Positions 1 to 64,000 of a DNA stretch of 64,000 nt are shown here, piece by piece. How positions within the stretch are numbered: the stretch's first letter is position 1; each line of letters starts with the position of its first letter. Source of the stretch: Halobacteriales archaeon QH_7_65_31 (GTDB lineage: Archaea; Halobacteriota; Halobacteria; Halobacteriales; Haloarculaceae); the NCBI GenBank assembly GCA_003021785.1, contig PXQU01000001.1:62001-126000 (forward strand), read 5' to 3'. The position numbers and the translations under genes were made by a program. Under the pieces are notes generated by a model. The model was not told the origin of the DNA and ran no database searches. It saw only the letters and a program-made list of their open reading frames with translations.

Positions 1-288
1 CCGGGCTGTGTCATCGAGGCGCGACCGGTCGCGCTGATGCGGATGGACGACGACGGCGAGAAGGACGACAAGGTCATCGCCGTCCCGAGCGAGGACCCCC
101 GCTACGACCACATTGAGGACCTCGGAGATATCCCGCGCCAGCAGCTCGACGAGATCGAGGAGTTCTTCGAGACGTACAAGAACTTGGAGGAGGGGAAGGA
201 GGTCGAGACGCTCGGCTTCGAGGACAGACAGGCCGCATACGACGCGATCGAGCACGCACAGGCGCTATACGACGAGCAGTTCGCCTGA
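1..288 (+). CDS. ppa: Inorganic pyrophosphatase, C-terminal part (5' truncated by window edge)
   Basis: Frame 1 is open from base 1; protein ...RMDDDGEKDDKVIAVPSEDPRYDHIEDLGDIPRQQLDEIEEFFETYKNLE is typical of family I PPase C-termini. Confidence 0.93.
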   Translation, partial: PGCVIEARPVALMRMDDDGEKDDKVIAVPSEDPRYDHIEDLGDIPRQQLDEIEEFFETYKNLEEGKEVETLGFEDRQAAYDAIEHAQALYDEQFA

Positions 289-333
289 GTCGCTCGCCGA
301 AACCGCCATTACTGTTCCTCTACAGGCTCACCC

Positions 334-705
334 GTGGAGATCGTCCACCAAGAGTCGGGTGAACCGCTCGCGACGACCGTCGAAATCGCCGACACGCGAC
401 TCGCGCGCGCTCGCGGACTGATGTTCCAGCGGTCGATCTCCGACGACGACGCGCTCGTCTTGAGTTACGACGGCCAATCGACTCGACAGCTTCACATGCT
501 GTTCGTCCCGTTCGACATCGACGCGATATGGCTCGCCGACGGCGTCGTTCAGGCGACGAAGCGACTGCCGGCGTGGATCGGTCACGGACGGGCCGTCGCG
601 GATACCGTCGTCGAGCTTCCGGCCGGCACGGCCGACGACGTGGAGCCGGGCGATCACGTGCGGCTTGCTCAGACCGGCCAGAGCCGAAGTTCCCACGTCC
701 AGTAG
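334..705 (+). CDS. DUF192 family protein
   Basis: ARGLMFQRS...HMLFVPFDIDAIWLADGVV...ADTVVELPAGTAD pattern of DUF192. Confidence 0.85.
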   Translation: MEIVHQESGEPLATTVEIADTRLARARGLMFQRSISDDDALVLSYDGQSTRQLHMLFVPFDIDAIWLADGVVQATKRLPAWIGHGRAVADTVVELPAGTADDVEPGDHVRLAQTGQSRSSHVQ

Positions 706-1277
706 TCCCCGACGATGAGACCGAGCTGATACGTCCCCCCGTCGTAGCGGACGTACTCGGCGTCCGGCAGCGGTGGACGATCAGCCCCCAGTTCCGTCGA
801 GTAGCCGCCGTCGACTGCGGCCCGAACGATCTCCCGCTCGTCGTCGGTGAGGTTCGCCGCGTCGACGACCGACGCGTTCGCTCCCGGCGTCGCGCGCTCG
901 GCGTCCACGCCGTAGCTCGCGTACAGCCGCCCCTGCGTGAGCGAGACCTCGTACACCGTCCCGTCGTAGCGGAGATACTCCGGTTCGTTGAACGCGCCCG
1001 CGACGCCCGGCCCGAACCGCGTCTCCGGGACGTGTGGCGAGTCGGGGAGGAACGAGACCGTCCGGTTCACGGCCACGCGCACCGCCGCCTGTTCCGTCTC
1101 AGAGAGATCGGTGTAAGAGATGGTGTTCGCCGCTGTCGGTTCGGCGTCCGTCGCCGTCTCGGTCGGTGTCGGGGTCACGCTTGCCGTCTCGGTCGCTGTC
1201 GGCGTCGTGGCCGGACTACCACCGGTGCAGCCGGCGACGAACAGGAGCGCGACGAGGAGCGGGAGGGCAGCTCGCAT
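669..1277 (-). CDS. Haloarchaeal lipoprotein, function unknown
   Basis: MRAALPLLVALLFVAGCTGG signal with lipobox, then a Thr-rich linker; start placed at the internal ATG. Confidence 0.75.
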   Translation of the reverse strand: MRAALPLLVALLFVAGCTGGSPATTPTATETASVTPTPTETATDAEPTAANTISYTDLSETEQAAVRVAVNRTVSFLPDSPHVPETRFGPGVAGAFNEPEYLRYDGTVYEVSLTQGRLYASYGVDAERATPGANASVVDAANLTDDEREIVRAAVDGGYSTELGADRPPLPDAEYVRYDGGTYQLGLIVGDYWTWELRLWPV

Positions 1278-1347
1278 GGTCGGACTGGCCCGCAGACCGG
1301 TAAGTGCTTTCGGGCGCATCCGTACTGTTTTGTCGCGAGCCGCGTCT

Positions 1348-1641
1348 ATGGTACGTGTGAGCGACGAGTATCTCGTGGAGATCAAGCGGTCGGCGCGGAA
1401 GGTGTCGCCCGACGCCGGTCGCTGGGTGCGCGCACACGGCGCGCGCCGGTCGTTCGCCACGAAGGCGCTCGCGGCCCAGTGGGCGCGGATCATGTCGCCG
1501 CCCGACCGGACGGTCTGGGTGCAGGACGCCGCTCCGTGGGACGCCAGCGACGTGGACGGGTACGTCGTCGGTGGCCGTCGCGTCTCGCCGCGTCGCGATC
1601 CCGACCCCGGCGAACAGGGGTCACTCGCCGATCTCGGGTAG
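1348..1641 (+). CDS. Hypothetical protein
   Basis: MVRVSDEYLVEIKRSARKVSPDAGRWVRAHGARRSFATKALAAQWAR; plausible haloarchaeal small protein. Confidence 0.55.
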   Translation: MVRVSDEYLVEIKRSARKVSPDAGRWVRAHGARRSFATKALAAQWARIMSPPDRTVWVQDAAPWDASDVDGYVVGGRRVSPRRDPDPGEQGSLADLG

Positions 1642-1677
1642 CGCACGGCTTATGCTCGCGTAACCGTGAACGTGGGT

Positions 1678-1926
1678 ATGGGAACTGACGGGTCGGAGTT
1701 CACGCTCAGTCGGAAGCGCGCGCTCCGCGCTATCCTGCCGTTTCTCGCCCTCGGCATCGCGGACGTGGTGCTCCTGCTCGAATGGGGACTCGACCCGCTG
1801 TGGGGGTTCATGATCCTCCCGCCGATTCTGATGATCAGCGTGCTCGGATGGGTGGCGTTCCGCGGCGGCATGATCCGTAACCACGGCGTCGAACCCGGTG
1901 GGGACGAGCATCCTGACCGTCAGTAG
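1678..1926 (+). CDS. Small two-TM membrane protein
   Basis: Two hydrophobic segments: AILPFLALGIADVVLLLEWGL and LWGFMILPPILMISVLGWVAF. Confidence 0.6.
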   Translation: MGTDGSEFTLSRKRALRAILPFLALGIADVVLLLEWGLDPLWGFMILPPILMISVLGWVAFRGGMIRNHGVEPGGDEHPDRQ

Positions 1927-1990
1927 CCGACCGTTCGGTGGCCGTTCGAGCAACATGCTACGCGGTTGCTCTCTGGCGACAGTAGAAGAA

Positions 1991-2268
1991 CGCCGAGAGT
2001 GAGATTTGAACCACGTCAGACCGCTCACAGCGTTCGCGGTCTCCCTCGTTCAAATCCACGGGTCGTTTCACGTCGCGGTACGAGCGACACGCGATGCGGT
2101 CGCTCGCAGTGTCGCTCCGTGAAAACGCCGAGAGTGAGATTTGAACTACGCGCAGACGCTCGCTCCGCTCGCGTCTCCTCTCGTGCAAACTCACACGACC
2201 GTCACCGACGCGAGTGGCTCACAGACTCGCTGTCGCTCGCCATGTTCGCCACAGTGCGTCGGTAGAAG
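1991..2268. repeat. Two tandem ~135-143 bp units, each starting with a 21-bp copy of the tRNA-Ser 3' end and containing nested inverted repeats
   Basis: CGCCGAGAGTGAGATTTGAAC at 1991-2011 and 2126-2146; the same 21-mer forms the 3' end of the tRNA at 2269-2289. Confidence 0.85.
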
Positions 2269-2353
2269 CGCCGAGAGTGAGATTTGAACTCACGTGTCCG
2301 TGAGGACAGTAGATTTCGAATCTACCGCCTTGGCCGGGCTAGGCTATCTCGGC
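2269..2353 (-). tRNA. tRNA-Ser (CGA)
   Basis: Reverse complement GCCGAGATAGCCTAGCCCGGCCAAGGCGGTAGATTCGAAATCTACTGTCCTCACGGACACGTGAGTTCAAATCTCACTCTCGGCG: paired acceptor, long variable arm, anticodon loop TTCGAAA. Confidence 0.95.
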
Positions 2354-2592
2354 TCACACGGAGTTCCGCCGGGCGCGAGTTTAGTGATTACGATTTCGTG
2401 GTCGCGTACGGCTCTCTCACTGGTGGACCGCACGACGCGTTGGCCGTGTTGCTCACCCCGTCGCCCGGTCCAACGAGCGATCAGACACGAACGGCAGGCC
2501 GCAAACGCCGAAGCTCGCGGCGATACGCCGTGTTCTCTCACAGCAAGAACGGTCGGAATCCTCATACCGCCACCTAACCTATCTCCGTTCAA

Positions 2593-4032
2593 ATGGGAGA
2601 CGCGTCGCGAACCACCAGCGGAACGGACGGACTCGACGAGGTGCTCGACGGCGGCTTCATCGAAGGACAGACGGCGATCGTGAGCGGGGGCCCCGGAACC
2701 GGCAAGACGGTGCTCGCGCTCCAGTTTCTCGCCGCCGCCGACAACGGTCTCTACATCGGCTTCGAGGAGCGCGAGACGGACATCCGCGAGAACGCCGCCC
2801 GATTAGGGATCGATCTCTCGACCGTCGAGATACTCGATCTGAGCGCACAGGGGAGCCGGTTTTTCAGCTCCGACGACGAGTACACCATCTTCCCGCACGA
2901 GGAGGTGGAGGGCGAAGAGCTGCTCGACTCGATCGCCGCGTCGATCGACGAGGAAGCGCCGACCCGGCTCGCGATCGATCCGCTGTCGGAGCTTCGCTCG
3001 CTCGTCCCCGACGACTACCGGTTCCGACGCAACATCTCCTCGCTCGTGAACGAGCTCAAGACGCGCGACATCACGACGGTGTGTACGACTCAGGCGGCCG
3101 GCGAGACGAACGACTGGGACCTCCAGTTTCTCGGCGACGCGACCATCGATGTCCAGCGCACGACCGACCACCGTTCGCTGGAGGTGACGAAGTTCCGCGG
3201 CTCGGACTTCGCCAACGGCAAACACACCTACCGGATTCAGGGCGGCTCCGGTGGGCGGGTGTATCCAAAGCTCGTCCCCGGCGACCACAGCCGCGAGACC
3301 GACCGGGCACAGCTTTCCTCCGGGGTGGCCGAACTCGACACCCTCCTCGGTGGCGGTATCGAGCACGGCTCGGTGACGGTCGTCTCGGGCCCGTCGGGCG
3401 TGGGAAAGACGACGCTCGGCTCGCTGTTCCTGCGCTCGGCGGCGAGCGACGAGATCCCGGCGACCGGCTACCTGTTCGAGGAGCTTCGGGCCGATTATCT
3501 CTACCGCGCCGACCAGCTCGGTCTCGATCTCGGGCCGCTGTACGACGACGGGCCGCTCCGACTGTTCGAGATGGAGTCGCTGACACAGAGCCCCGACGAG
3601 TTCGCCGCGATGGTCAGGGAGGCGGTCGATTCCGGCGTCGAGCTCGTCATGATCGACGGCATCCCGGGCTACCGGCTCGGTCTCCGCGGCGAGGACACCG
3701 ACCGAGAGCTGACGCGTGAGCTCCACGCGCTGTGTCGGTATCTCAAGCGGATGCGCGTGACGACGATCCTCATCGACGAGGTGGGGAGCTTGGCCGGCTC
3801 GCTCAACGCGACCGACGAGGAGGTGAGCTATCTCGCGGACAACATCCTCTTCCTGCGCTACGTGGAGATGGACGCGGAGATACGCAAGATCGTCGGCGTC
3901 CTGAAGAAGCGGTTCGGCGACTTCGAGCGGTCGCTGCGCGAGATACAGATCGACGACGGCGGCGTGACGATCGGCGAGACGCTCACTGACCGCCGTGGAC
4001 TGCTCACCGGCGTCCCGGAGCGAACTGAGTAG
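2593..4032 (+). CDS. KaiC-like double RecA-fold ATPase
   Basis: Two Walker A motifs (GGPGTGKTVLALQFL; GPSGVGKTTLGSLFL) with LDEVLDGGF / LDTLLGGGI signatures. Confidence 0.9.
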   Translation: MGDASRTTSGTDGLDEVLDGGFIEGQTAIVSGGPGTGKTVLALQFLAAADNGLYIGFEERETDIRENAARLGIDLSTVEILDLSAQGSRFFSSDDEYTIFPHEEVEGEELLDSIAASIDEEAPTRLAIDPLSELRSLVPDDYRFRRNISSLVNELKTRDITTVCTTQAAGETNDWDLQFLGDATIDVQRTTDHRSLEVTKFRGSDFANGKHTYRIQGGSGGRVYPKLVPGDHSRETDRAQLSSGVAELDTLLGGGIEHGSVTVVSGPSGVGKTTLGSLFLRSAASDEIPATGYLFEELRADYLYRADQLGLDLGPLYDDGPLRLFEMESLTQSPDEFAAMVREAVDSGVELVMIDGIPGYRLGLRGEDTDRELTRELHALCRYLKRMRVTTILIDEVGSLAGSLNATDEEVSYLADNILFLRYVEMDAEIRKIVGVLKKRFGDFERSLREIQIDDGGVTIGETLTDRRGLLTGVPERTE

Positions 4033-4035
4033 CCG

Positions 4036-5814
4036 ATGACTGCCCCTCGCCGCCTCAAGCCACCGGGCGACGATGCGGTGCAGATCGCGCTCGGATTCGA
4101 CAGCGAACGGAACCGCGAGCTGCTCGCGCGGCTCCTCTCTCAGTACGAGGTGGTCGATATCGACGAGCCGATCTCCGAGGAGACGGACCTGTGTGTCGTC
4201 GATGCCGGTGCGTTCTCGCGACTCCGCGGTGCGCTCACCGACTGGAAGACGGAGAGCGATCCGACCGTCGCGCCGGCGCTCCTCGTCGCGACCGGCGAGG
4301 AGACGGCGCTGTGGGAGGAGTACGGCGACGCCGTCGGAACCGCTCTCGACTCGATACAGTCGATCCCCGCGCCGAAACGCGCGATTCAGGCGCGTATCTC
4401 GGGGCTGTTGGAGACCCGGCGGTCGTCGAAGCTGGCTGCCGATCGCCGGAACAGACTCGAACTGTACGAACAGGCGATGGACGACACGGAACTCGGCATC
4501 ACCATCGCCGAGACCGACGGCGACTACCCGATCGTCTACACCAACGACGGCTTCATCGAGCTCACCGGCTACGATCGCGACGAGATCCTCGGGCGCAATC
4601 CGCGCTATCTACAGGGGCCAGACACCGACGAATCGACGCGCACCGAGCTACGCGAGGCGATCGAAGCCCGCGAGCCAGTCAGGGTGGAGATCCTGAACTA
4701 CCGGAAGTCCGGCGAGCCGTTCTGGAACGAGGTCGAGATCGTCCCCATCGAGGACGACGAGCAGGTTCCGTACTTCATCGGCTTTCAGCAGGATATCACG
4801 GAGCGGAAGTCCAGAGAGCGAATCCTCGAACGCTACCGGCGTATCGTCCGACTGGCGGACGATCCGATTCTCGTCCTCGATCCAGCGGGCGCGATCGAGT
4901 ACACCAACCCCGCCGCCGTCGAGCTGCTCGGCGCCGACGTCTCCGAGCTGACTATCGCGGCGCTGTTCGACGACGAGCAGGCCGACAAGCTGATGGATAC
5001 GCTGCTGCTCGCGCTCTCGGACGGCGAGACGCACACGCGAGAGCTGACGCTGCCCGCCGACCGACGGACCTACCAGTTCCGATTCCAGCCGGAGCTGCTC
5101 GACGAGAGCCGACGGGTCATCGTCGTCGCGCGCGACATCACGGATATCCGTCGCCAGCAGGAGCGACTCTCCGTGCTCGACCGGGTGTTGCGGCACAACC
5201 TCCGCAACAAGCTGAACATCGTCTCCGGGCACGCGACGACGCTGACGGCGACGCCGGACGGCGACCCGGAGACGATCCGAACGACCGGCGAGCGCATCTC
5301 GAGGGCCGCCGAAAGCCTGCTGGAGATCGCAGACGCCGTTCGCGAGTTCGGCGACAAGACGACCGTCAGCGGACAGACGGGCCAACAGCGCGATCTCGCG
5401 GCGCTGGTCGAGGAGATCGTCCCGCGGCTCGCGGCGACTCACCCCGAGGTCGATGTCGGGACGCGAACGCCCGAGCACGCGATCGCACGCTGTCCCGACC
5501 AGATCGAGTTCTGTATCAGCGAACTGTTCGACAGTGCCGTCGATCGCGGCGGTGAGACACAGCGCATCACCGTCTCCGTCATCGCTCGGACCGACGCGGT
5601 CGAGCTGCGATTTCACGACGACGGCGAGACGATGCCCGAGATGGAGCGGCGCGCGCTCACGAGCGGCTCGGAGACGCCGCTCGAACACACACAGGGCATC
5701 GAGCTGTGGCTGGTCCGCTGGGCCGTCGAAGGTGTCGGCGGACAGTTCGGGATCGACACCGAGGACGGGACGACGGTGACGCTGTTGTTACCGGCAGATC
5801 AGTCCGACGCGTAA
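4036..5814 (+). CDS. PAS/LOV-like sensor histidine-kinase-type protein (degenerate catalytic boxes)
   Basis: PAS/LOV-like GRNPRYLQGPDTD, second PAS, H-box RVLRHNLRNKLNIVSGHA, C-terminal HATPase-like region. Confidence 0.85.
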   Translation: MTAPRRLKPPGDDAVQIALGFDSERNRELLARLLSQYEVVDIDEPISEETDLCVVDAGAFSRLRGALTDWKTESDPTVAPALLVATGEETALWEEYGDAVGTALDSIQSIPAPKRAIQARISGLLETRRSSKLAADRRNRLELYEQAMDDTELGITIAETDGDYPIVYTNDGFIELTGYDRDEILGRNPRYLQGPDTDESTRTELREAIEAREPVRVEILNYRKSGEPFWNEVEIVPIEDDEQVPYFIGFQQDITERKSRERILERYRRIVRLADDPILVLDPAGAIEYTNPAAVELLGADVSELTIAALFDDEQADKLMDTLLLALSDGETHTRELTLPADRRTYQFRFQPELLDESRRVIVVARDITDIRRQQERLSVLDRVLRHNLRNKLNIVSGHATTLTATPDGDPETIRTTGERISRAAESLLEIADAVREFGDKTTVSGQTGQQRDLAALVEEIVPRLAATHPEVDVGTRTPEHAIARCPDQIEFCISELFDSAVDRGGETQRITVSVIARTDAVELRFHDDGETMPEMERRALTSGSETPLEHTQGIELWLVRWAVEGVGGQFGIDTEDGTTVTLLLPADQSDA

Positions 5815-6332
5815 CACTCGACACCGCGGACCAGCGGTCGGAGATACGAGTCCCGGTAGGCGTCGAGATCCGAATCGAGCAGATCGAACCGCTTGAACAT
5901 CATCGCGCTCACGATCTCGCGGAACTCCCCGAGAGACAGCTCCGCCACCGGTCGCCCCGACTCGGGCGGACAGTCGTGCGGGCGGATCGGCAGCATGACG
6001 AACGTCTCGGTCGGCGCTTCGTCGGCGACGAAGTGGAGCGTCGCGACGCTCCCGTCCGGGTTCGGCTCGTGGATTGTGAGCACGTCGCTTCCGGTCACGA
6101 ACGGGTCGAGATCGGTGTCGATACCGAGACCGAGCACGACGATGACGAACTCGGCGTCGGTCGGAACGGACTCGGTGAGCCGCGTGAAGGCGCTGTCGAA
6201 GCGGTCGCGGAACTGCTCGTCCGAGAGATCCTGTAGCTCGTTGTACAGCGTCCCGACGGTGCGGCGATCGTCGCCGAGCGCGTCAGCGAGGGGAGCCGGC
6301 AGATCGTGTTCGATGTCGAGCCGCTCGGTCAT
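5799..6332 (-). CDS. Haloarchaeal hypothetical protein
   Basis: 177-aa acidic protein starting MTERLDIEHDLPAPLADALGDDRRTVGTLYNELQDLSDEQFRDRF. Confidence 0.65.
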   Translation of the reverse strand: MTERLDIEHDLPAPLADALGDDRRTVGTLYNELQDLSDEQFRDRFDSAFTRLTESVPTDAEFVIVVLGLGIDTDLDPFVTGSDVLTIHEPNPDGSVATLHFVADEAPTETFVMLPIRPHDCPPESGRPVAELSLGEFREIVSAMMFKRFDLLDSDLDAYRDSYLRPLVRGVECYASD

Positions 6333-6396
6333 ACCGGCGTTTTCACGCCGTGTAACAAGCCCCTGTCGTTATGTCGCTCTGTCTCGTCCGTTAGAT

Positions 6397-8040
6397 ATGG
6401 ACGAGCGGGCACAGTCGGCGACGCTGGGGACGCTACTCGTCATCTCCATCACCGTCGTCGCCGCGACGGCGACCGTCGGCGCGGCCGTGTTCGCACTCGA
6501 CGAGTCACGCACGCAGGCCAACGAGGAGCGCGCCAGCATCGCGGCCGCACAGTTCGACTCCGCGGCCGCACTCGTCGCCTTCAGCGACACGAACGGGGCG
6601 ACGACCGTCGATATCGGTAACGCCGACAGAGTCAGCGTCGTCGATAGCGGCACGATATGGGTCAATCGGACGTACGAACAGAGCGACGGGACGAATACGA
6701 CGGAGACACTGGTCGACGAGCAGCTCGGCGCGGTCGAGTACGAGACCGACGGCGACACGCTCGCGTATCAGGGCGGCGGAGTGTGGCGACAGGGTGACGG
6801 CTACGCGCGGATGGTCTCACCGCCTGAGTTCGATTTCAACGGAAATACGCTTACACTCCCCGTCGTGAGCGTGAGTACGACCGAGACGCCGGCGCGCTTC
6901 TCGGGCGACAGCGTCAGACTCTCCTCGAACGGCAGCAGAACGACGTTCCCGTCTCCCGACACCGGCACTAACCCCGTCGAGAACAGCGAACTTGAGATCA
7001 AAGTCGAGAGCAAGTACTACCGGGCGTGGGGGCGCTACTTCGAGCGCCGGGTCGGCGGTGACGTGACGATAGACGATGATGCGGGGACCGCCAGTGTCAC
7101 GCTCAAGACGGAGTACGACAACACCATCACCTACGGGGTGGCGAGTACCGCAGCCTCCGGGTTCGACCTGAAAGGCGGTGGCGGCTCGCGGACGTTCCTC
7201 GACAGCTACGACTCATCGACCGGCGACTACGCGACGAGTCAACAAGAGGAAGACGGTCGCATCGTCGCCGGAGGCAACGTCAACATCCGTGGTAAAGTTA
7301 CTGTTTACGGCGATATCGTCGTGCCCGAAGGGAACCACGTTGACACCAACAAAAACTCCCACATCAAGAAGGGCGAGATCCTCAAGGAGCCGATTAGCAC
7401 CCAACGGCCGGCCGGTCGCGTCAGGCAGAAGATTACAACGGTGCGAGAAAGCAACGACAACGCCGATACCGCGCTCGCTGACAACAAACTCGCCAGTGAC
7501 GAATTCGGCAGCGACGACTCCGTGGAGCTGACGGCAGGCGACTACTACATCGACAGTGATCTGCAGCTGGACGATCAAACGCTGACACTCGACACGTCGG
7601 ACGGGAATCTCACCCTCGCCGTGACGGGAAACATCGACATCAGCAACGGCGGAGAGATCGAGGTCAAGGGGGGGAACGATGACGTCGCTCGCGTCTACAC
7701 GACCGGCGATCAGTTCCGGATGAACGACGGAAACGTGTCCGTTCCGGGAGACGATTCGACGCGGTTCTGGCTCTACGGGACCGACGACCTGAACGGGGAG
7801 ATGAAATCGGAGTCTGGGTTCGTCGGCATCTACTACGCCCCGGGCGACGACTCCTCGCTCAATATGCATTCAGAGAGTGAGATATACGGCGCGATGGCTG
7901 TCGGCGAACCGGACCTCAAGTCCGGCTCGACGGTTCATTACGATCTCGCGGCGGAGGGGCTGCCGGCGTACGACACCGACGCGACGCTCTTCTCGTATCT
8001 CCACGTCTCGCGAAACGAAGTCGTCGTCGAGAAGTCTTAG
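6397..8040 (+). CDS. Pilin-like surface protein with C-terminal polymer-forming-like region (DUF7289/DUF7305-like)
   Basis: N-terminus MDERAQSATLGTLLVISITVVAATATVGAAVF; C-terminal GGNVNIRGKVTVYGDIVVPEGN and GNIDISNGGEIEVKGG repeats. Confidence 0.75.
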   Translation: MDERAQSATLGTLLVISITVVAATATVGAAVFALDESRTQANEERASIAAAQFDSAAALVAFSDTNGATTVDIGNADRVSVVDSGTIWVNRTYEQSDGTNTTETLVDEQLGAVEYETDGDTLAYQGGGVWRQGDGYARMVSPPEFDFNGNTLTLPVVSVSTTETPARFSGDSVRLSSNGSRTTFPSPDTGTNPVENSELEIKVESKYYRAWGRYFERRVGGDVTIDDDAGTASVTLKTEYDNTITYGVASTAASGFDLKGGGGSRTFLDSYDSSTGDYATSQQEEDGRIVAGGNVNIRGKVTVYGDIVVPEGNHVDTNKNSHIKKGEILKEPISTQRPAGRVRQKITTVRESNDNADTALADNKLASDEFGSDDSVELTAGDYYIDSDLQLDDQTLTLDTSDGNLTLAVTGNIDISNGGEIEVKGGNDDVARVYTTGDQFRMNDGNVSVPGDDSTRFWLYGTDDLNGEMKSESGFVGIYYAPGDDSSLNMHSESEIYGAMAVGEPDLKSGSTVHYDLAAEGLPAYDTDATLFSYLHVSRNEVVVEKS

Positions 8041-8813
8041 CGGAGGCTGAGATCGACGGTGAACCGCTGGATGATGACGCGTTCGGTCTGGTGTTCGTAC
8101 ACGACGACACCGTTCGCGGGGTCGTTCTCACCATTGACAGCTGTGGGACTTTCTTCACCACTGACAGCTGTGAGATTTTCCCGCTGGAAGTAGCGGTCCC
8201 ACGCTGCTGCTCGGGCGGGTGTCGTCTCTATTCGTATCTCAACGGTGTAGGGTGAATTTTTACTTCGATGGGCGAGTAGCCGCTCTGCCCCGCTGCTTGC
8301 GACGACTTGGACGGGTGAGCCGGTCGAGACGCTATCAGCGCCGGTGAACAGCACCAGCGGGAGATTCGTCCGACTCTCGTTGAACAGGAACGGCGGATCG
8401 TCGATCATCGCGACCCGTCCCGGGCCGCTGCGGAACCGCGCACCGAGCGCCAGCCCGACCGACTGATCGTCGATTGTGTGCGTGAAGCGACTACTCACCC
8501 GACTGTAGCTAAACAGACTGGTCCCGTTCCGCGAGATCTCGACACTCACGTCGAACTGTCCGCCGATCGACAGGGTTCCGCCGTTCGGCTTCAGCTCGGT
8601 CGCGCGCCGCGGAACTCCCGTCCGGTACACCGTCTGAACGCTCTTGTCCAGAATCGCGACACCGCTCGTTGCGGCATCGATGCGAGCGTTCTGCTGTGTC
8701 GAGGTGACCGCACCGACGCCGTTTCCGAGGACGAACGCGATCGTCACCGTCACGACGGAGAACACGAGAATGTAGCTGAGCACCTCCGAGACGCCGCGCT
8801 CGTCGGGCGTCAT
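8037..8813 (-). CDS. Pilin-like membrane-anchored protein (DUF7289-like)
   Basis: MTPDERGVSEVLSYILVFSVVTVTIAFVLGNGVGAV; overlaps next gene. Confidence 0.75.
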   Translation of the reverse strand: MTPDERGVSEVLSYILVFSVVTVTIAFVLGNGVGAVTSTQQNARIDAATSGVAILDKSVQTVYRTGVPRRATELKPNGGTLSIGGQFDVSVEISRNGTSLFSYSRVSSRFTHTIDDQSVGLALGARFRSGPGRVAMIDDPPFLFNESRTNLPLVLFTGADSVSTGSPVQVVASSGAERLLAHRSKNSPYTVEIRIETTPARAAAWDRYFQRENLTAVSGEESPTAVNGENDPANGVVVYEHQTERVIIQRFTVDLSLR

Positions 8814-9247
8814 CGTGTCTCACCGATCGATAGTTCCCTGTTACCGTCGTTGTTGTACCGGATCGCGATATCCGTCCCCTGTGCCATCGAGTCGGTGAGC
8901 GGGCTGGTCGTCACGACGGACACCCGGACGGTCACCGCAGGGTTGGTCGTCGAGAGCACCAGCTGTTCGCCGCTCGCGTCGAGCCGAACCCGGTAGTTCA
9001 TCCCGACGGCGCGGTCGGGAATCCCCGGCTCGACGTACACGGTCCCCTCGCGGGTCGCGAGCGTATCGGCCGCGGTGAGCTGTGTCGCTATCCGCTCGCC
9101 GATGACGGTGAGCTGATCGCGGATCGCCTGCTCCTGTCGGTTCTCGACGAACGTCCCGACGCCGGCGACGAGAGAGACGATGAGCAGCGTCGCGACCGCG
9201 ATCGAGAGCACGTAGCCGATAGCGGACGACTGCGCTCGCTCGCGCAT
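8810..9247 (-). CDS. Pilin-like membrane-anchored protein (DUF7266-like)
   Basis: MRERAQSSAIGYVLSIAVATLLIVSLVAGVGTFV; 4-bp overlap with next gene. Confidence 0.75.
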   Translation of the reverse strand: MRERAQSSAIGYVLSIAVATLLIVSLVAGVGTFVENRQEQAIRDQLTVIGERIATQLTAADTLATREGTVYVEPGIPDRAVGMNYRVRLDASGEQLVLSTTNPAVTVRVSVVTTSPLTDSMAQGTDIAIRYNNDGNRELSIGETR

Positions 9248-9249
9248 CC

Positions 9250-11901
9250 TCAGGCCACCCCCGTTCTCGGGTCCACGCTGACCGGCTCATCGCCGAATAG
9301 TATCCGCCTGATGTCGCCGGACAGCGTGACGTAGTAGAGGGTGTCGTCGTTGCTGTTGACGTAGATCACGTCGCGACGCCCGTCACCGTTCCAATCGAAG
9401 ATTGTCACCGGGCTGTACTCATTGGGCGCCACATCGGTACTCGGGGTTACGAGATTTTCGTTCGCATCGCGCAGGTCGATATACCCGCTCCCAGCCGTGA
9501 ACGGGAGGCGGTGATCGCCGGAGTCAATCCTGTCCCCGTCGCCGTTCACGTCGATGCGTCGCGGCTGTCCTATCCCAGATACGGAGTTAATCGATTGCTG
9601 GCTTGACTGTGGCTGTCTGGCTCCGTCGTCGATCCACCACACCTGCTGTGAGTCCCCGATGTAGACGAGATCGCCGTCACCGTCGGCGTTGAAATCGTCA
9701 ATACCGGCGACCGACTTCCCGCCGCCGGCATTGGCGACGTCCGTCTCGGGCACGACCGACGGGCCCGCGTCCGTGCTGACTTGGTATATTTGTGGATCGC
9801 CGCTTTCCTGACCAGTGCCAGCGTAAAAGACGGCGAATTTACCCTTCCACTCCCCGGTCGCGAGCAGTGTACTGTCGAAGTTAGAGTCCGGGTTATCCGG
9901 TGAGATCGGTGCTTCCGTAGCGCCGGTATCCACCAGTAGTTCGCCCTCACCGTTGGCGTCGATAACCATGAGCGAGCCGTTGTCTGCGACGTACGGTATC
10001 TCGGCCACGCCGTCGGCGTCGAGATCGACCTGCTTCGGGCCGATTGCCTGAACGCCCGTTACTCCGTAGTCGGTTCGCGCGCCGTCGGGGGTGCGACTGT
10101 ACAGGCGGCCGGTGTCGGGTGACGTGTAGACGATCGCGTCCCGGTCGGTGTACGACGGCCGCGGCACGTCCAGCGAGACGCTGCGTCCGTGTGCCGTCGG
10201 CTCGTCGGGAGCGACCCTGACTGTGGCGCGTCTGGATAGCTCGCTCGTGTCGTACGTCACCGGAACGTTGACTGCGTAAACCGCGGGACCGGCGTACGGC
10301 TCGCGATCACCCGTCGGCGGGTAGACGTTCGCCGTCTGTACGTCGGTGCTCGCACTCGCCCCCGTGGCGAGCGTCAGCTCGTAGCTGCCGGAGATCCGAT
10401 CGCCGTTCCGGAAGGCGATATCGTACGGCCGCGACAGCCCCGGCGCGAACGGGAACACCTGCCGTCCGTTCACCTCGCCGGTCGTCACGTCGACCGACAG
10501 CCCGGTGTTCGAGCGAGCGTGGATATCGACCGTGCCGTCGGGCGCGATCGTCGCGACGGTGAACTGCCCGCTCGGCGCGCTCTCGAAGATGTGGAGTTCC
10601 CAACTCTTCCCGTCGCTGCCGGTGAGTTCGACGTAGAAGGTGTCTGCGTTCTCGATGGCCGTCGCGTCGTCGCTGTCGGCGTCGTCCACGCTCGCGAGTG
10701 TATCCATGTCGGTCGTCTCGATCTCGAACTGCCGGACGGTGGCGCTCTCCGCGAGCGTCCAGTCGGGCGAATCGGGAGCGGCCCCCGACTCGCCGAGTGC
10801 GAGATAGCCGTCTCGGGGGACGGGACCGACGCGGAACGGCGGCTCCGGCGTCCCGTCGTCGTCGCTGTCACCGGTCCGACCGCCGCCGTCCGCGAGCGTC
10901 TCCTCGACGGTGACGGTCTTCCGGAGCGTGTCGACGTTGCCGGTCGCGTCGCTCACGTCGAGCGTGACGGTGTAGTCACCGGTCGCTGTCGGGGTGAACG
11001 TCGGCGTCTCGCCCGAGCGGCTGGCGGTACTCCCGTCGGGAGCCTTGATACTCCAGTCGTAGCTGGTGATGTTGCTGTCGCCATCTGTCGTCGCCGTCGC
11101 ATTAAACTCGACTACTTCATCGACGATAGCGACGGTCGGCGCGTGTGCGAAGCGCGCATGGGGCGGCGGTCCGCTGCTACTACTGTCGTAGACGGCGACC
11201 CACGCGCTTACCGTTCGTGTCGGACCGTTCGAATCGCGCACAGTCAGTGTCACGTTCCAGAAGCCTGACTCGTCCGGTGTGATACTGGGAGTCGGTCCAG
11301 CATTGTCGGCGGTGATCGAGTTTGCCCCTTCGGTCACCTCCCAGTCGTACGAGAGATCATCGCTTGTGGAGTCGTAATCTGTCGTCTTCGATGCATCGAG
11401 TGGAAGCTGATTGCCAGCGACGATCCAGTCGTTTCCGTCTCCATTGTCGTCGTAGGTGAACGAGGGGTGAACAGGCCGCGTGCTCGTGCTCGTGCTCGGA
11501 CAGTTCGAGTGCAACGCGAGAAACGTACAGTCGCTGTCCTGTTGGATGATGATACCGTCTTCGAGCCGGACGGAATCGACGGTCGCGTACGCCGCCTGCC
11601 CTCCTGCGTACTGGCGACCGAAGAGGTCGTTCGTCACGAAGGTGGCATCGAGCACCGCATCTTCGAGCGCGGTACGGTCGCTCTTCCGGCGATCGTTGAT
11701 AGCGTCGAGCGTCCGCCCGAGCTCTCGTGACAGCTCGCCTTCGTAGTCGTCGGCAGCGAGCGTCTGCCCGGCCGCGCCACGCGTCTGGAGGTCGTCGGTG
11801 TATAACGCGCCGTTGAGCACGATGACGAGTGCGGTCAGGAACAGCGCGAGCACTAACCCGCCGATGAGCAGCTGTTGACCGCGGTCAGTTACGACTGCCA
11901 T
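9250..11901 (-). CDS. Giant pilin-like protein with PKD domains and VCBS/FG-GAP-like repeats (DUF7261-like N-terminus)
   Basis: MAVVTDRGQQLLIGGLVLALFLTALVIVLNG; two PKD-type blocks (NVTLTVRDSNG, YTVTLDVSDATG); repeats VDLDADGVAEIPYV, DFNADGDGDLVYIG, FDWNGDGRRDVIYV. Confidence 0.8.
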   Translation of the reverse strand: MAVVTDRGQQLLIGGLVLALFLTALVIVLNGALYTDDLQTRGAAGQTLAADDYEGELSRELGRTLDAINDRRKSDRTALEDAVLDATFVTNDLFGRQYAGGQAAYATVDSVRLEDGIIIQQDSDCTFLALHSNCPSTSTSTRPVHPSFTYDDNGDGNDWIVAGNQLPLDASKTTDYDSTSDDLSYDWEVTEGANSITADNAGPTPSITPDESGFWNVTLTVRDSNGPTRTVSAWVAVYDSSSSGPPPHARFAHAPTVAIVDEVVEFNATATTDGDSNITSYDWSIKAPDGSTASRSGETPTFTPTATGDYTVTLDVSDATGNVDTLRKTVTVEETLADGGGRTGDSDDDGTPEPPFRVGPVPRDGYLALGESGAAPDSPDWTLAESATVRQFEIETTDMDTLASVDDADSDDATAIENADTFYVELTGSDGKSWELHIFESAPSGQFTVATIAPDGTVDIHARSNTGLSVDVTTGEVNGRQVFPFAPGLSRPYDIAFRNGDRISGSYELTLATGASASTDVQTANVYPPTGDREPYAGPAVYAVNVPVTYDTSELSRRATVRVAPDEPTAHGRSVSLDVPRPSYTDRDAIVYTSPDTGRLYSRTPDGARTDYGVTGVQAIGPKQVDLDADGVAEIPYVADNGSLMVIDANGEGELLVDTGATEAPISPDNPDSNFDSTLLATGEWKGKFAVFYAGTGQESGDPQIYQVSTDAGPSVVPETDVANAGGGKSVAGIDDFNADGDGDLVYIGDSQQVWWIDDGARQPQSSQQSINSVSGIGQPRRIDVNGDGDRIDSGDHRLPFTAGSGYIDLRDANENLVTPSTDVAPNEYSPVTIFDWNGDGRRDVIYVNSNDDTLYYVTLSGDIRRILFGDEPVSVDPRTGVA

Positions 11902-12530
11902 GCGATGATCTGCACCTCCACGACAGTGTATACCGGGCCGTCGCCCAACGCGGGTTCGTCCACGTAGAAGTTCTCCGCCGCCGGCTGGTCCAGCTGTACC
12001 TCCGACCCGTTATCATGGAGAAGCGGAGTCCCATCTTCGGCAAGCAACACGTCGTCGTCGTACAGGGTAATATACGTGCTCGCTGAGACGGCCGAATCAG
12101 ACGGAGTTCCCTGATAGATGAGCGACGTGCGTTCACTGCTGAACTGTCCTGCTCCTGTCGGTGTCGGTGATCGAACGTAGAGATTATACGAGATACCGCG
12201 CTCCCTGAACGCGTCTCTCAGTCTCCCCCCGAGTTCGAGTCCGCGTGTCGCGAGCACCCCTCCGCTCGTATAGCCCTTGTCACCAGCGCCGTGAAACTGC
12301 TCCTTATCCGGGTTCCAGTACAGAATCGCCTCGCGGATCTCCCCCTGACTCGCGGCTCCCGACAGCACGTCGGTCGCGAGCTCCTGCTGGCGCTCTTCGA
12401 GATACTGGTTCGTCGTCGAAGCCGACAGCGGCGTGATGATCGACGACTGGAGGATGAACACGACGGCGGCCAACACGAGCACCGAGGCGGCGACCCCCTC
12501 CAGCGTCCATGTCTGTCCGCGCGTCACCAC
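11889..12530 (-). CDS. Pilin-like protein (DUF7288-like)
   Basis: MVTRGQTWTLEGVAASVLVLAAVVFILQSSIITPLSAST. Confidence 0.75.
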   Translation of the reverse strand: MVTRGQTWTLEGVAASVLVLAAVVFILQSSIITPLSASTTNQYLEERQQELATDVLSGAASQGEIREAILYWNPDKEQFHGAGDKGYTSGGVLATRGLELGGRLRDAFRERGISYNLYVRSPTPTGAGQFSSERTSLIYQGTPSDSAVSASTYITLYDDDVLLAEDGTPLLHDNGSEVQLDQPAAENFYVDEPALGDGPVYTVVEVQIIAWQS

Positions 12531-13036
12531 ACCGTCACCTCCACGCGGACCTGCTCGCCGTCGAGGGTGACGAGCCGCGACACGGTCGTCGCTCGCGCGG
12601 GCACGTCGCCGGATGACGGCGTCTGGCGTTCGAGTGCTATCGGTGGGTCTGACGGCACGGACGATTCGCCGCTCGGCTCGATCGTTCCGTCGAGCGTCGC
12701 CGTCTCGCCGTCGTCGACGATCTCGACGCGCACGTTCTTGTCGCCGATACCGAGGGCGTCACCGAGCGAGCGAGAGCTGTCGTAGTCACAGTCGTCGATG
12801 TCAACGTCGGCGAAGAAGCCGATCGTGCAGACGGGCGCGAGCGTCCCCGGATCGGAACCGGCCAACAGCGTATCTACGAGCCGCGTCGCCGCGCGGTTGG
12901 CCGCGACCGGCTGGCCCTGTGTGACCTCGAACGGCGAGAACACCGTCGGGACGAACAGGAAGACGAACGACACCGTCACGAGAAAGAGGCTCATGCCGAT
13001 TGCGAAGTCGATGTTCGTCTGTCCGCGCCGGCTCAT
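12524..13036 (-). CDS. Pilin-like protein (DUF7287-like)
   Basis: MSRRGQTNIDFAIGMSLFLVTVSFVFLFVPTVF. Confidence 0.75.
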   Translation of the reverse strand: MSRRGQTNIDFAIGMSLFLVTVSFVFLFVPTVFSPFEVTQGQPVAANRAATRLVDTLLAGSDPGTLAPVCTIGFFADVDIDDCDYDSSRSLGDALGIGDKNVRVEIVDDGETATLDGTIEPSGESSVPSDPPIALERQTPSSGDVPARATTVSRLVTLDGEQVRVEVTVW

Positions 13037-15060
13037 ACGGCCAGAAACACCAGAAGTGGAAGCGTTATCAGGACGACCGAGAACTTCACGCCGTTGAGCA
13101 GCTTTCCCGACCGCATGTAGCCGGAGATGAACCCCGCCGCGACGGCCTGAATCGTCACGGCGTGGAAGAAGAACATCTCCAGCTGCTCGACGTTGACGCT
13201 GCTCCCGAAGCCACCGCCGCCGACGCCCGCTGCACTGCTGCCACCGCCACTCCCTGATCCCGCAGCCGCGAGATCCGCCATCGGGCCGAGGAACCGCAGC
13301 TTCAGGATGGCGATGACGCCCAGCATCGTCATGAACGCCATGATGATGATAACCATCTGCATCTGTGCGCCCTGCTTCTGTTCGCGGGCGAGATCGTCCT
13401 GATTCTCCGAGGCCTGTGCAGCCGTCGAGAGCACGTCCGTGATCTCCGAGGAGGCCTCCTGTGCCTCGCTGACGAGCTTGATCGATCGCGCCAGCCGCGG
13501 CACGTGGAACTTGTTGTTCATCTCCACGAGCGCCTGTTTCACCGACGTGCCGTAGGTCACCTTCCCGCGGATGATCTCGAACTCCTGAGCCAGCTTCCCG
13601 GAGGAGGTGTCTGCGACGGTCCCGAACGATTCGAGCAGCGTCTGACCGGTGTCGTTCGCGGACGCCAGCTTCCGGAGCGAGTCGGTCAGGTTCCCGGTGA
13701 TACCGGCGCGTTTCGACTGCCGGAGCTGGTAGAACACGGCGTACGGAAGCCCCATCACGTACACCGGGAGGTAGACGAGGACTACCGTCGCCGAGAGATA
13801 CGATTCGACGAATCCGGAGACCGTGGTCGGGACGAGCCCGGACGTGATACCGAACGCAACAATGGCGACCGCGACCGGCAGCGTGAGAAACAGCGTGAAC
13901 TCCGGGCGCTCGCGAAACAGCACGTGCGGGCGCTTCAGGATTGCGGCCAGCCGCATCCGGCCCTCTCGCGAGCGGATCGTCCCGAACAGCGATCGGTCGG
14001 TGTCGTAGCTGTCGATGGGCCCCACCGAGAGGATGGAGTCCGGCTCCTGAAACTCCACGTTGCTCGGACGGAGATACCCGTCGCCGGGGTCGTCCTGTTT
14101 CACCGTCGAGATCATGACGATGAACGCGACCGACAACAGCGGGATCAGCGCGTAGACGGTTCCGGTCAGCAGCGTCGTCTTCGGACCGCTCATCAGCGAG
14201 ACGGCCACCATCGTGATGATGAGCAACAGCGGAAACAGCGACAGCGTCAGATACATCTCGCCGAACAGCTGGAGCGTCTCCAGTGTCGCCTCCTGCTGCT
14301 GTTTGGCCGTTCGCATGTGCTTGTCCTTCTTCTGATCGAGAAACTCCGTCATATCACCGCCAGAGGCGAGAATCGAGAGCATATCGGTGAGAAACTGCGC
14401 GAACTCGTCGGAGGGAGTCTGTGTCGAGCGGTTCCGGATCGTCGTCCGGTAGGCGGTGTCGAAGTAGCCCGTCTCGTTCAGAATGACCTGAAACTCCCGG
14501 GACACCTCGCCGTACACGTCGTCGGCCTCGGCGACAGCTTCCAGAATCTCCATCTGGTTCAGCCCGCCGATCGAGAGCGCGTACATGAACGAGATGGCGT
14601 CGGGCATCAGGACGTTGATCTCGCGTTTCCGCGCGCCCGACTGCACCCAGAGGTTCCCGACCGGCGCACCGAAGCCGGCGACGAAGCCGATCGAGCCGAG
14701 CAGAAACCCGGCGAGGAGGATGAACGCCGGGACGCGAAGCGTTTCGAGCGTGGCCGCGAGCGTCGGATTCGAGACGACGACGTTCGTGACCGACGCGAGA
14801 TCCGGATTGACGATCAGTAAGACGCCGTACGCCAGCGCGACACCGGCGAACCACAGCGCCAGCCCGAGGATGACACCGTAGCCCAGCGCGACGGCGAGAA
14901 ACATCTCCACGGGGTCGTCGCGGAGACACTCCGCGAGCTTGTCGTCGACGGTCGCGACGAAATCGGAGTCCTCGCCGAACAGCCGCTTGTACAGCGGAAA
15001 CAGCCGGTCGCCCATCCGCTCGCGCGGCGGTCGTGACGTACCGGCTGTCGGTGCGGCCAT
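13033..15060 (-). CDS. Type II/IV secretion system F (TadC/PilC-like) membrane protein
   Basis: 675-aa multi-TM protein with two T2SSF-type halves; directly follows the secretion ATPase gene. Confidence 0.85.
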   Translation of the reverse strand: MAAPTAGTSRPPRERMGDRLFPLYKRLFGEDSDFVATVDDKLAECLRDDPVEMFLAVALGYGVILGLALWFAGVALAYGVLLIVNPDLASVTNVVVSNPTLAATLETLRVPAFILLAGFLLGSIGFVAGFGAPVGNLWVQSGARKREINVLMPDAISFMYALSIGGLNQMEILEAVAEADDVYGEVSREFQVILNETGYFDTAYRTTIRNRSTQTPSDEFAQFLTDMLSILASGGDMTEFLDQKKDKHMRTAKQQQEATLETLQLFGEMYLTLSLFPLLLIITMVAVSLMSGPKTTLLTGTVYALIPLLSVAFIVMISTVKQDDPGDGYLRPSNVEFQEPDSILSVGPIDSYDTDRSLFGTIRSREGRMRLAAILKRPHVLFRERPEFTLFLTLPVAVAIVAFGITSGLVPTTVSGFVESYLSATVVLVYLPVYVMGLPYAVFYQLRQSKRAGITGNLTDSLRKLASANDTGQTLLESFGTVADTSSGKLAQEFEIIRGKVTYGTSVKQALVEMNNKFHVPRLARSIKLVSEAQEASSEITDVLSTAAQASENQDDLAREQKQGAQMQMVIIIMAFMTMLGVIAILKLRFLGPMADLAAAGSGSGGGSSAAGVGGGGFGSSVNVEQLEMFFFHAVTIQAVAAGFISGYMRSGKLLNGVKFSVVLITLPLLVFLAV

Positions 15061-17750
15061 CAGTCGTCACCCTCCAGCGCGTCGGTCGGGTCGATCTCTC
15101 GCTCTCGATCCGGGTTCGGTTCGTCCGTCGCTTGCTCTGTCGTCTCGACCGTCCCGACGCTGATATCGCTCTCCCCGTACGGATCGTCCGTGCCGCGGGT
15201 CGACGGCTCGAAGCCGAGTCCGACGGTTCCGTCGCCGGCGTCGGTCAGGCTGTCGGGAACCACGTCTGCCAGCACCTCGGTCACGTCGTCGGGCAGCGAG
15301 TCGCGGTACTCCGGGAACAGCACGTCCTCGGCCTTCTCCATCACGGCGCGCGTCTCGTCGATCATCGCCTCGTCGGGGTTCGGTCGCGGAACGAGCGCCT
15401 CCTTCTCGGGATCGACGTCGATCTCGACGGACTCCATGTCGCGGAGGTTATCGAGCGTCTCGAACAGCCGACCGTTCGCCATCAGCGCCAGAATCGTGTC
15501 CGGATCGTTGATGAACGCCTGTATCGCCCCCGCCACCTCGGTGTATCTGTTCAGCCCGTTCCGGATGAGATACGCCAACATCACCTTCCGGACGAACAAC
15601 TCGTGGTCGAGCGTCTCCTGTGTCCAGCCCCGGTCGAACCTGATGCGTTCGAGGATCGACGGGTTCGGCGTCGGATCGAAGGAGTCACGCTCCGCGCTCC
15701 AGACGAACACGTCCTCGACGTTGATCTCGTTGTTCTCGGCGTCGTAGTCGTTGATCGCCGAGATCGCCTGATTGCGCCGGACCTTCCGCCCCTCGACGCG
15801 GGTCTGTGCCTGAATCGAGACCAGATCCAGCGCCGTGAACATCGTCTTCGAGACGTTGATCGGATCGGTGGTGAACCGCTTCATCACCTCGCCGACCGAG
15901 TCGGCGTGGAACGTCGTGTACGTCGTGTGGCCGGTCGACATGACCTGAAACAGCGTCCGGCCCTCCTCGCCACGGATCTCCCCCATGACGATGTACTCGG
16001 GCCGCTGTCGAAGCGCCGCCTCCAGCAGATCGAACTCGTCCACGTCTCCCTTGTCGTCGTCCGAGAAGGAGGGCCGCGTGACCGAGGCGACCCAGTTGCG
16101 CTGTGGCAGCTCCACCTCGCGGGTGTCCTCGATGGAGACGATCTTCGCCTTCGAGGGGATGAACAGCGACACCGCGTTCAGCGAGGTGGTCTTCCCCGAT
16201 GCGGTCCCGCCCGCGAAGATGAGCGACTTGTTGTTCTCGATGGCGAGCCACAGGAACGCCATCTGGTCGAGCCCGAACGTGTTCCAGTTGATGAGATCGA
16301 CCGGCGTGAACGGCACGTCCTTGAACTGTCGGATCGTGTAGTTGGTCCCGTGGTCGGAGACCTCCTTGCCGAGCGTGAGCTGTGCGCGCGAGCCGTCCGG
16401 GAGCGTACAGTCCACCTGCGGCTGGCGCTTGGAGATGCCCTTCCCGGAGCGCTGTGCCAGCTTGACGGCGAACTCGTCGAGCCGCTCTTTCCCGTGGACC
16501 ATGTTCGAGATGATCTGCTCGTACTCCGTGTGGTAGACGAAGACGGGCATGTTGTAGCCGTCGACGGAGATGTCCTCGACGTTGATGTCGTGTTTCACCG
16601 GATCGATGATCTGGTAGCCGATGAAGTCGCGCTTCAGGTAGTAGACGATCTTGCGGAGCTGGTAGGTGGTGAGCGTGTCGGCGTCCTCCTCGACGACGAC
16701 CGACTCGGGACGGGCTGCGCGTCCCTTCAGCTCCGGAAGCTCGGCGGCCGGCGTGTAGATGCTCTCGTCCCGGGATCTGGTCTCGTCGGGTCGCGTCCCG
16801 TCGTCGGGCTCGCCGTCGTCGCCGAACAGTCCCGAGATCGACGACGTGAGCCGCGTCGACAGGTCGGCGTCGACGCCGTCCGTTGGCTCAGACGCCTGTC
16901 GCTCTCGCGCGCTGTAGACGCCGTACGGATCGATCTCCGGCTCCCGCGTGCTGTCGTCGTCGCCACCGAAACCCAGCCGTTCGACGGCCGATCTGAGCTG
17001 GTCGGTCGCGTCCGTCTCGTCGGGATCGGCGAGCACGCCGTACCGATCGACGTGTTTCATCGTCTCCGCCTCGATCACGTCGGCGCGCTCGACCTCCGAG
17101 CCGTCGGTCACGACGGCCTCGTCGCCCGCGTACTTCAGCGACGAGGAGAGCTTCTCGACGAGGAACTCGTGCATCTCCGTCTCGACGGCGTTGAGATGCG
17201 GCTCGACGGCGTAGTACTTCAGCTCGTTCGCCGTCGTGGACCGGTAGATGACGATGAACGAGTACGGCTCGTTCACCCAGTAGCGCTCGATCTCCTTCAG
17301 ATTCGGCTTCTTCGCCATCGGCACGGTCTTTTCGAGATCGTAGCGGGTGACGACGCTCTCGTGGCCGCGCGCGGTCGTGAAGAAGTCGTCCTCGTCTAAC
17401 CCGTCGGGAACGTCCAGCGTTCGCTCGTCGGCGACGGCATCGAGCGCGTCTGCCCGTGACTGACCGAGCGAGAGCTGCTGTTCGATGTTGTCGTACCGCC
17501 CGTCACGGATTTCGGTGATCTCCTCGTACAGGTCGCTCTCGGACGGAACCCCGACGAGCGGCCCCAGTCGGAGGTCGTCGCGCCGGAAGTCCCGCGGACG
17601 GACGGCCGGCTCCACGCGGACGATCGCCGGCTCGGACGACTCCGCCGGCTCGTCCGGCTCCTCGCCGGCGGTCGCCGACTGGTCGTCTGGCTCGACGCGC
17701 CGAACTGCCGACATCGGGTCCTCGTTCGACACCCACTCGGCGTCGCTCAT
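15060..17750 (-). CDS. Type II/IV secretion system ATPase (PilB/TadA/VirB11-like)
   Basis: Walker A GGTASGKTTSLNAV, RQRPEYIVMGEIRGEEGRTLFQVMSTGHTTYTTFHADS; start MSDAEWVSNEDPM. Confidence 0.92.
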   Translation of the reverse strand: MSDAEWVSNEDPMSAVRRVEPDDQSATAGEEPDEPAESSEPAIVRVEPAVRPRDFRRDDLRLGPLVGVPSESDLYEEITEIRDGRYDNIEQQLSLGQSRADALDAVADERTLDVPDGLDEDDFFTTARGHESVVTRYDLEKTVPMAKKPNLKEIERYWVNEPYSFIVIYRSTTANELKYYAVEPHLNAVETEMHEFLVEKLSSSLKYAGDEAVVTDGSEVERADVIEAETMKHVDRYGVLADPDETDATDQLRSAVERLGFGGDDDSTREPEIDPYGVYSARERQASEPTDGVDADLSTRLTSSISGLFGDDGEPDDGTRPDETRSRDESIYTPAAELPELKGRAARPESVVVEEDADTLTTYQLRKIVYYLKRDFIGYQIIDPVKHDINVEDISVDGYNMPVFVYHTEYEQIISNMVHGKERLDEFAVKLAQRSGKGISKRQPQVDCTLPDGSRAQLTLGKEVSDHGTNYTIRQFKDVPFTPVDLINWNTFGLDQMAFLWLAIENNKSLIFAGGTASGKTTSLNAVSLFIPSKAKIVSIEDTREVELPQRNWVASVTRPSFSDDDKGDVDEFDLLEAALRQRPEYIVMGEIRGEEGRTLFQVMSTGHTTYTTFHADSVGEVMKRFTTDPINVSKTMFTALDLVSIQAQTRVEGRKVRRNQAISAINDYDAENNEINVEDVFVWSAERDSFDPTPNPSILERIRFDRGWTQETLDHELFVRKVMLAYLIRNGLNRYTEVAGAIQAFINDPDTILALMANGRLFETLDNLRDMESVEIDVDPEKEALVPRPNPDEAMIDETRAVMEKAEDVLFPEYRDSLPDDVTEVLADVVPDSLTDAGDGTVGLGFEPSTRGTDDPYGESDISVGTVETTEQATDEPNPDREREIDPTDALEGDD

Positions 17751-17959
17751 CGGCACATCGCCTCCCGAACCGCGCTGCGGCACGCTCCTGCGGTTCGATG
17801 CCCATGCATTAGATAAACGTAGGTGAGAGACCGTGAAAAATCTGTGGAGGGTCCTCACGCGGTGAAGCCAGCGGCGGGCGCTGTCGTGCGCGTCACTGCC
17901 CGATCGGATCGACTGACCAGTGGGGGTTTTATATCTCGCAGGGATAGACTCCCGTCTGG

Positions 17960-18586
17960 ATGCCAGAGCGCTTCGACACGGGAACGGGGCCTCTCGACCG
18001 AGAGCTGGACGGTGGGTTCACCCCCGGAACGCTCGCGGCGTACGTCGCCGGGCCGGCTGGGCAGGCCGAGACGCTGCTGTTTCAGCTCGCGACGCGCCGC
18101 CCCACGACCTACGTCACGACGGTCACGCCTCCCTCGAAGATCGAAGCGACGGTCGAATCGATGGCGGGGATGAGCGATACGGAAGGGTTCGAGATCAGCA
18201 CCTTTCGTCGGGGGGACTCCGTCGAGTCGCTGCTCGAATCGCTCCCGATCCGGGAGGAGACGTTCGTCATCGTCGACGCCGTGAACGCGCTCGAACGCGC
18301 CGACCCGGAGACGTACCACGAGTTCCTGACGCAGTTCGCCGCGGAGCTACAGCGAACCGATTCGGTCGGGCTTCTCCACGCCGTCGCGGGAGCCACCACT
18401 CCGGCGACGCGTGACTGGACGCTTCGCGCGGCGGACCTGATACTCCGGCTCACGATCAGCTACGACGGGATCGAGCCGGAGACGCTGTTGCGAATCCAGA
18501 AGTCACGCGGGCAGCGACCGCCCGACGAGGCGCTCAAGATCAAGCTCGGATCGACCGTCGAGATCGACACGTCGTGGGACATGTGA
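17960..18586 (+). CDS. RAD55/KaiC-like family protein
   Basis: TGTGPLDRELDGGFTPGTLAAYVAGPAGQAETLLFQLATRRPTTYVTT; RecA-fold-like layout without canonical Walker A GKT. Confidence 0.75.
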   Translation: MPERFDTGTGPLDRELDGGFTPGTLAAYVAGPAGQAETLLFQLATRRPTTYVTTVTPPSKIEATVESMAGMSDTEGFEISTFRRGDSVESLLESLPIREETFVIVDAVNALERADPETYHEFLTQFAAELQRTDSVGLLHAVAGATTPATRDWTLRAADLILRLTISYDGIEPETLLRIQKSRGQRPPDEALKIKLGSTVEIDTSWDM

Positions 18587-18587
18587 G

Positions 18588-19100
18588 CTATCGGAGCGCG
18601 AGCACCGCCAACAACACCCCGCCGAAGACGAGCGCGATCGTCGCCGGAGGGATCGCGTCCGTCGCCGCGCTGAACGCGAGATAGCCGACGCCGGCGGTGA
18701 CAGCCGCTGTGATCGACGTGACGCCGAGCCGAGCGAGCACTGCCGTCCGCGTCTCCCCGCGACGACCGATCGCCGTCGCCAGCGATAGCCCCGTCGCCGC
18801 GAGATCGTAGCTGACGAACGCGATCGCCGTCGCGGCGACGAGACGCGGCATCGACGCGCTACCGATCCCGGCGGTCAACAGTGCGAGCGCGAACAGTCCG
18901 GCTCCGACGTCGAGGGCCTGTCGGCTCCGTCGTCTGACGGCGACCGCCCAGATCACCGCTCCACCTACCCCGAGCAGTGCGGCGGCCGGCACTGACACCA
19001 GCAACAGCGCGGCGAGGAGGCTACCGACCGTCACCAGCGACCGTGCGAGCGGCGACACCGCCGGTTCGAACGCCGCGGTATCGGAGCTCACTGCGTCCAC
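18588..19100 (-). CDS. Membrane protein (DUF7519-like)
   Basis: Multi-TM protein downstream of and overlapping the DUF58 gene. Confidence 0.65.
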   Translation of the reverse strand: MDAVSSDTAAFEPAVSPLARSLVTVGSLLAALLLVSVPAAALLGVGGAVIWAVAVRRRSRQALDVGAGLFALALLTAGIGSASMPRLVAATAIAFVSYDLAATGLSLATAIGRRGETRTAVLARLGVTSITAAVTAGVGYLAFSAATDAIPPATIALVFGGVLLAVLALR

Positions 19101-20359
19101 CGCCGGCTCGCGGCCACGACCGTCGTCTCGAACGGCTCGTCCCCCCAGTCGATCGCTCGAACCCCGCTCCGGCGGAGCGTCGAGAGCCGCAGCGACCGCT
19201 CGACCGCTTCGAGCCGCTGGCCCGTCGTCACGCTCCCGGTCGGGTCCGGACTGACGACCGTCACCGGGTGACCGTGTGCCTCGTACGCTCGGATCGCCGT
19301 CACGATGAAATCATCGAGCAGCGGTGAAAAGACGAGCAGCTGTGTCCCGCCGGTGAGCCGCCGTCGGAGTCGTCGCCGCGCCAGCCACGGCAGCGACTCG
19401 TCGGCCGACAGACCGACGACGAACCCCGGGTCCGTCGCGAACAGCTCGCGAAGCCGCGCGCGGTGTGTCGGTCCCGCCCCGGGTGCGAGCCACACGGGAC
19501 TCGGCCCGAGCGTCGCGATGCCGACGCGATCGCCGCTGTCGAGCAGTCCCCCGGCGGCCGTCGCTGCCGCCTCGACCGACCGAGCTACCGCCGAGTCGGT
19601 CGTTCCGGCGTCCGTGTCGCTCCGCGTGTCCACCACGACCACCACGGAGCCGGCCCGCTCCCTTCGGAACGAGACGGTCGCCAGCTCACCGGTCCGGGCG
19701 ACGCGTTTCCAGTCGATCCGCGAGAGCGGATCGCCGTGCCGGTACTCGCGAGTCGCGTGGAACTCGACGCCTTCGCCGCCGGTGTCGGTCGCTCGCGCGC
19801 CGGCGTACGGCGTCTGTTGGGTCCGTAGCGGGACCGACACCGCGGTATCGAGCGACGGGCGGACGGCCAGCTCGTCCGAACCGGTCGCCGTCCGTTCGGA
19901 CTCGCGCTCGTGTGCGCCGGTCGCGTCGCGAACGGTGGTGGTCGTCGATCCGAACGGGTGGATGCCGACACGCGCTTCGAGGACGTACTGGAAGCTGGCG
20001 CTCTCCCCGGTTCGGAGAGCGGTCGCGTGTCGCGGCGATCCGGCGACCACCGACAGCGCCGGCGGGACGCCGTCGACGATCCGCAGGTCCGTCACCGGGC
20101 CGTCGCCGTCGTTCGTCACCGTCACCGTTACCGTCGTCTGCTGGCCCGGCGCGGGTGACTGCTCCGTCACCGACCGCTCGACCCGGAGCGTCGGCTCCGG
20201 CGGTGTGCTCACCGCAGCCGTCCCGCCCGCCACGACGGCGAACACCGCGACTAACAGCGGTCCCGGTGTCTCAAGCAGCGCCGCGAGCACGAGCGCCCCG
20301 AACGCGAGGCCCCCCACGCCCACCCACCGAAGCGTCTCTCGCTCCGCGACGACGTTCAC
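19088..20359 (-). CDS. DUF58 domain-containing protein
   Basis: VEFHATREYRHGDPLSRIDWKRVARTGELATVSFRRER is a DUF58 hallmark. Confidence 0.92.
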   Translation of the reverse strand: MNVVAERETLRWVGVGGLAFGALVLAALLETPGPLLVAVFAVVAGGTAAVSTPPEPTLRVERSVTEQSPAPGQQTTVTVTVTNDGDGPVTDLRIVDGVPPALSVVAGSPRHATALRTGESASFQYVLEARVGIHPFGSTTTTVRDATGAHERESERTATGSDELAVRPSLDTAVSVPLRTQQTPYAGARATDTGGEGVEFHATREYRHGDPLSRIDWKRVARTGELATVSFRRERAGSVVVVVDTRSDTDAGTTDSAVARSVEAAATAAGGLLDSGDRVGIATLGPSPVWLAPGAGPTHRARLRELFATDPGFVVGLSADESLPWLARRRLRRRLTGGTQLLVFSPLLDDFIVTAIRAYEAHGHPVTVVSPDPTGSVTTGQRLEAVERSLRLSTLRRSGVRAIDWGDEPFETTVVAASRRWTQ

Positions 20360-21072
20360 GAGCGTGACACCCCCTCGTTCGGGTCCCAGCTCGCTTCCGC
20401 TTCCGACGCTGCCTGCCGGGACTCGCCGAGATCACTCGCCGTCGGCTCCGCCCGTCCGTTGTCGGTGACGCCCGAGGCCCCCGTCGCGGTCGTCTCGTCC
20501 AGCTGCTCGGCGAGCACGGCGACGACGCGGTCGGCGCGTCGCTCGAACGCCGAGCCGCCGCCGAACAGTGCCCGCAGCGACTGCCGGCCCGCCGCGGTCC
20601 GCGTCTCGGCGACCAGCTCCCGCACCGACCTGTCTCGCTCGTCGGCGTCGGTGAACAGCGCCGCCGCGATCGGATCCTCCGTCCACGTGCCGGCGGCGAG
20701 CCGGTCGCGAGCCGCCGACTCGCTGTGGCCCTCTCGCATGAGGACCTGTGTCGCCGCCGCGTGTAGTCGCTGTCGAACCGTCTCCTTTCGCTCGTTCGCG
20801 TGCGGCGTCTCCCCCGTGCCGGCCACCCGGAGCTGCCGGTCGAACTCCTCGCCGGGCGGTGAGACGGCGACCGTCTCGGGCGGCAGTCGATCCGTTGAGT
20901 CCGGTGACGCCCACCACCGTCTCGCAACGGCCGCGACGACACCGAACGCGGCGACGAGACCGACGGCCGAACTCACGAGCGTCGCCGGTATCCACCCGAC
21001 GGCCGCCGGTGCGGCTATCGCCGCCAGCCCGGCGGCGACGATCAACACCCCCACCACCAGCGTACGTCTCAT
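20356..21072 (-). CDS. DUF7269-like membrane protein
   Basis: Two N-terminal TMs, then GEEFDRQLRVAGTGETPHANERKETVRQRLHAAATQVLMREGHSESAARDRLAAGTWTEDPIAAALF; position in DUF58/DUF4129 cluster. Confidence 0.7.
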   Translation of the reverse strand: MRRTLVVGVLIVAAGLAAIAAPAAVGWIPATLVSSAVGLVAAFGVVAAVARRWWASPDSTDRLPPETVAVSPPGEEFDRQLRVAGTGETPHANERKETVRQRLHAAATQVLMREGHSESAARDRLAAGTWTEDPIAAALFTDADERDRSVRELVAETRTAAGRQSLRALFGGGSAFERRADRVVAVLAEQLDETTATGASGVTDNGRAEPTASDLGESRQAASEAEASWDPNEGVSRS

Positions 21073-21956
21073 CGGTCATCCTCGTACCGCTCGATGCTCC
21101 GGAGGGCCTGCTCTGCCTGACTCGCTCGGTCGTCGGTCACCGGATACGCGCCGTAGCGGGTCTCCTCGAACAGCCGCGTCAGCTCGGTCACGTCGTCGCG
21201 GTCGAACCCCGCGGCGACGGCTTCCTCGGCGAATTCTGCGGGCGTCGCCGAGTCCGGGCGCTCGATGTCAAGCGCCGTCGTCATCTCCTGCCAGGCGCGG
21301 TAGATCTCGTTGTCCACGTCGACTCCGGCGGCGACCCGGTCTGCGGCCGCGCCGGCGGTTCGTGCGACCGTCTCCATCTCCGTGCTCCTCTCTTCCGTCG
21401 CCGTCGCGGTGTGGTCGTCACTGCGACCCGAGAACACGACCAGCACCGCGCCACCGAGCAGGAGCACCACGACGAGCCCGGCGAGGACGACCGGTGGATC
21501 GACGGACTGCGTGACCTGCTCGCCGGCGGCGGCGACACCAACGCCCTCGCCGCCACCGCCCGTCGAGACGTTCGTCTGGTTCACCCCACCCATCGCGGTC
21601 GGATCTCGCCGTCCCCTGAGCTCCAGCAGGAGCGCTCCGACGAGGATGATACTCACGGCGACGAGGGCGGCTCTCCGCTGTGGACGCCGGAGCATGTTGA
21701 GTACGCTCGCGAGGAGGAGCGCGAGCAGGATCGCGCCCAGAATCTGCCGGACCAGCGGTGGGATCGTCGGGAGGGCGTCAGTCGTCCTCGGCTCCTGTTC
21801 GCGTATCTGGTTCCGGTCACCGTCCCCGTCCCCGGGACCAGTGCCTGCACCGGAGCCGCCGCCCTGTGACAGCGAATCGAGTGCGCCCGCAGCCACGCCG
21901 AGACCCACGACGAGCACGCCGACGAGCACGAGCGCGACTGCGCGCTGACGGTCCAT
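21069..21956 (-). CDS. DUF4129 domain-containing transmembrane protein
   Basis: YRAWQEMTTALDIERPDSATPAEFAEEAVAAGFDRDDVTELTRLFEETRYG is typical of DUF4129. Confidence 0.85.
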   Translation of the reverse strand: MDRQRAVALVLVGVLVVGLGVAAGALDSLSQGGGSGAGTGPGDGDGDRNQIREQEPRTTDALPTIPPLVRQILGAILLALLLASVLNMLRRPQRRAALVAVSIILVGALLLELRGRRDPTAMGGVNQTNVSTGGGGEGVGVAAAGEQVTQSVDPPVVLAGLVVVLLLGGAVLVVFSGRSDDHTATATEERSTEMETVARTAGAAADRVAAGVDVDNEIYRAWQEMTTALDIERPDSATPAEFAEEAVAAGFDRDDVTELTRLFEETRYGAYPVTDDRASQAEQALRSIERYEDDR

Positions 21957-22043
21957 ACCGTGTGACACACGTCATCGCAGTTATGAATTGTGGCTCCCGG
22001 ACGACCGCAGTACAGTTTTCCCGCCGGCGACAGAGCAGTCGTC

Positions 22044-23234
22044 ATGAAGACACCAGCCGCCTTTGGTTTCGCGTACCGGCCGGGAACGATCCGCTTCGGC
22101 GCGGGGACCGTCGCCACGCTCGCTGCCGAGCTCGACGCGCAGGGTATCGATCAGGTGCTCGTCTGCTGTGGCGAGAGCGTCGGTGCGACCGCCGGCGTCC
22201 GTACACCGGTCGAGACCGGGCTGGGGGAGCATCACGCCGACACCTTCGCCGGGACGAGCGCACGCAAGGCGCTGACCGAGGCCGCTGCCGCCCGGGACCG
22301 CTACCGCGAGGCCGACGCCGACGCGTTCCTCGCACTCGGTGGTGGCTCCGCACTCGACGTGGTGAAAGCCGCCGCCGTGCTCACTGCCAGCGAGCAGTCG
22401 CTTCCGGACGCCGCCCGCTCGCTCGCCGAGACCGGAACCCTCCCGATACCGGACGGCGATCTGCCGCCGATTCTCGCCGTGCCGACCACCCTCGCTGGGG
22501 CAGACCTCTCGCAGATGGCCGGTCTCACCGCCGGCCCGGACTCGGGCGCGCTCAACGAGCGCGTCGCCGGCGGTCTCAGCGACGAGCGGCTCATGCCCGC
22601 GGGGCTGTGGTACGATCCCGAGCTGTTCGTCCACACGCCCGCCGATGTCCTCGCCGCCTCCGCGATGAACGGCTTCGACAAGGCCGTCGAGACGGTCTAC
22701 GCCGCGAACGCGACCGCAGTCACCGACGCGACCGCCGTCCACGCGCTCCGGCTCTGTCGGACCGCACTGCCCGAACTCGGCGGTGGGACCGACGACGTCG
22801 AGACGCTTTCCGACGCTGTCGCGGGCGTCATGCTCGCCCAGTACGGCATCTCCAACGGCGGTAGTTCCACGCTGTCGCTCATCCACGCCTTCGGCCACGG
22901 GCTGACGGCCGTCAGCGACGTGCAACAGGGAGTGGCCCACGGCGCGGTCGCCCCCCACGCGCTCTCGTATCTCTTCTCGGAGACCGACGGTCGTCGTGAG
23001 CTACTGGCCGAGGGGCTGGGCGTCGAATCCGCCGAGGGAGTCGTCGGGAGGGTCGCCGAGATTCGCGACGGACTCCGCCTCCCGACGCGGCTCGCCGACA
23101 CCGCAGTCGAGCGATCCGCGCTCGACCGCGCGGCTGAGATCACCGCCGAAGACGGCCTCATGGCGAACGCACCGCCGGAGCTGGACGCGACCGAGTCAGC
23201 GCTACGGGACGTGCTCGCCGCCGCGTGGGAGTGA
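22044..23234 (+). CDS. Iron-containing alcohol dehydrogenase family protein
   Basis: LGGGSALDVVKAAAVL, PTTLAGADLSQMAGLT, ISNGGSSTLSLIHAFGHGLTAVSDVQQGVAHG. Confidence 0.88.
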   Translation: MKTPAAFGFAYRPGTIRFGAGTVATLAAELDAQGIDQVLVCCGESVGATAGVRTPVETGLGEHHADTFAGTSARKALTEAAAARDRYREADADAFLALGGGSALDVVKAAAVLTASEQSLPDAARSLAETGTLPIPDGDLPPILAVPTTLAGADLSQMAGLTAGPDSGALNERVAGGLSDERLMPAGLWYDPELFVHTPADVLAASAMNGFDKAVETVYAANATAVTDATAVHALRLCRTALPELGGGTDDVETLSDAVAGVMLAQYGISNGGSSTLSLIHAFGHGLTAVSDVQQGVAHGAVAPHALSYLFSETDGRRELLAEGLGVESAEGVVGRVAEIRDGLRLPTRLADTAVERSALDRAAEITAEDGLMANAPPELDATESALRDVLAAAWE

Positions 23235-23428
23235 CGACCCGTTTCGACCTCATCGTGGGTTGCTCCGCTGTCTGACCTCGATCCGTTCAGTCTGTGCGAG
23301 ACAGACTGCGCCATCGAAGAACGCCGTGATACCAGCGCAGTCGAAGGACGCCGTGACACACGCGGGGGAACACCGCCGAACTGACAGTGACTCGACGACG
23401 GCGACCGCCTCGCGCTTCGCGTTGAGCG

Positions 23429-24094
23429 TTATCGTGACGTGGCTGACCCCGGTCGGAGTACGTTCCGGTGGCCGGCGAGCACCCCGACGAGAGCCCCGAT
23501 GAAGTGTGCGACGTAGCCGACCCGTCCGCCGCCCCCCGAGAAGTAGACCGTCGTGACGGCGGCGACGGCGAGGGCGATCAGCACGACGACGTATTTCGGG
23601 ACGCCACGCAGCACCGTCGACGAGAGGCGGTTCGAACTCGCGATATAGCCGACGAGCGCCAGCGCGGCCCCGGACGCGCCAAGAACGCTATTCGAGACGG
23701 CAGTCCCAGCACTGAGTGCGTCCGATACCGCGACCTGTGCGACACCGGCGAGCATCCCCGAGCCGACGAAGAACGCGTGAAAGCGCGGGAGTGAAGCGCG
23801 GAGCGAGACCAACCCCCCGGCGAGCACCACGATCACCGCGTTGCCGAGTAGATGCGATGGGTCCGCGTGGGCGTAGACACTCAGCGGAAGCTCCCACCAC
23901 GGGAGCAGTATCGGCTGTCGGAGGGCGAACGCGGCCCCGCTGCCGCTCTGTCGAACGGTCCACCCGACGATCGAAACCACGCTCATTCCGATGAGCGTGT
24001 GCGACACGGGACTCAGCGCCAGCGCCTTCCCGAGTGACCGACCGTCGTCGGTCGACTCCGACTGTGACTCGACGCCGAACTCTGTCCGAGACAC
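23429..24094 (-). CDS. Rhomboid family intramembrane serine protease
   Basis: HLLGNAVIVVLAGGLVSL, LGASGAALALVGYIASSN (GxSG), GYVAHFIGALVGVLAG. Confidence 0.85.
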   Translation of the reverse strand: MSRTEFGVESQSESTDDGRSLGKALALSPVSHTLIGMSVVSIVGWTVRQSGSGAAFALRQPILLPWWELPLSVYAHADPSHLLGNAVIVVLAGGLVSLRASLPRFHAFFVGSGMLAGVAQVAVSDALSAGTAVSNSVLGASGAALALVGYIASSNRLSSTVLRGVPKYVVVLIALAVAAVTTVYFSGGGGRVGYVAHFIGALVGVLAGHRNVLRPGSATSR

Positions 24095-24199
24095 GGCTCA
24101 CCTGTCTTCTGTGCTGAGTTCATAAAAATATACACTACAGGCTCTTTACCGGCCAAGTAGATCGACAGACGGCGAGGGAGCGAATCTCCGTGCCGAATT

Positions 24200-24236
24200 G
24201 TTTCAATCCCGTATGGTTTTTACGTCCTGTGACAGT
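24200..24236 (-). repeat. Degenerate, inverted copy of the CRISPR-like repeat
   Basis: GTTTCAATCCCGTA matches exactly the reverse complement of the 3' 14 nt of the repeat at 24271-24307; the remainder (TGGTTTTTACGTCCTGT) is partly similar. Confidence 0.6.
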
Positions 24237-24270
24237 ATCGTGGGAGTTTCGTTCCGGAACGCAACAGGAT

Positions 24271-24307
24271 GTTGCAACAGGGAAGAAACCCACTACGGGA
24301 TTGAAAC
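24271..24307 (+). repeat. Solitary 37-nt CRISPR-like repeat
   Basis: GTTGCAACAGGGAAGAAACCCACTACGGGATTGAAAC; ends in ATTGAAAC like many CRISPR repeats. Resemblance judged by eye. Confidence 0.6.
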
Positions 24308-24356
24308 ATTACGAGCGGGGCAAGGCTGATAGGTCGGCATACACGTATCTACACCT

Positions 24357-24608
24357 ATGAGCACGAAACGAACGGTAAAACTGGATTCAGACCTGTATGG
24401 CCGTGTGAAGGCACAGAAGCGGGACGACGAGACGTTTTCAGAGGCGATAGAACGGCTCATTGGGGGTCGCGGAGTGTCGCTGCTCGATCTCGCGGACGGA
24501 GAAGAGCACGATCCTGAGCGCGAGACAGAGATGCTGGAACGGCTGGAACGAACGGCAGAGGCTGACGAGGCGGAACTAAACCAGCTGGGGGAGAAGCGTG
24601 ATTCTTGA
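24357..24608 (+). CDS. vapB: VapB-type antitoxin
   Basis: MSTKRTVKLDSDLYGRVKAQKRDDETFSEAIERLIGGRGVSLLDLAD; RHH-like N-terminus; overlaps downstream PIN gene by 11 bp. Confidence 0.82.
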   Translation: MSTKRTVKLDSDLYGRVKAQKRDDETFSEAIERLIGGRGVSLLDLADGEEHDPERETEMLERLERTAEADEAELNQLGEKRDS

Positions 24609-25023
24609 CACCAACTTCCTCATTGAGCTGGATAACAACAATCCCGACGCGGTAGAGAAAGCCCGAGAGATCGAGGCAAGCGGAGAGGCGCGACAGATCC
24701 CACAGATGGTGATGTTTGAGCTGTGGACGGCTGTCGGAAAGGGGACGCAGACGAACCACAATCGGCGGAAGTACGAGCGAATACTGCAAGGGCTACCGCA
24801 GGCTGCGTTCACTCCAGAGATTGCAAAGTTGGCGGGGAAAATCGAAGGTGAGGCACAAGCAGATGACCCGAATGAGTCTGGTATTGGCGCTGGTGATGCG
24901 ATTGTCGCTGCGACAGGCATAGTACTCGATGAGCCGGTCGTGACCAGCGACGAGACGGATTTTGTGAATCGGATTCAGACGAACCTCGGATACACGGATC
25001 TTCGTGTAGAGACGTACACGTAG
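24598..25023 (+). CDS. vapC: VapC-type PIN-domain toxin
   Basis: ILDTNFLIELDNN ... VMFELWTAV ... GAGDAIVAATGIVLDEPVVTSDETDF: PIN acidic residues conserved; GTG start. Confidence 0.88.
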   Translation: MILDTNFLIELDNNNPDAVEKAREIEASGEARQIPQMVMFELWTAVGKGTQTNHNRRKYERILQGLPQAAFTPEIAKLAGKIEGEAQADDPNESGIGAGDAIVAATGIVLDEPVVTSDETDFVNRIQTNLGYTDLRVETYT

Positions 25024-25083
25024 TCACAGCCAGCCGACTTTCTGAGGCTGGTCCCGCTCTGCTTTCGACGAACGCCCCAAGAC

Positions 25084-25120
25084 GTTGGAACAGGAAAGAA
25101 ACCCACTCAAAGAGAGAAGC
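25084..25120 (+). repeat. Degenerate direct copy of the CRISPR-like repeat, adjoining tRNA-Met
   Basis: GTTGGAACAGGAAAGAAACCCACT... matches 22 of the first 24 nt of the 24271 repeat; the 3' part is diverged. Confidence 0.6.
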
Positions 25121-25121
25121 A

Positions 25122-25250
25122 TGGCCGGGGTGGGCTCCGAACCCACGATCTCCGCATATCCCAGGTGTCGGATAGGCATCCGACGGGGAGGCGGGAAGCC
25201 GACTCGTAACCCTATGAGTGCGGCGCTATGTCCAGCTAAGCCACCCGGCC
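25122..25250 (-). tRNA. tRNA-Met (CAT), intron-containing
   Basis: Reverse complement GGCCGGGTGGCTTAGCTGGACATAGCGCCGCACTCATA...intron...TGCGGAGATCGTGGGTTCGGAGCCCACCCCGGCCA; acceptor, anticodon and T stems pair. Confidence 0.9.
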
Positions 25251-25339
25251 TATCACCGGGTAGCAAACTGACGGACTTGAAGCTGTCTATCCCGCCTGCT
25301 CCCCTGCAGATTTATGCCGTGTGCCGGAAACACAGGAGC

Positions 25340-26221
25340 ATGGACGTACCCTCGCTCGTCGCCGAGAGACTCGACGGCGACACGGTTCGAACGCGCGTCG
25401 ATCTGGGCGGTGACGACGCCGTCTTCGTGACGACCGACCAGACGCTCGTCTACCGCGCCGAAGGGTTACTCTCCGACGAGTCGGTCTCCGCGTACCCACA
25501 CGACGTAGAGCAGCTCGCCCTCGCGACCGGACGCAAGAGCACCTTCGAGCTAACGTACGTCGACACCGCCGGGAAGTTCGCCGTGCCGAGTGATCGCACC
25601 GACACCGTCCTCGCGCCGCTGTTGAAGGGCGTGCTCACGACGACCGACGTGGTCGAGACCGACGAGGAGGTCCGAACGACCTACCGCTTCTCGGAGCTGA
25701 CGCTCGTCGTCACCGACGCGCGGCTGCTCAAACACGTCGGGAACGCGGTGTGGGACAGCGACTTCGAGTCGTACGCGTTCGCGAACGTGACCGATCTCGA
25801 CACCGAGGCGGGCAGCGTCGCGAGCCAGCTCGTGCTCACCGTGGACGGTCGCCCCCAGCGCGTGAAGATACCCTCCGAGGAGACCGACGTCGTCGTCCAC
25901 ACCGTCGAGAGCGCGCTGCTCGCGTACCACGGCGTGGATACCATCGCCGAGCTCGGGACCGGGGAATCGGAATCAGCGCCGGCGTCGGAGCCGGAGACCT
26001 TCGAGGATCAGGATCTCGAAACGCTCGTCGCCGACGCCGAGGAGACGACCATCGACCGTGTCAGCGACGGCGAGACCGAATCGCTCGACGTGTCGAAGGC
26101 GAACGCGCTGACGGAACGGCTGGCCGGGCTGGAGGAGACGATCGAACAGCAGACCGAGCTACTCGAACAGCAACAGGAGACGATTGAGACGCTGGTGGAG
26201 GAACTGCGTCGCGGCCGCTGA
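25340..26221 (+). CDS. Haloarchaeal DUF7115-like protein with C-terminal coiled coil
   Basis: MDVPSLVAERLDGDTVRTRVDLGGDDAVFVTTDQTLVYRAEGLLSDESV; C-terminal LEETIEQQTELLEQQQETIETLVEELRR. Confidence 0.7.
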   Translation: MDVPSLVAERLDGDTVRTRVDLGGDDAVFVTTDQTLVYRAEGLLSDESVSAYPHDVEQLALATGRKSTFELTYVDTAGKFAVPSDRTDTVLAPLLKGVLTTTDVVETDEEVRTTYRFSELTLVVTDARLLKHVGNAVWDSDFESYAFANVTDLDTEAGSVASQLVLTVDGRPQRVKIPSEETDVVVHTVESALLAYHGVDTIAELGTGESESAPASEPETFEDQDLETLVADAEETTIDRVSDGETESLDVSKANALTERLAGLEETIEQQTELLEQQQETIETLVEELRRGR

Positions 26222-26242
26222 CACGATTATTGGCACGACACA

Positions 26243-26683
26243 CTACTCCCGACCCGTCACCTTCCGGATACACGAGGAGCCGAACGGACCGTGCTCCCCG
26301 GCATCGAGCTGCATGAAGTAGCCGGTCGAGATGGACGCGCCACACCGCTTGCAGGTGAACTCACCTTCTTTCGTGACGACTTCCGCCTCGAAGGAGAGGA
26401 ACGATGATCGGTTCGGGCGAACGACGCCGTCCTCGCGCTCGATGATACCACGCGTCTCGGCGGTGTCGAGGATCTCGCGCGTGAGGGCCGGATCGGTCGT
26501 GATGGTTTCGAGTCGATCGATTACCTCGGCGAGAGACAGCTCGGCGTGTTCGAGCCGTTCGAGCAGCTGGAGACCGAGTTCGACCGGGTCGCTGTCGTCG
26601 GCGTCGCGCTCGCCGCTCACATCAGATTCAGGCGAGTGGACGACAAAGTGTTTGCCACAGCGGGTGAATCGTCTGACGTGCAT
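26243..26683 (-). CDS. DUF5830-like protein with C-terminal zinc-ribbon-like region
   Basis: MHVRRFTRCGKHFVVHSPES...EGEFTCKRCGASISTGYFMQLDAGEHGPFGSSCIRKVTG. Confidence 0.7.
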   Translation of the reverse strand: MHVRRFTRCGKHFVVHSPESDVSGERDADDSDPVELGLQLLERLEHAELSLAEVIDRLETITTDPALTREILDTAETRGIIEREDGVVRPNRSSFLSFEAEVVTKEGEFTCKRCGASISTGYFMQLDAGEHGPFGSSCIRKVTGRE

Positions 26684-27313
26684 TCGATCGCCCGAAGACA
26701 GCTGGCCGGTGTCGTGACGCTGGCTCTCGTCACCGCTGTCACAACGGTAATCCTCTCACCACAGGCGGTCACGCAGACGGTGGCGGCACTCGCCGACCGT
26801 CCGATGCTGTTTGCCGGCCTGCTCACGGTCGCGTATCTGCTCCGGTTTCTCGCGGCGTGGCCGATCAGCGTGCTATCGGCCGTCGTCGGCTTCACCCTCG
26901 GTGTGCGAGGCGTCCCCGTCGCACTCGCCGGCGCAGTCGTGACCTGCCTCCCGCCGTATCTGCTCGCCGGCCAGTTCGACCGCCGTGGCCCGCTCGGGAC
27001 GCTGGCCGACCACGGCGATCGCTACTTCGATGCAGCCGGTGGATTTCGAGGAGTCGTCGCTGCGCGTCTCGCACCGCTTCCGGCTGACGCGGTCTCGTAC
27101 GCTGCGGGACTATCGAAGGTCACGCTGCCGCTCTACGCACTCGCCACGGCACTCGGTGAACTACCGTGGGTGACGGCGGCTGTACTCGTCGGCGGGAGTG
27201 CAGAGACACTGAGGATAGAGGGTGCGAGCGGCGGTTCGGCGCTCGCAGTCGGAGCGACAGCACTCGCGACACTGCTCCTCGCCGAACCGGCCTACCGCGT
27301 CCTCAGAGCGTGA
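26678..27313 (+). CDS. TVP38/TMEM64 (DedA/SNARE-associated) family membrane protein
   Basis: FLAAWPISVLSAVVGFTLGVRGVPVAL ... FRGVVAARLAPLPADAVSYAAGLSKVTLPLYALATALGELPW; GTG start chosen. Confidence 0.8.
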   Translation: MHSIARRQLAGVVTLALVTAVTTVILSPQAVTQTVAALADRPMLFAGLLTVAYLLRFLAAWPISVLSAVVGFTLGVRGVPVALAGAVVTCLPPYLLAGQFDRRGPLGTLADHGDRYFDAAGGFRGVVAARLAPLPADAVSYAAGLSKVTLPLYALATALGELPWVTAAVLVGGSAETLRIEGASGGSALAVGATALATLLLAEPAYRVLRA

Positions 27314-27419
27314 ACGGGTCCGAGCAGTCGGTGACGACGCCGTGGTTCGGACAGACGTACTTGCAGTGGCGCTTGAACAGTGCGGCGGTACAGCGCGGAC
27401 ACGCCGGCGGCTCGGACAT
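27303..27419 (-). CDS. Small zinc-finger protein (HVO_2523-like), 38 aa
   Basis: MSEPPACPRCTAALFKRHCKYVCPNHGVVTDCSDPFTL, with two CPxC/CxxH-type pairs; below the ORF-track length cutoff. Confidence 0.8.
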   Translation of the reverse strand: MSEPPACPRCTAALFKRHCKYVCPNHGVVTDCSDPFTL

Positions 27420-27565
27420 AGCTTCGATCACGGCCCGACGGGCATCAATCCTCGCGTGTGGGTGATCCGCTACGCACAGTCACAGACGTTGCGCGTCGCC
27501 TCACTCATGGAAGGTCCTCAGCGGTCGTGAGCGAGCGAATATAAAGATAAAGCGCGGCCGTCAGT

Positions 27566-30500
27566 TCAGCATTCGGACCAGCCGCATGATTGACACGTCT
27601 TACAGCCCTCGTTCATCGCCAGCGACAGCCCACCGCACTCCGGACACTCGGGCGACTCGCCGGCCGCGAGCAGCGAGTCGGTCGCGTCGTCGGTGGACGC
27701 GGCTGACTCATCGAGCGTGCTCGCGCCGCCGTCCGTCTCGGTCGGCGGCGCGTCGTCTGTCTCGCGGTTCGGGTCCGTCTCCGTCGCCGTCTCGGAGAGC
27801 CGCTGCTGTTTCGGATACGGCTTGTCGATGTCGTCGTCGAGATACCGCTGGAGCGCCGTTCCGATGGCGTCGGGGATGGAGTTCACCTGCTCGCCCTTGT
27901 CCCAAGCGACCTTCGGCGAGCGGATCCCGCGCAGCTCGCTCGCGATCTCGTCGGGTGCGACACCGCTTCGCAGCGCCGTCGAGATGGTCTTCGCGAGCGC
28001 CTCGGTGAAGCTCGCCGTGAACCCACCGGAGTTGCCGATGGTCGCGAACAGCTCGAACGGCCGCTCGCGCTCGGTGTCCTCGTTGATGGTGACGTAGAGC
28101 TTCCCGTAGCCGGTGTCGATGCGCTGGGTCACGCCGTGGAGCAGGTCCGGACGGGTCTGCTTTTCGGCGTAGGCGTGCGTCTCGAAGCTGAACAGCTCCT
28201 CGGGATCGGTCTCCAGTGCCGCCGTGACCTCCTCGTGGCTGAGGAACTCGTCCAGTCCGCCGAAGACCGCTTCGATGCGGTCTGCGAGCACCGGTGCGGC
28301 CTCCTCCGGATCCATGTCCTCGGAGAACTCCGTGTTGTCGGCGCGCGTGGTGAGCACCTGTTTCGAGCGCGTGCCGTCGCGGTAGACGGTGACGCCCTTC
28401 CCGCCGTTCTCGTAGATGTAGCGGAACACCTCGTCCATGTCCTCCGGGGTCGCGGAGTTCGGGAAGTTACACGTCTTCGAGATGGCCGAATCGACGCCCA
28501 CCTGACAGGCGCACTGCACGGCCGCGTGCTCGATCCCCGAGAGGTCGGAGGTGACGACGAACAGCTCACCGATGGCGTTCGGGACGGTGTCGAGTCCCTC
28601 GACGCCGTCGAAGGCGTTCGTCGCCATCTGCTCTTGTGCCTCCTGCTTGACGGCCTCGACGTCGATATCGTTGGCCTCCAGCGTGCGCAGGAAGTAGTCG
28701 TCGAACTCGACGAGCATCTCGTCACCCTGCACGTCGTCGGAGACGTTCTTGTAGTAGGCGACGTTGTAGATCGGCTCACAGCCGCCCGTCGTATTGCCGA
28801 CCATGCTCGTCGTGCCGGTCGGCGCGATGGTCGTCGTGTTGTGGTTGCGGATCGGGTAGCCGTCCGCCCAGTCGTCGGCCGACTCGCCGGTCTGGTTCTC
28901 GAACCACTCGCGGTACTCGGTCGGGTTCGCGTACTTCGAGTCGTCCCAGTCGTGGAAGGAGCCGCGCTCGGCCGCGAGTTCGTGCGAGGCGGCCTTCGAG
29001 CCGTGATTGATGCGCTGCATGACCTGCCGGGCGACCTCGTTCCCTTCGTCGCTTCCGTAGGGGATACCCAGCTGGACGTACAGCTGTGCGAGCCCCATCA
29101 CGCCCAGCCCGATCTTCCGCATCTCCCGGACCTTCTGTTCGATCTTCTCGACCGGGAAGTCCGACATCGTGACGACGTTCTCCAAGAACCGGGTCCCGGT
29201 CTCGATGCGCTGATCGAACTCCTCGGTGTCGAGCGCCTCCGTCAGGAACCGCTCGACGCCGGCTTCGAGGGTGTCGAACTCGTTGTTCTGTGACCAGACA
29301 CGCCAGTCAGGTGCGCCCTCCGCCGCGAGCGTCGAGAGGTTGATGTGGCCGAGATTGCAGGCCTCGTACTCTTCGAGCGGCTGTTCACCACAGTTGTGAA
29401 CGTTAATTGACACACCACCGGACTGGCTCACAAAGAAGTTGTGGGTCTCGTTGACCGACAGATCGTACACGTCCTCGTTGCCGTCAGGTTCGACGACTGC
29501 AACCGTCTCGGTCGTCGTTTCCGTAAGCGACCCGTGTGAAGTTGCAACCGGCTTCGAAGCTGCAACGATTTCCTCGCCAGTCGAGAGTGTCCCGGCTTCG
29601 ACCCAACCACCGTCACTACTTCTGATCTTGTGGTCTGGCGTCGCTCGGATACTGACCCCTGATTCGGTGGTGATACGAAGGATGTCAGCGTCGGATTTCG
29701 TCATGAACGCGTCAGCAGACCGAGTCACGATATCGCCGTCATCGAGAGTCTGCACGGTAACTGACTCACTGTCAGCGGCTAACTCGCGAATCGGCTGTGT
29801 CGTTCCGTCTTCGAGTCGAACCTCAGAATCACCGGTGACACACGGGTTCGTCGCGAGAATCTGGTGGTCCGGATGCTCCTCGACGTCGAAGGAGTGCTCC
29901 TTGTTGATGCGCTCGAGGAAGACGACACCCGGCTCGCCGTTCTCGTGGGAGCCGTCGACGATGCGCTCCCAGATGAGGTTCGGGTCGATCGAGAACGGCT
30001 CGCCGACGGTCACCTCGTCGCCGAGACCGTACCGGGAGTACATCTCCTTGGTCTCCTCGCTGGCGATATGCGGCTCACCCGTGCGCGGGTTCGTGAACGT
30101 GAACTCCTCCTCGGAGTCGAGTGCCTCCATGAAGTCGTCGGTGACGCCGACGGAGATGTTGAAGTTCGAGAGATGCCCCTCGACGGCGTTACGGAGATGT
30201 TTCGGAACCTTGCCGTCGTCGTCGATGAGCCCGCGGGCCTCCTCCAGCGCCTCCGAGAAGGTGGTGTACGTGTAGTCGTCGGGGTCGTTCAGCCGGAGAC
30301 AGTGCGCGAGCGACACGTCCTTGTTCTTCGCGTGGATGAACTCGATGACGTCCGGATGCGAGATGCGCATGACGCCCATCTGTGCACCGCGGCGCGCGCC
30401 GCCCTGCGCGATCGTCTCGCACATCTGGTCGAACGTACGCATGAACGTGATCGGCCCGGAGGCGATACCGCCCGTCGAGCCGACAGCATCACCGTAGGGA

Positions 30501-31141
30501 CGGAGCTTCCAGAAGGCGTACCCCATGCCGCCGCCGGACTGAAACACCTCGGCGGCCTCCTTTGCCGTCTGGTGGATGTCGGTCAGGTCGTCACCGGGGC
30601 TGTCGACGAAACAGGCCGACAGCTGCTGGAGTTCGTCACCGGCGTTCATCAGCGTCGGCGAGTTCGGGATGAAGGAGAGCTGTTCCATCACCGCTTGGAA
30701 CTCCTCGCGCTTGTCCTGGACGTGTGCGCGAATACCGTCCGGAAGCTCCGGAACGACGGTGTCGTAGGCGAACTTGTTGACGTTGTACACCGAGAGGGTG
30801 GTCTCGGCGTCCTCAGATGCGGTCGTACCAGCACCGAACACCTCGCTGGCGAGTTCGTCACGGCGCGGATGCTCGGGCTTGAGCTGGTCGGGCGTGACAG
30901 TCACCTCGGCGTCGCGCGCGTCGGCCTCGAAGACGGCCTCGGCGAGCGCGATGTTCTTCGCGACGCGGGCGAAGAGGTCCTCTTGGCTCTCGACGAGATC
31001 GCCGTCCTGATTCTGTCGGAGATACCGCGCCGGGAGGATGTTGTGGTAGGCGTTGTCGGTGAGTCGATCTTCGAGCGTCTCACCGCCGGTTCGTTTGATC
31101 GGCAGTTCGATGTCGTTCGCAGAGAGGTTCGTTTTCGACAT
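27566..31141 (-). CDS. nrdJ: Adenosylcobalamin-dependent (class II) ribonucleoside-diphosphate reductase, intein-containing
   Basis: MSKTNLSANDIELPIKRTGGETLEDRL, QSGGGMGYAFWKLRP, ATNP/CGEQPLEEYEACNLGHINLS, C-terminal ECPECGGLSLAMNEGCKTCQSCGWSEC. Confidence 0.93.
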   Translation of the reverse strand: MSKTNLSANDIELPIKRTGGETLEDRLTDNAYHNILPARYLRQNQDGDLVESQEDLFARVAKNIALAEAVFEADARDAEVTVTPDQLKPEHPRRDELASEVFGAGTTASEDAETTLSVYNVNKFAYDTVVPELPDGIRAHVQDKREEFQAVMEQLSFIPNSPTLMNAGDELQQLSACFVDSPGDDLTDIHQTAKEAAEVFQSGGGMGYAFWKLRPYGDAVGSTGGIASGPITFMRTFDQMCETIAQGGARRGAQMGVMRISHPDVIEFIHAKNKDVSLAHCLRLNDPDDYTYTTFSEALEEARGLIDDDGKVPKHLRNAVEGHLSNFNISVGVTDDFMEALDSEEEFTFTNPRTGEPHIASEETKEMYSRYGLGDEVTVGEPFSIDPNLIWERIVDGSHENGEPGVVFLERINKEHSFDVEEHPDHQILATNPCVTGDSEVRLEDGTTQPIRELAADSESVTVQTLDDGDIVTRSADAFMTKSDADILRITTESGVSIRATPDHKIRSSDGGWVEAGTLSTGEEIVAASKPVATSHGSLTETTTETVAVVEPDGNEDVYDLSVNETHNFFVSQSGGVSINVHNCGEQPLEEYEACNLGHINLSTLAAEGAPDWRVWSQNNEFDTLEAGVERFLTEALDTEEFDQRIETGTRFLENVVTMSDFPVEKIEQKVREMRKIGLGVMGLAQLYVQLGIPYGSDEGNEVARQVMQRINHGSKAASHELAAERGSFHDWDDSKYANPTEYREWFENQTGESADDWADGYPIRNHNTTTIAPTGTTSMVGNTTGGCEPIYNVAYYKNVSDDVQGDEMLVEFDDYFLRTLEANDIDVEAVKQEAQEQMATNAFDGVEGLDTVPNAIGELFVVTSDLSGIEHAAVQCACQVGVDSAISKTCNFPNSATPEDMDEVFRYIYENGGKGVTVYRDGTRSKQVLTTRADNTEFSEDMDPEEAAPVLADRIEAVFGGLDEFLSHEEVTAALETDPEELFSFETHAYAEKQTRPDLLHGVTQRIDTGYGKLYVTINEDTERERPFELFATIGNSGGFTASFTEALAKTISTALRSGVAPDEIASELRGIRSPKVAWDKGEQVNSIPDAIGTALQRYLDDDIDKPYPKQQRLSETATETDPNRETDDAPPTETDGGASTLDESAASTDDATDSLLAAGESPECPECGGLSLAMNEGCKTCQSCGWSEC
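29393..29842 (-). other. Mini-intein in NrdJ (150 aa, no apparent homing endonuclease domain)
   Basis: CVTGDSEVRLEDGTTQPIREL ... ATPDHKIRS ... GNEDVYDLSVNETHNFFVSQSGGVSINVHN|C; blocks A, B, F, G present. Confidence 0.92.
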
Positions 31142-31491
31142 TATCGAGTCCCTGCGTGCGTGGCGTGGATGGTCATGTTCATGTGGAGATTTCGTGGAGT
31201 CGTTCGTGGCGACGCGTGCTTCCGTGGCAGGTCCGACGACACATCTGACGCGGCGGGAGAGCCGCCGAGCGGTGGCCGTCGTTGACACTGCTTGCGGTGG
31301 ATGGACCGCTCCTCGTGTGGAACGCGTGGTACAGTTGCAACTGTTCGCCCCACCCATATAAGCGTACGCACCACGGAGTGAAACTGATCCGTTCGAGGTG
31401 AAACAAGGGTGCAGTCGTGCGGTTTTTAGCTCGAACGCTACGGTCGCTCGCTCGCCCACAGGTTTTTGCGATGTGACGCTGAGACGTAGGT

Positions 31492-31689
31492 ATGGACCCC
31501 GTGCTTCAAGCGGTACAGGTGATCCCGGAGCTGACCCTCGCCTCGATCGGGACGACGATCGTCGTCGCCCTGCTCGCGATCGTCGTGGCACGGCTCCTCT
31601 TCTCAATCGCGATTCGGCTCGCCGTCGTCGCGGCGATCGCCGCGGGGCTGTTCTGGTACTTCGGGCTGTTCCAGCTGCTCCCGATCTAG
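31492..31689 (+). CDS. Small membrane protein
   Basis: 65 aa with two hydrophobic segments; ends beside convergent trpG. Confidence 0.6.
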   Translation: MDPVLQAVQVIPELTLASIGTTIVVALLAIVVARLLFSIAIRLAVVAAIAAGLFWYFGLFQLLPI

Positions 31690-32261
31690 ACCGTCGCGAG
31701 GAAGCTGTCGATGATGTCGTGTCCCGCGCCCGTGAGCACCGACTCGGGGTGAAACTGGACGGCCTCGATCGGGTGTGAGCGGTGGCGAACGCCCATCACG
31801 AGCCGCTCGTCGTCGGCCGTGCGCGCGGTCACGTCGAAACAGTCCGGCACGTCGGTCGCGACGAGCGAGTGATACCGACCGGCCCGGAACCCCTGTTTGA
31901 GGCCGGCGAAGACGCCGCGCTCGTCGTGATCGATCGGGGAGGCCTTCCCGTGGACCGGCTCGGGCGCGCGCCCGACGGTTCCGCCGTACTCGTACACCGC
32001 CGCTTCGAGCCCCAGACAGACGCCGAGCGTCGGGATCTCGGGCGACAGCTCCGTGAGCACGTCGGCGGAAACGCCCACGTCCCGGTCGTGTCTCGGATGG
32101 CCCGGTCCTGGCGAGATGATGAGTCCGTCAGGGTCGTGTTCTCGTACGTCGGCCAGCGAGACGGTGTTTTTCTCCACGGCCACGTCGACGGCGTGTTGGC
32201 TGACGTACTCCACGAGGTTGTACGTGAACGAGTCGTAGTTGTCGACGACGAGTACGGTCAC
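31686..32261 (-). CDS. trpG: Anthranilate synthase component II
   Basis: VVDNYDSFTYNLVEYV, ISPGPGHP, LGVCLGLEAAVY, VQFHPESVLT. Confidence 0.94.
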   Translation of the reverse strand: MTVLVVDNYDSFTYNLVEYVSQHAVDVAVEKNTVSLADVREHDPDGLIISPGPGHPRHDRDVGVSADVLTELSPEIPTLGVCLGLEAAVYEYGGTVGRAPEPVHGKASPIDHDERGVFAGLKQGFRAGRYHSLVATDVPDCFDVTARTADDERLVMGVRHRSHPIEAVQFHPESVLTGAGHDIIDSFLATV

Positions 32262-33826
32262 GGTTCCTCCGTGATGGCGTCGAGCGCGTCGAGGACGCCC
32301 CCCATCTTCGTCTCCGTCTCCTCGTACTCCCGCGCCGGTTCGGAGTCGGCGACGATACCGGCTCCGGCCTGCACCGTCACCCGGTCCTCGTCGCCGGAGC
32401 TATCGACCGTCGCCGTCCGGATGACGATGGCGAAGTCCGCGTCCCCGGACCACGAGTAGTAGCCGACGCCGCCGCCGTACAGCTCCCTCGGCGTCTGTTC
32501 GAGCTCGTCGATGAGCTCCATCGCGCGTACCTTCGGCGCACCCGAGAGCGTGCCGGCGGGGAACGCCGCCCGCGTCGCGTCGAACGCGTCCGACTCGGCT
32601 GCGAGCGTCCCCGTCACCGTCGACTCGATATGCTGGACGTGGGAGTACTTCAGTACGTTCATGAACTCGTCGACGCGGACGCTCCCCGCCTCGCTCACCC
32701 GGCGCACGTCGTTGCGCGCCAGATCGACGAGCATCGTGTGCTCGGCCCGCTCCTTGCCGTCGGCGAGCATCTCACCGGCGAGGCGACGATCCTCGACGGG
32801 GGAGGAGCCGCGCGGACAGGTCCCGGCGATCGGGTTGGCCGTCACCTCGCTGTCCCGAACGGAGACGAGCGTCTCTGGAGAGGCCCCGACGACGGTCCGA
32901 GCGCCGTAGCCGAGGAGATACATGTACGGCGAGGGGTTCACCTCGCGGAGCGCGCGGTAGAAGCCGAGCGCGTCGAGCTCCCCGCTGCGCTCGCGCGTTC
33001 GCGAGATGACCCCCTGATAGATGTCGCCGTCGAGGACGTGCTCTTTGGCGCGGGCGACGGCTGTCTCGTACGCCGGCTTCGCGCCCGCCGTCTCGTCCGT
33101 CTGCGCGAACCCGTCTGTCTCCGGGGGATCGGCCCGCGAGAGGAGCCGCTCGACCCGCTGAAGCTCCGCGCGAAGCTCGTCGTACACCGCGCCCGCGTCC
33201 TCGGTATCGACGACGGGGGTGCAGATCAGCGAAAGCGTTCCGGCCTCGTCGTCGAAGACGAGCGTCTTCGTGTTGAGGACGAACTGCGCGTCCGGGAACT
33301 CGGTGTCCGGGCGGTCGACGCCGACCTCCGCGAGCCAGAGATCGTACACCGCCTCGTATGAGAGGAAGCCGACCAGCCCGCCGTCGAGATAGCGGCGACC
33401 GCTCTCGGGGAAGTTCCGGCGCGGCAGCTCCGGCAGCGTCGACCGGAGCGTGTCGATACAGTCCCCGCCCGAATCGGGCGTGAGCAGGCCGTCGTACCGG
33501 TCCTCGAAGGTCACTACTTCCGTGTCGTCGGGACCGACCGTGACGACGCCGGCGGGATCGTAGCCGACGAACGAGTAGCGGGCGTGTCTTTCCGTCTCGT
33601 CCGTCGAAAAGGCCCCATCGGGGTCCGAGGACGCGACCTTCCGCGCGGATTCGAGCAGGAACGAGTAGTCCGCGCGGTCGGCGTCGCTGGTTCTGCCGAC
33701 GAGCGCGGCGTACGCCGACAGCGGCTCGATGCCGACACCGAGCGTCGCTTCCAGCCGGACGACGCTCGGCTCACTGCCGGCGAGATCGACGAACGACGCG
33801 CGGTCGGTGTCGAACGACGCGCTCAT
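32258..33826 (-). CDS. trpE: Anthranilate synthase component I
   Basis: NPSPYMYLLGYGARTVVGASPETLV, NPIAGTCPRG, HTMLVDLARNDVRRV, GTLSGAPKVRAMELI. Confidence 0.94.
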   Translation of the reverse strand: MSASFDTDRASFVDLAGSEPSVVRLEATLGVGIEPLSAYAALVGRTSDADRADYSFLLESARKVASSDPDGAFSTDETERHARYSFVGYDPAGVVTVGPDDTEVVTFEDRYDGLLTPDSGGDCIDTLRSTLPELPRRNFPESGRRYLDGGLVGFLSYEAVYDLWLAEVGVDRPDTEFPDAQFVLNTKTLVFDDEAGTLSLICTPVVDTEDAGAVYDELRAELQRVERLLSRADPPETDGFAQTDETAGAKPAYETAVARAKEHVLDGDIYQGVISRTRERSGELDALGFYRALREVNPSPYMYLLGYGARTVVGASPETLVSVRDSEVTANPIAGTCPRGSSPVEDRRLAGEMLADGKERAEHTMLVDLARNDVRRVSEAGSVRVDEFMNVLKYSHVQHIESTVTGTLAAESDAFDATRAAFPAGTLSGAPKVRAMELIDELEQTPRELYGGGVGYYSWSGDADFAIVIRTATVDSSGDEDRVTVQAGAGIVADSEPAREYEETETKMGGVLDALDAITEEP

Positions 33827-34443
33827 CGGCCGTGTGCGCGCTCGACGAACGCCGCGACGGCGTCGGAGTCCTTCTCGCTCGGTGCGGACTCGACGCCGGA
33901 GGCCACGTCGACCCCGTACGGCTCGACGGTGTCGATCGCGTCCGTGACGTTGTCCGGGGTCAGTCCCCCCGCGAGGATGAGCGGGCGGTCGAGATCGGCG
34001 GTCGCCTCGCGGGTCGCCGCCCAGTCGTGCGTCTCACCGGTTCCGCCGCCTCCACCCTCGCTGAGAGTATCGACCAGCAGCGCGTCGCCGAGATGCCCAT
34101 AGGTCGGTATCTCGTCGGGCGCGATCGCCGGAATGACCGGGCCTCGGAAGCTCTCGACGACGACCGACAGCGCGGAGGGGTCGAGCCCGTGGATCTGGAT
34201 CGCGTCGACCTGCACGAGATCGGCGAGCGTGATGGCCTGTGCGGCGTTGTCGGGCATCGTGACGAGCGTCGTCGTGACGAACGGCGGCACGGTCGCTTCG
34301 AGCGTCGCCGCCGTCTCGGCGGAAATCTCGCGGGGCGTCTCGACGTCCACGTCGACGATGAACCCGACCGCGTCCGCGCCGGCCTCGACGGCTGCCTGTA
34401 CGTCCGCCTCCGAGGTGAGACCACACACTTTCGTCCGTGTCAC
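33823..34443 (-). CDS. trpF: Phosphoribosylanthranilate isomerase
   Basis: TKVCGLTSEADVQAAVEAGADAVGFIVDV, ILAGGLTPDNV, GVDVASGVESAPSEKD. Confidence 0.93.
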   Translation of the reverse strand: MTRTKVCGLTSEADVQAAVEAGADAVGFIVDVDVETPREISAETAATLEATVPPFVTTTLVTMPDNAAQAITLADLVQVDAIQIHGLDPSALSVVVESFRGPVIPAIAPDEIPTYGHLGDALLVDTLSEGGGGGTGETHDWAATREATADLDRPLILAGGLTPDNVTDAIDTVEPYGVDVASGVESAPSEKDSDAVAAFVERAHGR

Positions 34444-35459
34444 GGGAGCGTCACCTCACCGTCAGCGAGCGTCGCCAGCGTCTCCGCTGCCGCTCCCGAG
34501 TCGATCGCCTCGCGGGCGCGCTCGACACCGGCCACGAGCGAGTCTACCTCGTCGGCGACGTAGATGGCCGCACCGGCGTTCGCGAGGATGAGATCGCGTT
34601 TCGGCCCGTCGAGCTCGCCGGTCACGATGGCGCGGAGATCGGCGGCGTTCTCGGTCGGCGTCCCGCCCGCGACCGCCTCGATCGGTGCGCGGTCGAGCCC
34701 GAGATCGTCCGGCGTGAGGGTGTACTCCGTCACCGTTCCCTCACTGAGTTCGGCGACGGCGGTCTCGTCGTGAAGCGCGATCTCGTCCATGCCGGAGCCG
34801 TGGACGACGAGCGCGCGGTCGACGCCGACGCGATCGAGTGCCCGCGCGACGAGCGGGACGAGAGCGGCGTCGTAGACGCCGACGACCTGTGCATCTGCGC
34901 CGGCAGGGTTCGTCAGCGGGCCGAGCGCGTTGAATATCGTTCGGACTTCGAGCTCGCGCCGCGGGCCGATGACAGCCTTCATCGCCGGGTGGAACGCCGG
35001 CGCGTGCATGTAGCCGATCCCGTCCCGCTCGATGCGCCGCTCGACGGCGTCTGGACTCGAATCTAAATCGACACCGAGCTCCGCTAATACGTCCGAGCTT
35101 CCCGAGGAGGAGGAGACGGAGTAGTTGCCGTGTTTCGCGACCGGAACGCCCGCGCCCGCAGTCACGATGGTCGCCGTCGTGGAGACGTTGATGGTGTCGT
35201 AGTCGTCTCCGCCCGTCCCACAGGTGTCTACGAGCGGCTCGCAGTCGGGGGCGATCGTGTGTGCCGCCTCGCGCATCCCCTCCGCGAAGCCGGCGATCTC
35301 GGCCTCGGTCTCTCCCTTCACGCGGAGCGCGGCGAGCAGTGCGCCGATCTGTGCCTCGCTCGCCTCCTCGAAGACGAGCCGTGCGGCGGTTCGCGCCTCG
35401 CTCTGTGTCAGATCCGCTCCCGCTGTCACCCGTTCGAGATACTGTGGTAGGTCCGTCAT
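34440..35459 (-). CDS. trpD: Anthranilate phosphoribosyltransferase
   Basis: VDTCGTGGDDYDTINVSTTATIVTAGAGVPVAKHGNYSVSSSSGSSDVLAELG. Confidence 0.94.
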   Translation of the reverse strand: MTDLPQYLERVTAGADLTQSEARTAARLVFEEASEAQIGALLAALRVKGETEAEIAGFAEGMREAAHTIAPDCEPLVDTCGTGGDDYDTINVSTTATIVTAGAGVPVAKHGNYSVSSSSGSSDVLAELGVDLDSSPDAVERRIERDGIGYMHAPAFHPAMKAVIGPRRELEVRTIFNALGPLTNPAGADAQVVGVYDAALVPLVARALDRVGVDRALVVHGSGMDEIALHDETAVAELSEGTVTEYTLTPDDLGLDRAPIEAVAGGTPTENAADLRAIVTGELDGPKRDLILANAGAAIYVADEVDSLVAGVERAREAIDSGAAAETLATLADGEVTLP

Positions 35460-35481
35460 AATGTTCGATGCTGTGTTGTAG

Positions 35482-35497
35482 TGTACAACTCTGTACA
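35482..35497. promoter_or_regulatory. Paired TGTACA boxes upstream of trpD (candidate Trp-regulator operator)
   Basis: TGTACAACTCTGTACA, 23-38 nt upstream of the trpD start, just downstream of a TATA-like CTTTTAC on the minus strand. Confidence 0.5.
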
Positions 35498-35586
35498 TTC
35501 GTAAAAGCGTGTCGGAGTCGCAGACCGGCGGGGGTCGTCGATTCGAAACCTTCAATTGTACCACCGGGCTACCGACTGGTGTAACA

Positions 35587-35661
35587 GGGTTCGTAGTCTA
35601 GGCTGGTTATGACACCTCCTTGACATGGAGGAGGCCGGCGGTTCAAATCCGCCCGAACCCA
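35587..35661 (+). tRNA. tRNA-Val (GAC)
   Basis: GGGTTCGTAGTCTAGGCTGGTTATGACACCTCCTTGACATGGAGGAGGCCGGCGGTTCAAATCCGCCCGAACCCA; all stems pair. Confidence 0.96.
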
Positions 35662-36078
35662 CTTCTGACGCCTCGCAACGGCGAGCGTAGCGAATCGATC
35701 GCTGTCCGGTCGGTGCTGAGTCCGTGACTGCTCGATACGGCTTCCGAAGAAACGGGGACCGCGACGACGCCGTTCGCGTGCGGCCGTCACGCCGGCGTTG
35801 TATGGCTCTGTACGATCGGACCCTACCCATGCGTCCTGATCCGAGACGTGTGGAGTCGTCGGTCCCACACGGCCGCGTCGAGGGGGAGACGCGGTCCAGA
35901 TCACGCCGAGACTCCGTGGCCGAGGTCGTCTCAGACGGGACAGGTGAGCGTACGAACGGGACGACACTCATCGTTTGTCCGAATATGTTCGGCTCGCGAG
36001 CGGCCGTGGCGAGCTCACGCGTCATACGGGATTAGTTTCAATATCGCGGGTCGTGAAGCCCGAAAGAGAGGGAATCAA

Positions 36079-37221
36079 ATGGATATCAAGGACATCATCA
36101 TCGACGAGTACGCGGAAGTGGACGCGGACGAACGGCTGGGGAAGGTACGCTCGGCGTTCGACCGAACCCAGAGCAAGGGTATCATCGTGGTCGAAGGCGG
36201 CGACTACGCGGGCGTCATCACCGAAAAGCAGCTCCTGCAGTCGCACGTCGAGGACAGCGCGAAGGCCGGTGCAATGATGCTGTCGGCCCCGCACATCGAC
36301 GAGCACGCCGACGTGCGCGACGTCGCGCGCGTCCTCGTCGAGGGGGACGTGAAGCTCGCCCCCGTCTTCGCAGGCGAGCGGCTCGCCGGGATCATCACCG
36401 AGAACGCCATCCTCGACGCCGTCCTCGCGAACTTAGACGTGCTCACGGTCGGCGACATCGCGACCGAGGACGTGCTCTCGGTGTCGGAGGACGCGACCGT
36501 CGGCCAAGTGATCAACCTCATGCGCGAGAACGGGATCTCGCGTACCCCCGTCACCAACGAGAACGGCTACCTGACGGGCGTCGTCACGACCCACGATATC
36601 ACCGACGTCGTCGTGCGCGACGTGGACACGGCGACGACCGGTGACCGCGGCGGCGACACCGGGCGGACCCTCGACATCCCCGTATACGACGTGATGCAGA
36701 GTCCGGTCGAGACGATCGAGCCCGCCGCCACCGTCGAGACCGCCGTCGAGACGATGCTCGATTCGGGGTACAGCGGGCTGGTCGTCACCAGCGATCCCGA
36801 CGACCGGCTCGTCTCGGGGATCATCACCAAGACGGACGTGCTCCGTGCGCTCACGTACACGGAAGACGAGCATATGGACGTGCAGATAACGAACATCGAG
36901 GTGTTGGAGACCATCACCCGCGAGGAGATCGTCTCCAGCATCGAGGCGGTGTCGGAGAAGTACGCCGATATGCAGGTCCAGCACGCGCACGTCCGGTTCA
37001 AACGACACAAGGAGAAGCTCCGCGGAACGCCGCTCATCTACGCGCAGATCCGACTACGGACGAACGTCGGCCAGATCGGCGGCTCCGGTGAGGGATACGG
37101 CGCGGAGTCGGCGTTCCGCGTCGCGCTCGACAAGCTCGAACGCAACGTCGTCGAGCTGAAAGGCGTGCAGGCCGACGAGGAGTACGAGGGACAGCTCCTC
37201 CGCAAGCTCGGCCAGCTGTAG
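36079..37221 (+). CDS. CBS-domain protein (four CBS motifs)
   Basis: MDIKDIIIDEYAEVDADERLGKVRSAFDRTQSKGIIVVEGG plus repeated CBS signatures (GIITENAILDAV, GVVTTHDITDVV, GIITKTDVLRAL). Confidence 0.88.
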   Translation: MDIKDIIIDEYAEVDADERLGKVRSAFDRTQSKGIIVVEGGDYAGVITEKQLLQSHVEDSAKAGAMMLSAPHIDEHADVRDVARVLVEGDVKLAPVFAGERLAGIITENAILDAVLANLDVLTVGDIATEDVLSVSEDATVGQVINLMRENGISRTPVTNENGYLTGVVTTHDITDVVVRDVDTATTGDRGGDTGRTLDIPVYDVMQSPVETIEPAATVETAVETMLDSGYSGLVVTSDPDDRLVSGIITKTDVLRALTYTEDEHMDVQITNIEVLETITREEIVSSIEAVSEKYADMQVQHAHVRFKRHKEKLRGTPLIYAQIRLRTNVGQIGGSGEGYGAESAFRVALDKLERNVVELKGVQADEEYEGQLLRKLGQL

Positions 37222-37235
37222 CCGTCGGGCCGGCT

Positions 37236-37868
37236 TCAGGCCTCGAACGATTCGAAGTGCGTGATCTCCTCGACGCTCCGGCGGCTCTTCTGCTCGCGTT
37301 CGAGATCGTCGGCGTCCTCGGCCGGGTAGCCGAGCGCGACGAGCATGACCGGCTCGTAGCCGTCGGTCCCGTACGTCTCGGTGAGCGCGTCTCCGTCGAA
37401 GCCGCCCATCGGACAGGAGGCGATCCCCATGTCCCACGCGGCCGTCATCATCGTCATCGCGGCGAGTGAGGCGGATTTCGCCGTCCAGAGCCGGTTTTCG
37501 GACGTGTCCTGTTCGCGCCAGCTCTCGACGTGTTGGGTGAGACCGTCGGCCTCCTCCTGATTGGGGAGATACCCCTTCTCGGCCCAGTCAGTGAAGACCT
37601 CTGCGGCGTGGGCGGCGGGGTCGAGGTTGCCGAGGACGACGACGACGGCGGCGGCGTCGGTGACGTGTTCCTGCCCGTTGGCGATCTCCTGTAGCTCGGC
37701 GAGGTTGTCGTCGTCACGGACGACGAGGAACTCCCACGGCTGGAGGTTGAACGACGACGGCGCACGGCGCGTTCGGTCGAACAGCTCGGTGAGCGTCTCG
37801 TCGTCGAGCGGTTCGTCGCTGTACTGGTGAACGGATCGGCGGGTCCGGATTGTCTCTTCGGTTTCCAC
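37236..37868 (-). CDS. Nitroreductase family protein
   Basis: TIRTRRSVHQYSDEPLDDETLTELFDRTRRAPSSFNLQPWEFLVV; alternative ATG start at 37892. Confidence 0.88.
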   Translation of the reverse strand: METEETIRTRRSVHQYSDEPLDDETLTELFDRTRRAPSSFNLQPWEFLVVRDDDNLAELQEIANGQEHVTDAAAVVVVLGNLDPAAHAAEVFTDWAEKGYLPNQEEADGLTQHVESWREQDTSENRLWTAKSASLAAMTMMTAAWDMGIASCPMGGFDGDALTETYGTDGYEPVMLVALGYPAEDADDLEREQKSRRSVEEITHFESFEA

Positions 37869-38023
37869 ATTTCGTAGACGCGACTGCCGCACTTACCGAG
37901 CGGTGTTCCGGCCAAGGTAACCGGAATGAGTTGTACCGCTGTCAGGCGGTTACGCCGGTGTTATCGGACGCGCGGCGTGGCCGGTAGCCGGTGGGACGGC
38001 GGCGCGTTCCGCCATGAGAGGAG

Positions 38024-38449
38024 CTACCGCGCGACCGTAACCGGAACGTGTGCACGCCGGACGACCGCCTCCGCAACGGAGCCGAGCAGCACCCGCGAGA
38101 TGCCTTGCCGACCGTGGCTTCCGATGATGATCTCGTCGCCGTCGTTCTCCTCGGTGAACTCGACGATAGTGCGGGCTGGCTGGCCCACCTCGGTCGCCGT
38201 CTCGATGCTCATACTCTCGGGGGCGTCAGCCTTGGCGGACGCGAACAGCTCCTCGGCGGCGGCCTCGGCCTCGTCGTACCACTCCTCGGAGAAGCTCGGC
38301 AGGCCGGCCTGTGCGCCGTAGCCGGCACGCGCCGGATTGATGACGTGCAACAGCGTTAGCGTCGCGTCGGGGAACTGTTCGTAGGCGTACTCCAGTGCCT
38401 GCTGTGACTGTTCGGAGCCGTCGACCGGGACGACGATGTTCAGTGCCAT
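38024..38449 (-). CDS. Universal stress protein (UspA family)
   Basis: MALNIVVPVDGSEQSQQALEYAYEQFPDATLTLLHVINP ... IIIGSHGRQGISRVLLGSVAEAVVRRAHVPVTVAR. Confidence 0.92.
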   Translation of the reverse strand: MALNIVVPVDGSEQSQQALEYAYEQFPDATLTLLHVINPARAGYGAQAGLPSFSEEWYDEAEAAAEELFASAKADAPESMSIETATEVGQPARTIVEFTEENDGDEIIIGSHGRQGISRVLLGSVAEAVVRRAHVPVTVAR

Positions 38450-38507
38450 AGCTGAAGATGCGACGTGAGCAGTTAAAAAGCCCGTCCACGCGAGACGACG
38501 CGTCCGG

Positions 38508-40277
38508 CTACTCGCGCCCGTGTCGGGTGACACAGTGTGACAGCCCGACCACCTCGACCGGCTCGGAGTTGTCCGGCGAGTAGATCGCCATCTGTCCCTT
38601 CTCGAAGTAGGGGACCTTCTCTTCGAGCGTGGACGGGATGTTGACGGATCTGATGGCGTCCTCGTCACCGAGGTTGAGGACGACCGTCGTGTTCACCTGT
38701 TTGAAGACGGGATCGGCGATATCCTGTGGGTCCTGCGTTATCAAGAACAGGCCGAGTCGCTCCTTGCGGCCCTGTTTTGCGGCCTCGGAGAACTTGCCGA
38801 TAACCTTGTCCGCCTGCACGCTGTCGGCGTCGGTGAGGAAGTTGTGCGCCTCGTCCATCCCGAGGATGAGCGGCGTCTCCTTGATGCGGTCGAACTCGGG
38901 ATCGTTCGAGAGCTTCTCGTCGATCAGCAGCGAGGCGACCGCGAGGACGACCGTGGTCGTCGCCCGCGAGTCGGTGATGTGGTAGGTCGGCACGCAGGTC
39001 AGCCCGCCCGGCCGGACGAACTTGTGAACGAGATCGGTGATCGGTGGCGCGTCCCCGTCGAAGATGTCACCGAACCCCCGCGTCTTCCGCTTGACAGCGT
39101 CGAAGGTCGCCTCGTGGATCTGTCCCCCCTCGTGAAGCTCCTCCTTTAGCGCCGGATCGTCGAGGAACGAGCGGAACTGCGAGTAGGTCCTTCCGTCGTG
39201 CGTCTCGAAGAACCGCTCAAGCAGGCTGGTCAACCCCTGATACTGGTTGTCGTTCAGCCCCGCGCCCGCGACGAGCCACGGGCGGGAACGGACCATCGAG
39301 AAGGGGAGGGTGAAGGCCACCTGCTGTGCGCGGTGGTGGTCGGCGGCGTAGCTCGCTCCCGCGACGGCCGGAACGAACGCCTTCGTGTCCGCGTGCCCGC
39401 CGTGTTCGATTCCCTCTGCGTCGAGTTTCCGAGCGAACTCGTCGGGATACTCGCCGTCGTCGTGCATCTGTGCGTACTCGTCCTGCGGGTCGAACTGGAC
39501 GACCGCCACGCCGGGCGTGCGACCGTCGCTCATCTCGTAGGTGCGACCCAGATACTGCCGGAGGATGTTCTTCGAGGCGTGGGTCTTCCCCGACCCTGTG
39601 CCGCCGGCGACGAGCGAGTGACGGAACACGAGCGGATCACCGGCGTCGTAGTCGTCTTTGAGCCGGTAATCGACCGTCGGTGGCTCTGCGGCCGTGCGAA
39701 TCTTCTCGCCGCCGACCGCGAGATGGCCGATGAAGACGCCGTCGTCGGGGACCTTCAGCCCGGTCTTCACCTCTATTTTGTCCTCGGCCTGTCGGACGAC
39801 CGTCTCGGGCTTCGGGACGCGGTCGGCCATCCGCCGGCGGAGCTCGCCGCCCTCGGAGTAGAGCACGGCGAGCGGTTCGAGCGTCGCCATCAGCTTGTAG
39901 TCGGCCTCGTCGATACCGTCGGTGCGCATCGCGCGGCGGGCGTGGATCTCGGTCGCGTCGTCGGACTCGAACTCCTGTGCGTACGACAGCGCGGAGATGC
40001 GACAGAACAGCGCCTCGTCGTCGGGGTAGTCGGCGATCGCGTATCTCCCGACGCGCACGAGCGATCGGTTCCCGACGGTCACGTACGCGCGCAGACGCGT
40101 CTCCTCGTCCGTCTCGCCGACGGCGAGCCCCGCCGCCGCGGAGAGCGTTCCGAGCCCGCGATCCTCCCCCTGTGGCGTCGTCTCGACCGGCTCGAACGAC
40201 CGCTCGTCGTCGGTCGCGGCGTCGACCGACTCGCTCGCCGCGCTCGCGCCGGGCTCGAAATCCCCGAGATCACTCAT
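38508..40277 (-). CDS. HerA-like / DUF87 ATPase
   Basis: HSLVAGGTGSGKTHASKNILRQYLG, LILGMDEAHNFL, LGLFLITQDPQDIADPVFKQVNTTVVLNL. Confidence 0.88.
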   Translation of the reverse strand: MSDLGDFEPGASAASESVDAATDDERSFEPVETTPQGEDRGLGTLSAAAGLAVGETDEETRLRAYVTVGNRSLVRVGRYAIADYPDDEALFCRISALSYAQEFESDDATEIHARRAMRTDGIDEADYKLMATLEPLAVLYSEGGELRRRMADRVPKPETVVRQAEDKIEVKTGLKVPDDGVFIGHLAVGGEKIRTAAEPPTVDYRLKDDYDAGDPLVFRHSLVAGGTGSGKTHASKNILRQYLGRTYEMSDGRTPGVAVVQFDPQDEYAQMHDDGEYPDEFARKLDAEGIEHGGHADTKAFVPAVAGASYAADHHRAQQVAFTLPFSMVRSRPWLVAGAGLNDNQYQGLTSLLERFFETHDGRTYSQFRSFLDDPALKEELHEGGQIHEATFDAVKRKTRGFGDIFDGDAPPITDLVHKFVRPGGLTCVPTYHITDSRATTTVVLAVASLLIDEKLSNDPEFDRIKETPLILGMDEAHNFLTDADSVQADKVIGKFSEAAKQGRKERLGLFLITQDPQDIADPVFKQVNTTVVLNLGDEDAIRSVNIPSTLEEKVPYFEKGQMAIYSPDNSEPVEVVGLSHCVTRHGRE

Positions 40278-40328
40278 ACCTCGCCTGCGTGTTCGGACGG
40301 CAAAAATCCCCGCTCGCCTCGCGGGTCG

Positions 40329-41240
40329 TCACGCGGTGAACTCTTCGGTCGTGTGCGAGCGCACCCACAGCTCGCCGATGCGCGAGAGCCGCGTCCGGTA
40401 CGATTTCCCCTGTTCCTCCTGTTCGATGTATCCCTTCCCGCCCGGGCCGAGCCGGTCAACGTTGTAGATGACCTTCGACCGGAAAGAGTCGGTGTACTCC
40501 TCGCCGAGCTCCGAGGCGAGCGTCTTCGCCAGCTCCGAGACGGAGTCGAACTCCGCGTGCTCGCCGAGCGTGAACAGGATGAGCTCCTCGAACGGCTTCA
40601 CGTTCGAGAACGACGCCACGGGAAGCTCAACGATGTGGCTCCCGCCGAACTCCTTCGCGCCGATGGTCGTCCCGCGCTCGTCGAACTCCGCGAGCAGCTC
40701 GCGGCCCGCGTCCAGTCGCTCGCGGATGCGGTCGTCGTCACCGTCGATCCCCTCGTCGTCACCGAGCACGGCCGCCAGCAGGTCGGTCTGTGCGCGCAGC
40801 TCCTCCGCGAGTTCTGTCTCCAGATACTTCTCCGGAGCGGTGTAGTAGGTGTGGATGCGGTCGCGGTCGTCGCTGCGCTCGACGGCGATCGAGTGGGCGG
40901 CAGTCGCAAAGGCGAAGGAAACGACCCGCGGCATCGAGGAGACGTTCACCCACACCTCGTTGTCGGCGTCGAGCTCGGCGTTGATCAGATCGAACGCCTG
41001 CTCGAAGGCGGCCCCGTAGTCGTACACGTCGGCGACGCCGTGGCGTTCGGTCGCCGCGCCGAGCAGGTTCTCGAAGTCCTGTTCCAGCTCGCCGCCGAGG
41101 TTCCGGGAGTACTCGACGTTCGCCTCGCTCCCGACCGCGCCTTCGAGGAGAATCACGCGATCGACGGTGAGCCGGTCCCGGACCAAGGGCGCGATGAGCC
41201 GGTCGTAGTCGAACCCGACCGGGACGATGTGGGTCTGCAT
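40329..41240 (-). CDS. HFX_2341/DUF6293-like transcriptional regulator (possible CARF-like N-terminus plus wHTH)
   Basis: MQTHIVPVGFDYDRLIAPLVRDRLTVDRVILLEGAVG ... NEVWVNVSSMPRVVSFAFATAA ... C-terminal LSELAKTL-type wHTH (SVSELAKTLASELGEEYTDSFRSKVIYNVDRLGPGGKGYIEQEEQGKSYRTRLSRIG). Confidence 0.78.
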   Translation of the reverse strand: MQTHIVPVGFDYDRLIAPLVRDRLTVDRVILLEGAVGSEANVEYSRNLGGELEQDFENLLGAATERHGVADVYDYGAAFEQAFDLINAELDADNEVWVNVSSMPRVVSFAFATAAHSIAVERSDDRDRIHTYYTAPEKYLETELAEELRAQTDLLAAVLGDDEGIDGDDDRIRERLDAGRELLAEFDERGTTIGAKEFGGSHIVELPVASFSNVKPFEELILFTLGEHAEFDSVSELAKTLASELGEEYTDSFRSKVIYNVDRLGPGGKGYIEQEEQGKSYRTRLSRIGELWVRSHTTEEFTA

Positions 41241-41627
41241 ACGAAGCACAACGGGTCGGTGTTTACATAAAGCACCAGCTTCGCTACCGTTGTTATGCAC
41301 ATCACCGATGTTTGCTGCCGCGTCCTCGTTTGGCTTTCATGCACGCGCAGTGACTGTGCTTTCTTCAGTCCTCTCCTCATTTGGATGGGTCTGTGGGTAT
41401 TGAGATGTCAGCGTACAGCTTTCGACCGATTCGTGTGCGGGTGTCCGGTGCATGGGTCAAGAGACAGCATGAGTGGTGCGTGAGCGCGGTCGAAGCCCGA
41501 CTGAGTGGGAATTGGGCGTCGTTTCTGACAGTCTGTCAGAGCCGTTCACCGACGGTTTAATTCGCAAATATTAAATGGAATAACATAAACTTACGCTGGC
41601 AGGTGTCTCTCGTGTTCTGGTCGGTGT

Positions 41628-41840
41628 CTACTCGTCGGACGTGGTGTCGATACCGAGCGTCTTATTCAGACCACAGAAACACGTCGTAGCGTTGAAACCG
41701 AATCCGAGCGCTCCGACGAGAGCGAGCAATCCCGTCATGCGTTTTCCTTTCCGGAGCGTACTGATTGCGACGACGGTCAGTAGAGCGGCGAGTAGTGCGC
41801 GGGCAAGACGGTCACGGCCACCTACGTTCTTTGTTTCCAT
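41628..41840 (-). CDS. DUF2892-like small membrane protein
   Basis: METKNVGGRDRLARALLAALLTVVAIST...LVGALGFGFNATTCFCGLNKTLGI. Confidence 0.75.
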   Translation of the reverse strand: METKNVGGRDRLARALLAALLTVVAISTLRKGKRMTGLLALVGALGFGFNATTCFCGLNKTLGIDTTSDE

Positions 41841-41908
41841 ACCCGAACCGTAGGACGCGTCGGGCTTGTATCTTCGCTCACGGGGTACAGAACGGGAACC
41901 GTAGCGGG

Positions 41909-42340
41909 CTACAGCGACGTACCAGCCCGAATCTCGTAGTCGGTGATTGCGGCGGCGTCTTCACCGATACCGGAGTACTGTACCTCAAAGGCCCACGTCT
42001 CGCCTGCCGACCAGCCATTGATGTTATCTAAGAACGACTCGGCCAGCGTGTCACCCTCGTAGAATTTCACCTCGACTTCCGCGTAGTCAAGTTCGCCACC
42101 GCTGACGTTCTCGGCTTCACCTTCAACCTTCACGCTTTCAGCGCCACTATCTTCATCTTCACGCACCATCTCATGCGATAGCAATTCTATATCGTTCGAG
42201 TTTCCGCTGTTGCCCTCGTTGTTGTTTCCATTGCCGTCGCCGTTACCTTCCTCAAAGTCACCACCGTCTTCCGAACACCCGGCGAGGGTGAGGCCACTAA
42301 CTGTTGCTCCGATAGTTGCGAGATACTTGCGACGTTGCAT
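41909..42340 (-). CDS. Putative lipoprotein, FxLYD-like
   Basis: MQRRKYLATIGATVSGLTLAGC lipobox; VEGEAENVSGGELDYAEVEVKFYEGDTLAESFLDNINGWSAGETWAFEVQY. Confidence 0.75.
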   Translation of the reverse strand: MQRRKYLATIGATVSGLTLAGCSEDGGDFEEGNGDGNGNNNEGNSGNSNDIELLSHEMVREDEDSGAESVKVEGEAENVSGGELDYAEVEVKFYEGDTLAESFLDNINGWSAGETWAFEVQYSGIGEDAAAITDYEIRAGTSL

Positions 42341-42452
42341 TTCAATTTCTCCTGACACACCGGCGGCATTTAGTTGTTACTAACGTATACTCGCAGTATA
42401 TTGTAATACATTATTCGGCGTAGGTAACGACTGAACGGGCCATTCCTCGGTA

Positions 42453-42719
42453 ATGCGCCTCTCTGCCGATTGGATGACTATCGCCGACGACCGGCTGTTA
42501 GAGTACATTGCCAAGCATGAAACAGCAACGCCGACAGAGATGGCAGAAAGCGACCTTGTGCGCTTCAAGCGAGTCCATTTACAACGTAGATGTCAGAAGC
42601 TTTACCAGTATGGGCTAGTCAGACAGGTCGGGAACGGTGTGTATATGCTCTCCGAGCAAGGCCAACAATATCTTGACGGCGAACTTGACGCCGCAGAACT
42701 CAAACCGGACGAGAACTGA
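42453..42719 (+). CDS. Winged-helix PhiH1-repressor-like protein
   Basis: MTIADDRLLEYIAKHETATPTEMAESDLVRFKRVHLQRRCQKLYQYGLVRQVGNGVYMLSEQGQQYLDGELD. Confidence 0.78.
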   Translation: MRLSADWMTIADDRLLEYIAKHETATPTEMAESDLVRFKRVHLQRRCQKLYQYGLVRQVGNGVYMLSEQGQQYLDGELDAAELKPDEN

Positions 42720-42767
42720 GCCCGTTCGCTCCCTAAATCAAAAATAAAATCCTTTTACTATCTTATC

Positions 42768-42899
42768 ATGCCGTGTGATATCTGCGGGGGCGAAGTCGGG
42801 GGCGACGAGAACACCTACATTAATCTCGTCTACAACGACCGAGCCGTAGGTGAAGACGCAACGTGTATGCTCCTGTCGTGGACGATAATGAGGGTGTAG
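42768..42899 (+). CDS. Small Cys-containing protein, 43 aa
   Basis: MPCDICGGEVGGDENTYINLVYNDRAVGEDATCMLLSWTIMRV; below ORF-track cutoff. Confidence 0.5.
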   Translation: MPCDICGGEVGGDENTYINLVYNDRAVGEDATCMLLSWTIMRV

Positions 42900-42900
42900 T

Positions 42901-43134
42901 ATGACTGGTTTACCATGGAAAGAACTCCTTAGTGGGATTGCTGGCGTAGCTATCACGACTGTTATGCTGGGAGCGGTTTACCGATGGGCAATCCGCTACG
43001 ACCCCGGTGGTCCCTTCTCGGGTGTTCTCCCGTCAGTGGGTGTGACTGGTGCTGTTGCACTGGCTCTTCTCGGCGGTGGTCTGCTGATCGCTATTATTTG
43101 GCTACTCAGTTGGATTTCCGACAGCGGCTTCTGA
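42901..43134 (+). CDS. Two-TM membrane protein
   Basis: MTGLPWKELLSGIAGVAITTVMLGAVYRWAI...VTGAVALALLGGGLLIAIIWLLSWI. Confidence 0.6.
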   Translation: MTGLPWKELLSGIAGVAITTVMLGAVYRWAIRYDPGGPFSGVLPSVGVTGAVALALLGGGLLIAIIWLLSWISDSGF

Positions 43135-43146
43135 AGAAGTTTCACC

Positions 43147-43794
43147 GTGCGCATTCGTTTTACCTATCCCGACGACCCACAGGGCAGTATGCCAGCCTCA
43201 CAGCCTGTTACATTCTACGACGGTTTGGAAGCGACACTAGAACCGATAGACGAAGACCAAGACAGCGACCTTACTCTGTTTCAGCAAGCAAGAAACGAAG
43301 TCGAACCGGGGAAGACACCGGGGGGACAACGAACCATCTATTTCACCGATGAACGGCCTCGGTTCACGGTCAGGATAACAAACAACACCGAATACGATTT
43401 TGTAGAGGGAAGCAGTATCTCGTGGTATATTGCTATTGGGGACGGTATGCCGGAACCAGTCTATCAGGACGAAATAGACATTGAAATCCCGAGTGGTGAA
43501 TCTCGGGAATACGAGTTTGGCGGTGAACTACTGGCGTTTGAGGGTCACGGTGTAATCGGTTTGAATGCTGGCGGTCACTCGGGGAAAGGCAATTCAGTGA
43601 AGCGAGAACTACACTCGGGAAGCCGTAGGAACTACTCGCCAGCATATTCGTTCTCTGTTTGGGACAGGGACCACTATCGAGTCATACACGAAGGGCCGAA
43701 AGAAATGCAGAGGACGGCTATGATGATTACATTTCTCGTCGCCATGATTGGGATGTTACAACTAATGTTCACTTTGCCGCTCTCGCCATTCTAG
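43147..43794 (+). CDS. Hypothetical protein with C-terminal TM segment
   Basis: FTVRITNNTEYDFVEGSSISWYIAIGDG ... MQRTAMMITFLVAMIGMLQLMFTLPL; the first codon may instead be the internal ATG MPASQPV. Confidence 0.6.
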   Translation: MRIRFTYPDDPQGSMPASQPVTFYDGLEATLEPIDEDQDSDLTLFQQARNEVEPGKTPGGQRTIYFTDERPRFTVRITNNTEYDFVEGSSISWYIAIGDGMPEPVYQDEIDIEIPSGESREYEFGGELLAFEGHGVIGLNAGGHSGKGNSVKRELHSGSRRNYSPAYSFSVWDRDHYRVIHEGPKEMQRTAMMITFLVAMIGMLQLMFTLPLSPF

Positions 43795-43805
43795 ACATAC
43801 TCAAT

Positions 43806-43940
43806 CTACAGGTCGCCGATCAGTTGAGCCTGTGCAACCGCGAGATTCTTTTTCTCGTCTATTTCTGCGCCAGCCACGTGGATTACTTTTTGTTCGTCGT
43901 CTGGTAGGCGAATCTCATTCTGGTTCTGTTCGTCACTCAT
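43806..43940 (-). CDS. Small acidic protein, 44 aa
   Basis: MSDEQNQNEIRLPDDEQKVIHVAGAEIDEKKNLAVAQAQLIGDL; below ORF-track cutoff. Confidence 0.45.
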   Translation of the reverse strand: MSDEQNQNEIRLPDDEQKVIHVAGAEIDEKKNLAVAQAQLIGDL

Positions 43941-43982
43941 ACCAGTATCAAAAGCCACAAGGGGTGAATCCATTTGGGTCGC

Positions 43983-44836
43983 TTACATCCCTTCGAGGTA
44001 GTCACGACATTGTTCGATCTTCACCTCTTCGTCCCGATGATCGTAGGGGGCTTCAATCACCTCACGAGAGATGTTCATCCTGTCGGACACCACATCTACT
44101 GGCACATTCCCTGTCAGGTGGCGGATAATCGCACCACGACGCCACGCGTGGGGACTTCGAGACGAGGGACAGACTGACGGGCTTTCTCCGGTGGATTCAG
44201 GGCTCGACAGGTGTCGGTATCCCGGCCGTGAGGACAGTGCCCACGATTGTACTGACAGGGGTGCGTCCACCGGTAGCAGTTTTCGCCGATAGTCGATTTC
44301 GAGACGCCCCCGGACTACGTGGTGAGTAGCGGCTTTTGTCCCCACTCGTCGGTCAGGTCTTCGCAGTTGTGGTCGATGTAGTCGTTCAGGACTTGGTACA
44401 CGTCCGAATTCAGAGCGATTAGCCGCTCACCCCTCTCTTTATTCTTCACGGGATTCTCAGGTCGGTGCTTCGCCCGGAGCCACTGGTTCTCTCGGTCGCC
44501 GTTGTTCAGCGAGGATGAGAGTACCTTGTCGTGAAGCTCTTGATCCACGGCGTCGATGGATTCGCACCTCTTGAGGAACGCCCGCATGGTGTCGAATTGA
44601 TTCTTAAGCAAAACGCTGTTCAGGTCTTGTGCATGGTAATAATTGAACCGGAGTAGGTCACGCCTCGAAAGTGAGTTTAGATTCTCTACGTCTTCCGCTT
44701 CGCACTACTCTACGAACTTTTCGAGTTTGTACCGGTAAGAGCCGATGGTCGCGTCGGCTAGCTCGTTCTAACGGTCACATAGATAGAAGCGCACAGCCGC
44801 ATTCGGAGTGATGGGTTCGGGCGTGGTTTCGAGCAT
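43983..44836 (-). pseudogene. Decayed tyrosine recombinase/integrase (in-frame stops and frameshift)
   Basis: N-part NELADATIGSYRYKLEKFVE*CEAEDVENLNSLSRRDLLRFNYYHAQDLNSVLLKNQFDTMRAFLKRCESIDAV...; C-part SPHAWRRGAIIRHLTGNVPVDVVSDRMNISREVIEAPYDHRDEEVKIEQCRDYLEGM in another frame. Confidence 0.85.
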
Positions 44837-44962
44837 GGATGTGAATTCCTGAGACCTCGATAGGGGCCGTTAACGACACGATGAGCCGGTCGTAGTCGAA
44901 CCCGACCGGGACGATGTGGGTCTGCATACGCTGAGTTGGCCGGAGTCGAACAAAAGGGTTCG

Positions 44963-46459
44963 TCAGTCGGCCTTCACACCGAACTTCGCGGGCCGTTCCG
45001 TGCTCGCCGGCGAGGTGAGGAGACTCACGCCGACCGTCACGACGAACGAGAGCAGCATACACCAGAGCGCGTACTCCCAACTGAGATACGACGCCTGTAG
45101 CAGTCCCTCGATCCCGAGAACGCTCAACGCGACGACGTGAGCGAGATAGACGAGCTGGGAGACGAGAACGCCGGCGAGCATCCCGGCGCGGGTCGTCCCG
45201 CCCCAGTAGAGCGCGAGCAGGAGCGGCAGCGTCAGCTGCGCGTAGCCGCCGAAGGCCGTATCGCCTAACGCGACGATCGCACCGAGACCACCGCCCTGCG
45301 TGAGGAGCGCGGCGACGAGCGTCGCGACGGCGAAGACGGCGACACCGACGCGGGCGACCCACCCCTCGCGTTCGTCGCTGGCGTCGGGGGCGACGAACGG
45401 CCGGTAGATATCGCGCGTGAAGTACGACGACCCGGACAGCAGCATCGAATCCGAGGAGGACATCATCGCGGCCATCGCGCCGGCGACGACGAGCGCGGCG
45501 AACCACGACGGCGTGTACTCCGTCAGGACGACGGGGATGACGTTGCTCCCCTCGGGGACGGCGACACCGAGTCCCGACGCCCACGCGCCGAGGAGAAACG
45601 CCGGCACGAACAGCAGGACGACGAGGACGGGCCACAGCGCGAACGACCGCTTGAGCGTCTCGACCCGGTTCGCCATGAAGAAGCGCTGGTTCACCTGTGG
45701 GAACGCGGCGACGCCGAACGCGATGGTGACTGCCGTCCCGAGGATATACTGGACCGAGTACGCACCGCCACCGAGCGCGCCGAACTCCGGGTTCGCCGCC
45801 ACCATCTGCTCGGTGAGTCGACCGATTCCGCCGACGTTCGTCGCGAGCCACGCGACGGCGATCCACAGCACGCCGAGCATGAACACGCCCTGAAGGGTGT
45901 CGGTCCACGCGACTCCACGTAGCCCGGCGAGCGCGACGTACAGGATCATGAACGCGGTGATGAGCGCCGCTCCGGCCCAGTAGGGGACCGCGCCGTCGGT
46001 CAACCCGACGAGCGCCTGTCCCGCCCCCCGCTGTTGGAGCATGACGTACGGGAACAGCCACAGCAGACCGACGCCGGCGACCAGTCCGCGGAGCCGCGGG
46101 GAGCCGAAGCGATCCCCGAGCATCTCGCCCATCGTCACGTAGCCGTGCGTCTTCCCGACGAGCCACTGCTTGTAGCCGATGACGTACCAGAGAACGGCAA
46201 AGAGGATGCCGTCCATCAGCCCCATGACGAGGAGCCACTCCGGCCCGAGCGCGAAGGCGACGTTCGGCCCACCGAAGAAGGTGAACGCCGACAGCAGGGT
46301 CGCGAACGTCGTGAACAGCAACACGCCCGTGCCGAGCGTCCGGCCCGCGAGATAGTAGTCCTCGGCGGCGCTGTCGGTCGCCCGATACGCTACCAGTCCG
46401 ATGAGGAGGGAGACGGTTAGATAGACGCCGAGCACGCCGAGCTGGACGGGGAGACTCAC
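44963..46459 (-). CDS. Sodium:solute symporter family protein
   Basis: AEDYYLAGRTLGTGVLLFTTFATLLSAFTFFGGPNVAFALG; multi-TM; GTG start. Confidence 0.9.
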   Translation of the reverse strand: MSLPVQLGVLGVYLTVSLLIGLVAYRATDSAAEDYYLAGRTLGTGVLLFTTFATLLSAFTFFGGPNVAFALGPEWLLVMGLMDGILFAVLWYVIGYKQWLVGKTHGYVTMGEMLGDRFGSPRLRGLVAGVGLLWLFPYVMLQQRGAGQALVGLTDGAVPYWAGAALITAFMILYVALAGLRGVAWTDTLQGVFMLGVLWIAVAWLATNVGGIGRLTEQMVAANPEFGALGGGAYSVQYILGTAVTIAFGVAAFPQVNQRFFMANRVETLKRSFALWPVLVVLLFVPAFLLGAWASGLGVAVPEGSNVIPVVLTEYTPSWFAALVVAGAMAAMMSSSDSMLLSGSSYFTRDIYRPFVAPDASDEREGWVARVGVAVFAVATLVAALLTQGGGLGAIVALGDTAFGGYAQLTLPLLLALYWGGTTRAGMLAGVLVSQLVYLAHVVALSVLGIEGLLQASYLSWEYALWCMLLSFVVTVGVSLLTSPASTERPAKFGVKAD

Positions 46460-46686
46460 AGCGTCACCCCCAGCCCCCACGCGCGGCGACTGAACCCGTA
46501 GAACGTCAGCGAGGCGACGCCCATCCAGCCGATATGCCACCAGATCCACACCGGTAACCCCGCGACGACCGTCGCGTCACGCCACAGAAACCACGGCACT
46601 GCGAGCGCGACGACGAGCGCGACGGCGACGGCCCACAGGGCCGCTTCGATCAGGGAGATATCGCGACTGTGCTGTGCCGGCTCCAT
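46456..46686 (-). CDS. DUF3311-like small membrane protein
   Basis: Two TMs ending PVWIWWHIGWMGVASLTFYGFSRRAWG; overlaps symporter gene. Confidence 0.75.
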   Translation of the reverse strand: MEPAQHSRDISLIEAALWAVAVALVVALAVPWFLWRDATVVAGLPVWIWWHIGWMGVASLTFYGFSRRAWGLGVTL

Positions 46687-46870
46687 CAGTGTCACACAGA
46701 TACCGGTACTGTGGGGTAAATGTTCTGCTTAGCGCGTTCACAGCGGCTGTTTGAAGCGGTTTTCTCTTCGGTGTGCGGGCCGGCAGCGTTTTGCCTGCGA
46801 CTCACGTATCACGTACGTTGCGAGCGTTCGCAACGGTTCACGATCACTCGCCCCATCGGGGCAGCTCACC

Positions 46871-48286
46871 ATGCAAGACACAGCTAAATATCTCATCCAC
46901 GCCGACATCACCGCGGACGGGGTCGTCGAGCGCTCCGACGTGGTCGGGGCCATCTTCGGGCAGACCGAAGGGTTACTCGGCGACGATCTCGATCTGCGCG
47001 ACCTACAGGACGCCTCGAAGGTCGGGCGTATCGACGTGGCTATCGACTCGGCACACGGACAGTCGTTCGGCGAGATCACCATCGCGACCTCACTGGATAA
47101 GGTCGAGACGTCGATCCTCGCCGCCGCGCTCGAAACGATCGATCGGGTCGGTCCCTGTCACTCGACGATCGATGTCGAGACGATCGAGGACGTGCGCGCG
47201 GCAAAGCGCCGTGAGGTGGTCGACCGCGCGAAGGCGCTCCTCCGGGGAGCGTTCGACGACTCGATCCTCTCCAGCGAGGAGCTGATCACGGAGGTTCGGC
47301 AGGCGCTACACGTCGAGGACGTGACCGAGTACGCGGGCTACCCGGCGGGACCGCGGGTGGCCGACTCCGACGCGATCATCGTCGTCGAAGGGCGATCCGA
47401 CGTGCTCCAGCTGCTCACGTACGGTATCAAGAACGCCATCGCCGTCGAGGGGACGAACGTCCCCGAGCCAGTCGCGGAGCTAACCGAAGATTGCACCGTT
47501 ACCACCTTCCTCGACGGCGACAGAGGCGGCGAGCTCATCCTGAAGGAGCTGGTACAAGTGGGGAACGTCGACTTCGTTGCCTTCGCCCCCTCGGGAGAGT
47601 CCGTCGAGGACCTCTCGCGAGACGCCGTCATGGCCGCGCTCCGGGAGAAGGCCCCCTACGAGCTGGTGGCCGAGACGGACGCCGACGGCTCGATCACCGT
47701 CGCTGACGACCCCGGCTCCGTCGCCGACGAGAGTGCCGCCACACAGAGCGAGGAGCCGACCGTCGAGCCGGCGAACGCGTTCCGGGCTGTGACCGACACC
47801 GGAGACGAGTCCCAGCGATCGGACACGGGAGGCGATCCCACGTTCGGAGGGGAGACGGGCGACGAGACGGACGGCGAGAGCGACACGCCATCTGACGAGG
47901 TGACAGACGCTGACGAACCGGAGCGCGCAGGCGGGGCGACGGAGCCAGACGCCAAACGCAGTGCGGACGACGACCGTTCACCACAGACGCTCGGCGGCCA
48001 CGTCGAGCAGGTAATCGAGGGAGAGACCGGGCGGGCGCGCCTGCTCGACGGGGAGTTCGACGTGCTCACCGAGGGGGACGCGGGCGACGCGTTCGCGCTC
48101 GTTCGCGACGCCGGGACCGTCCCGGAGACGGTCGTTCTCGACGGTGAGGCGAGCCAGCGACTGCTCGACGTGGCCGCCCAGCGCGGCGTCGCGAGCATCG
48201 TCGCGGCGACGGCCGGCGAGTTCGTCAAACGACCGGCGAACGTCCGGGTTCGAACCGCCGACGAGCTACGACAGCCGGCGGAGTAG
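46871..48286 (+). CDS. dnaG: DNA primase DnaG
   Basis: MQDTAKYLIHADITADGVVERSDVVGAIFGQTEGLLG; TOPRIM IIVVEGRSDVLQLLTYGIKNAIAVEGT ... TTFLDGDRGGELILKEL. Confidence 0.94.
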   Translation: MQDTAKYLIHADITADGVVERSDVVGAIFGQTEGLLGDDLDLRDLQDASKVGRIDVAIDSAHGQSFGEITIATSLDKVETSILAAALETIDRVGPCHSTIDVETIEDVRAAKRREVVDRAKALLRGAFDDSILSSEELITEVRQALHVEDVTEYAGYPAGPRVADSDAIIVVEGRSDVLQLLTYGIKNAIAVEGTNVPEPVAELTEDCTVTTFLDGDRGGELILKELVQVGNVDFVAFAPSGESVEDLSRDAVMAALREKAPYELVAETDADGSITVADDPGSVADESAATQSEEPTVEPANAFRAVTDTGDESQRSDTGGDPTFGGETGDETDGESDTPSDEVTDADEPERAGGATEPDAKRSADDDRSPQTLGGHVEQVIEGETGRARLLDGEFDVLTEGDAGDAFALVRDAGTVPETVVLDGEASQRLLDVAAQRGVASIVAATAGEFVKRPANVRVRTADELRQPAE

Positions 48287-48697
48287 GAGCACTCCGTCCT
48301 CGCCGTCGAATCTATCCTCGATGTGGTCGAGTTCCCAGAAGCCGAGCGCGGTGTAGAAGGCGCGTGCGCCGTCGTCACCAGAGGCGACCGTCACGCGGAG
48401 CTGATCGAGCGACGCCGTCGAGCCGTAGCGCTCACAGAGCCGCTCGACGAGTCGGCGACCGTACCCTTCGCGTCGCACACCACCTGCGACGACCAGCTCC
48501 GCGAGATAGGCCACGCCGTCGTCGGAGCCGGGGACGGCGAGCGCGTAGCCGACGACCGACTCCCCGTCGGTGGCGACGAGGAGATCACCCACGCCGGTGT
48601 CGAACGCGGCTTCGAGCAGGGCCGGCGCGCGGTGGTCGAGAACCGACTGGAGCGTCCGAACCGCAGACCGGTCGTCGGGACCGGCGGGGCGGATCAT
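48266..48697 (-). CDS. GNAT family N-acetyltransferase
   Basis: AYLAELVVAGGVRREGYGRRLVERLCERYG ... ARAFYTALGFWE. Confidence 0.85.
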   Translation of the reverse strand: MIRPAGPDDRSAVRTLQSVLDHRAPALLEAAFDTGVGDLLVATDGESVVGYALAVPGSDDGVAYLAELVVAGGVRREGYGRRLVERLCERYGSTASLDQLRVTVASGDDGARAFYTALGFWELDHIEDRFDGEDGVLLLRRLS

Positions 48698-50052
48698 ACC
48701 AGCACGAACAAGACGCCGGCGGTGACGCCGCCGGAGAGCGTCGCGAGAAAGTTCACCGTCTGGTTACCGACGCGACCACCTTCGAGCGTCGCACCGAGCA
48801 GGCTATCCGCCGTCATCCCGACGAGCCCGCCGACCACGACGAGTCCGGTCGTCGGTGCGTCGAGTCCGAAGCCGAGCGCCGCGAGCCCGGCGATGAGTCC
48901 CGCACCGAGCAGGCCGAACAGCTCGCCCTGCCACGTGATCGCGCCGTCGGTCCCCGGCTCGACCGTCCCGAGCGTCGTGATGAGCCGCGGATTATCGAAC
49001 AGCCCGCCGAACTCCGAGGAGAAGGTGTCGGCCAGCGCGGTCGCAACGGAGCCGGCGAAGGCGAGACGGAACGCCGCCGCGAGCGTCGGCTCGGGACCGA
49101 CGGTGGCGGCGTAGCCGACGACGGCGGCGAGCGCGACGGCGGAGTTCGCGAGGACGTTCCCGCTGCCGCGGGCCCCGTCGTTCGCCTCGGCGATCCCCCG
49201 GTCGGCCTTGTCGTCGTAGCGGAACTTCGAGGCGAGCGCCCCGAGACCGAAGAAGGTGACGAGGAGCGCGAACCAGCCGTAGCCGCCGAGGACGACGGCG
49301 AACAGCGCGAGCAGCATCCCCGTCAGCATACCGGCGATGCTGGCCGTCCCGAGTCCGTAGGCGACGTAGCCGAGGAGCGTGGTCGCGATGACGCCGACGA
49401 CGAACCGGGTCAGCGGGACCGTCGGAGCGATGTTCGCGCAGAGCCAGACGACGACGGCGACGGAGACGAGGATGAGCGGAGCGTCACGGCCGCCGAACAT
49501 GTCTCGCAGGAGCGCGGCGGTGACGGCTCCGGCGGCGGTGAAGAAGCCGATCTGCGTCGGCGCGAAGCTGCCGAACGGAGTCCCGTCGGCGACGAAGCCG
49601 GCGGCGACGGTTCCGGTCGCTCCCCACGCGATCGCGGCGAGGACGAACGCGAGCATCGAGGCGAACGTCCCGCGGCCGCGAGCGATAGCGACCGCAGCAC
49701 CGACCCGCCCGCCGGTGAGTGTGAACACCGCAGTGACGGCAGCGACGACTGAGAGCGGCGTCCCGACGGCGAAGGCGACGACCGCGGCGGCGGCCAGCGC
49801 GAACGAGCCGAGCCCGGACAGCTGCCCGGACTCGAACTCCTCGGAGCGAGCGAACAGCTCGAAGAACGGCCCATCCTCGCCTAACAGGAGCGCGTCACCG
49901 GCGACGAGAAGCAGCGGCGCGGCCGCGAGCACAGCGGCCATCGCTGTCTGTCGGGGACCGACTTCGGGCGCGGCGAGCGCGAGGACACCGACGACCGCGA
50001 CGGCGGTCGCTCGCCTCAGTTCTGACACACCCGGTGTTGCCGCGAGACGCAC
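48694..50052 (-). CDS. DUF92 family membrane protein
   Basis: LADTFSSEFGGLFDNPRLITTLGTVEPGTDGAITWQGELFGLLGAGL is a DUF92 hallmark. Confidence 0.85.
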   Translation of the reverse strand: MRLAATPGVSELRRATAVAVVGVLALAAPEVGPRQTAMAAVLAAAPLLLVAGDALLLGEDGPFFELFARSEEFESGQLSGLGSFALAAAAVVAFAVGTPLSVVAAVTAVFTLTGGRVGAAVAIARGRGTFASMLAFVLAAIAWGATGTVAAGFVADGTPFGSFAPTQIGFFTAAGAVTAALLRDMFGGRDAPLILVSVAVVVWLCANIAPTVPLTRFVVGVIATTLLGYVAYGLGTASIAGMLTGMLLALFAVVLGGYGWFALLVTFFGLGALASKFRYDDKADRGIAEANDGARGSGNVLANSAVALAAVVGYAATVGPEPTLAAAFRLAFAGSVATALADTFSSEFGGLFDNPRLITTLGTVEPGTDGAITWQGELFGLLGAGLIAGLAALGFGLDAPTTGLVVVGGLVGMTADSLLGATLEGGRVGNQTVNFLATLSGGVTAGVLFVLV

Positions 50053-50069
50053 TTAACGGTCCCGAACGG

Positions 50070-50378
50070 CTATCTGGACAGCAGCCGCGAGGCCACGCCG
50101 GCTTTCGCCAGCAGGACGGCAGACAGCGTCGGCGGGTTGTCGATGCCCGCGGCGTCAAGCTCCGGCGGCGGCACGCGCAGCGTCCGAGCGGGGAGTCCGC
50201 GCTCGCCGCGGACGGCCAGATGCACCGAACCGAGCTTCAACACGAGCGGTCGCCGCTCCTCGTAGAGATCGTCGGTCACCGACTCGTAGGTCCGTTGACT
50301 GATCGTCGCGTGCGGTCCGTCACCCGGTTCCACGTAGAGCCGGCCGAGGTAGTAGCCGCTGGAGAATCGTTCGAACAT
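50070..50378 (-). CDS. DUF5802-like protein
   Basis: MFERFSSGYYLGRLYVEPGDGPHATISQRTYESVTDDLY. Confidence 0.7.
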   Translation of the reverse strand: MFERFSSGYYLGRLYVEPGDGPHATISQRTYESVTDDLYEERRPLVLKLGSVHLAVRGERGLPARTLRVPPPELDAAGIDNPPTLSAVLLAKAGVASRLLSR

Positions 50379-50474
50379 CGGTCACTGATACGTTAGACAA
50401 TACCACACATAAGCTTTCTCCGCCGAGAGGAGGTAACGACGCCCTCTTATCTTCTCGCGGCTAACGTCAGGTAA

Positions 50475-51248
50475 ATGGACTCCGCCGTCCTCCTCGATCT
50501 GCTCGGAAACGAGAACCGGCGGCGTATCCTCCGGCTGCTCGCACGCCGGCCCTGTTACGTGACTGAGATCTCCGAGTACCTCGGCGTCAGTCCGAAGGCC
50601 GTCATCGACCACCTCCGGAAGCTGGACGACGCCGGTCTCGTCGAGTCCCGCGTGGACGACCAGCGACGCAAGTACTTCTCGATCGCCCGGAATCTCCGTC
50701 TGGAGGTGAACGTCTCCCCGTACGAGTTCGGCACGAAGTCGGCCTACCCCGCGTCCCGCTCGCTGGACATGAACCGCTGTCGGTATCTCTCCTTACACGT
50801 CGAGCCCGACGGGAGCGACGAGGCCGACGGGTCCGCGGGGGACGGGGGCGACGCGACCGAGACGGACGGCGAAACGAAACAGCGGCACGGGCCACGCGCG
50901 GAGGTGAACCCCGATCGCAGTAGTGAGCCCGACGACTCACTCGCCGCGCTCACGGCGGAGCTGGAGCGACTGGAGACGCTCGAAAACGAGCTGTCGATGG
51001 CCCAGCGGTGGGTGCAGGGTCGGCTGACAGACGTGATGGACTCGCTGTCGGGGGCCTTCCCCGACGGCGACGGGCGGCTCTACGCGGAGCTACTCGCCGC
51101 GGTGGCGAACGGCGCGCGGACGACGACCGCGGTCGCCCGTCGGGTGGACGCGAGTCCGGCGGTGACGGCCGACGCGCTCGCACGGCTCGAACGGGAGGGA
51201 CTGCTCGAACAGACGGGCGAGGAGTGGCGGCTCACAGCGAGCGAGTGA
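50475..51248 (+). CDS. ArsR-family transcriptional regulator
   Basis: MDSAVLLDLLGNENRRRILRLLARRPCYVTEISEYLGVSPKAVIDHLRKLDDAGLVESR. Confidence 0.88.
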   Translation: MDSAVLLDLLGNENRRRILRLLARRPCYVTEISEYLGVSPKAVIDHLRKLDDAGLVESRVDDQRRKYFSIARNLRLEVNVSPYEFGTKSAYPASRSLDMNRCRYLSLHVEPDGSDEADGSAGDGGDATETDGETKQRHGPRAEVNPDRSSEPDDSLAALTAELERLETLENELSMAQRWVQGRLTDVMDSLSGAFPDGDGRLYAELLAAVANGARTTTAVARRVDASPAVTADALARLEREGLLEQTGEEWRLTASE

Positions 51249-51717
51249 GTCCGTTCCGGAGATCCCGACCGAAGTAGTGGCCGACGACGCCGACGAGAAC
51301 GCCGGCGATCACGCTGCCGCCGGCGACGATACTCCCGGCAGTGCCCGCCGCCGAAAACAGAAGCAGATCAGAGACGAGCGACAGCGCCGCCGCCGCGCCG
51401 CCGGCGAGCGCCATCTCCAGATACGACGCCGTCGACTGGACGACACCGAGCAGAAACCCACCGAGCGCCAGCCCGACGAGCGTCGCGACCGAGCCCGGAA
51501 CGAACGGAATCATCCCCACGAGAACGGAGCCGGCGAGCGCGGCGACGACGGCCAACAGGAGCGACCGCCCGGAAAACGAGGGCGTGAGCCGGCGTCGCAG
51601 TCGCCCGAGCCGACCGCGCGATTCGCGGGAGTTCTGGCCGAGCGATTCGCGAGCCGTCTCGGTGTCGCGGTCGGCGTCCTGTTCGCGTTCGAGGAGCGAC
51701 TCGCCGCTTCGTGACAT
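51232..51717 (-). CDS. Membrane protein, unknown function
   Basis: MSRSGESLLEREQDADRD..., then several hydrophobic segments with GGFLLGVVQSTASYLEMALAGGAAAAL. Confidence 0.7.
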   Translation of the reverse strand: MSRSGESLLEREQDADRDTETARESLGQNSRESRGRLGRLRRRLTPSFSGRSLLLAVVAALAGSVLVGMIPFVPGSVATLVGLALGGFLLGVVQSTASYLEMALAGGAAAALSLVSDLLLFSAAGTAGSIVAGGSVIAGVLVGVVGHYFGRDLRNGLTRSL

Positions 51718-51797
51718 ACCGCGTCTTCGGCGTCCAACAGTAACGGTGTTTCGCCCGAATGTGGGCAATTGAATACGGCGGCAGAGCTAACGAGGGT

Positions 51798-53087
51798 ATG
51801 AACGTCGGCGACCGCGTGCGGGTAGAACGCGACGCGGTGACACACGAGGGCGTACTGCTACCGTCCAGCACGGACGAGGAGCTGGTCGTCAAGCTCGACG
51901 GCGGCTACAACGTCGGTCTCGACCGCGACCGGGCGAGCGTCGAGGTCGTCGAGCAAGACGTACACACCGTCGGGGAGAGCGATAGCAACGGGGAGGACAG
52001 CTCGACCGTCTCGTTCGACGAGTCGCTCCCCACCATTGCACTCGTCTCGACGGGCGGGACCATCGCCTCCACCGTCGACTATCGGACCGGGGCGGTTACC
52101 GCCCAGTTCGACGCCGAGGACGTGCTCCGGGCGGTCCCGGACCTCGCGGGGCGAGCGAACTACCGGGGGCGCGTCGTCGCTAACATCCTCTCGGAGAACA
52201 TGGACGCGAGCATCTGGCAGGACCTCGCGGAGGCCGTCCACGAGGAGATCGAGAAGGGCGCGGACGGCGTCGTCGTGATGCACGGCACGGACACGATGCA
52301 GTACACCGCCAGCGCGCTCGCCCTGATGCTCGAAACGCCCGTGCCGGTCGTCTTCACGGGAAGCCAGCGCTCGGCCGACCGGCCCTCCTCGGATAACGTG
52401 ATGAACGCCGTCTGTGCGGTCGAGGCCGCCAAAGCCGACTGCGCCGAGGTGCTCGTCTGTATGCACGCCACCGGGTCTGACGACGAGTGCGCGCTCCACC
52501 GCGGGACGCGCGTCCGGAAGAGCCACACCTCCGCACGGAGCGCCTTCGAGACGGTCGGCGCACCGCCGCTCGGGGTCGTCGACTACGACGCCGTGACCGG
52601 CGACACGGCCGGGGGGAGCGTCGGCTCCACGGACGCTGTCAGCTTCCGCGGGGAGTATCGCGAGCGCGGCGAGTGCGAGCTCGCCGTCGCGCCCGAGCTG
52701 AACGAGCGTGTCGAGCTACTGAAGTTCCATCCCGGAATGGACGCCTCGCGGCTGGACGCGCTCGCCGACGCCGACGGGCTCGTCATCGAAGGGACCGGAC
52801 TCGGCCACGTCCACACCGATCTGATCCCGCGGCTCGCCGAGTTCGTCGACGACGGAATGGTCATCGCGATGAGCTCCGCCTGCATCGAGGGTCGAGTCTG
52901 TGATCGGGTGTACGACACCGGTCGCGACCTGCTCGATGCCGGCGTGATCGAGGCGGAAGACACCCTGCCGGGGACGGCGTACGTGAAGCTCCAGTGGCTG
53001 CTCGCGAACCACGACGACCCGGCTACGGCGATGGGGGAGCGTCTCGCCGGCGAGGCGACCGACCGCTCGACGCCGTGGCAGCCATGA
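51798..53087 (+). CDS. gatD: Glu-tRNA(Gln) amidotransferase subunit D
   Basis: LVSTGGTIASTVDYRTGAV, VVMHGTDTMQYTASALALMLETPVPVVFTGSQRSADRPSSDN. Confidence 0.94.
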   Translation: MNVGDRVRVERDAVTHEGVLLPSSTDEELVVKLDGGYNVGLDRDRASVEVVEQDVHTVGESDSNGEDSSTVSFDESLPTIALVSTGGTIASTVDYRTGAVTAQFDAEDVLRAVPDLAGRANYRGRVVANILSENMDASIWQDLAEAVHEEIEKGADGVVVMHGTDTMQYTASALALMLETPVPVVFTGSQRSADRPSSDNVMNAVCAVEAAKADCAEVLVCMHATGSDDECALHRGTRVRKSHTSARSAFETVGAPPLGVVDYDAVTGDTAGGSVGSTDAVSFRGEYRERGECELAVAPELNERVELLKFHPGMDASRLDALADADGLVIEGTGLGHVHTDLIPRLAEFVDDGMVIAMSSACIEGRVCDRVYDTGRDLLDAGVIEAEDTLPGTAYVKLQWLLANHDDPATAMGERLAGEATDRSTPWQP

Positions 53088-53971
53088 ACGTCCGACCGGC
53101 GACCCACGACGACCACGACGCCGTCGTCGCCTTCACCGAGGACACGTGGGCGGACCGCGACGGGAGCGACTACCTGCCGCGGATCTATCACGACTGGCTC
53201 GACACCGAGAGCGCCGAGACGTTCGTCGTCGATCCCGAGGGAAGCGACGACCTCGCGGGGATCTGTCAAGGTGTCGTGCTGTCGCCACACGAGGGGTGGG
53301 CACAGGGGATGCGCGTCAACCCGGCGTATCGGGGGGAGGGCGTTGCCGCGACGCTCAACGAGCGGGTCTTCGAGTGGTGTCGCGAGCAGGGTGCGACCGT
53401 CTGTCGTAACATGGTGTTCTCCTGGAACGAGGGTGGACTCGGCGTCTCGCGAGCGAGCGGCTTCGATCCGGCGACCGAGTTCCGCTGGATGCGCCCGGAG
53501 CCGAGCTACGAACCCGAGCCGACGCTCGACGTGCGCAACGATCCCGACGCCGCGTGGTCCTGTTTCGCCCGCAGCGACGCGAACAGAGAGCTGCGCGGGC
53601 TGGCGCTCGACAGCGACGAGTCGTACGCGATGGCGGAGCTGACCCGCGAGCGGCTCCACCGCGCAGCCGCAGAGCGCCGCGTCTTCGCCGTCGGTGACGG
53701 TGCGGGCACGCGGGCGATGTCCTACCGGACCCGCACGAGAGCGGAGGGCGACGACAGCTACGCCGAGTACGGCGTCGGCGCGTGGGCCGATATGCCGGCG
53801 CTCCGTTCGCTCGTCGCCGCGATCGCCCGCGACGCCGCCGAACAGGGCGTCGACGCGACCCGCGTCCTGATCCCCGAGACCGCTCGCCACGTCAGCGACG
53901 CCTCGCTCGCTCGGGCGGGGATCTCCGACGATCCCGACTTCGTCCTCGAAGCCGACCTAACCGGGCGTTAA
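53084..53971 (+). CDS. GNAT family N-acetyltransferase
   Basis: MNVRPATHDDHDAVVAFTEDTW ... GMRVNPAYRGEGVAATLNERVFEWCREQG. Confidence 0.85.
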   Translation: MNVRPATHDDHDAVVAFTEDTWADRDGSDYLPRIYHDWLDTESAETFVVDPEGSDDLAGICQGVVLSPHEGWAQGMRVNPAYRGEGVAATLNERVFEWCREQGATVCRNMVFSWNEGGLGVSRASGFDPATEFRWMRPEPSYEPEPTLDVRNDPDAAWSCFARSDANRELRGLALDSDESYAMAELTRERLHRAAAERRVFAVGDGAGTRAMSYRTRTRAEGDDSYAEYGVGAWADMPALRSLVAAIARDAAEQGVDATRVLIPETARHVSDASLARAGISDDPDFVLEADLTGR

Positions 53972-54258
53972 CCGCCCGATACGGGTGGGAACAGCGCCAG
54001 CGTCTCGTCCGCCGCGACCGGCTCACTGAACCCCGCTCCGTCGATGAACGGGTCGGTCTCCCCGCACAGCAGCGTGAGATGCTCGCGGAGCATCTCGTCG
54101 TCACTGTCGTCGAGCACCGGCTCACGCAGCTCGGGATGGCGCTCGAACAGCGCGTCGAGGGCGTCACCGACGGTCGCTCCGTCGTCGAGATCGACGGTGA
54201 ACTCGCGCTCGCCGGCGGTCTCGGCGATCGTCGCGAACAGCTTCCAGTGCACACCCAC
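53968..54258 (-). CDS. Ubiquitin-like small modifier protein (MoaD/SAMP-like)
   Basis: MGVHWKLFATIAETAGEREFTVDLDDGATVGDALDALFERHPELRE ... ALFPPVSGG, C-terminal GG. Confidence 0.88.
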   Translation of the reverse strand: MGVHWKLFATIAETAGEREFTVDLDDGATVGDALDALFERHPELREPVLDDSDDEMLREHLTLLCGETDPFIDGAGFSEPVAADETLALFPPVSGG

Positions 54259-54349
54259 GGCAGCAGCCGAGCCGGCTTAGCGGTGTCCCTCGACGGGCGT
54301 GAGGAGTGCCCGTGCGTCCGTCGGGTGGAACAGCGTGGACTCGTCTGTT

Positions 54350-54472
54350 CGCGGTCGACGGCTGGCCACAGGTTTCCCGACGGGGCGGAGCCACGGATGG
54401 GCGACTTCGCCGACCCCGACGCCCTGGACGGGCTGTGTACGGATGTCGACGTGGCGTACTACCTGCTTCACG
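54350..54472 (+). pseudogene. Fragment of a NAD(P)-binding (NmrA/SDR-like) protein
   Basis: STAGHRFPDGAEPRMGDFADPDALDGLCTDVDVAYYLLHV resembles PDGVEVVRGDLTDPDSL..AL.GVDVAYYLVHS; no complete gene. Confidence 0.5.
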
Positions 54473-54881
54473 TAGCGTCTCGCACGTCGATACTGACACC
54501 GAACACGCCGGCAAGTGCCGTCTCCGCTGCTCCGTCCAGCGGGAACTCCCCGTCGAGATCGGCCGGCTCCGCGCCGTGAACGACGCGGCCGAACGGGTCG
54601 CCGCCGACGGCGTAGAGCCGCTCGATGGCGGCGGTAACGCGGTCGCTCACCCCGTACCGTTCGAGGAGTCGCGAGATCGCCGAGCGACCGGCGTACACCC
54701 GCCCGTCCTCGACGAGCAGGAACGCGAACGGTCGCTCGCCGAACTGTCGATCCAGGAACGCGCGACCGGTCCCGCTCTCCAGCGGGACGAGCACCAGTCC
54801 GGCGTGGCGCTTGACCGCGGCCGCGAGGCTCCGGAACACCGCTCGGCTCCCGTCGTACAGCAGCACGGACTGCTCGCGCAT
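54468..54881 (-). CDS. DUF393-like protein
   Basis: MREQSVLLYDGSRAVFRSLAAAVKRHAGLVLVPLESGTGRAFLDRQFGERPFAFLLVEDGRVYAGRSAISRLLERYG. Confidence 0.65.
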   Translation of the reverse strand: MREQSVLLYDGSRAVFRSLAAAVKRHAGLVLVPLESGTGRAFLDRQFGERPFAFLLVEDGRVYAGRSAISRLLERYGVSDRVTAAIERLYAVGGDPFGRVVHGAEPADLDGEFPLDGAAETALAGVFGVSIDVRDAT

Positions 54882-54980
54882 ACCTCAGAAACGGGTTCTG
54901 ACGGCTTGAGTGTCCGGGCCGAGAGCGATTATTCCGCCTTCTGGTGGAAGATTTAAATTCGACGGGCGACGCGTGCCGGT

Positions 54981-56039
54981 ATGGAATCCGTCCGGCGTCT
55001 CGCGAGACAGGTGCGTCCGCGGCGGGTCGCACACGCGCTGTTCGCACGCCACGCGAGAAGAGACCACCGGCGAGCGGCGACGTGGTTCGCGCAGAGCGGT
55101 CACGCGGGGAGCTTCGAGCGGTACGTCGTCCGACTCTACCTCGCCGCGTGGGTCACTGCGCTCGTCTCGGGAGCCATCGCGACGGCGACCCGTACGACAC
55201 CTCTGAGGGCGGTCGTCGCTGGGGGAGCGACTGTCGGAGTCGTGCGGCTACTGGCGGTTCAAGTCGGGATGACGCGGCTCTGGGTCGCGCGCTGGCGGAC
55301 ACGCCGTGAGCTCGACCGGGCAACGCCGCACGCGGTCGTGACACTCCGTCGCTGTGTCGCCGGCACGACCGACCGACGGCGACTCCTCGCGGCGGTCGCG
55401 ACGGCGACCGACGGACCCGCGACAACGGCGTTCAGCCAACTTCACCAGCGCACCGAGCTGGAAGGCGTCGAGTCCGCGCTCCGGGCGACTGCACGGGCGA
55501 CGCCCTCACCGGCGTTCGCCGCCCTCTGTCGGGCGCTGTGCGGTCCCGAGACCGGGCTGGCGGGCCGGCTCGACGCGCTCGACGTCACCCCACAGCGACG
55601 AGGGCGTATCGGGCGGTTGATAGCCGCGATGGGGGCGACACTCCGGACGGGAACCCGACCGCTGACGCGACGGCAGCGCGGCGAGCAGTGCGAGGCGTTT
55701 CTCGATGCCGTCGCCGCCGAACTCCGGGCCGGCGTGCCGCTGTCGCGCGCCGCAGGGCGGGCCGCGACGACGGGTGAGTTCGACGCGATACGCCCGGCGA
55801 TCGAGCGGTTCGCCGCGTCGCTCGCGGTCGGGACGCCGACGGCGACCCGGCTCGCGTTCGAGCAGTTCGCGGCGGCGATCTCTGCCCCGGAGAGCCGTCA
55901 CGAGCTTCGGCGAGTCGCTGCCGCGCTCGCCTGTGACTGCCCGCCGACGGCTGCGATCGCGGGACCACGGAGCCGGGCTGATGACGAGACGAGAGAGGCC
56001 ACCGCGGCGACGGCTCCCGGAGAACGACAACGTTCATAA
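54981..56039 (+). CDS. Hypothetical protein, possibly a diverged T2SSF/TadC-like half protein
   Basis: N-terminal TM pair, then two helical blocks (TPHAVVTLRRCVAGTTDRRRLLAAVATATDGP; QCEAFLDAVAAELRAGVPLSRAAGRAATTGEFDAI). Confidence 0.6.
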   Translation: MESVRRLARQVRPRRVAHALFARHARRDHRRAATWFAQSGHAGSFERYVVRLYLAAWVTALVSGAIATATRTTPLRAVVAGGATVGVVRLLAVQVGMTRLWVARWRTRRELDRATPHAVVTLRRCVAGTTDRRRLLAAVATATDGPATTAFSQLHQRTELEGVESALRATARATPSPAFAALCRALCGPETGLAGRLDALDVTPQRRGRIGRLIAAMGATLRTGTRPLTRRQRGEQCEAFLDAVAAELRAGVPLSRAAGRAATTGEFDAIRPAIERFAASLAVGTPTATRLAFEQFAAAISAPESRHELRRVAAALACDCPPTAAIAGPRSRADDETREATAATAPGERQRS

Positions 56040-56203
56040 CGGCCTGACCGATTAGTCAGGGTATCAGCCGTTTCGCTCTGCGGCGAGCGGTCTCGCTCGC
56101 CACACATGCCCTCCGTCGAGCCCTCGCGCCGGTACGGGCCGTCGCCAGCGTTGCGGCCGCTCGACTCCCGAACCCGGTCCGTGGCGTCGTCCTCGTCGTC
56201 GGG

Positions 56204-57607
56204 TTGGCGCTCGCGCGGCTCGGACTCGCCGACGAGGAGCGCGTCCGACAGACGACCGACCTCGCGTGGCCGCGGGTCGTCACCGGTATCGCCCGGATGT
56301 CGAAGAACGCGGTCGATGTGGCGATGGTCGGGACCGTGCTCGGCTCGACGGGCGTCGCCGGCGTGGGCTTCGCCGGTCCCTACTGGGGGTTGGCGTTCGC
56401 GCTCGGTGGCGGGACCGCCGCCGGTGCGATCGCACTCGTCTCACAGCGGTTCGGCTCCGACGCCGACAACGACGGGCTGGCACAGGCCGTCCGCTCGTCG
56501 GCCGCGGTGACCGTCCTCGTCACGCTCCCGGTGACGGCCGTGGCTGTGACGCAGGCGGAACCGCTCATCCGGCTCGTCAGCGACAACGCCGCGGCGGTCG
56601 GCTACGGGGCCGAGTATCTGCGCGTCGTCGCGTTCGGTATCCCGTTCGCCGCGCTGAATCTCGTCGGCTCTCGCGTCTTCATCGGCGTCGATGACGCCCG
56701 GACACCGATGCTCGTGCGCGGGGGTGCGGCCATCATGAACATCGGACTGAACGCGCTGTTCATCTTCGGCTTCGGACTCGGGGCGGCGGGGGCCGGACTC
56801 GGAACCGTGCTCTCGAACCTCGCCGGGACGCTCGTGTTCGCCGTCATCCTCCTTCGCGGCAGCCTCCCCGGTATCGGTTCGTTCCCCGTCCCCGTCGACG
56901 TGCGGGGACCGTATCTCCTCCGCGAGACGATCCGCGATGTCGTCGATATCGGGACCCCCGTGTTCGGGCGCTCGCTCGTCTGGACCGTCGCCGAGTTCCC
57001 GATGTTCATCATCCTCGACAGCTACTTTGGCGTCGAGGTGGCCGCGGGATTCGTCATCGCACGCCGGATCTGGGGGATCATGAACACCCCCGGCTGGGGA
57101 TTCGGGCTCGCCTCCTCCTCGCTCGTGGGGCGATCGCTGGGGGCAGACGACGAGGCGACCGCCGAGGCGTACGGGCGTGAGATCATCGGGCACGCCGTCG
57201 GCGTCTATCTCGTCTCGGCGGCGCTCGTCGCGATCTTCGCCGAGCAGCTCGTCGGCTTCTTCGCCGACTCACCGACCGATCCCGCCGTCCCGATCGCCGT
57301 CTCGCTCGTCTACGCGGCCTGTCTCGCTGTCGTCATGCAGGGGGTCTCGGGCGGAGCCGCCGGCCCCCTCGACGCCAGTGGCGACACCCGCTGGCCCTTC
57401 GTCGCGCAGTTTTTCGGTATGTTCTGCTGTTCGATTCCGCTGGCGTATCTCGGCGGCGTCACTTCCCTCGGGATGTGGGGGCTGTATCTCGCCTTCGTCG
57501 CCGAGACGACGATTCCCGCCCTGCTGAACTACTACCGGTTCCGGTCGGGCGTCTGGAAGCGCGTCAGCGAGCAGTACCGCCCGGACGCCGCGCCCGCCGC
57601 CGACTGA
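56204..57607 (+). CDS. MATE family efflux transporter
   Basis: TTDLAWPRVVTGIARMSKNAVDVAMVGTVLGSTGVAGVGFAGPYWGLAFALGGGTAAGAIALVSQRFG; 5' end uncertain (TTG). Confidence 0.88.
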   Translation: MALARLGLADEERVRQTTDLAWPRVVTGIARMSKNAVDVAMVGTVLGSTGVAGVGFAGPYWGLAFALGGGTAAGAIALVSQRFGSDADNDGLAQAVRSSAAVTVLVTLPVTAVAVTQAEPLIRLVSDNAAAVGYGAEYLRVVAFGIPFAALNLVGSRVFIGVDDARTPMLVRGGAAIMNIGLNALFIFGFGLGAAGAGLGTVLSNLAGTLVFAVILLRGSLPGIGSFPVPVDVRGPYLLRETIRDVVDIGTPVFGRSLVWTVAEFPMFIILDSYFGVEVAAGFVIARRIWGIMNTPGWGFGLASSSLVGRSLGADDEATAEAYGREIIGHAVGVYLVSAALVAIFAEQLVGFFADSPTDPAVPIAVSLVYAACLAVVMQGVSGGAAGPLDASGDTRWPFVAQFFGMFCCSIPLAYLGGVTSLGMWGLYLAFVAETTIPALLNYYRFRSGVWKRVSEQYRPDAAPAAD

Positions 57608-57648
57608 CCTCGGTGTACCCTTTTGACCGCCGCGCGCGAAAGCCCGAT

Positions 57649-59049
57649 ATGGACCCGTTCGTCGTCGTCGGTGGGGACGCCGCCGGGCTGAGCGCCGCGA
57701 GCAAATGCAAGCGTGAGAACCCAGATCGCGACGTCGTCGTCTTCGAGAAGGGGAGCTGGGTGTCGTACGCCCACTGCGGCACGCCCTACTACGTCAAGGG
57801 AGCGGTGGACGGGCTGACCGATCTCGTCTCGCTCGCGCCCGAGGAGATCGACGAGCGGGGTATCGATCTCCGCCGCGAACACGAGGTAGTCGATGTCGAC
57901 ACCGACGCGGGGACGGTCACCGTCGTCGGGCCAGACGGCGAGCGCGATCAGCCGTACGGCGATCTCCTGCTCGGCACGGGGGCGCACGCGATCCAGCCGT
58001 TCGACGCCGGACGCGACGTGTTCACGCTCCACGGGCTTCCCGACGCGGCGGCCATTCGTGCCCGCATCGATCCGAACTTTTCCCCCGACAACGCCGATCT
58101 CGGTCCGATCGCCGCGGAGACGCTCCGCCCGTACGTTGATCGTCCGACGCCGAGCGTGGCGGCGATTGTCGGCGGCGGCTACGTCGGCGTCGAGATGGCC
58201 GAGGCGCTGTCGGCACACGGGATCGACGTGCATCTGTTCCAGCGCAGCGATCTGTTACCGGCGTTCGGCTCGGCGGTCGCCGGAGCGGTGATAGAGACGC
58301 TCGAAGCCGAGGGCGTCACCGTCCACGCGGACACCGAGGTCACCGGGTTCGACAGCGACGACGGGGGCGTCTCGGGGATTCGCTACGACGAGACGCGTCT
58401 GAACGTCGATCTCGCCGTCGTCGGGGTCGGAATCGCGCCCAACGTCGACCTCGCGAGCGACGCCGGGATCGCGCTCGGTGAGACGGGAGCCGTGGCCGTG
58501 GACCGCTACGGACGCACCGACGCCGACGGGGTCTACGCCGCCGGTGACTGCGCGGAGTCGCGCCACGCCGTGAGCGGCGAACCGACGTGGGTCCCGCTCG
58601 GCCTGACGGCGAACCGCGCGGGCAGAGCGATCGGCCAGACCGTCGCCGGCGAGCCGACGCCCGTGGGCGAGATCGCCGGCACGGCCGTCGTAAAGGCGTT
58701 CGAGCTGGGGGCGGGGCGTGCGGGCTTCGTCACCGAGCACGCGGCGCGGGAGGCCGGCTTCGAGCCAGTTTCGGAGACGATCACGGCGGGGTCGCGCTCG
58801 GGCTACTACCCCGGGGCGGCGGAGACGACGGTGACACTCACCGCCGATCGCGGGACCGGGCGCGTCCTCGGCGGGAGCGTCGTCGGGACCGACCGCGCGG
58901 CAAAGCGCATCGACACGCTCGCGACCGCACTCGATGCGGGCCACACCGTCAGCGAGATAGAACGGCTCGATCTGGCGTACGCGCCCCCGTTCTCGCCCGT
59001 CTGGGACCCGATCCTCGTCGCGGCGAAGGTGCTGTCGGACTCGGTGTGA
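57649..59049 (+). CDS. FAD-dependent pyridine nucleotide-disulfide oxidoreductase (NADH oxidase/CoA-disulfide reductase-like)
   Basis: FVVVGGDAAGLSAASKCKRENPDRDVVVFEKGSWVSYAHCGTPYYVKG; GDLLLGTGA; VAAIVGGGYVGVEMAEAL; YAAGDCAE. Confidence 0.92.
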   Translation: MDPFVVVGGDAAGLSAASKCKRENPDRDVVVFEKGSWVSYAHCGTPYYVKGAVDGLTDLVSLAPEEIDERGIDLRREHEVVDVDTDAGTVTVVGPDGERDQPYGDLLLGTGAHAIQPFDAGRDVFTLHGLPDAAAIRARIDPNFSPDNADLGPIAAETLRPYVDRPTPSVAAIVGGGYVGVEMAEALSAHGIDVHLFQRSDLLPAFGSAVAGAVIETLEAEGVTVHADTEVTGFDSDDGGVSGIRYDETRLNVDLAVVGVGIAPNVDLASDAGIALGETGAVAVDRYGRTDADGVYAAGDCAESRHAVSGEPTWVPLGLTANRAGRAIGQTVAGEPTPVGEIAGTAVVKAFELGAGRAGFVTEHAAREAGFEPVSETITAGSRSGYYPGAAETTVTLTADRGTGRVLGGSVVGTDRAAKRIDTLATALDAGHTVSEIERLDLAYAPPFSPVWDPILVAAKVLSDSV

Positions 59050-59084
59050 GAACGCTTATATATCGACCGGGGTAGTAGCCGAGT

Positions 59085-59303
59085 ATGTTCCCGTTCGTCT
59101 CGCTCCAAGTCGCCGGTGCGATCGGACTGCTCGGCCTGCTCGTCTTCGTCGCGTTCATTGGACTGACGGTATGGGTGTACAAGGACGCACAACAGCACAG
59201 CGAACAGCCGGCGTTCCTGTGGGCTGCCGTCGTCTTTCTCGCGCCGCTCATCGGGATTCTCCTCTACATGTTCATCGGTCGCGAGTCCGACGAAAGCTAC
59301 TGA
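59085..59303 (+). CDS. Small membrane protein (PLDc_N-like)
   Basis: VWVYKDAQQHSEQPAFLWAAVVFLAPLIGILLYMFIGRESDES. Confidence 0.7.
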   Translation: MFPFVSLQVAGAIGLLGLLVFVAFIGLTVWVYKDAQQHSEQPAFLWAAVVFLAPLIGILLYMFIGRESDESY

Positions 59304-59344
59304 CGCCGCTACACCTTTGAGTCGTGAAGTCCAACCTCTGAGTG

Positions 59345-59617
59345 ATGATGTCATCATTTGACCCGGCGAAGAGTGCGGCGTCAACGGGCGCGAGCCTCGG
59401 TGCGAGCCTCGGCGCGCGGGCCGGTCCGGTCGGAGCCGGGGTCGGTGCTGGCTTCGGTGCGGCCGGTGGCTACATCGCCGGCGCGCTCGCCGTACCGATT
59501 CCGGGGCGGTCGGTTCTGCCGGACGGCGGCGAGATAGAGCCGCGTGATGACTCGTCCGAGCCGGCGACGACCGGGCAGTCGGACGACGTGGTCCGGATTC
59601 CAGTCACGGAGGCGTAG
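59345..59617 (+). CDS. Glycine-zipper-like small protein
   Basis: [43 protein letters not shown]; short hydrophilic tail. Confidence 0.5.
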
Positions 59618-61085
59618 ATGGCTCCAACGGTTCGGTATCGACGTGCTCGGCGACGAGTCGCGCGGCCGCGTCGTAGGGGTTCGTCTCGCTCGACTCGTCG
59701 GGCGGGCGTTCGACCCCCGCCGACGCGAAGACGGTATCGAGAAACGCCTCTCTGAGCGGCTCGTTCTCGAACAGCCCGTGGAGATACGTGCCGAGGGTGT
59801 CCCCCGAGACGGCGCTATCCGGTCCGAGCGGCGCGGGAACGTCGGCCAGCCGCCGGGTCTCGCCGGCGTGAATCTCGTAGCCACTGGCCGTCCCGGTGGC
59901 TCCGGCGATCGGTCCCCGCCCCTCGACCGCGACGCTCGTCTGTGTCACTCGCTTCTCAGCCGAGAAGGTCGTCTCGACGGGAAGCGAGCCGAAGCCAGCG
60001 ATCGTCTCGGTGTCGCCCGTTCCCTCAATGTTCGCGCCGCGGAGTCGCTCACCGAGCATCTGGTAGCCGCCACAGATACCGACAGTCGGCCCGTCGAAGG
60101 CGGCGAGTCGATCACCGAAGTCGGCGGCGTGGAGTTCCTGTAAGTCGTCGACGGTGTTCTTCGTCCCCGGGAGGACGAGCGCGTCACAGTCGAGCGGGGC
60201 GTCGGGGGCGAGATACGCGAGATCGACGCCCGGTGTGTCGGCCAGCGGCTCGACGTCCGTCGCGTTCGAGATGTGTGAGAGCCGGACGACGCCGATCGTG
60301 ACGCCCGACTCCGAACTCGAACCCTTCCTGTCGGGGTCGGGATCGGGGATTCCGACGCTGTCCTCCTCGGGAAGCCCGGGATCGTCGTACGGAACGACGC
60401 CGAGGACGGGAACCCCGGTGCGGGCTTCGAGGTCCTCGATACCCGGATCGAGCAGATCACGCGACCCTCGGAACTTCGTGATGACGACTCCGGCGACGCG
60501 GGCTTCGAGATCGTCGGGCATCAGTTCGAGCGTGCCGACGAGATGCGCGAAGACGCCGCCGCGCTCGATGTCCGCGACGAGGAGAATATCGGCGTCACCG
60601 AACCGGGCGGTCTCGACGTTGGCGAGATCGCGGTGGAGCAGGTTCGGCTCGGCGACGGAGCCGGCTCCCTCTGCGATGATAAGCTCGTTGTCGCTGGCGA
60701 GCCGGGCGTGGGCCGCGACGGCGGCCTCACGCGCCTCGGTCCAGTGGTCGTCGTAGTAGTCGGCGACGGAGGCGTTGGCGACGGGGCGACCGTTCACGAC
60801 GAGCTGGCTCTCGCCGTCGCCGCGCGGTTTCAGGAGGACGGGGTTGTGATCGGTCGTCGGGGGACACCGCGCGGCCCGCGCCTGTACGTACTGCGAGACG
60901 CCGATCTCGCCGTACGGCTCCGTACCGACCGTCGCAGTGACGGCACGCGCGTTGTTCGACATGTTCTGTGCTTTGAACGGGGCGACGTCGTAGCCGCGGT
61001 CGGCAAGCAGGCGACAGAGCCCGGCGGCGACGGTGGACTTCCCGACGTGGCTCGCCGTCCCGGCGACGAGGAGCGTGCGGGTCAC
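59604..61085 (-). CDS. cbiP: Cobyric acid synthase
   Basis: [46 protein letters not shown] ... [13 protein letters not shown] ... YLHGLFEN. Confidence 0.94.
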
Positions 61086-61290
61086 GGTCTCAGCGGGCGC
61101 GTCTCGGGCGCGAACGTGCTCTGGTGCATACGACCCTATTCGCCCAGCGGGTTTAATTTCTCTCGCGTCGCGATCTCCCGCCTACGACGACGGCACACAC
61201 TCGTTCCAGTCGACGGGTCGAGCGTGGAGCTAACACTGTTCTCACACGCCTGTGAGATATCTCCGGGCGGGATGACGTCGCTGTCGCCAC

Positions 61291-62697
61291 TCAGGCCGGG
61301 CAGTCGAACTGACCGAGTGAGCGCCGCTTCGGCGACTCGGTCTCGGGATACGTCTCCTGTGTGACGTGGACGAGATCGACGCTCGCGAGCCGCGAGTCGT
61401 GTCGGGCGGCCCACCGGTCACAGAGATACGCAGCGAAGCCGGGCCGGAGTGTCGGGGTCCCGGAGAGCGTGTCGAGATACAGATACCAGTAGATACTGGG
61501 GTAGGTAGACGTGCTGTCGGCCACGGCGAACGCCGGATCGCCACCGCGGAACGCGTCCACCTGTTCGCCGTCGGTCGTCGTCCCGACTGGAACGTCCCAC
61601 GTATCTGCGGTCTTGGGATGCGGTGCGAACATATCCCACCGGCGCTCGGTCGGGTCAACGGGTGCGGCCGGGAGCGCGACGAGACCGACGCTCGCGGTCG
61701 ACCAGACGAGGACGAACGCCAGCAGGCCGGCAGCAAGCGTCTGTGTGGCAGGTCGCGGAAACGCCGGATGCCAGTCTCCGGGCGTCGGGACGATGCTCGC
61801 TCGGTCGCGAACGCTGGCGCGGAGGGTGTTGGTCCGTCGCTCCACGCGGTCCCAGACCGCGGTGGGGACGAAGAGGAGCAGACTCGCCATCGAGATGAGC
61901 GGAAACACCCCGAGCCGGAGGGTGAGAAACATGAACAGATGGCCGCCGGCGAGAGCGGCGACGAGCAGGGTTCGAACCCGTCTGCGTGCGAGGACGAGCA
62001 GCGGCGAGCAGACGAGCAGCGCCATCCACGCGTGGCTCCCGACGGCGAGCAGCGGCGTGCCCGCGACGAGATCACCGAGACCGACGGTGAGCGCGTCCAC
62101 CTGATAAATATACTGGACGGCAACCCCTTCGACCCAGAGATCGCCGCGCAGCTTGAGTACGGCATTGACGGCGTAGACGACGACCACCTGAACGAGGACG
62201 CCCGCAGTGGCCAGCGAGGCGATGCGGTCGGTAGTGGAGCCACGGCGGGCGTCCAGCCCCCAGCGTCGACCGGCGGGGACGAGTGCAAACCACAACATGA
62301 GCCGGCGCAGGAGCCAGTCACCCGCGTTGACGACGGCGATATTCCGCGTGTACAACGACAACAGCAGGACGAACAGCGCGAACGCGGCCAGCCGGCTCCG
62401 GTAACCAACGGTGAAGGCGACCGCAGCCAGTGCCGTCAGTCCGAACAGGAGGAGGGCCCACACGAGCGACCCCGAGAGCGTGTACAGCGAGAGCTGTCCG
62501 ATGAACGGATACGCCTCCAACAGGAGCGAGCGCGGTAGTACGCCGGCGTCGGTGTACATCGCGGCGAGGTTCGGGAGTCGGAGCGCGAGATCACAGAGGA
62601 CGAGGAGACCGAGCGCGATACGGGCGACGGCGAGACCACGGGCGTCGATACCGAACCGGTCGGCAAGCGGCTCGCGAAGCGACGGAGGGAGGGACAC
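61291..62697 (-). CDS. HTTM (vitamin K-dependent carboxylase-like) membrane protein
   Basis: LALRLPNLAAMYTDAGVLPRSLLLE ... LALVPAGRRWGLD ... GTPLLAVGSHAWMALLVCSPLLVLARRR; GTG start. Confidence 0.85.
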   Translation of the reverse strand: MSLPPSLREPLADRFGIDARGLAVARIALGLLVLCDLALRLPNLAAMYTDAGVLPRSLLLEAYPFIGQLSLYTLSGSLVWALLLFGLTALAAVAFTVGYRSRLAAFALFVLLLSLYTRNIAVVNAGDWLLRRLMLWFALVPAGRRWGLDARRGSTTDRIASLATAGVLVQVVVVYAVNAVLKLRGDLWVEGVAVQYIYQVDALTVGLGDLVAGTPLLAVGSHAWMALLVCSPLLVLARRRVRTLLVAALAGGHLFMFLTLRLGVFPLISMASLLLFVPTAVWDRVERRTNTLRASVRDRASIVPTPGDWHPAFPRPATQTLAAGLLAFVLVWSTASVGLVALPAAPVDPTERRWDMFAPHPKTADTWDVPVGTTTDGEQVDAFRGGDPAFAVADSTSTYPSIYWYLYLDTLSGTPTLRPGFAAYLCDRWAARHDSRLASVDLVHVTQETYPETESPKRRSLGQFDCPA

Positions 62698-62734
62698 AGA
62701 AACAGGAACGGCGAGTCGCCGTATATGTGTTCGG

Positions 62735-64000
62735 TCAGTCGTCGGCGGAAGCGGGAACCGTCGTTCCGACCCGGCGATCGAGGAACTCGTCGAGGATGCG
62801 GAACAGACGGATCTTCTGGTCGATGTCGGAGGAGGCGTGGCCCTCCTCGCCGAGTTCGACGTACTCGAACTCGCCGTCCTCGCCGCCGTCGTAGCCGAGG
62901 GATTCGAGCCGGTCGCGGTAGAGCCGCGCCTGCGAGACGGGAACACGGCGGTCGTTGACCCCGTGGACCATCAGCAGCGGGCAGTCGAGGTGCTCCGCGT
63001 GCTCGATCGGCGAGCGCTCGCGGTACAGCTCCGGATTCGCCTCGGGCGTGCCGAGGTTCTTCTCCATCAGCTCCGTGCGGAAATGCGGCATCGTCGTCTC
63101 GAACATCTCCGTCAGATCGGTGAGACCGATCCACGCGATCCCGGCCGCGTAGAGGTCCGGATACTGGACGGTCTGCCAGTAGGCGGAGTAGCCGCCGTAA
63201 GAGCCGCCGAAGGAGACGACGCGGTCGGCATCGAGATAGTCGTGCTCACCGAGCACGTGCTCGGTCGCGACGGCGATGTCTCCCTGTTCGGCCCCGCCCC
63301 AGTCCTCGTACAGCGTCTCGACGAACTCGCGGCCGCGACCGGTCGAGCCGCGGTAGTTCACCTTCAGGACGGAGAAGCCCCGAGAGACGAGGAACTGCGT
63401 GTACAGATCGAAGTTGCGGTAGTCCGCCGCACGCGGGCCGCCGTGCGGGTTGACGATGAGCGGCGACGGGCGAACGCCCGAGTCGTACAGGAGCCCACCG
63501 ATTTCGAGCGTCTCGGAGGGGTCGTGCTCGACGGCGGCCTGTCGGGTCTCCGGGACGCCGTCGGAGTCGAACGTGAAGTACTCCGCATCGGCGAAGTCGT
63601 CGGCATCGAACGGGCCGTAGTCGGCCGCGAGCAGGGTCTCCGTCGTATCCTCAGACAGATCGTACGCGTACAGCGACGATCGCGTCGTCGGCGTGGTGTT
63701 CGTGAGGATGACGCGGTCGTCGTCGATCTGCGTGTTGTCGGTCCCGGCGAAGGCGGCGACCCCCTCGTCGGTGTCGAGTTCGCGCGACTCGCCGGTGTCG
63801 AGATCGTAGACGATCGGGACGACGGCCGCATCACGCGTCCGGTGTGCGAGAAACCGGGAGCCGTCATCGAGGAAGGCAACGGGCGACTCCTCGCTGTCGG
63901 AGTCGAACCACTCGACCGACTCCGTCTCGAAGTCGTAGACGCCGGCTCGACCGAGATCGGTCGAGTTGTCCGAGACGAGCAGGCTCGACCCGTCCGGTGA
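62735..64000 (-). CDS. S9 family peptidase (prolyl oligopeptidase/acylaminoacyl-peptidase type), start beyond window
   Basis: IVNPHGGPRAADYRNFDLYTQFLVSRGFSVLKVNYRGSTGRGREF ... FGGSYGGYSAYW ... LMVHGVNDRRVP; frame open to window end. Confidence 0.92.
   Translation of the reverse strand, partial: SPDGSSLLVSDNSTDLGRAGVYDFETESVEWFDSDSEESPVAFLDDGSRFLAHRTRDAAVVPIVYDLDTGESRELDTDEGVAAFAGTDNTQIDDDRVILTNTTPTTRSSLYAYDLSEDTTETLLAADYGPFDADDFADAEYFTFDSDGVPETRQAAVEHDPSETLEIGGLLYDSGVRPSPLIVNPHGGPRAADYRNFDLYTQFLVSRGFSVLKVNYRGSTGRGREFVETLYEDWGGAEQGDIAVATEHVLGEHDYLDADRVVSFGGSYGGYSAYWQTVQYPDLYAAGIAWIGLTDLTEMFETTMPHFRTELMEKNLGTPEANPELYRERSPIEHAEHLDCPLLMVHGVNDRRVPVSQARLYRDRLESLGYDGGEDGEFEYVELGEEGHASSDIDQKIRLFRILDEFLDRRVGTTVPASADD

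Follow-up and report, generated by a model that had tools for sequence, protein, structure and literature searches.

The window, the whole 64,000-nucleotide stretch of DNA analyzed from Halobacteriales archaeon QH_7_65_31, contains a vapBC gene pair set among copies of a CRISPR-like repeat (Table 1). A 37-nt repeat ends 49 nt before the ATG of vapB, a degenerate direct copy of it (22 of 24 nucleotides identical) lies 60 nt past the vapC stop codon, and a degenerate inverted copy lies upstream, extending to 24230 or 24236. This layout was described in an earlier, sequence-only reading, and each of its elements is confirmed. The repeat copies are above chance, with local alignment scores of 40 and 36 against 24–28 for the best shuffled-repeat matches. 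The 37-mer itself has a single match in the window at up to three mismatches, and none in 100 shuffles. The same reading saw no normal array in the window, and an array search indeed found none. There is neither a regularly spaced array nor a leader at the locus, which thus does not qualify as a type I-D array, and no spacer-length unit is found between the direct repeats.

Table 1. Features of the vapBC locus and its surroundings, with positions in the window.
Feature	Position	Strand	Basis
Degenerate inverted copy of type I-D CRISPR repeat	24200..24236	−	Local alignment score 36 against 24–28 shuffled; head to head with the 37-mer
Imperfect palindrome, 110 bp (two head-to-head repeats plus 34-nt center)	24199..24308		Palindrome and folding tests
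Intact solitary 37-nt repeat, type I-D family	24271..24307	+	Pattern matches to I-D repeats
vapBC promoter/operator region (TACAC-N5-TACAC direct repeat; TGATAG near TATA position)	24316..24356	+	Putative site roles; conservation with L041
vapB antitoxin, 83 aa	24357..24608	+	PF02697, E 4.2e-06, at curated cut-off
vapC PIN-domain toxin, 141 aa	24598..25023	+	PF01850, E 1.3e-11; candidate PIN acidic residues by eye
Direct copy, 3′-degenerate (first 24 nt of repeat, 22 identical)	25084..25107	+	Local alignment
tRNA gene, CAU anticodon by eye, intron of ~57 nt	25122..25250	−	Rfam RF00005; 3′ end is the synteny boundary

The last 11 nt of vapB, its stop codon among them, also belong to vapC. This is the arrangement of VapBC type II toxin–antitoxin (TA) modules, a VapB antitoxin gene overlapping that of a PIN toxin, with VapB scoring 27.9 bits against PF02697, exactly at the cut-off, and VapC matching the PIN family PF01850. 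The closest homologue, in the same genus (L041), is 65% identical and shares 41 nt upstream of vapB, including the TACAC-N5-TACAC element. Conservation of the promoter with L041 runs from ~24316, 9 nt past the repeat, and extends over 82 nt at 83%. Nothing convincing resembling the repeat is seen in the aligned upstream region of L041, and no I-D or I-B repeats were found within the 1.5-kb flanks of L041 and 29 other VapC homologue loci. VapC homologues are common, occurring in 95 of 151 genomes of the family. As judged by alignment, vapBC is a self-contained module with its own predicted promoter and operator, and the repeat is not conserved with it. A search of a contig collection with VapC gave no confirmed relative, a sequence search gave no solved structure for VapC, and a plasmid search returned only similarity to the vapB and vapC coding sequences and weak matches to repeat ends. 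Among the titles and abstract openings searched in the literature we found no VapBC flanked by CRISPR repeats.

What is the 37-nt repeat? By sequence it belongs to a true CRISPR repeat family, that of haloarchaeal type I-D. A pattern based upon it finds matches at up to three mismatches in 24 of 400 genomes of the order, many of which have repeats of the same pattern in arrays with a period of ~73 nt. The one array annotated, in genome G310, is preceded by genes for Cas10d/Csc3, Csc2, Csc1, Cas3′, Cas1d and a weakly matching Cas6, and is thus of type I-D. At some other array loci the gene-size order is similar to that of G310, a likeness of sizes only, the cas identification being for the G310 array alone. 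Because the array repeats match and the G310 array has its cas genes, the likeness reflects type I-D descent rather than chance. The closest array repeat differs at 3 of 37 positions and belongs to a genome with Csc2 (G337); a relic repeat in G388 is also three positions away. The Rfam family CRISPR-DR60 matches over 37 of 37 positions, below the gathering score with E = 0.17. The suggestion that the repeat is CRISPR-derived is thus supported by a pattern shared with the type I-D family. The sequence-only reading would have given way to a dispersed repeat matching no CRISPR repeat; instead, the 37-mer matches CRISPR repeats in relatives and is not dispersed here. In about 10 real I-D arrays the leader ends CCCCT directly before the first repeat, R1. 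No I-D leader stands before the 37-mer, the preceding sequence being GGAACGCAACAGGAT. Several real arrays have distal repeats degraded at the 3′ side like the copy at 25084. More fully, the arrays of this family at L140–L150, L126 and L037 have a conserved leader end of the form ~AGAAA...TTATAGG...ACCCCCT right before the first repeat.

The whole genome contains one occurrence of the 37-mer at up to three mismatches, and BLAST found no related copies there beyond those described. The resident CRISPR array, the only such system seen in this genome, has a different repeat, 30 nt long and counted 74 times in the stretch read, which we take to be of the kind known from haloarchaeal type I-B, and a Cas1 gene adjoins the array. 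A match of the 37-mer to the resident array repeat, which the sequence-only reading had proposed to look for, does not exist, although the resident repeat end GGG(A/G)TTGAA(A/G)C is similar to that of the 37-mer. The resident I-B-type spacers have short chance matches only in the window. Csc2 was found neither in this genome, which is 90.6% complete, nor in five genomes of the same genus, and has a match in 14 of 151 family genomes. At this completeness the absence of Csc2 is likely rather than proven, and an I-D locus might have escaped detection.

Homology with most genomes of the genus begins at 25113–25122, at or just past the 3′ end of the tRNA gene, and at 25336 in G004. Left of this boundary there is no aligned block of >150 bases in any of five genus and sister genomes, compared over 20-kb stretches. 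To the left of the tRNA, by eye, G001 and G003 have ABC-transporter-like sequence, and G002 and G004 something else. In G001 and G003 the counterpart of the Fe-ADH gene that stands left of our locus is found ~50 kb away. Because homology starts there and the left sides differ, the tRNA 3′ end marks a rearrangement boundary. A pattern search for an att-like duplication of the tRNA 3′ end found no second copy nearby. The intron-bearing tRNA gene was detected by Rfam and missed by ARAGORN. Elsewhere in the window a long ORF at 27566–31606 on the minus strand reads by eye as ribonucleotide reductase-like with a mini-intein interruption (CVTGDSEVRLEDG...NVHNC in the translation); its true start probably lies downstream of the TTG.

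The inverted copy and the 37-mer stand head to head, and together form one imperfect palindrome with an RNA minimum free energy of −52.3 kcal/mol (z −7.1). Its 34-nt center is itself palindromic (P = 0.003 against shuffles). A 53-nt direct repeat reaches 14 nt past the CRISPR repeat. The match upstream of the two direct copies is 10 of 14 and weak (alignment P 0.29). Degenerate head-to-head pairs are also found in G004, of the same genus, and G132, of another family. No tail-to-tail pairs occur among the loci examined. The strict arm pattern is present in 1 of 400 genomes, namely this one, and a related pattern in 1 of 125. The head-to-head form was found neither in viral contigs nor in genome contigs, the latter search requiring exact arms and having no known positive control there. 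In G004 the I-D-like repeats overlap by 8 nt (L025 5831–5896, the same as L008 1472–1537) in a region beside an rdfA gene, and no TA gene was recognized next to them. In G132 (L038/L151, around C6:3748–3930) a small I-D array has its first repeat inverted, and nucleotidyltransferase (MNT-like) and Fic/Doc-like genes lie within ~1.3–2 kb.

Solitary I-D repeats occur elsewhere too. One, in L030, is followed after 322 nt by an HTH/nucleotidyltransferase pair, and others precede an asd-like gene in L033 and rps17e in L028. In L032 (G170, 9960–10857) a solitary repeat is separated by 181 nt from a downstream ORF resembling an AbrB-type antitoxin, and the PIN gene after this ORF seems to carry a frameshift. 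No further solitary repeats are evident in family f4 among the places listed. With some seven loci and no island-matched control, the proximity of solitary repeats to TA genes is a lead only. A decaying I-D locus is seen in L028 (G388, 9725–10641), with a leader end, isolated repeats on both strands, one of them 43 nt before rps17e, and a fragment that is cas2-like by eye; no Csc2 was found in this genome.

Could the repeats control the toxin? Three features define CreTA (PMC8501985, PMC9458426): a creA gene built as psiR-psiS and closed by a second psiR or a terminator; a seed match of 10 nt (positions 1–5 and 7–11), accompanied by a PAM, in the promoter of the toxin; and a CRISPR effector. 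By analogy the 37-mer might yield a crRNA-like RNA by which a CRISPR effector is directed to vapBC, or to a different gene, and represses it. The repeat is intact, has the ATTGAAAC handle and lies upstream of vapB in the same orientation, degenerate ectopic repeats are the hallmark of creA (PMC8501985, PMC9458426), and the resident I-B Cas6 acts on a repeat whose end is similar. Yet the psiR-psiS-psiR unit is absent, the second direct copy being 813 nt away, and the best non-self seed match is 8 of 10, with none of these in the vapBC promoter. No I-D effector was found in this genome, within its completeness, or in the five of its genus, and the repeat is not conserved together with vapBC. We consider such control very improbable. 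A broader version would make the head-to-head pairs a small recurrent regulatory element, whose palindromic RNA would be processed by Cas6 of the resident I-B or an incoming I-D system, tying adjacent TA operons to CRISPR status as a protein-TA counterpart of CreTA. We consider this very improbable as well.

Two further explanations can be weighed. One supposes a palindrome, either mobile or structural (MITE-like or a hairpin), that might have taken its arms from a CRISPR repeat and been duplicated around vapBC; this would accommodate the strength of the palindrome, the 53-nt direct repeat and the head-to-head pairs elsewhere. BLAST detected it nowhere else in the genome or genus, however, so that it is not a dispersed repeat or MITE, its arm pattern is as rare as described above, and its right copy is least conserved at the outer end, unlike a transposon end. 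We regard this as unlikely. The other would see in the 37-mer a Racr, or RNA anti-CRISPR: a solitary repeat unit from a mobile element that would act as a decoy for type I-D Cas6 and Cas7. Solitary repeats without cas association are the hallmark of Racr candidates (PMC10651486), and the L030 copy lies ~2 kb from an integrase-like gene. But a degenerate-pattern search of viral contigs gave no matching repeat, phage DNA no credible match and a non-systematic look no recognized mobile-element genes nearby, while no I-D system was found in the host for a Racr to inhibit. We regard this explanation as very improbable.

We think it probable that this VapBC is ordinary and sits within the decayed relic of a type I-D CRISPR, and that its toxin is not under working CRISPR control. 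Part of a type I-D array, foreign to the lineage or lost from it, would have come to lie at the rearrangement boundary by the tRNA 3′ end. What survives of it would be a single intact repeat, an inverted degenerate copy and a 3′-degenerate copy like the distal ends of arrays, with a free-standing type II VapBC and its own promoter between them. In the VapBC family VapB neutralizes VapC and represses the operon. Here the PIN nuclease VapC is presumably checked by VapB, which would repress the operon through the TACAC operator. What we infer is that the array either decayed on site or underwent transfer, that vapBC entered it by insertion, and in which order insertion and decay took place. The family of the repeat, the failure to find an I-D effector, a promoter conserved without the repeat and the breakpoint are observed, and the parallel decay in G388, with its leader end, isolated repeats and cas2-like remnant, supports a relic. 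Against it, the palindromic center and the 10 of 14 upstream match are not expected from plain array decay, a full repeat is still intact, the genome is 90.6% complete, and some other solitary I-D repeats lie near TA-like genes. Of the alternatives offered by the sequence-only reading, the one in best agreement with these results is a TA cassette within what was once a CRISPR locus. The CreTA-like functional link is unsupported, there being no I-D effector found, no psiR-psiS-psiR, no promoter seed match and no repeat at the 29 other loci, and the module having a protein antitoxin and a self-contained promoter.

Isolated CRISPR repeats beside toxin genes can therefore be fossils, and leader, effector, seed and conservation with the toxin are the criteria that separate these from real CreTA modules. 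A function for the head-to-head pairs, if there is one, would connect protein toxins with type I-D CRISPR. With the Racr units the locus shares a solitary CRISPR repeat apart from cas genes, but its repeat is not on a recognized virus and no matching host system was found. Like CreTA and CrePA it has ectopic, partly degenerate CRISPR repeats beside a toxin gene in a haloarchaeon. In CrePA a protein toxin is paired with an RNA antitoxin (PMC12737573), whereas here the antitoxin is a protein; moreover there is no psiS with a seed match, no cognate effector was found and the repeat differs in type from the resident system. The haloarchaeal type I-D arrays share with it the length of 37, the pattern GTTGCAAC......GAAACCC..T.CGGGATTGAAAC and a last repeat degenerating at the 3′ side, but no array, leader or cas genes were found at the locus and one copy is inverted. 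Finally, with the VapBC type II modules (PF02697/PIN) it has in common the overlapping vapB and vapC, a promoter of its own and a candidate direct-repeat operator; it differs from them in being flanked by CRISPR repeats, and is otherwise an ordinary member.
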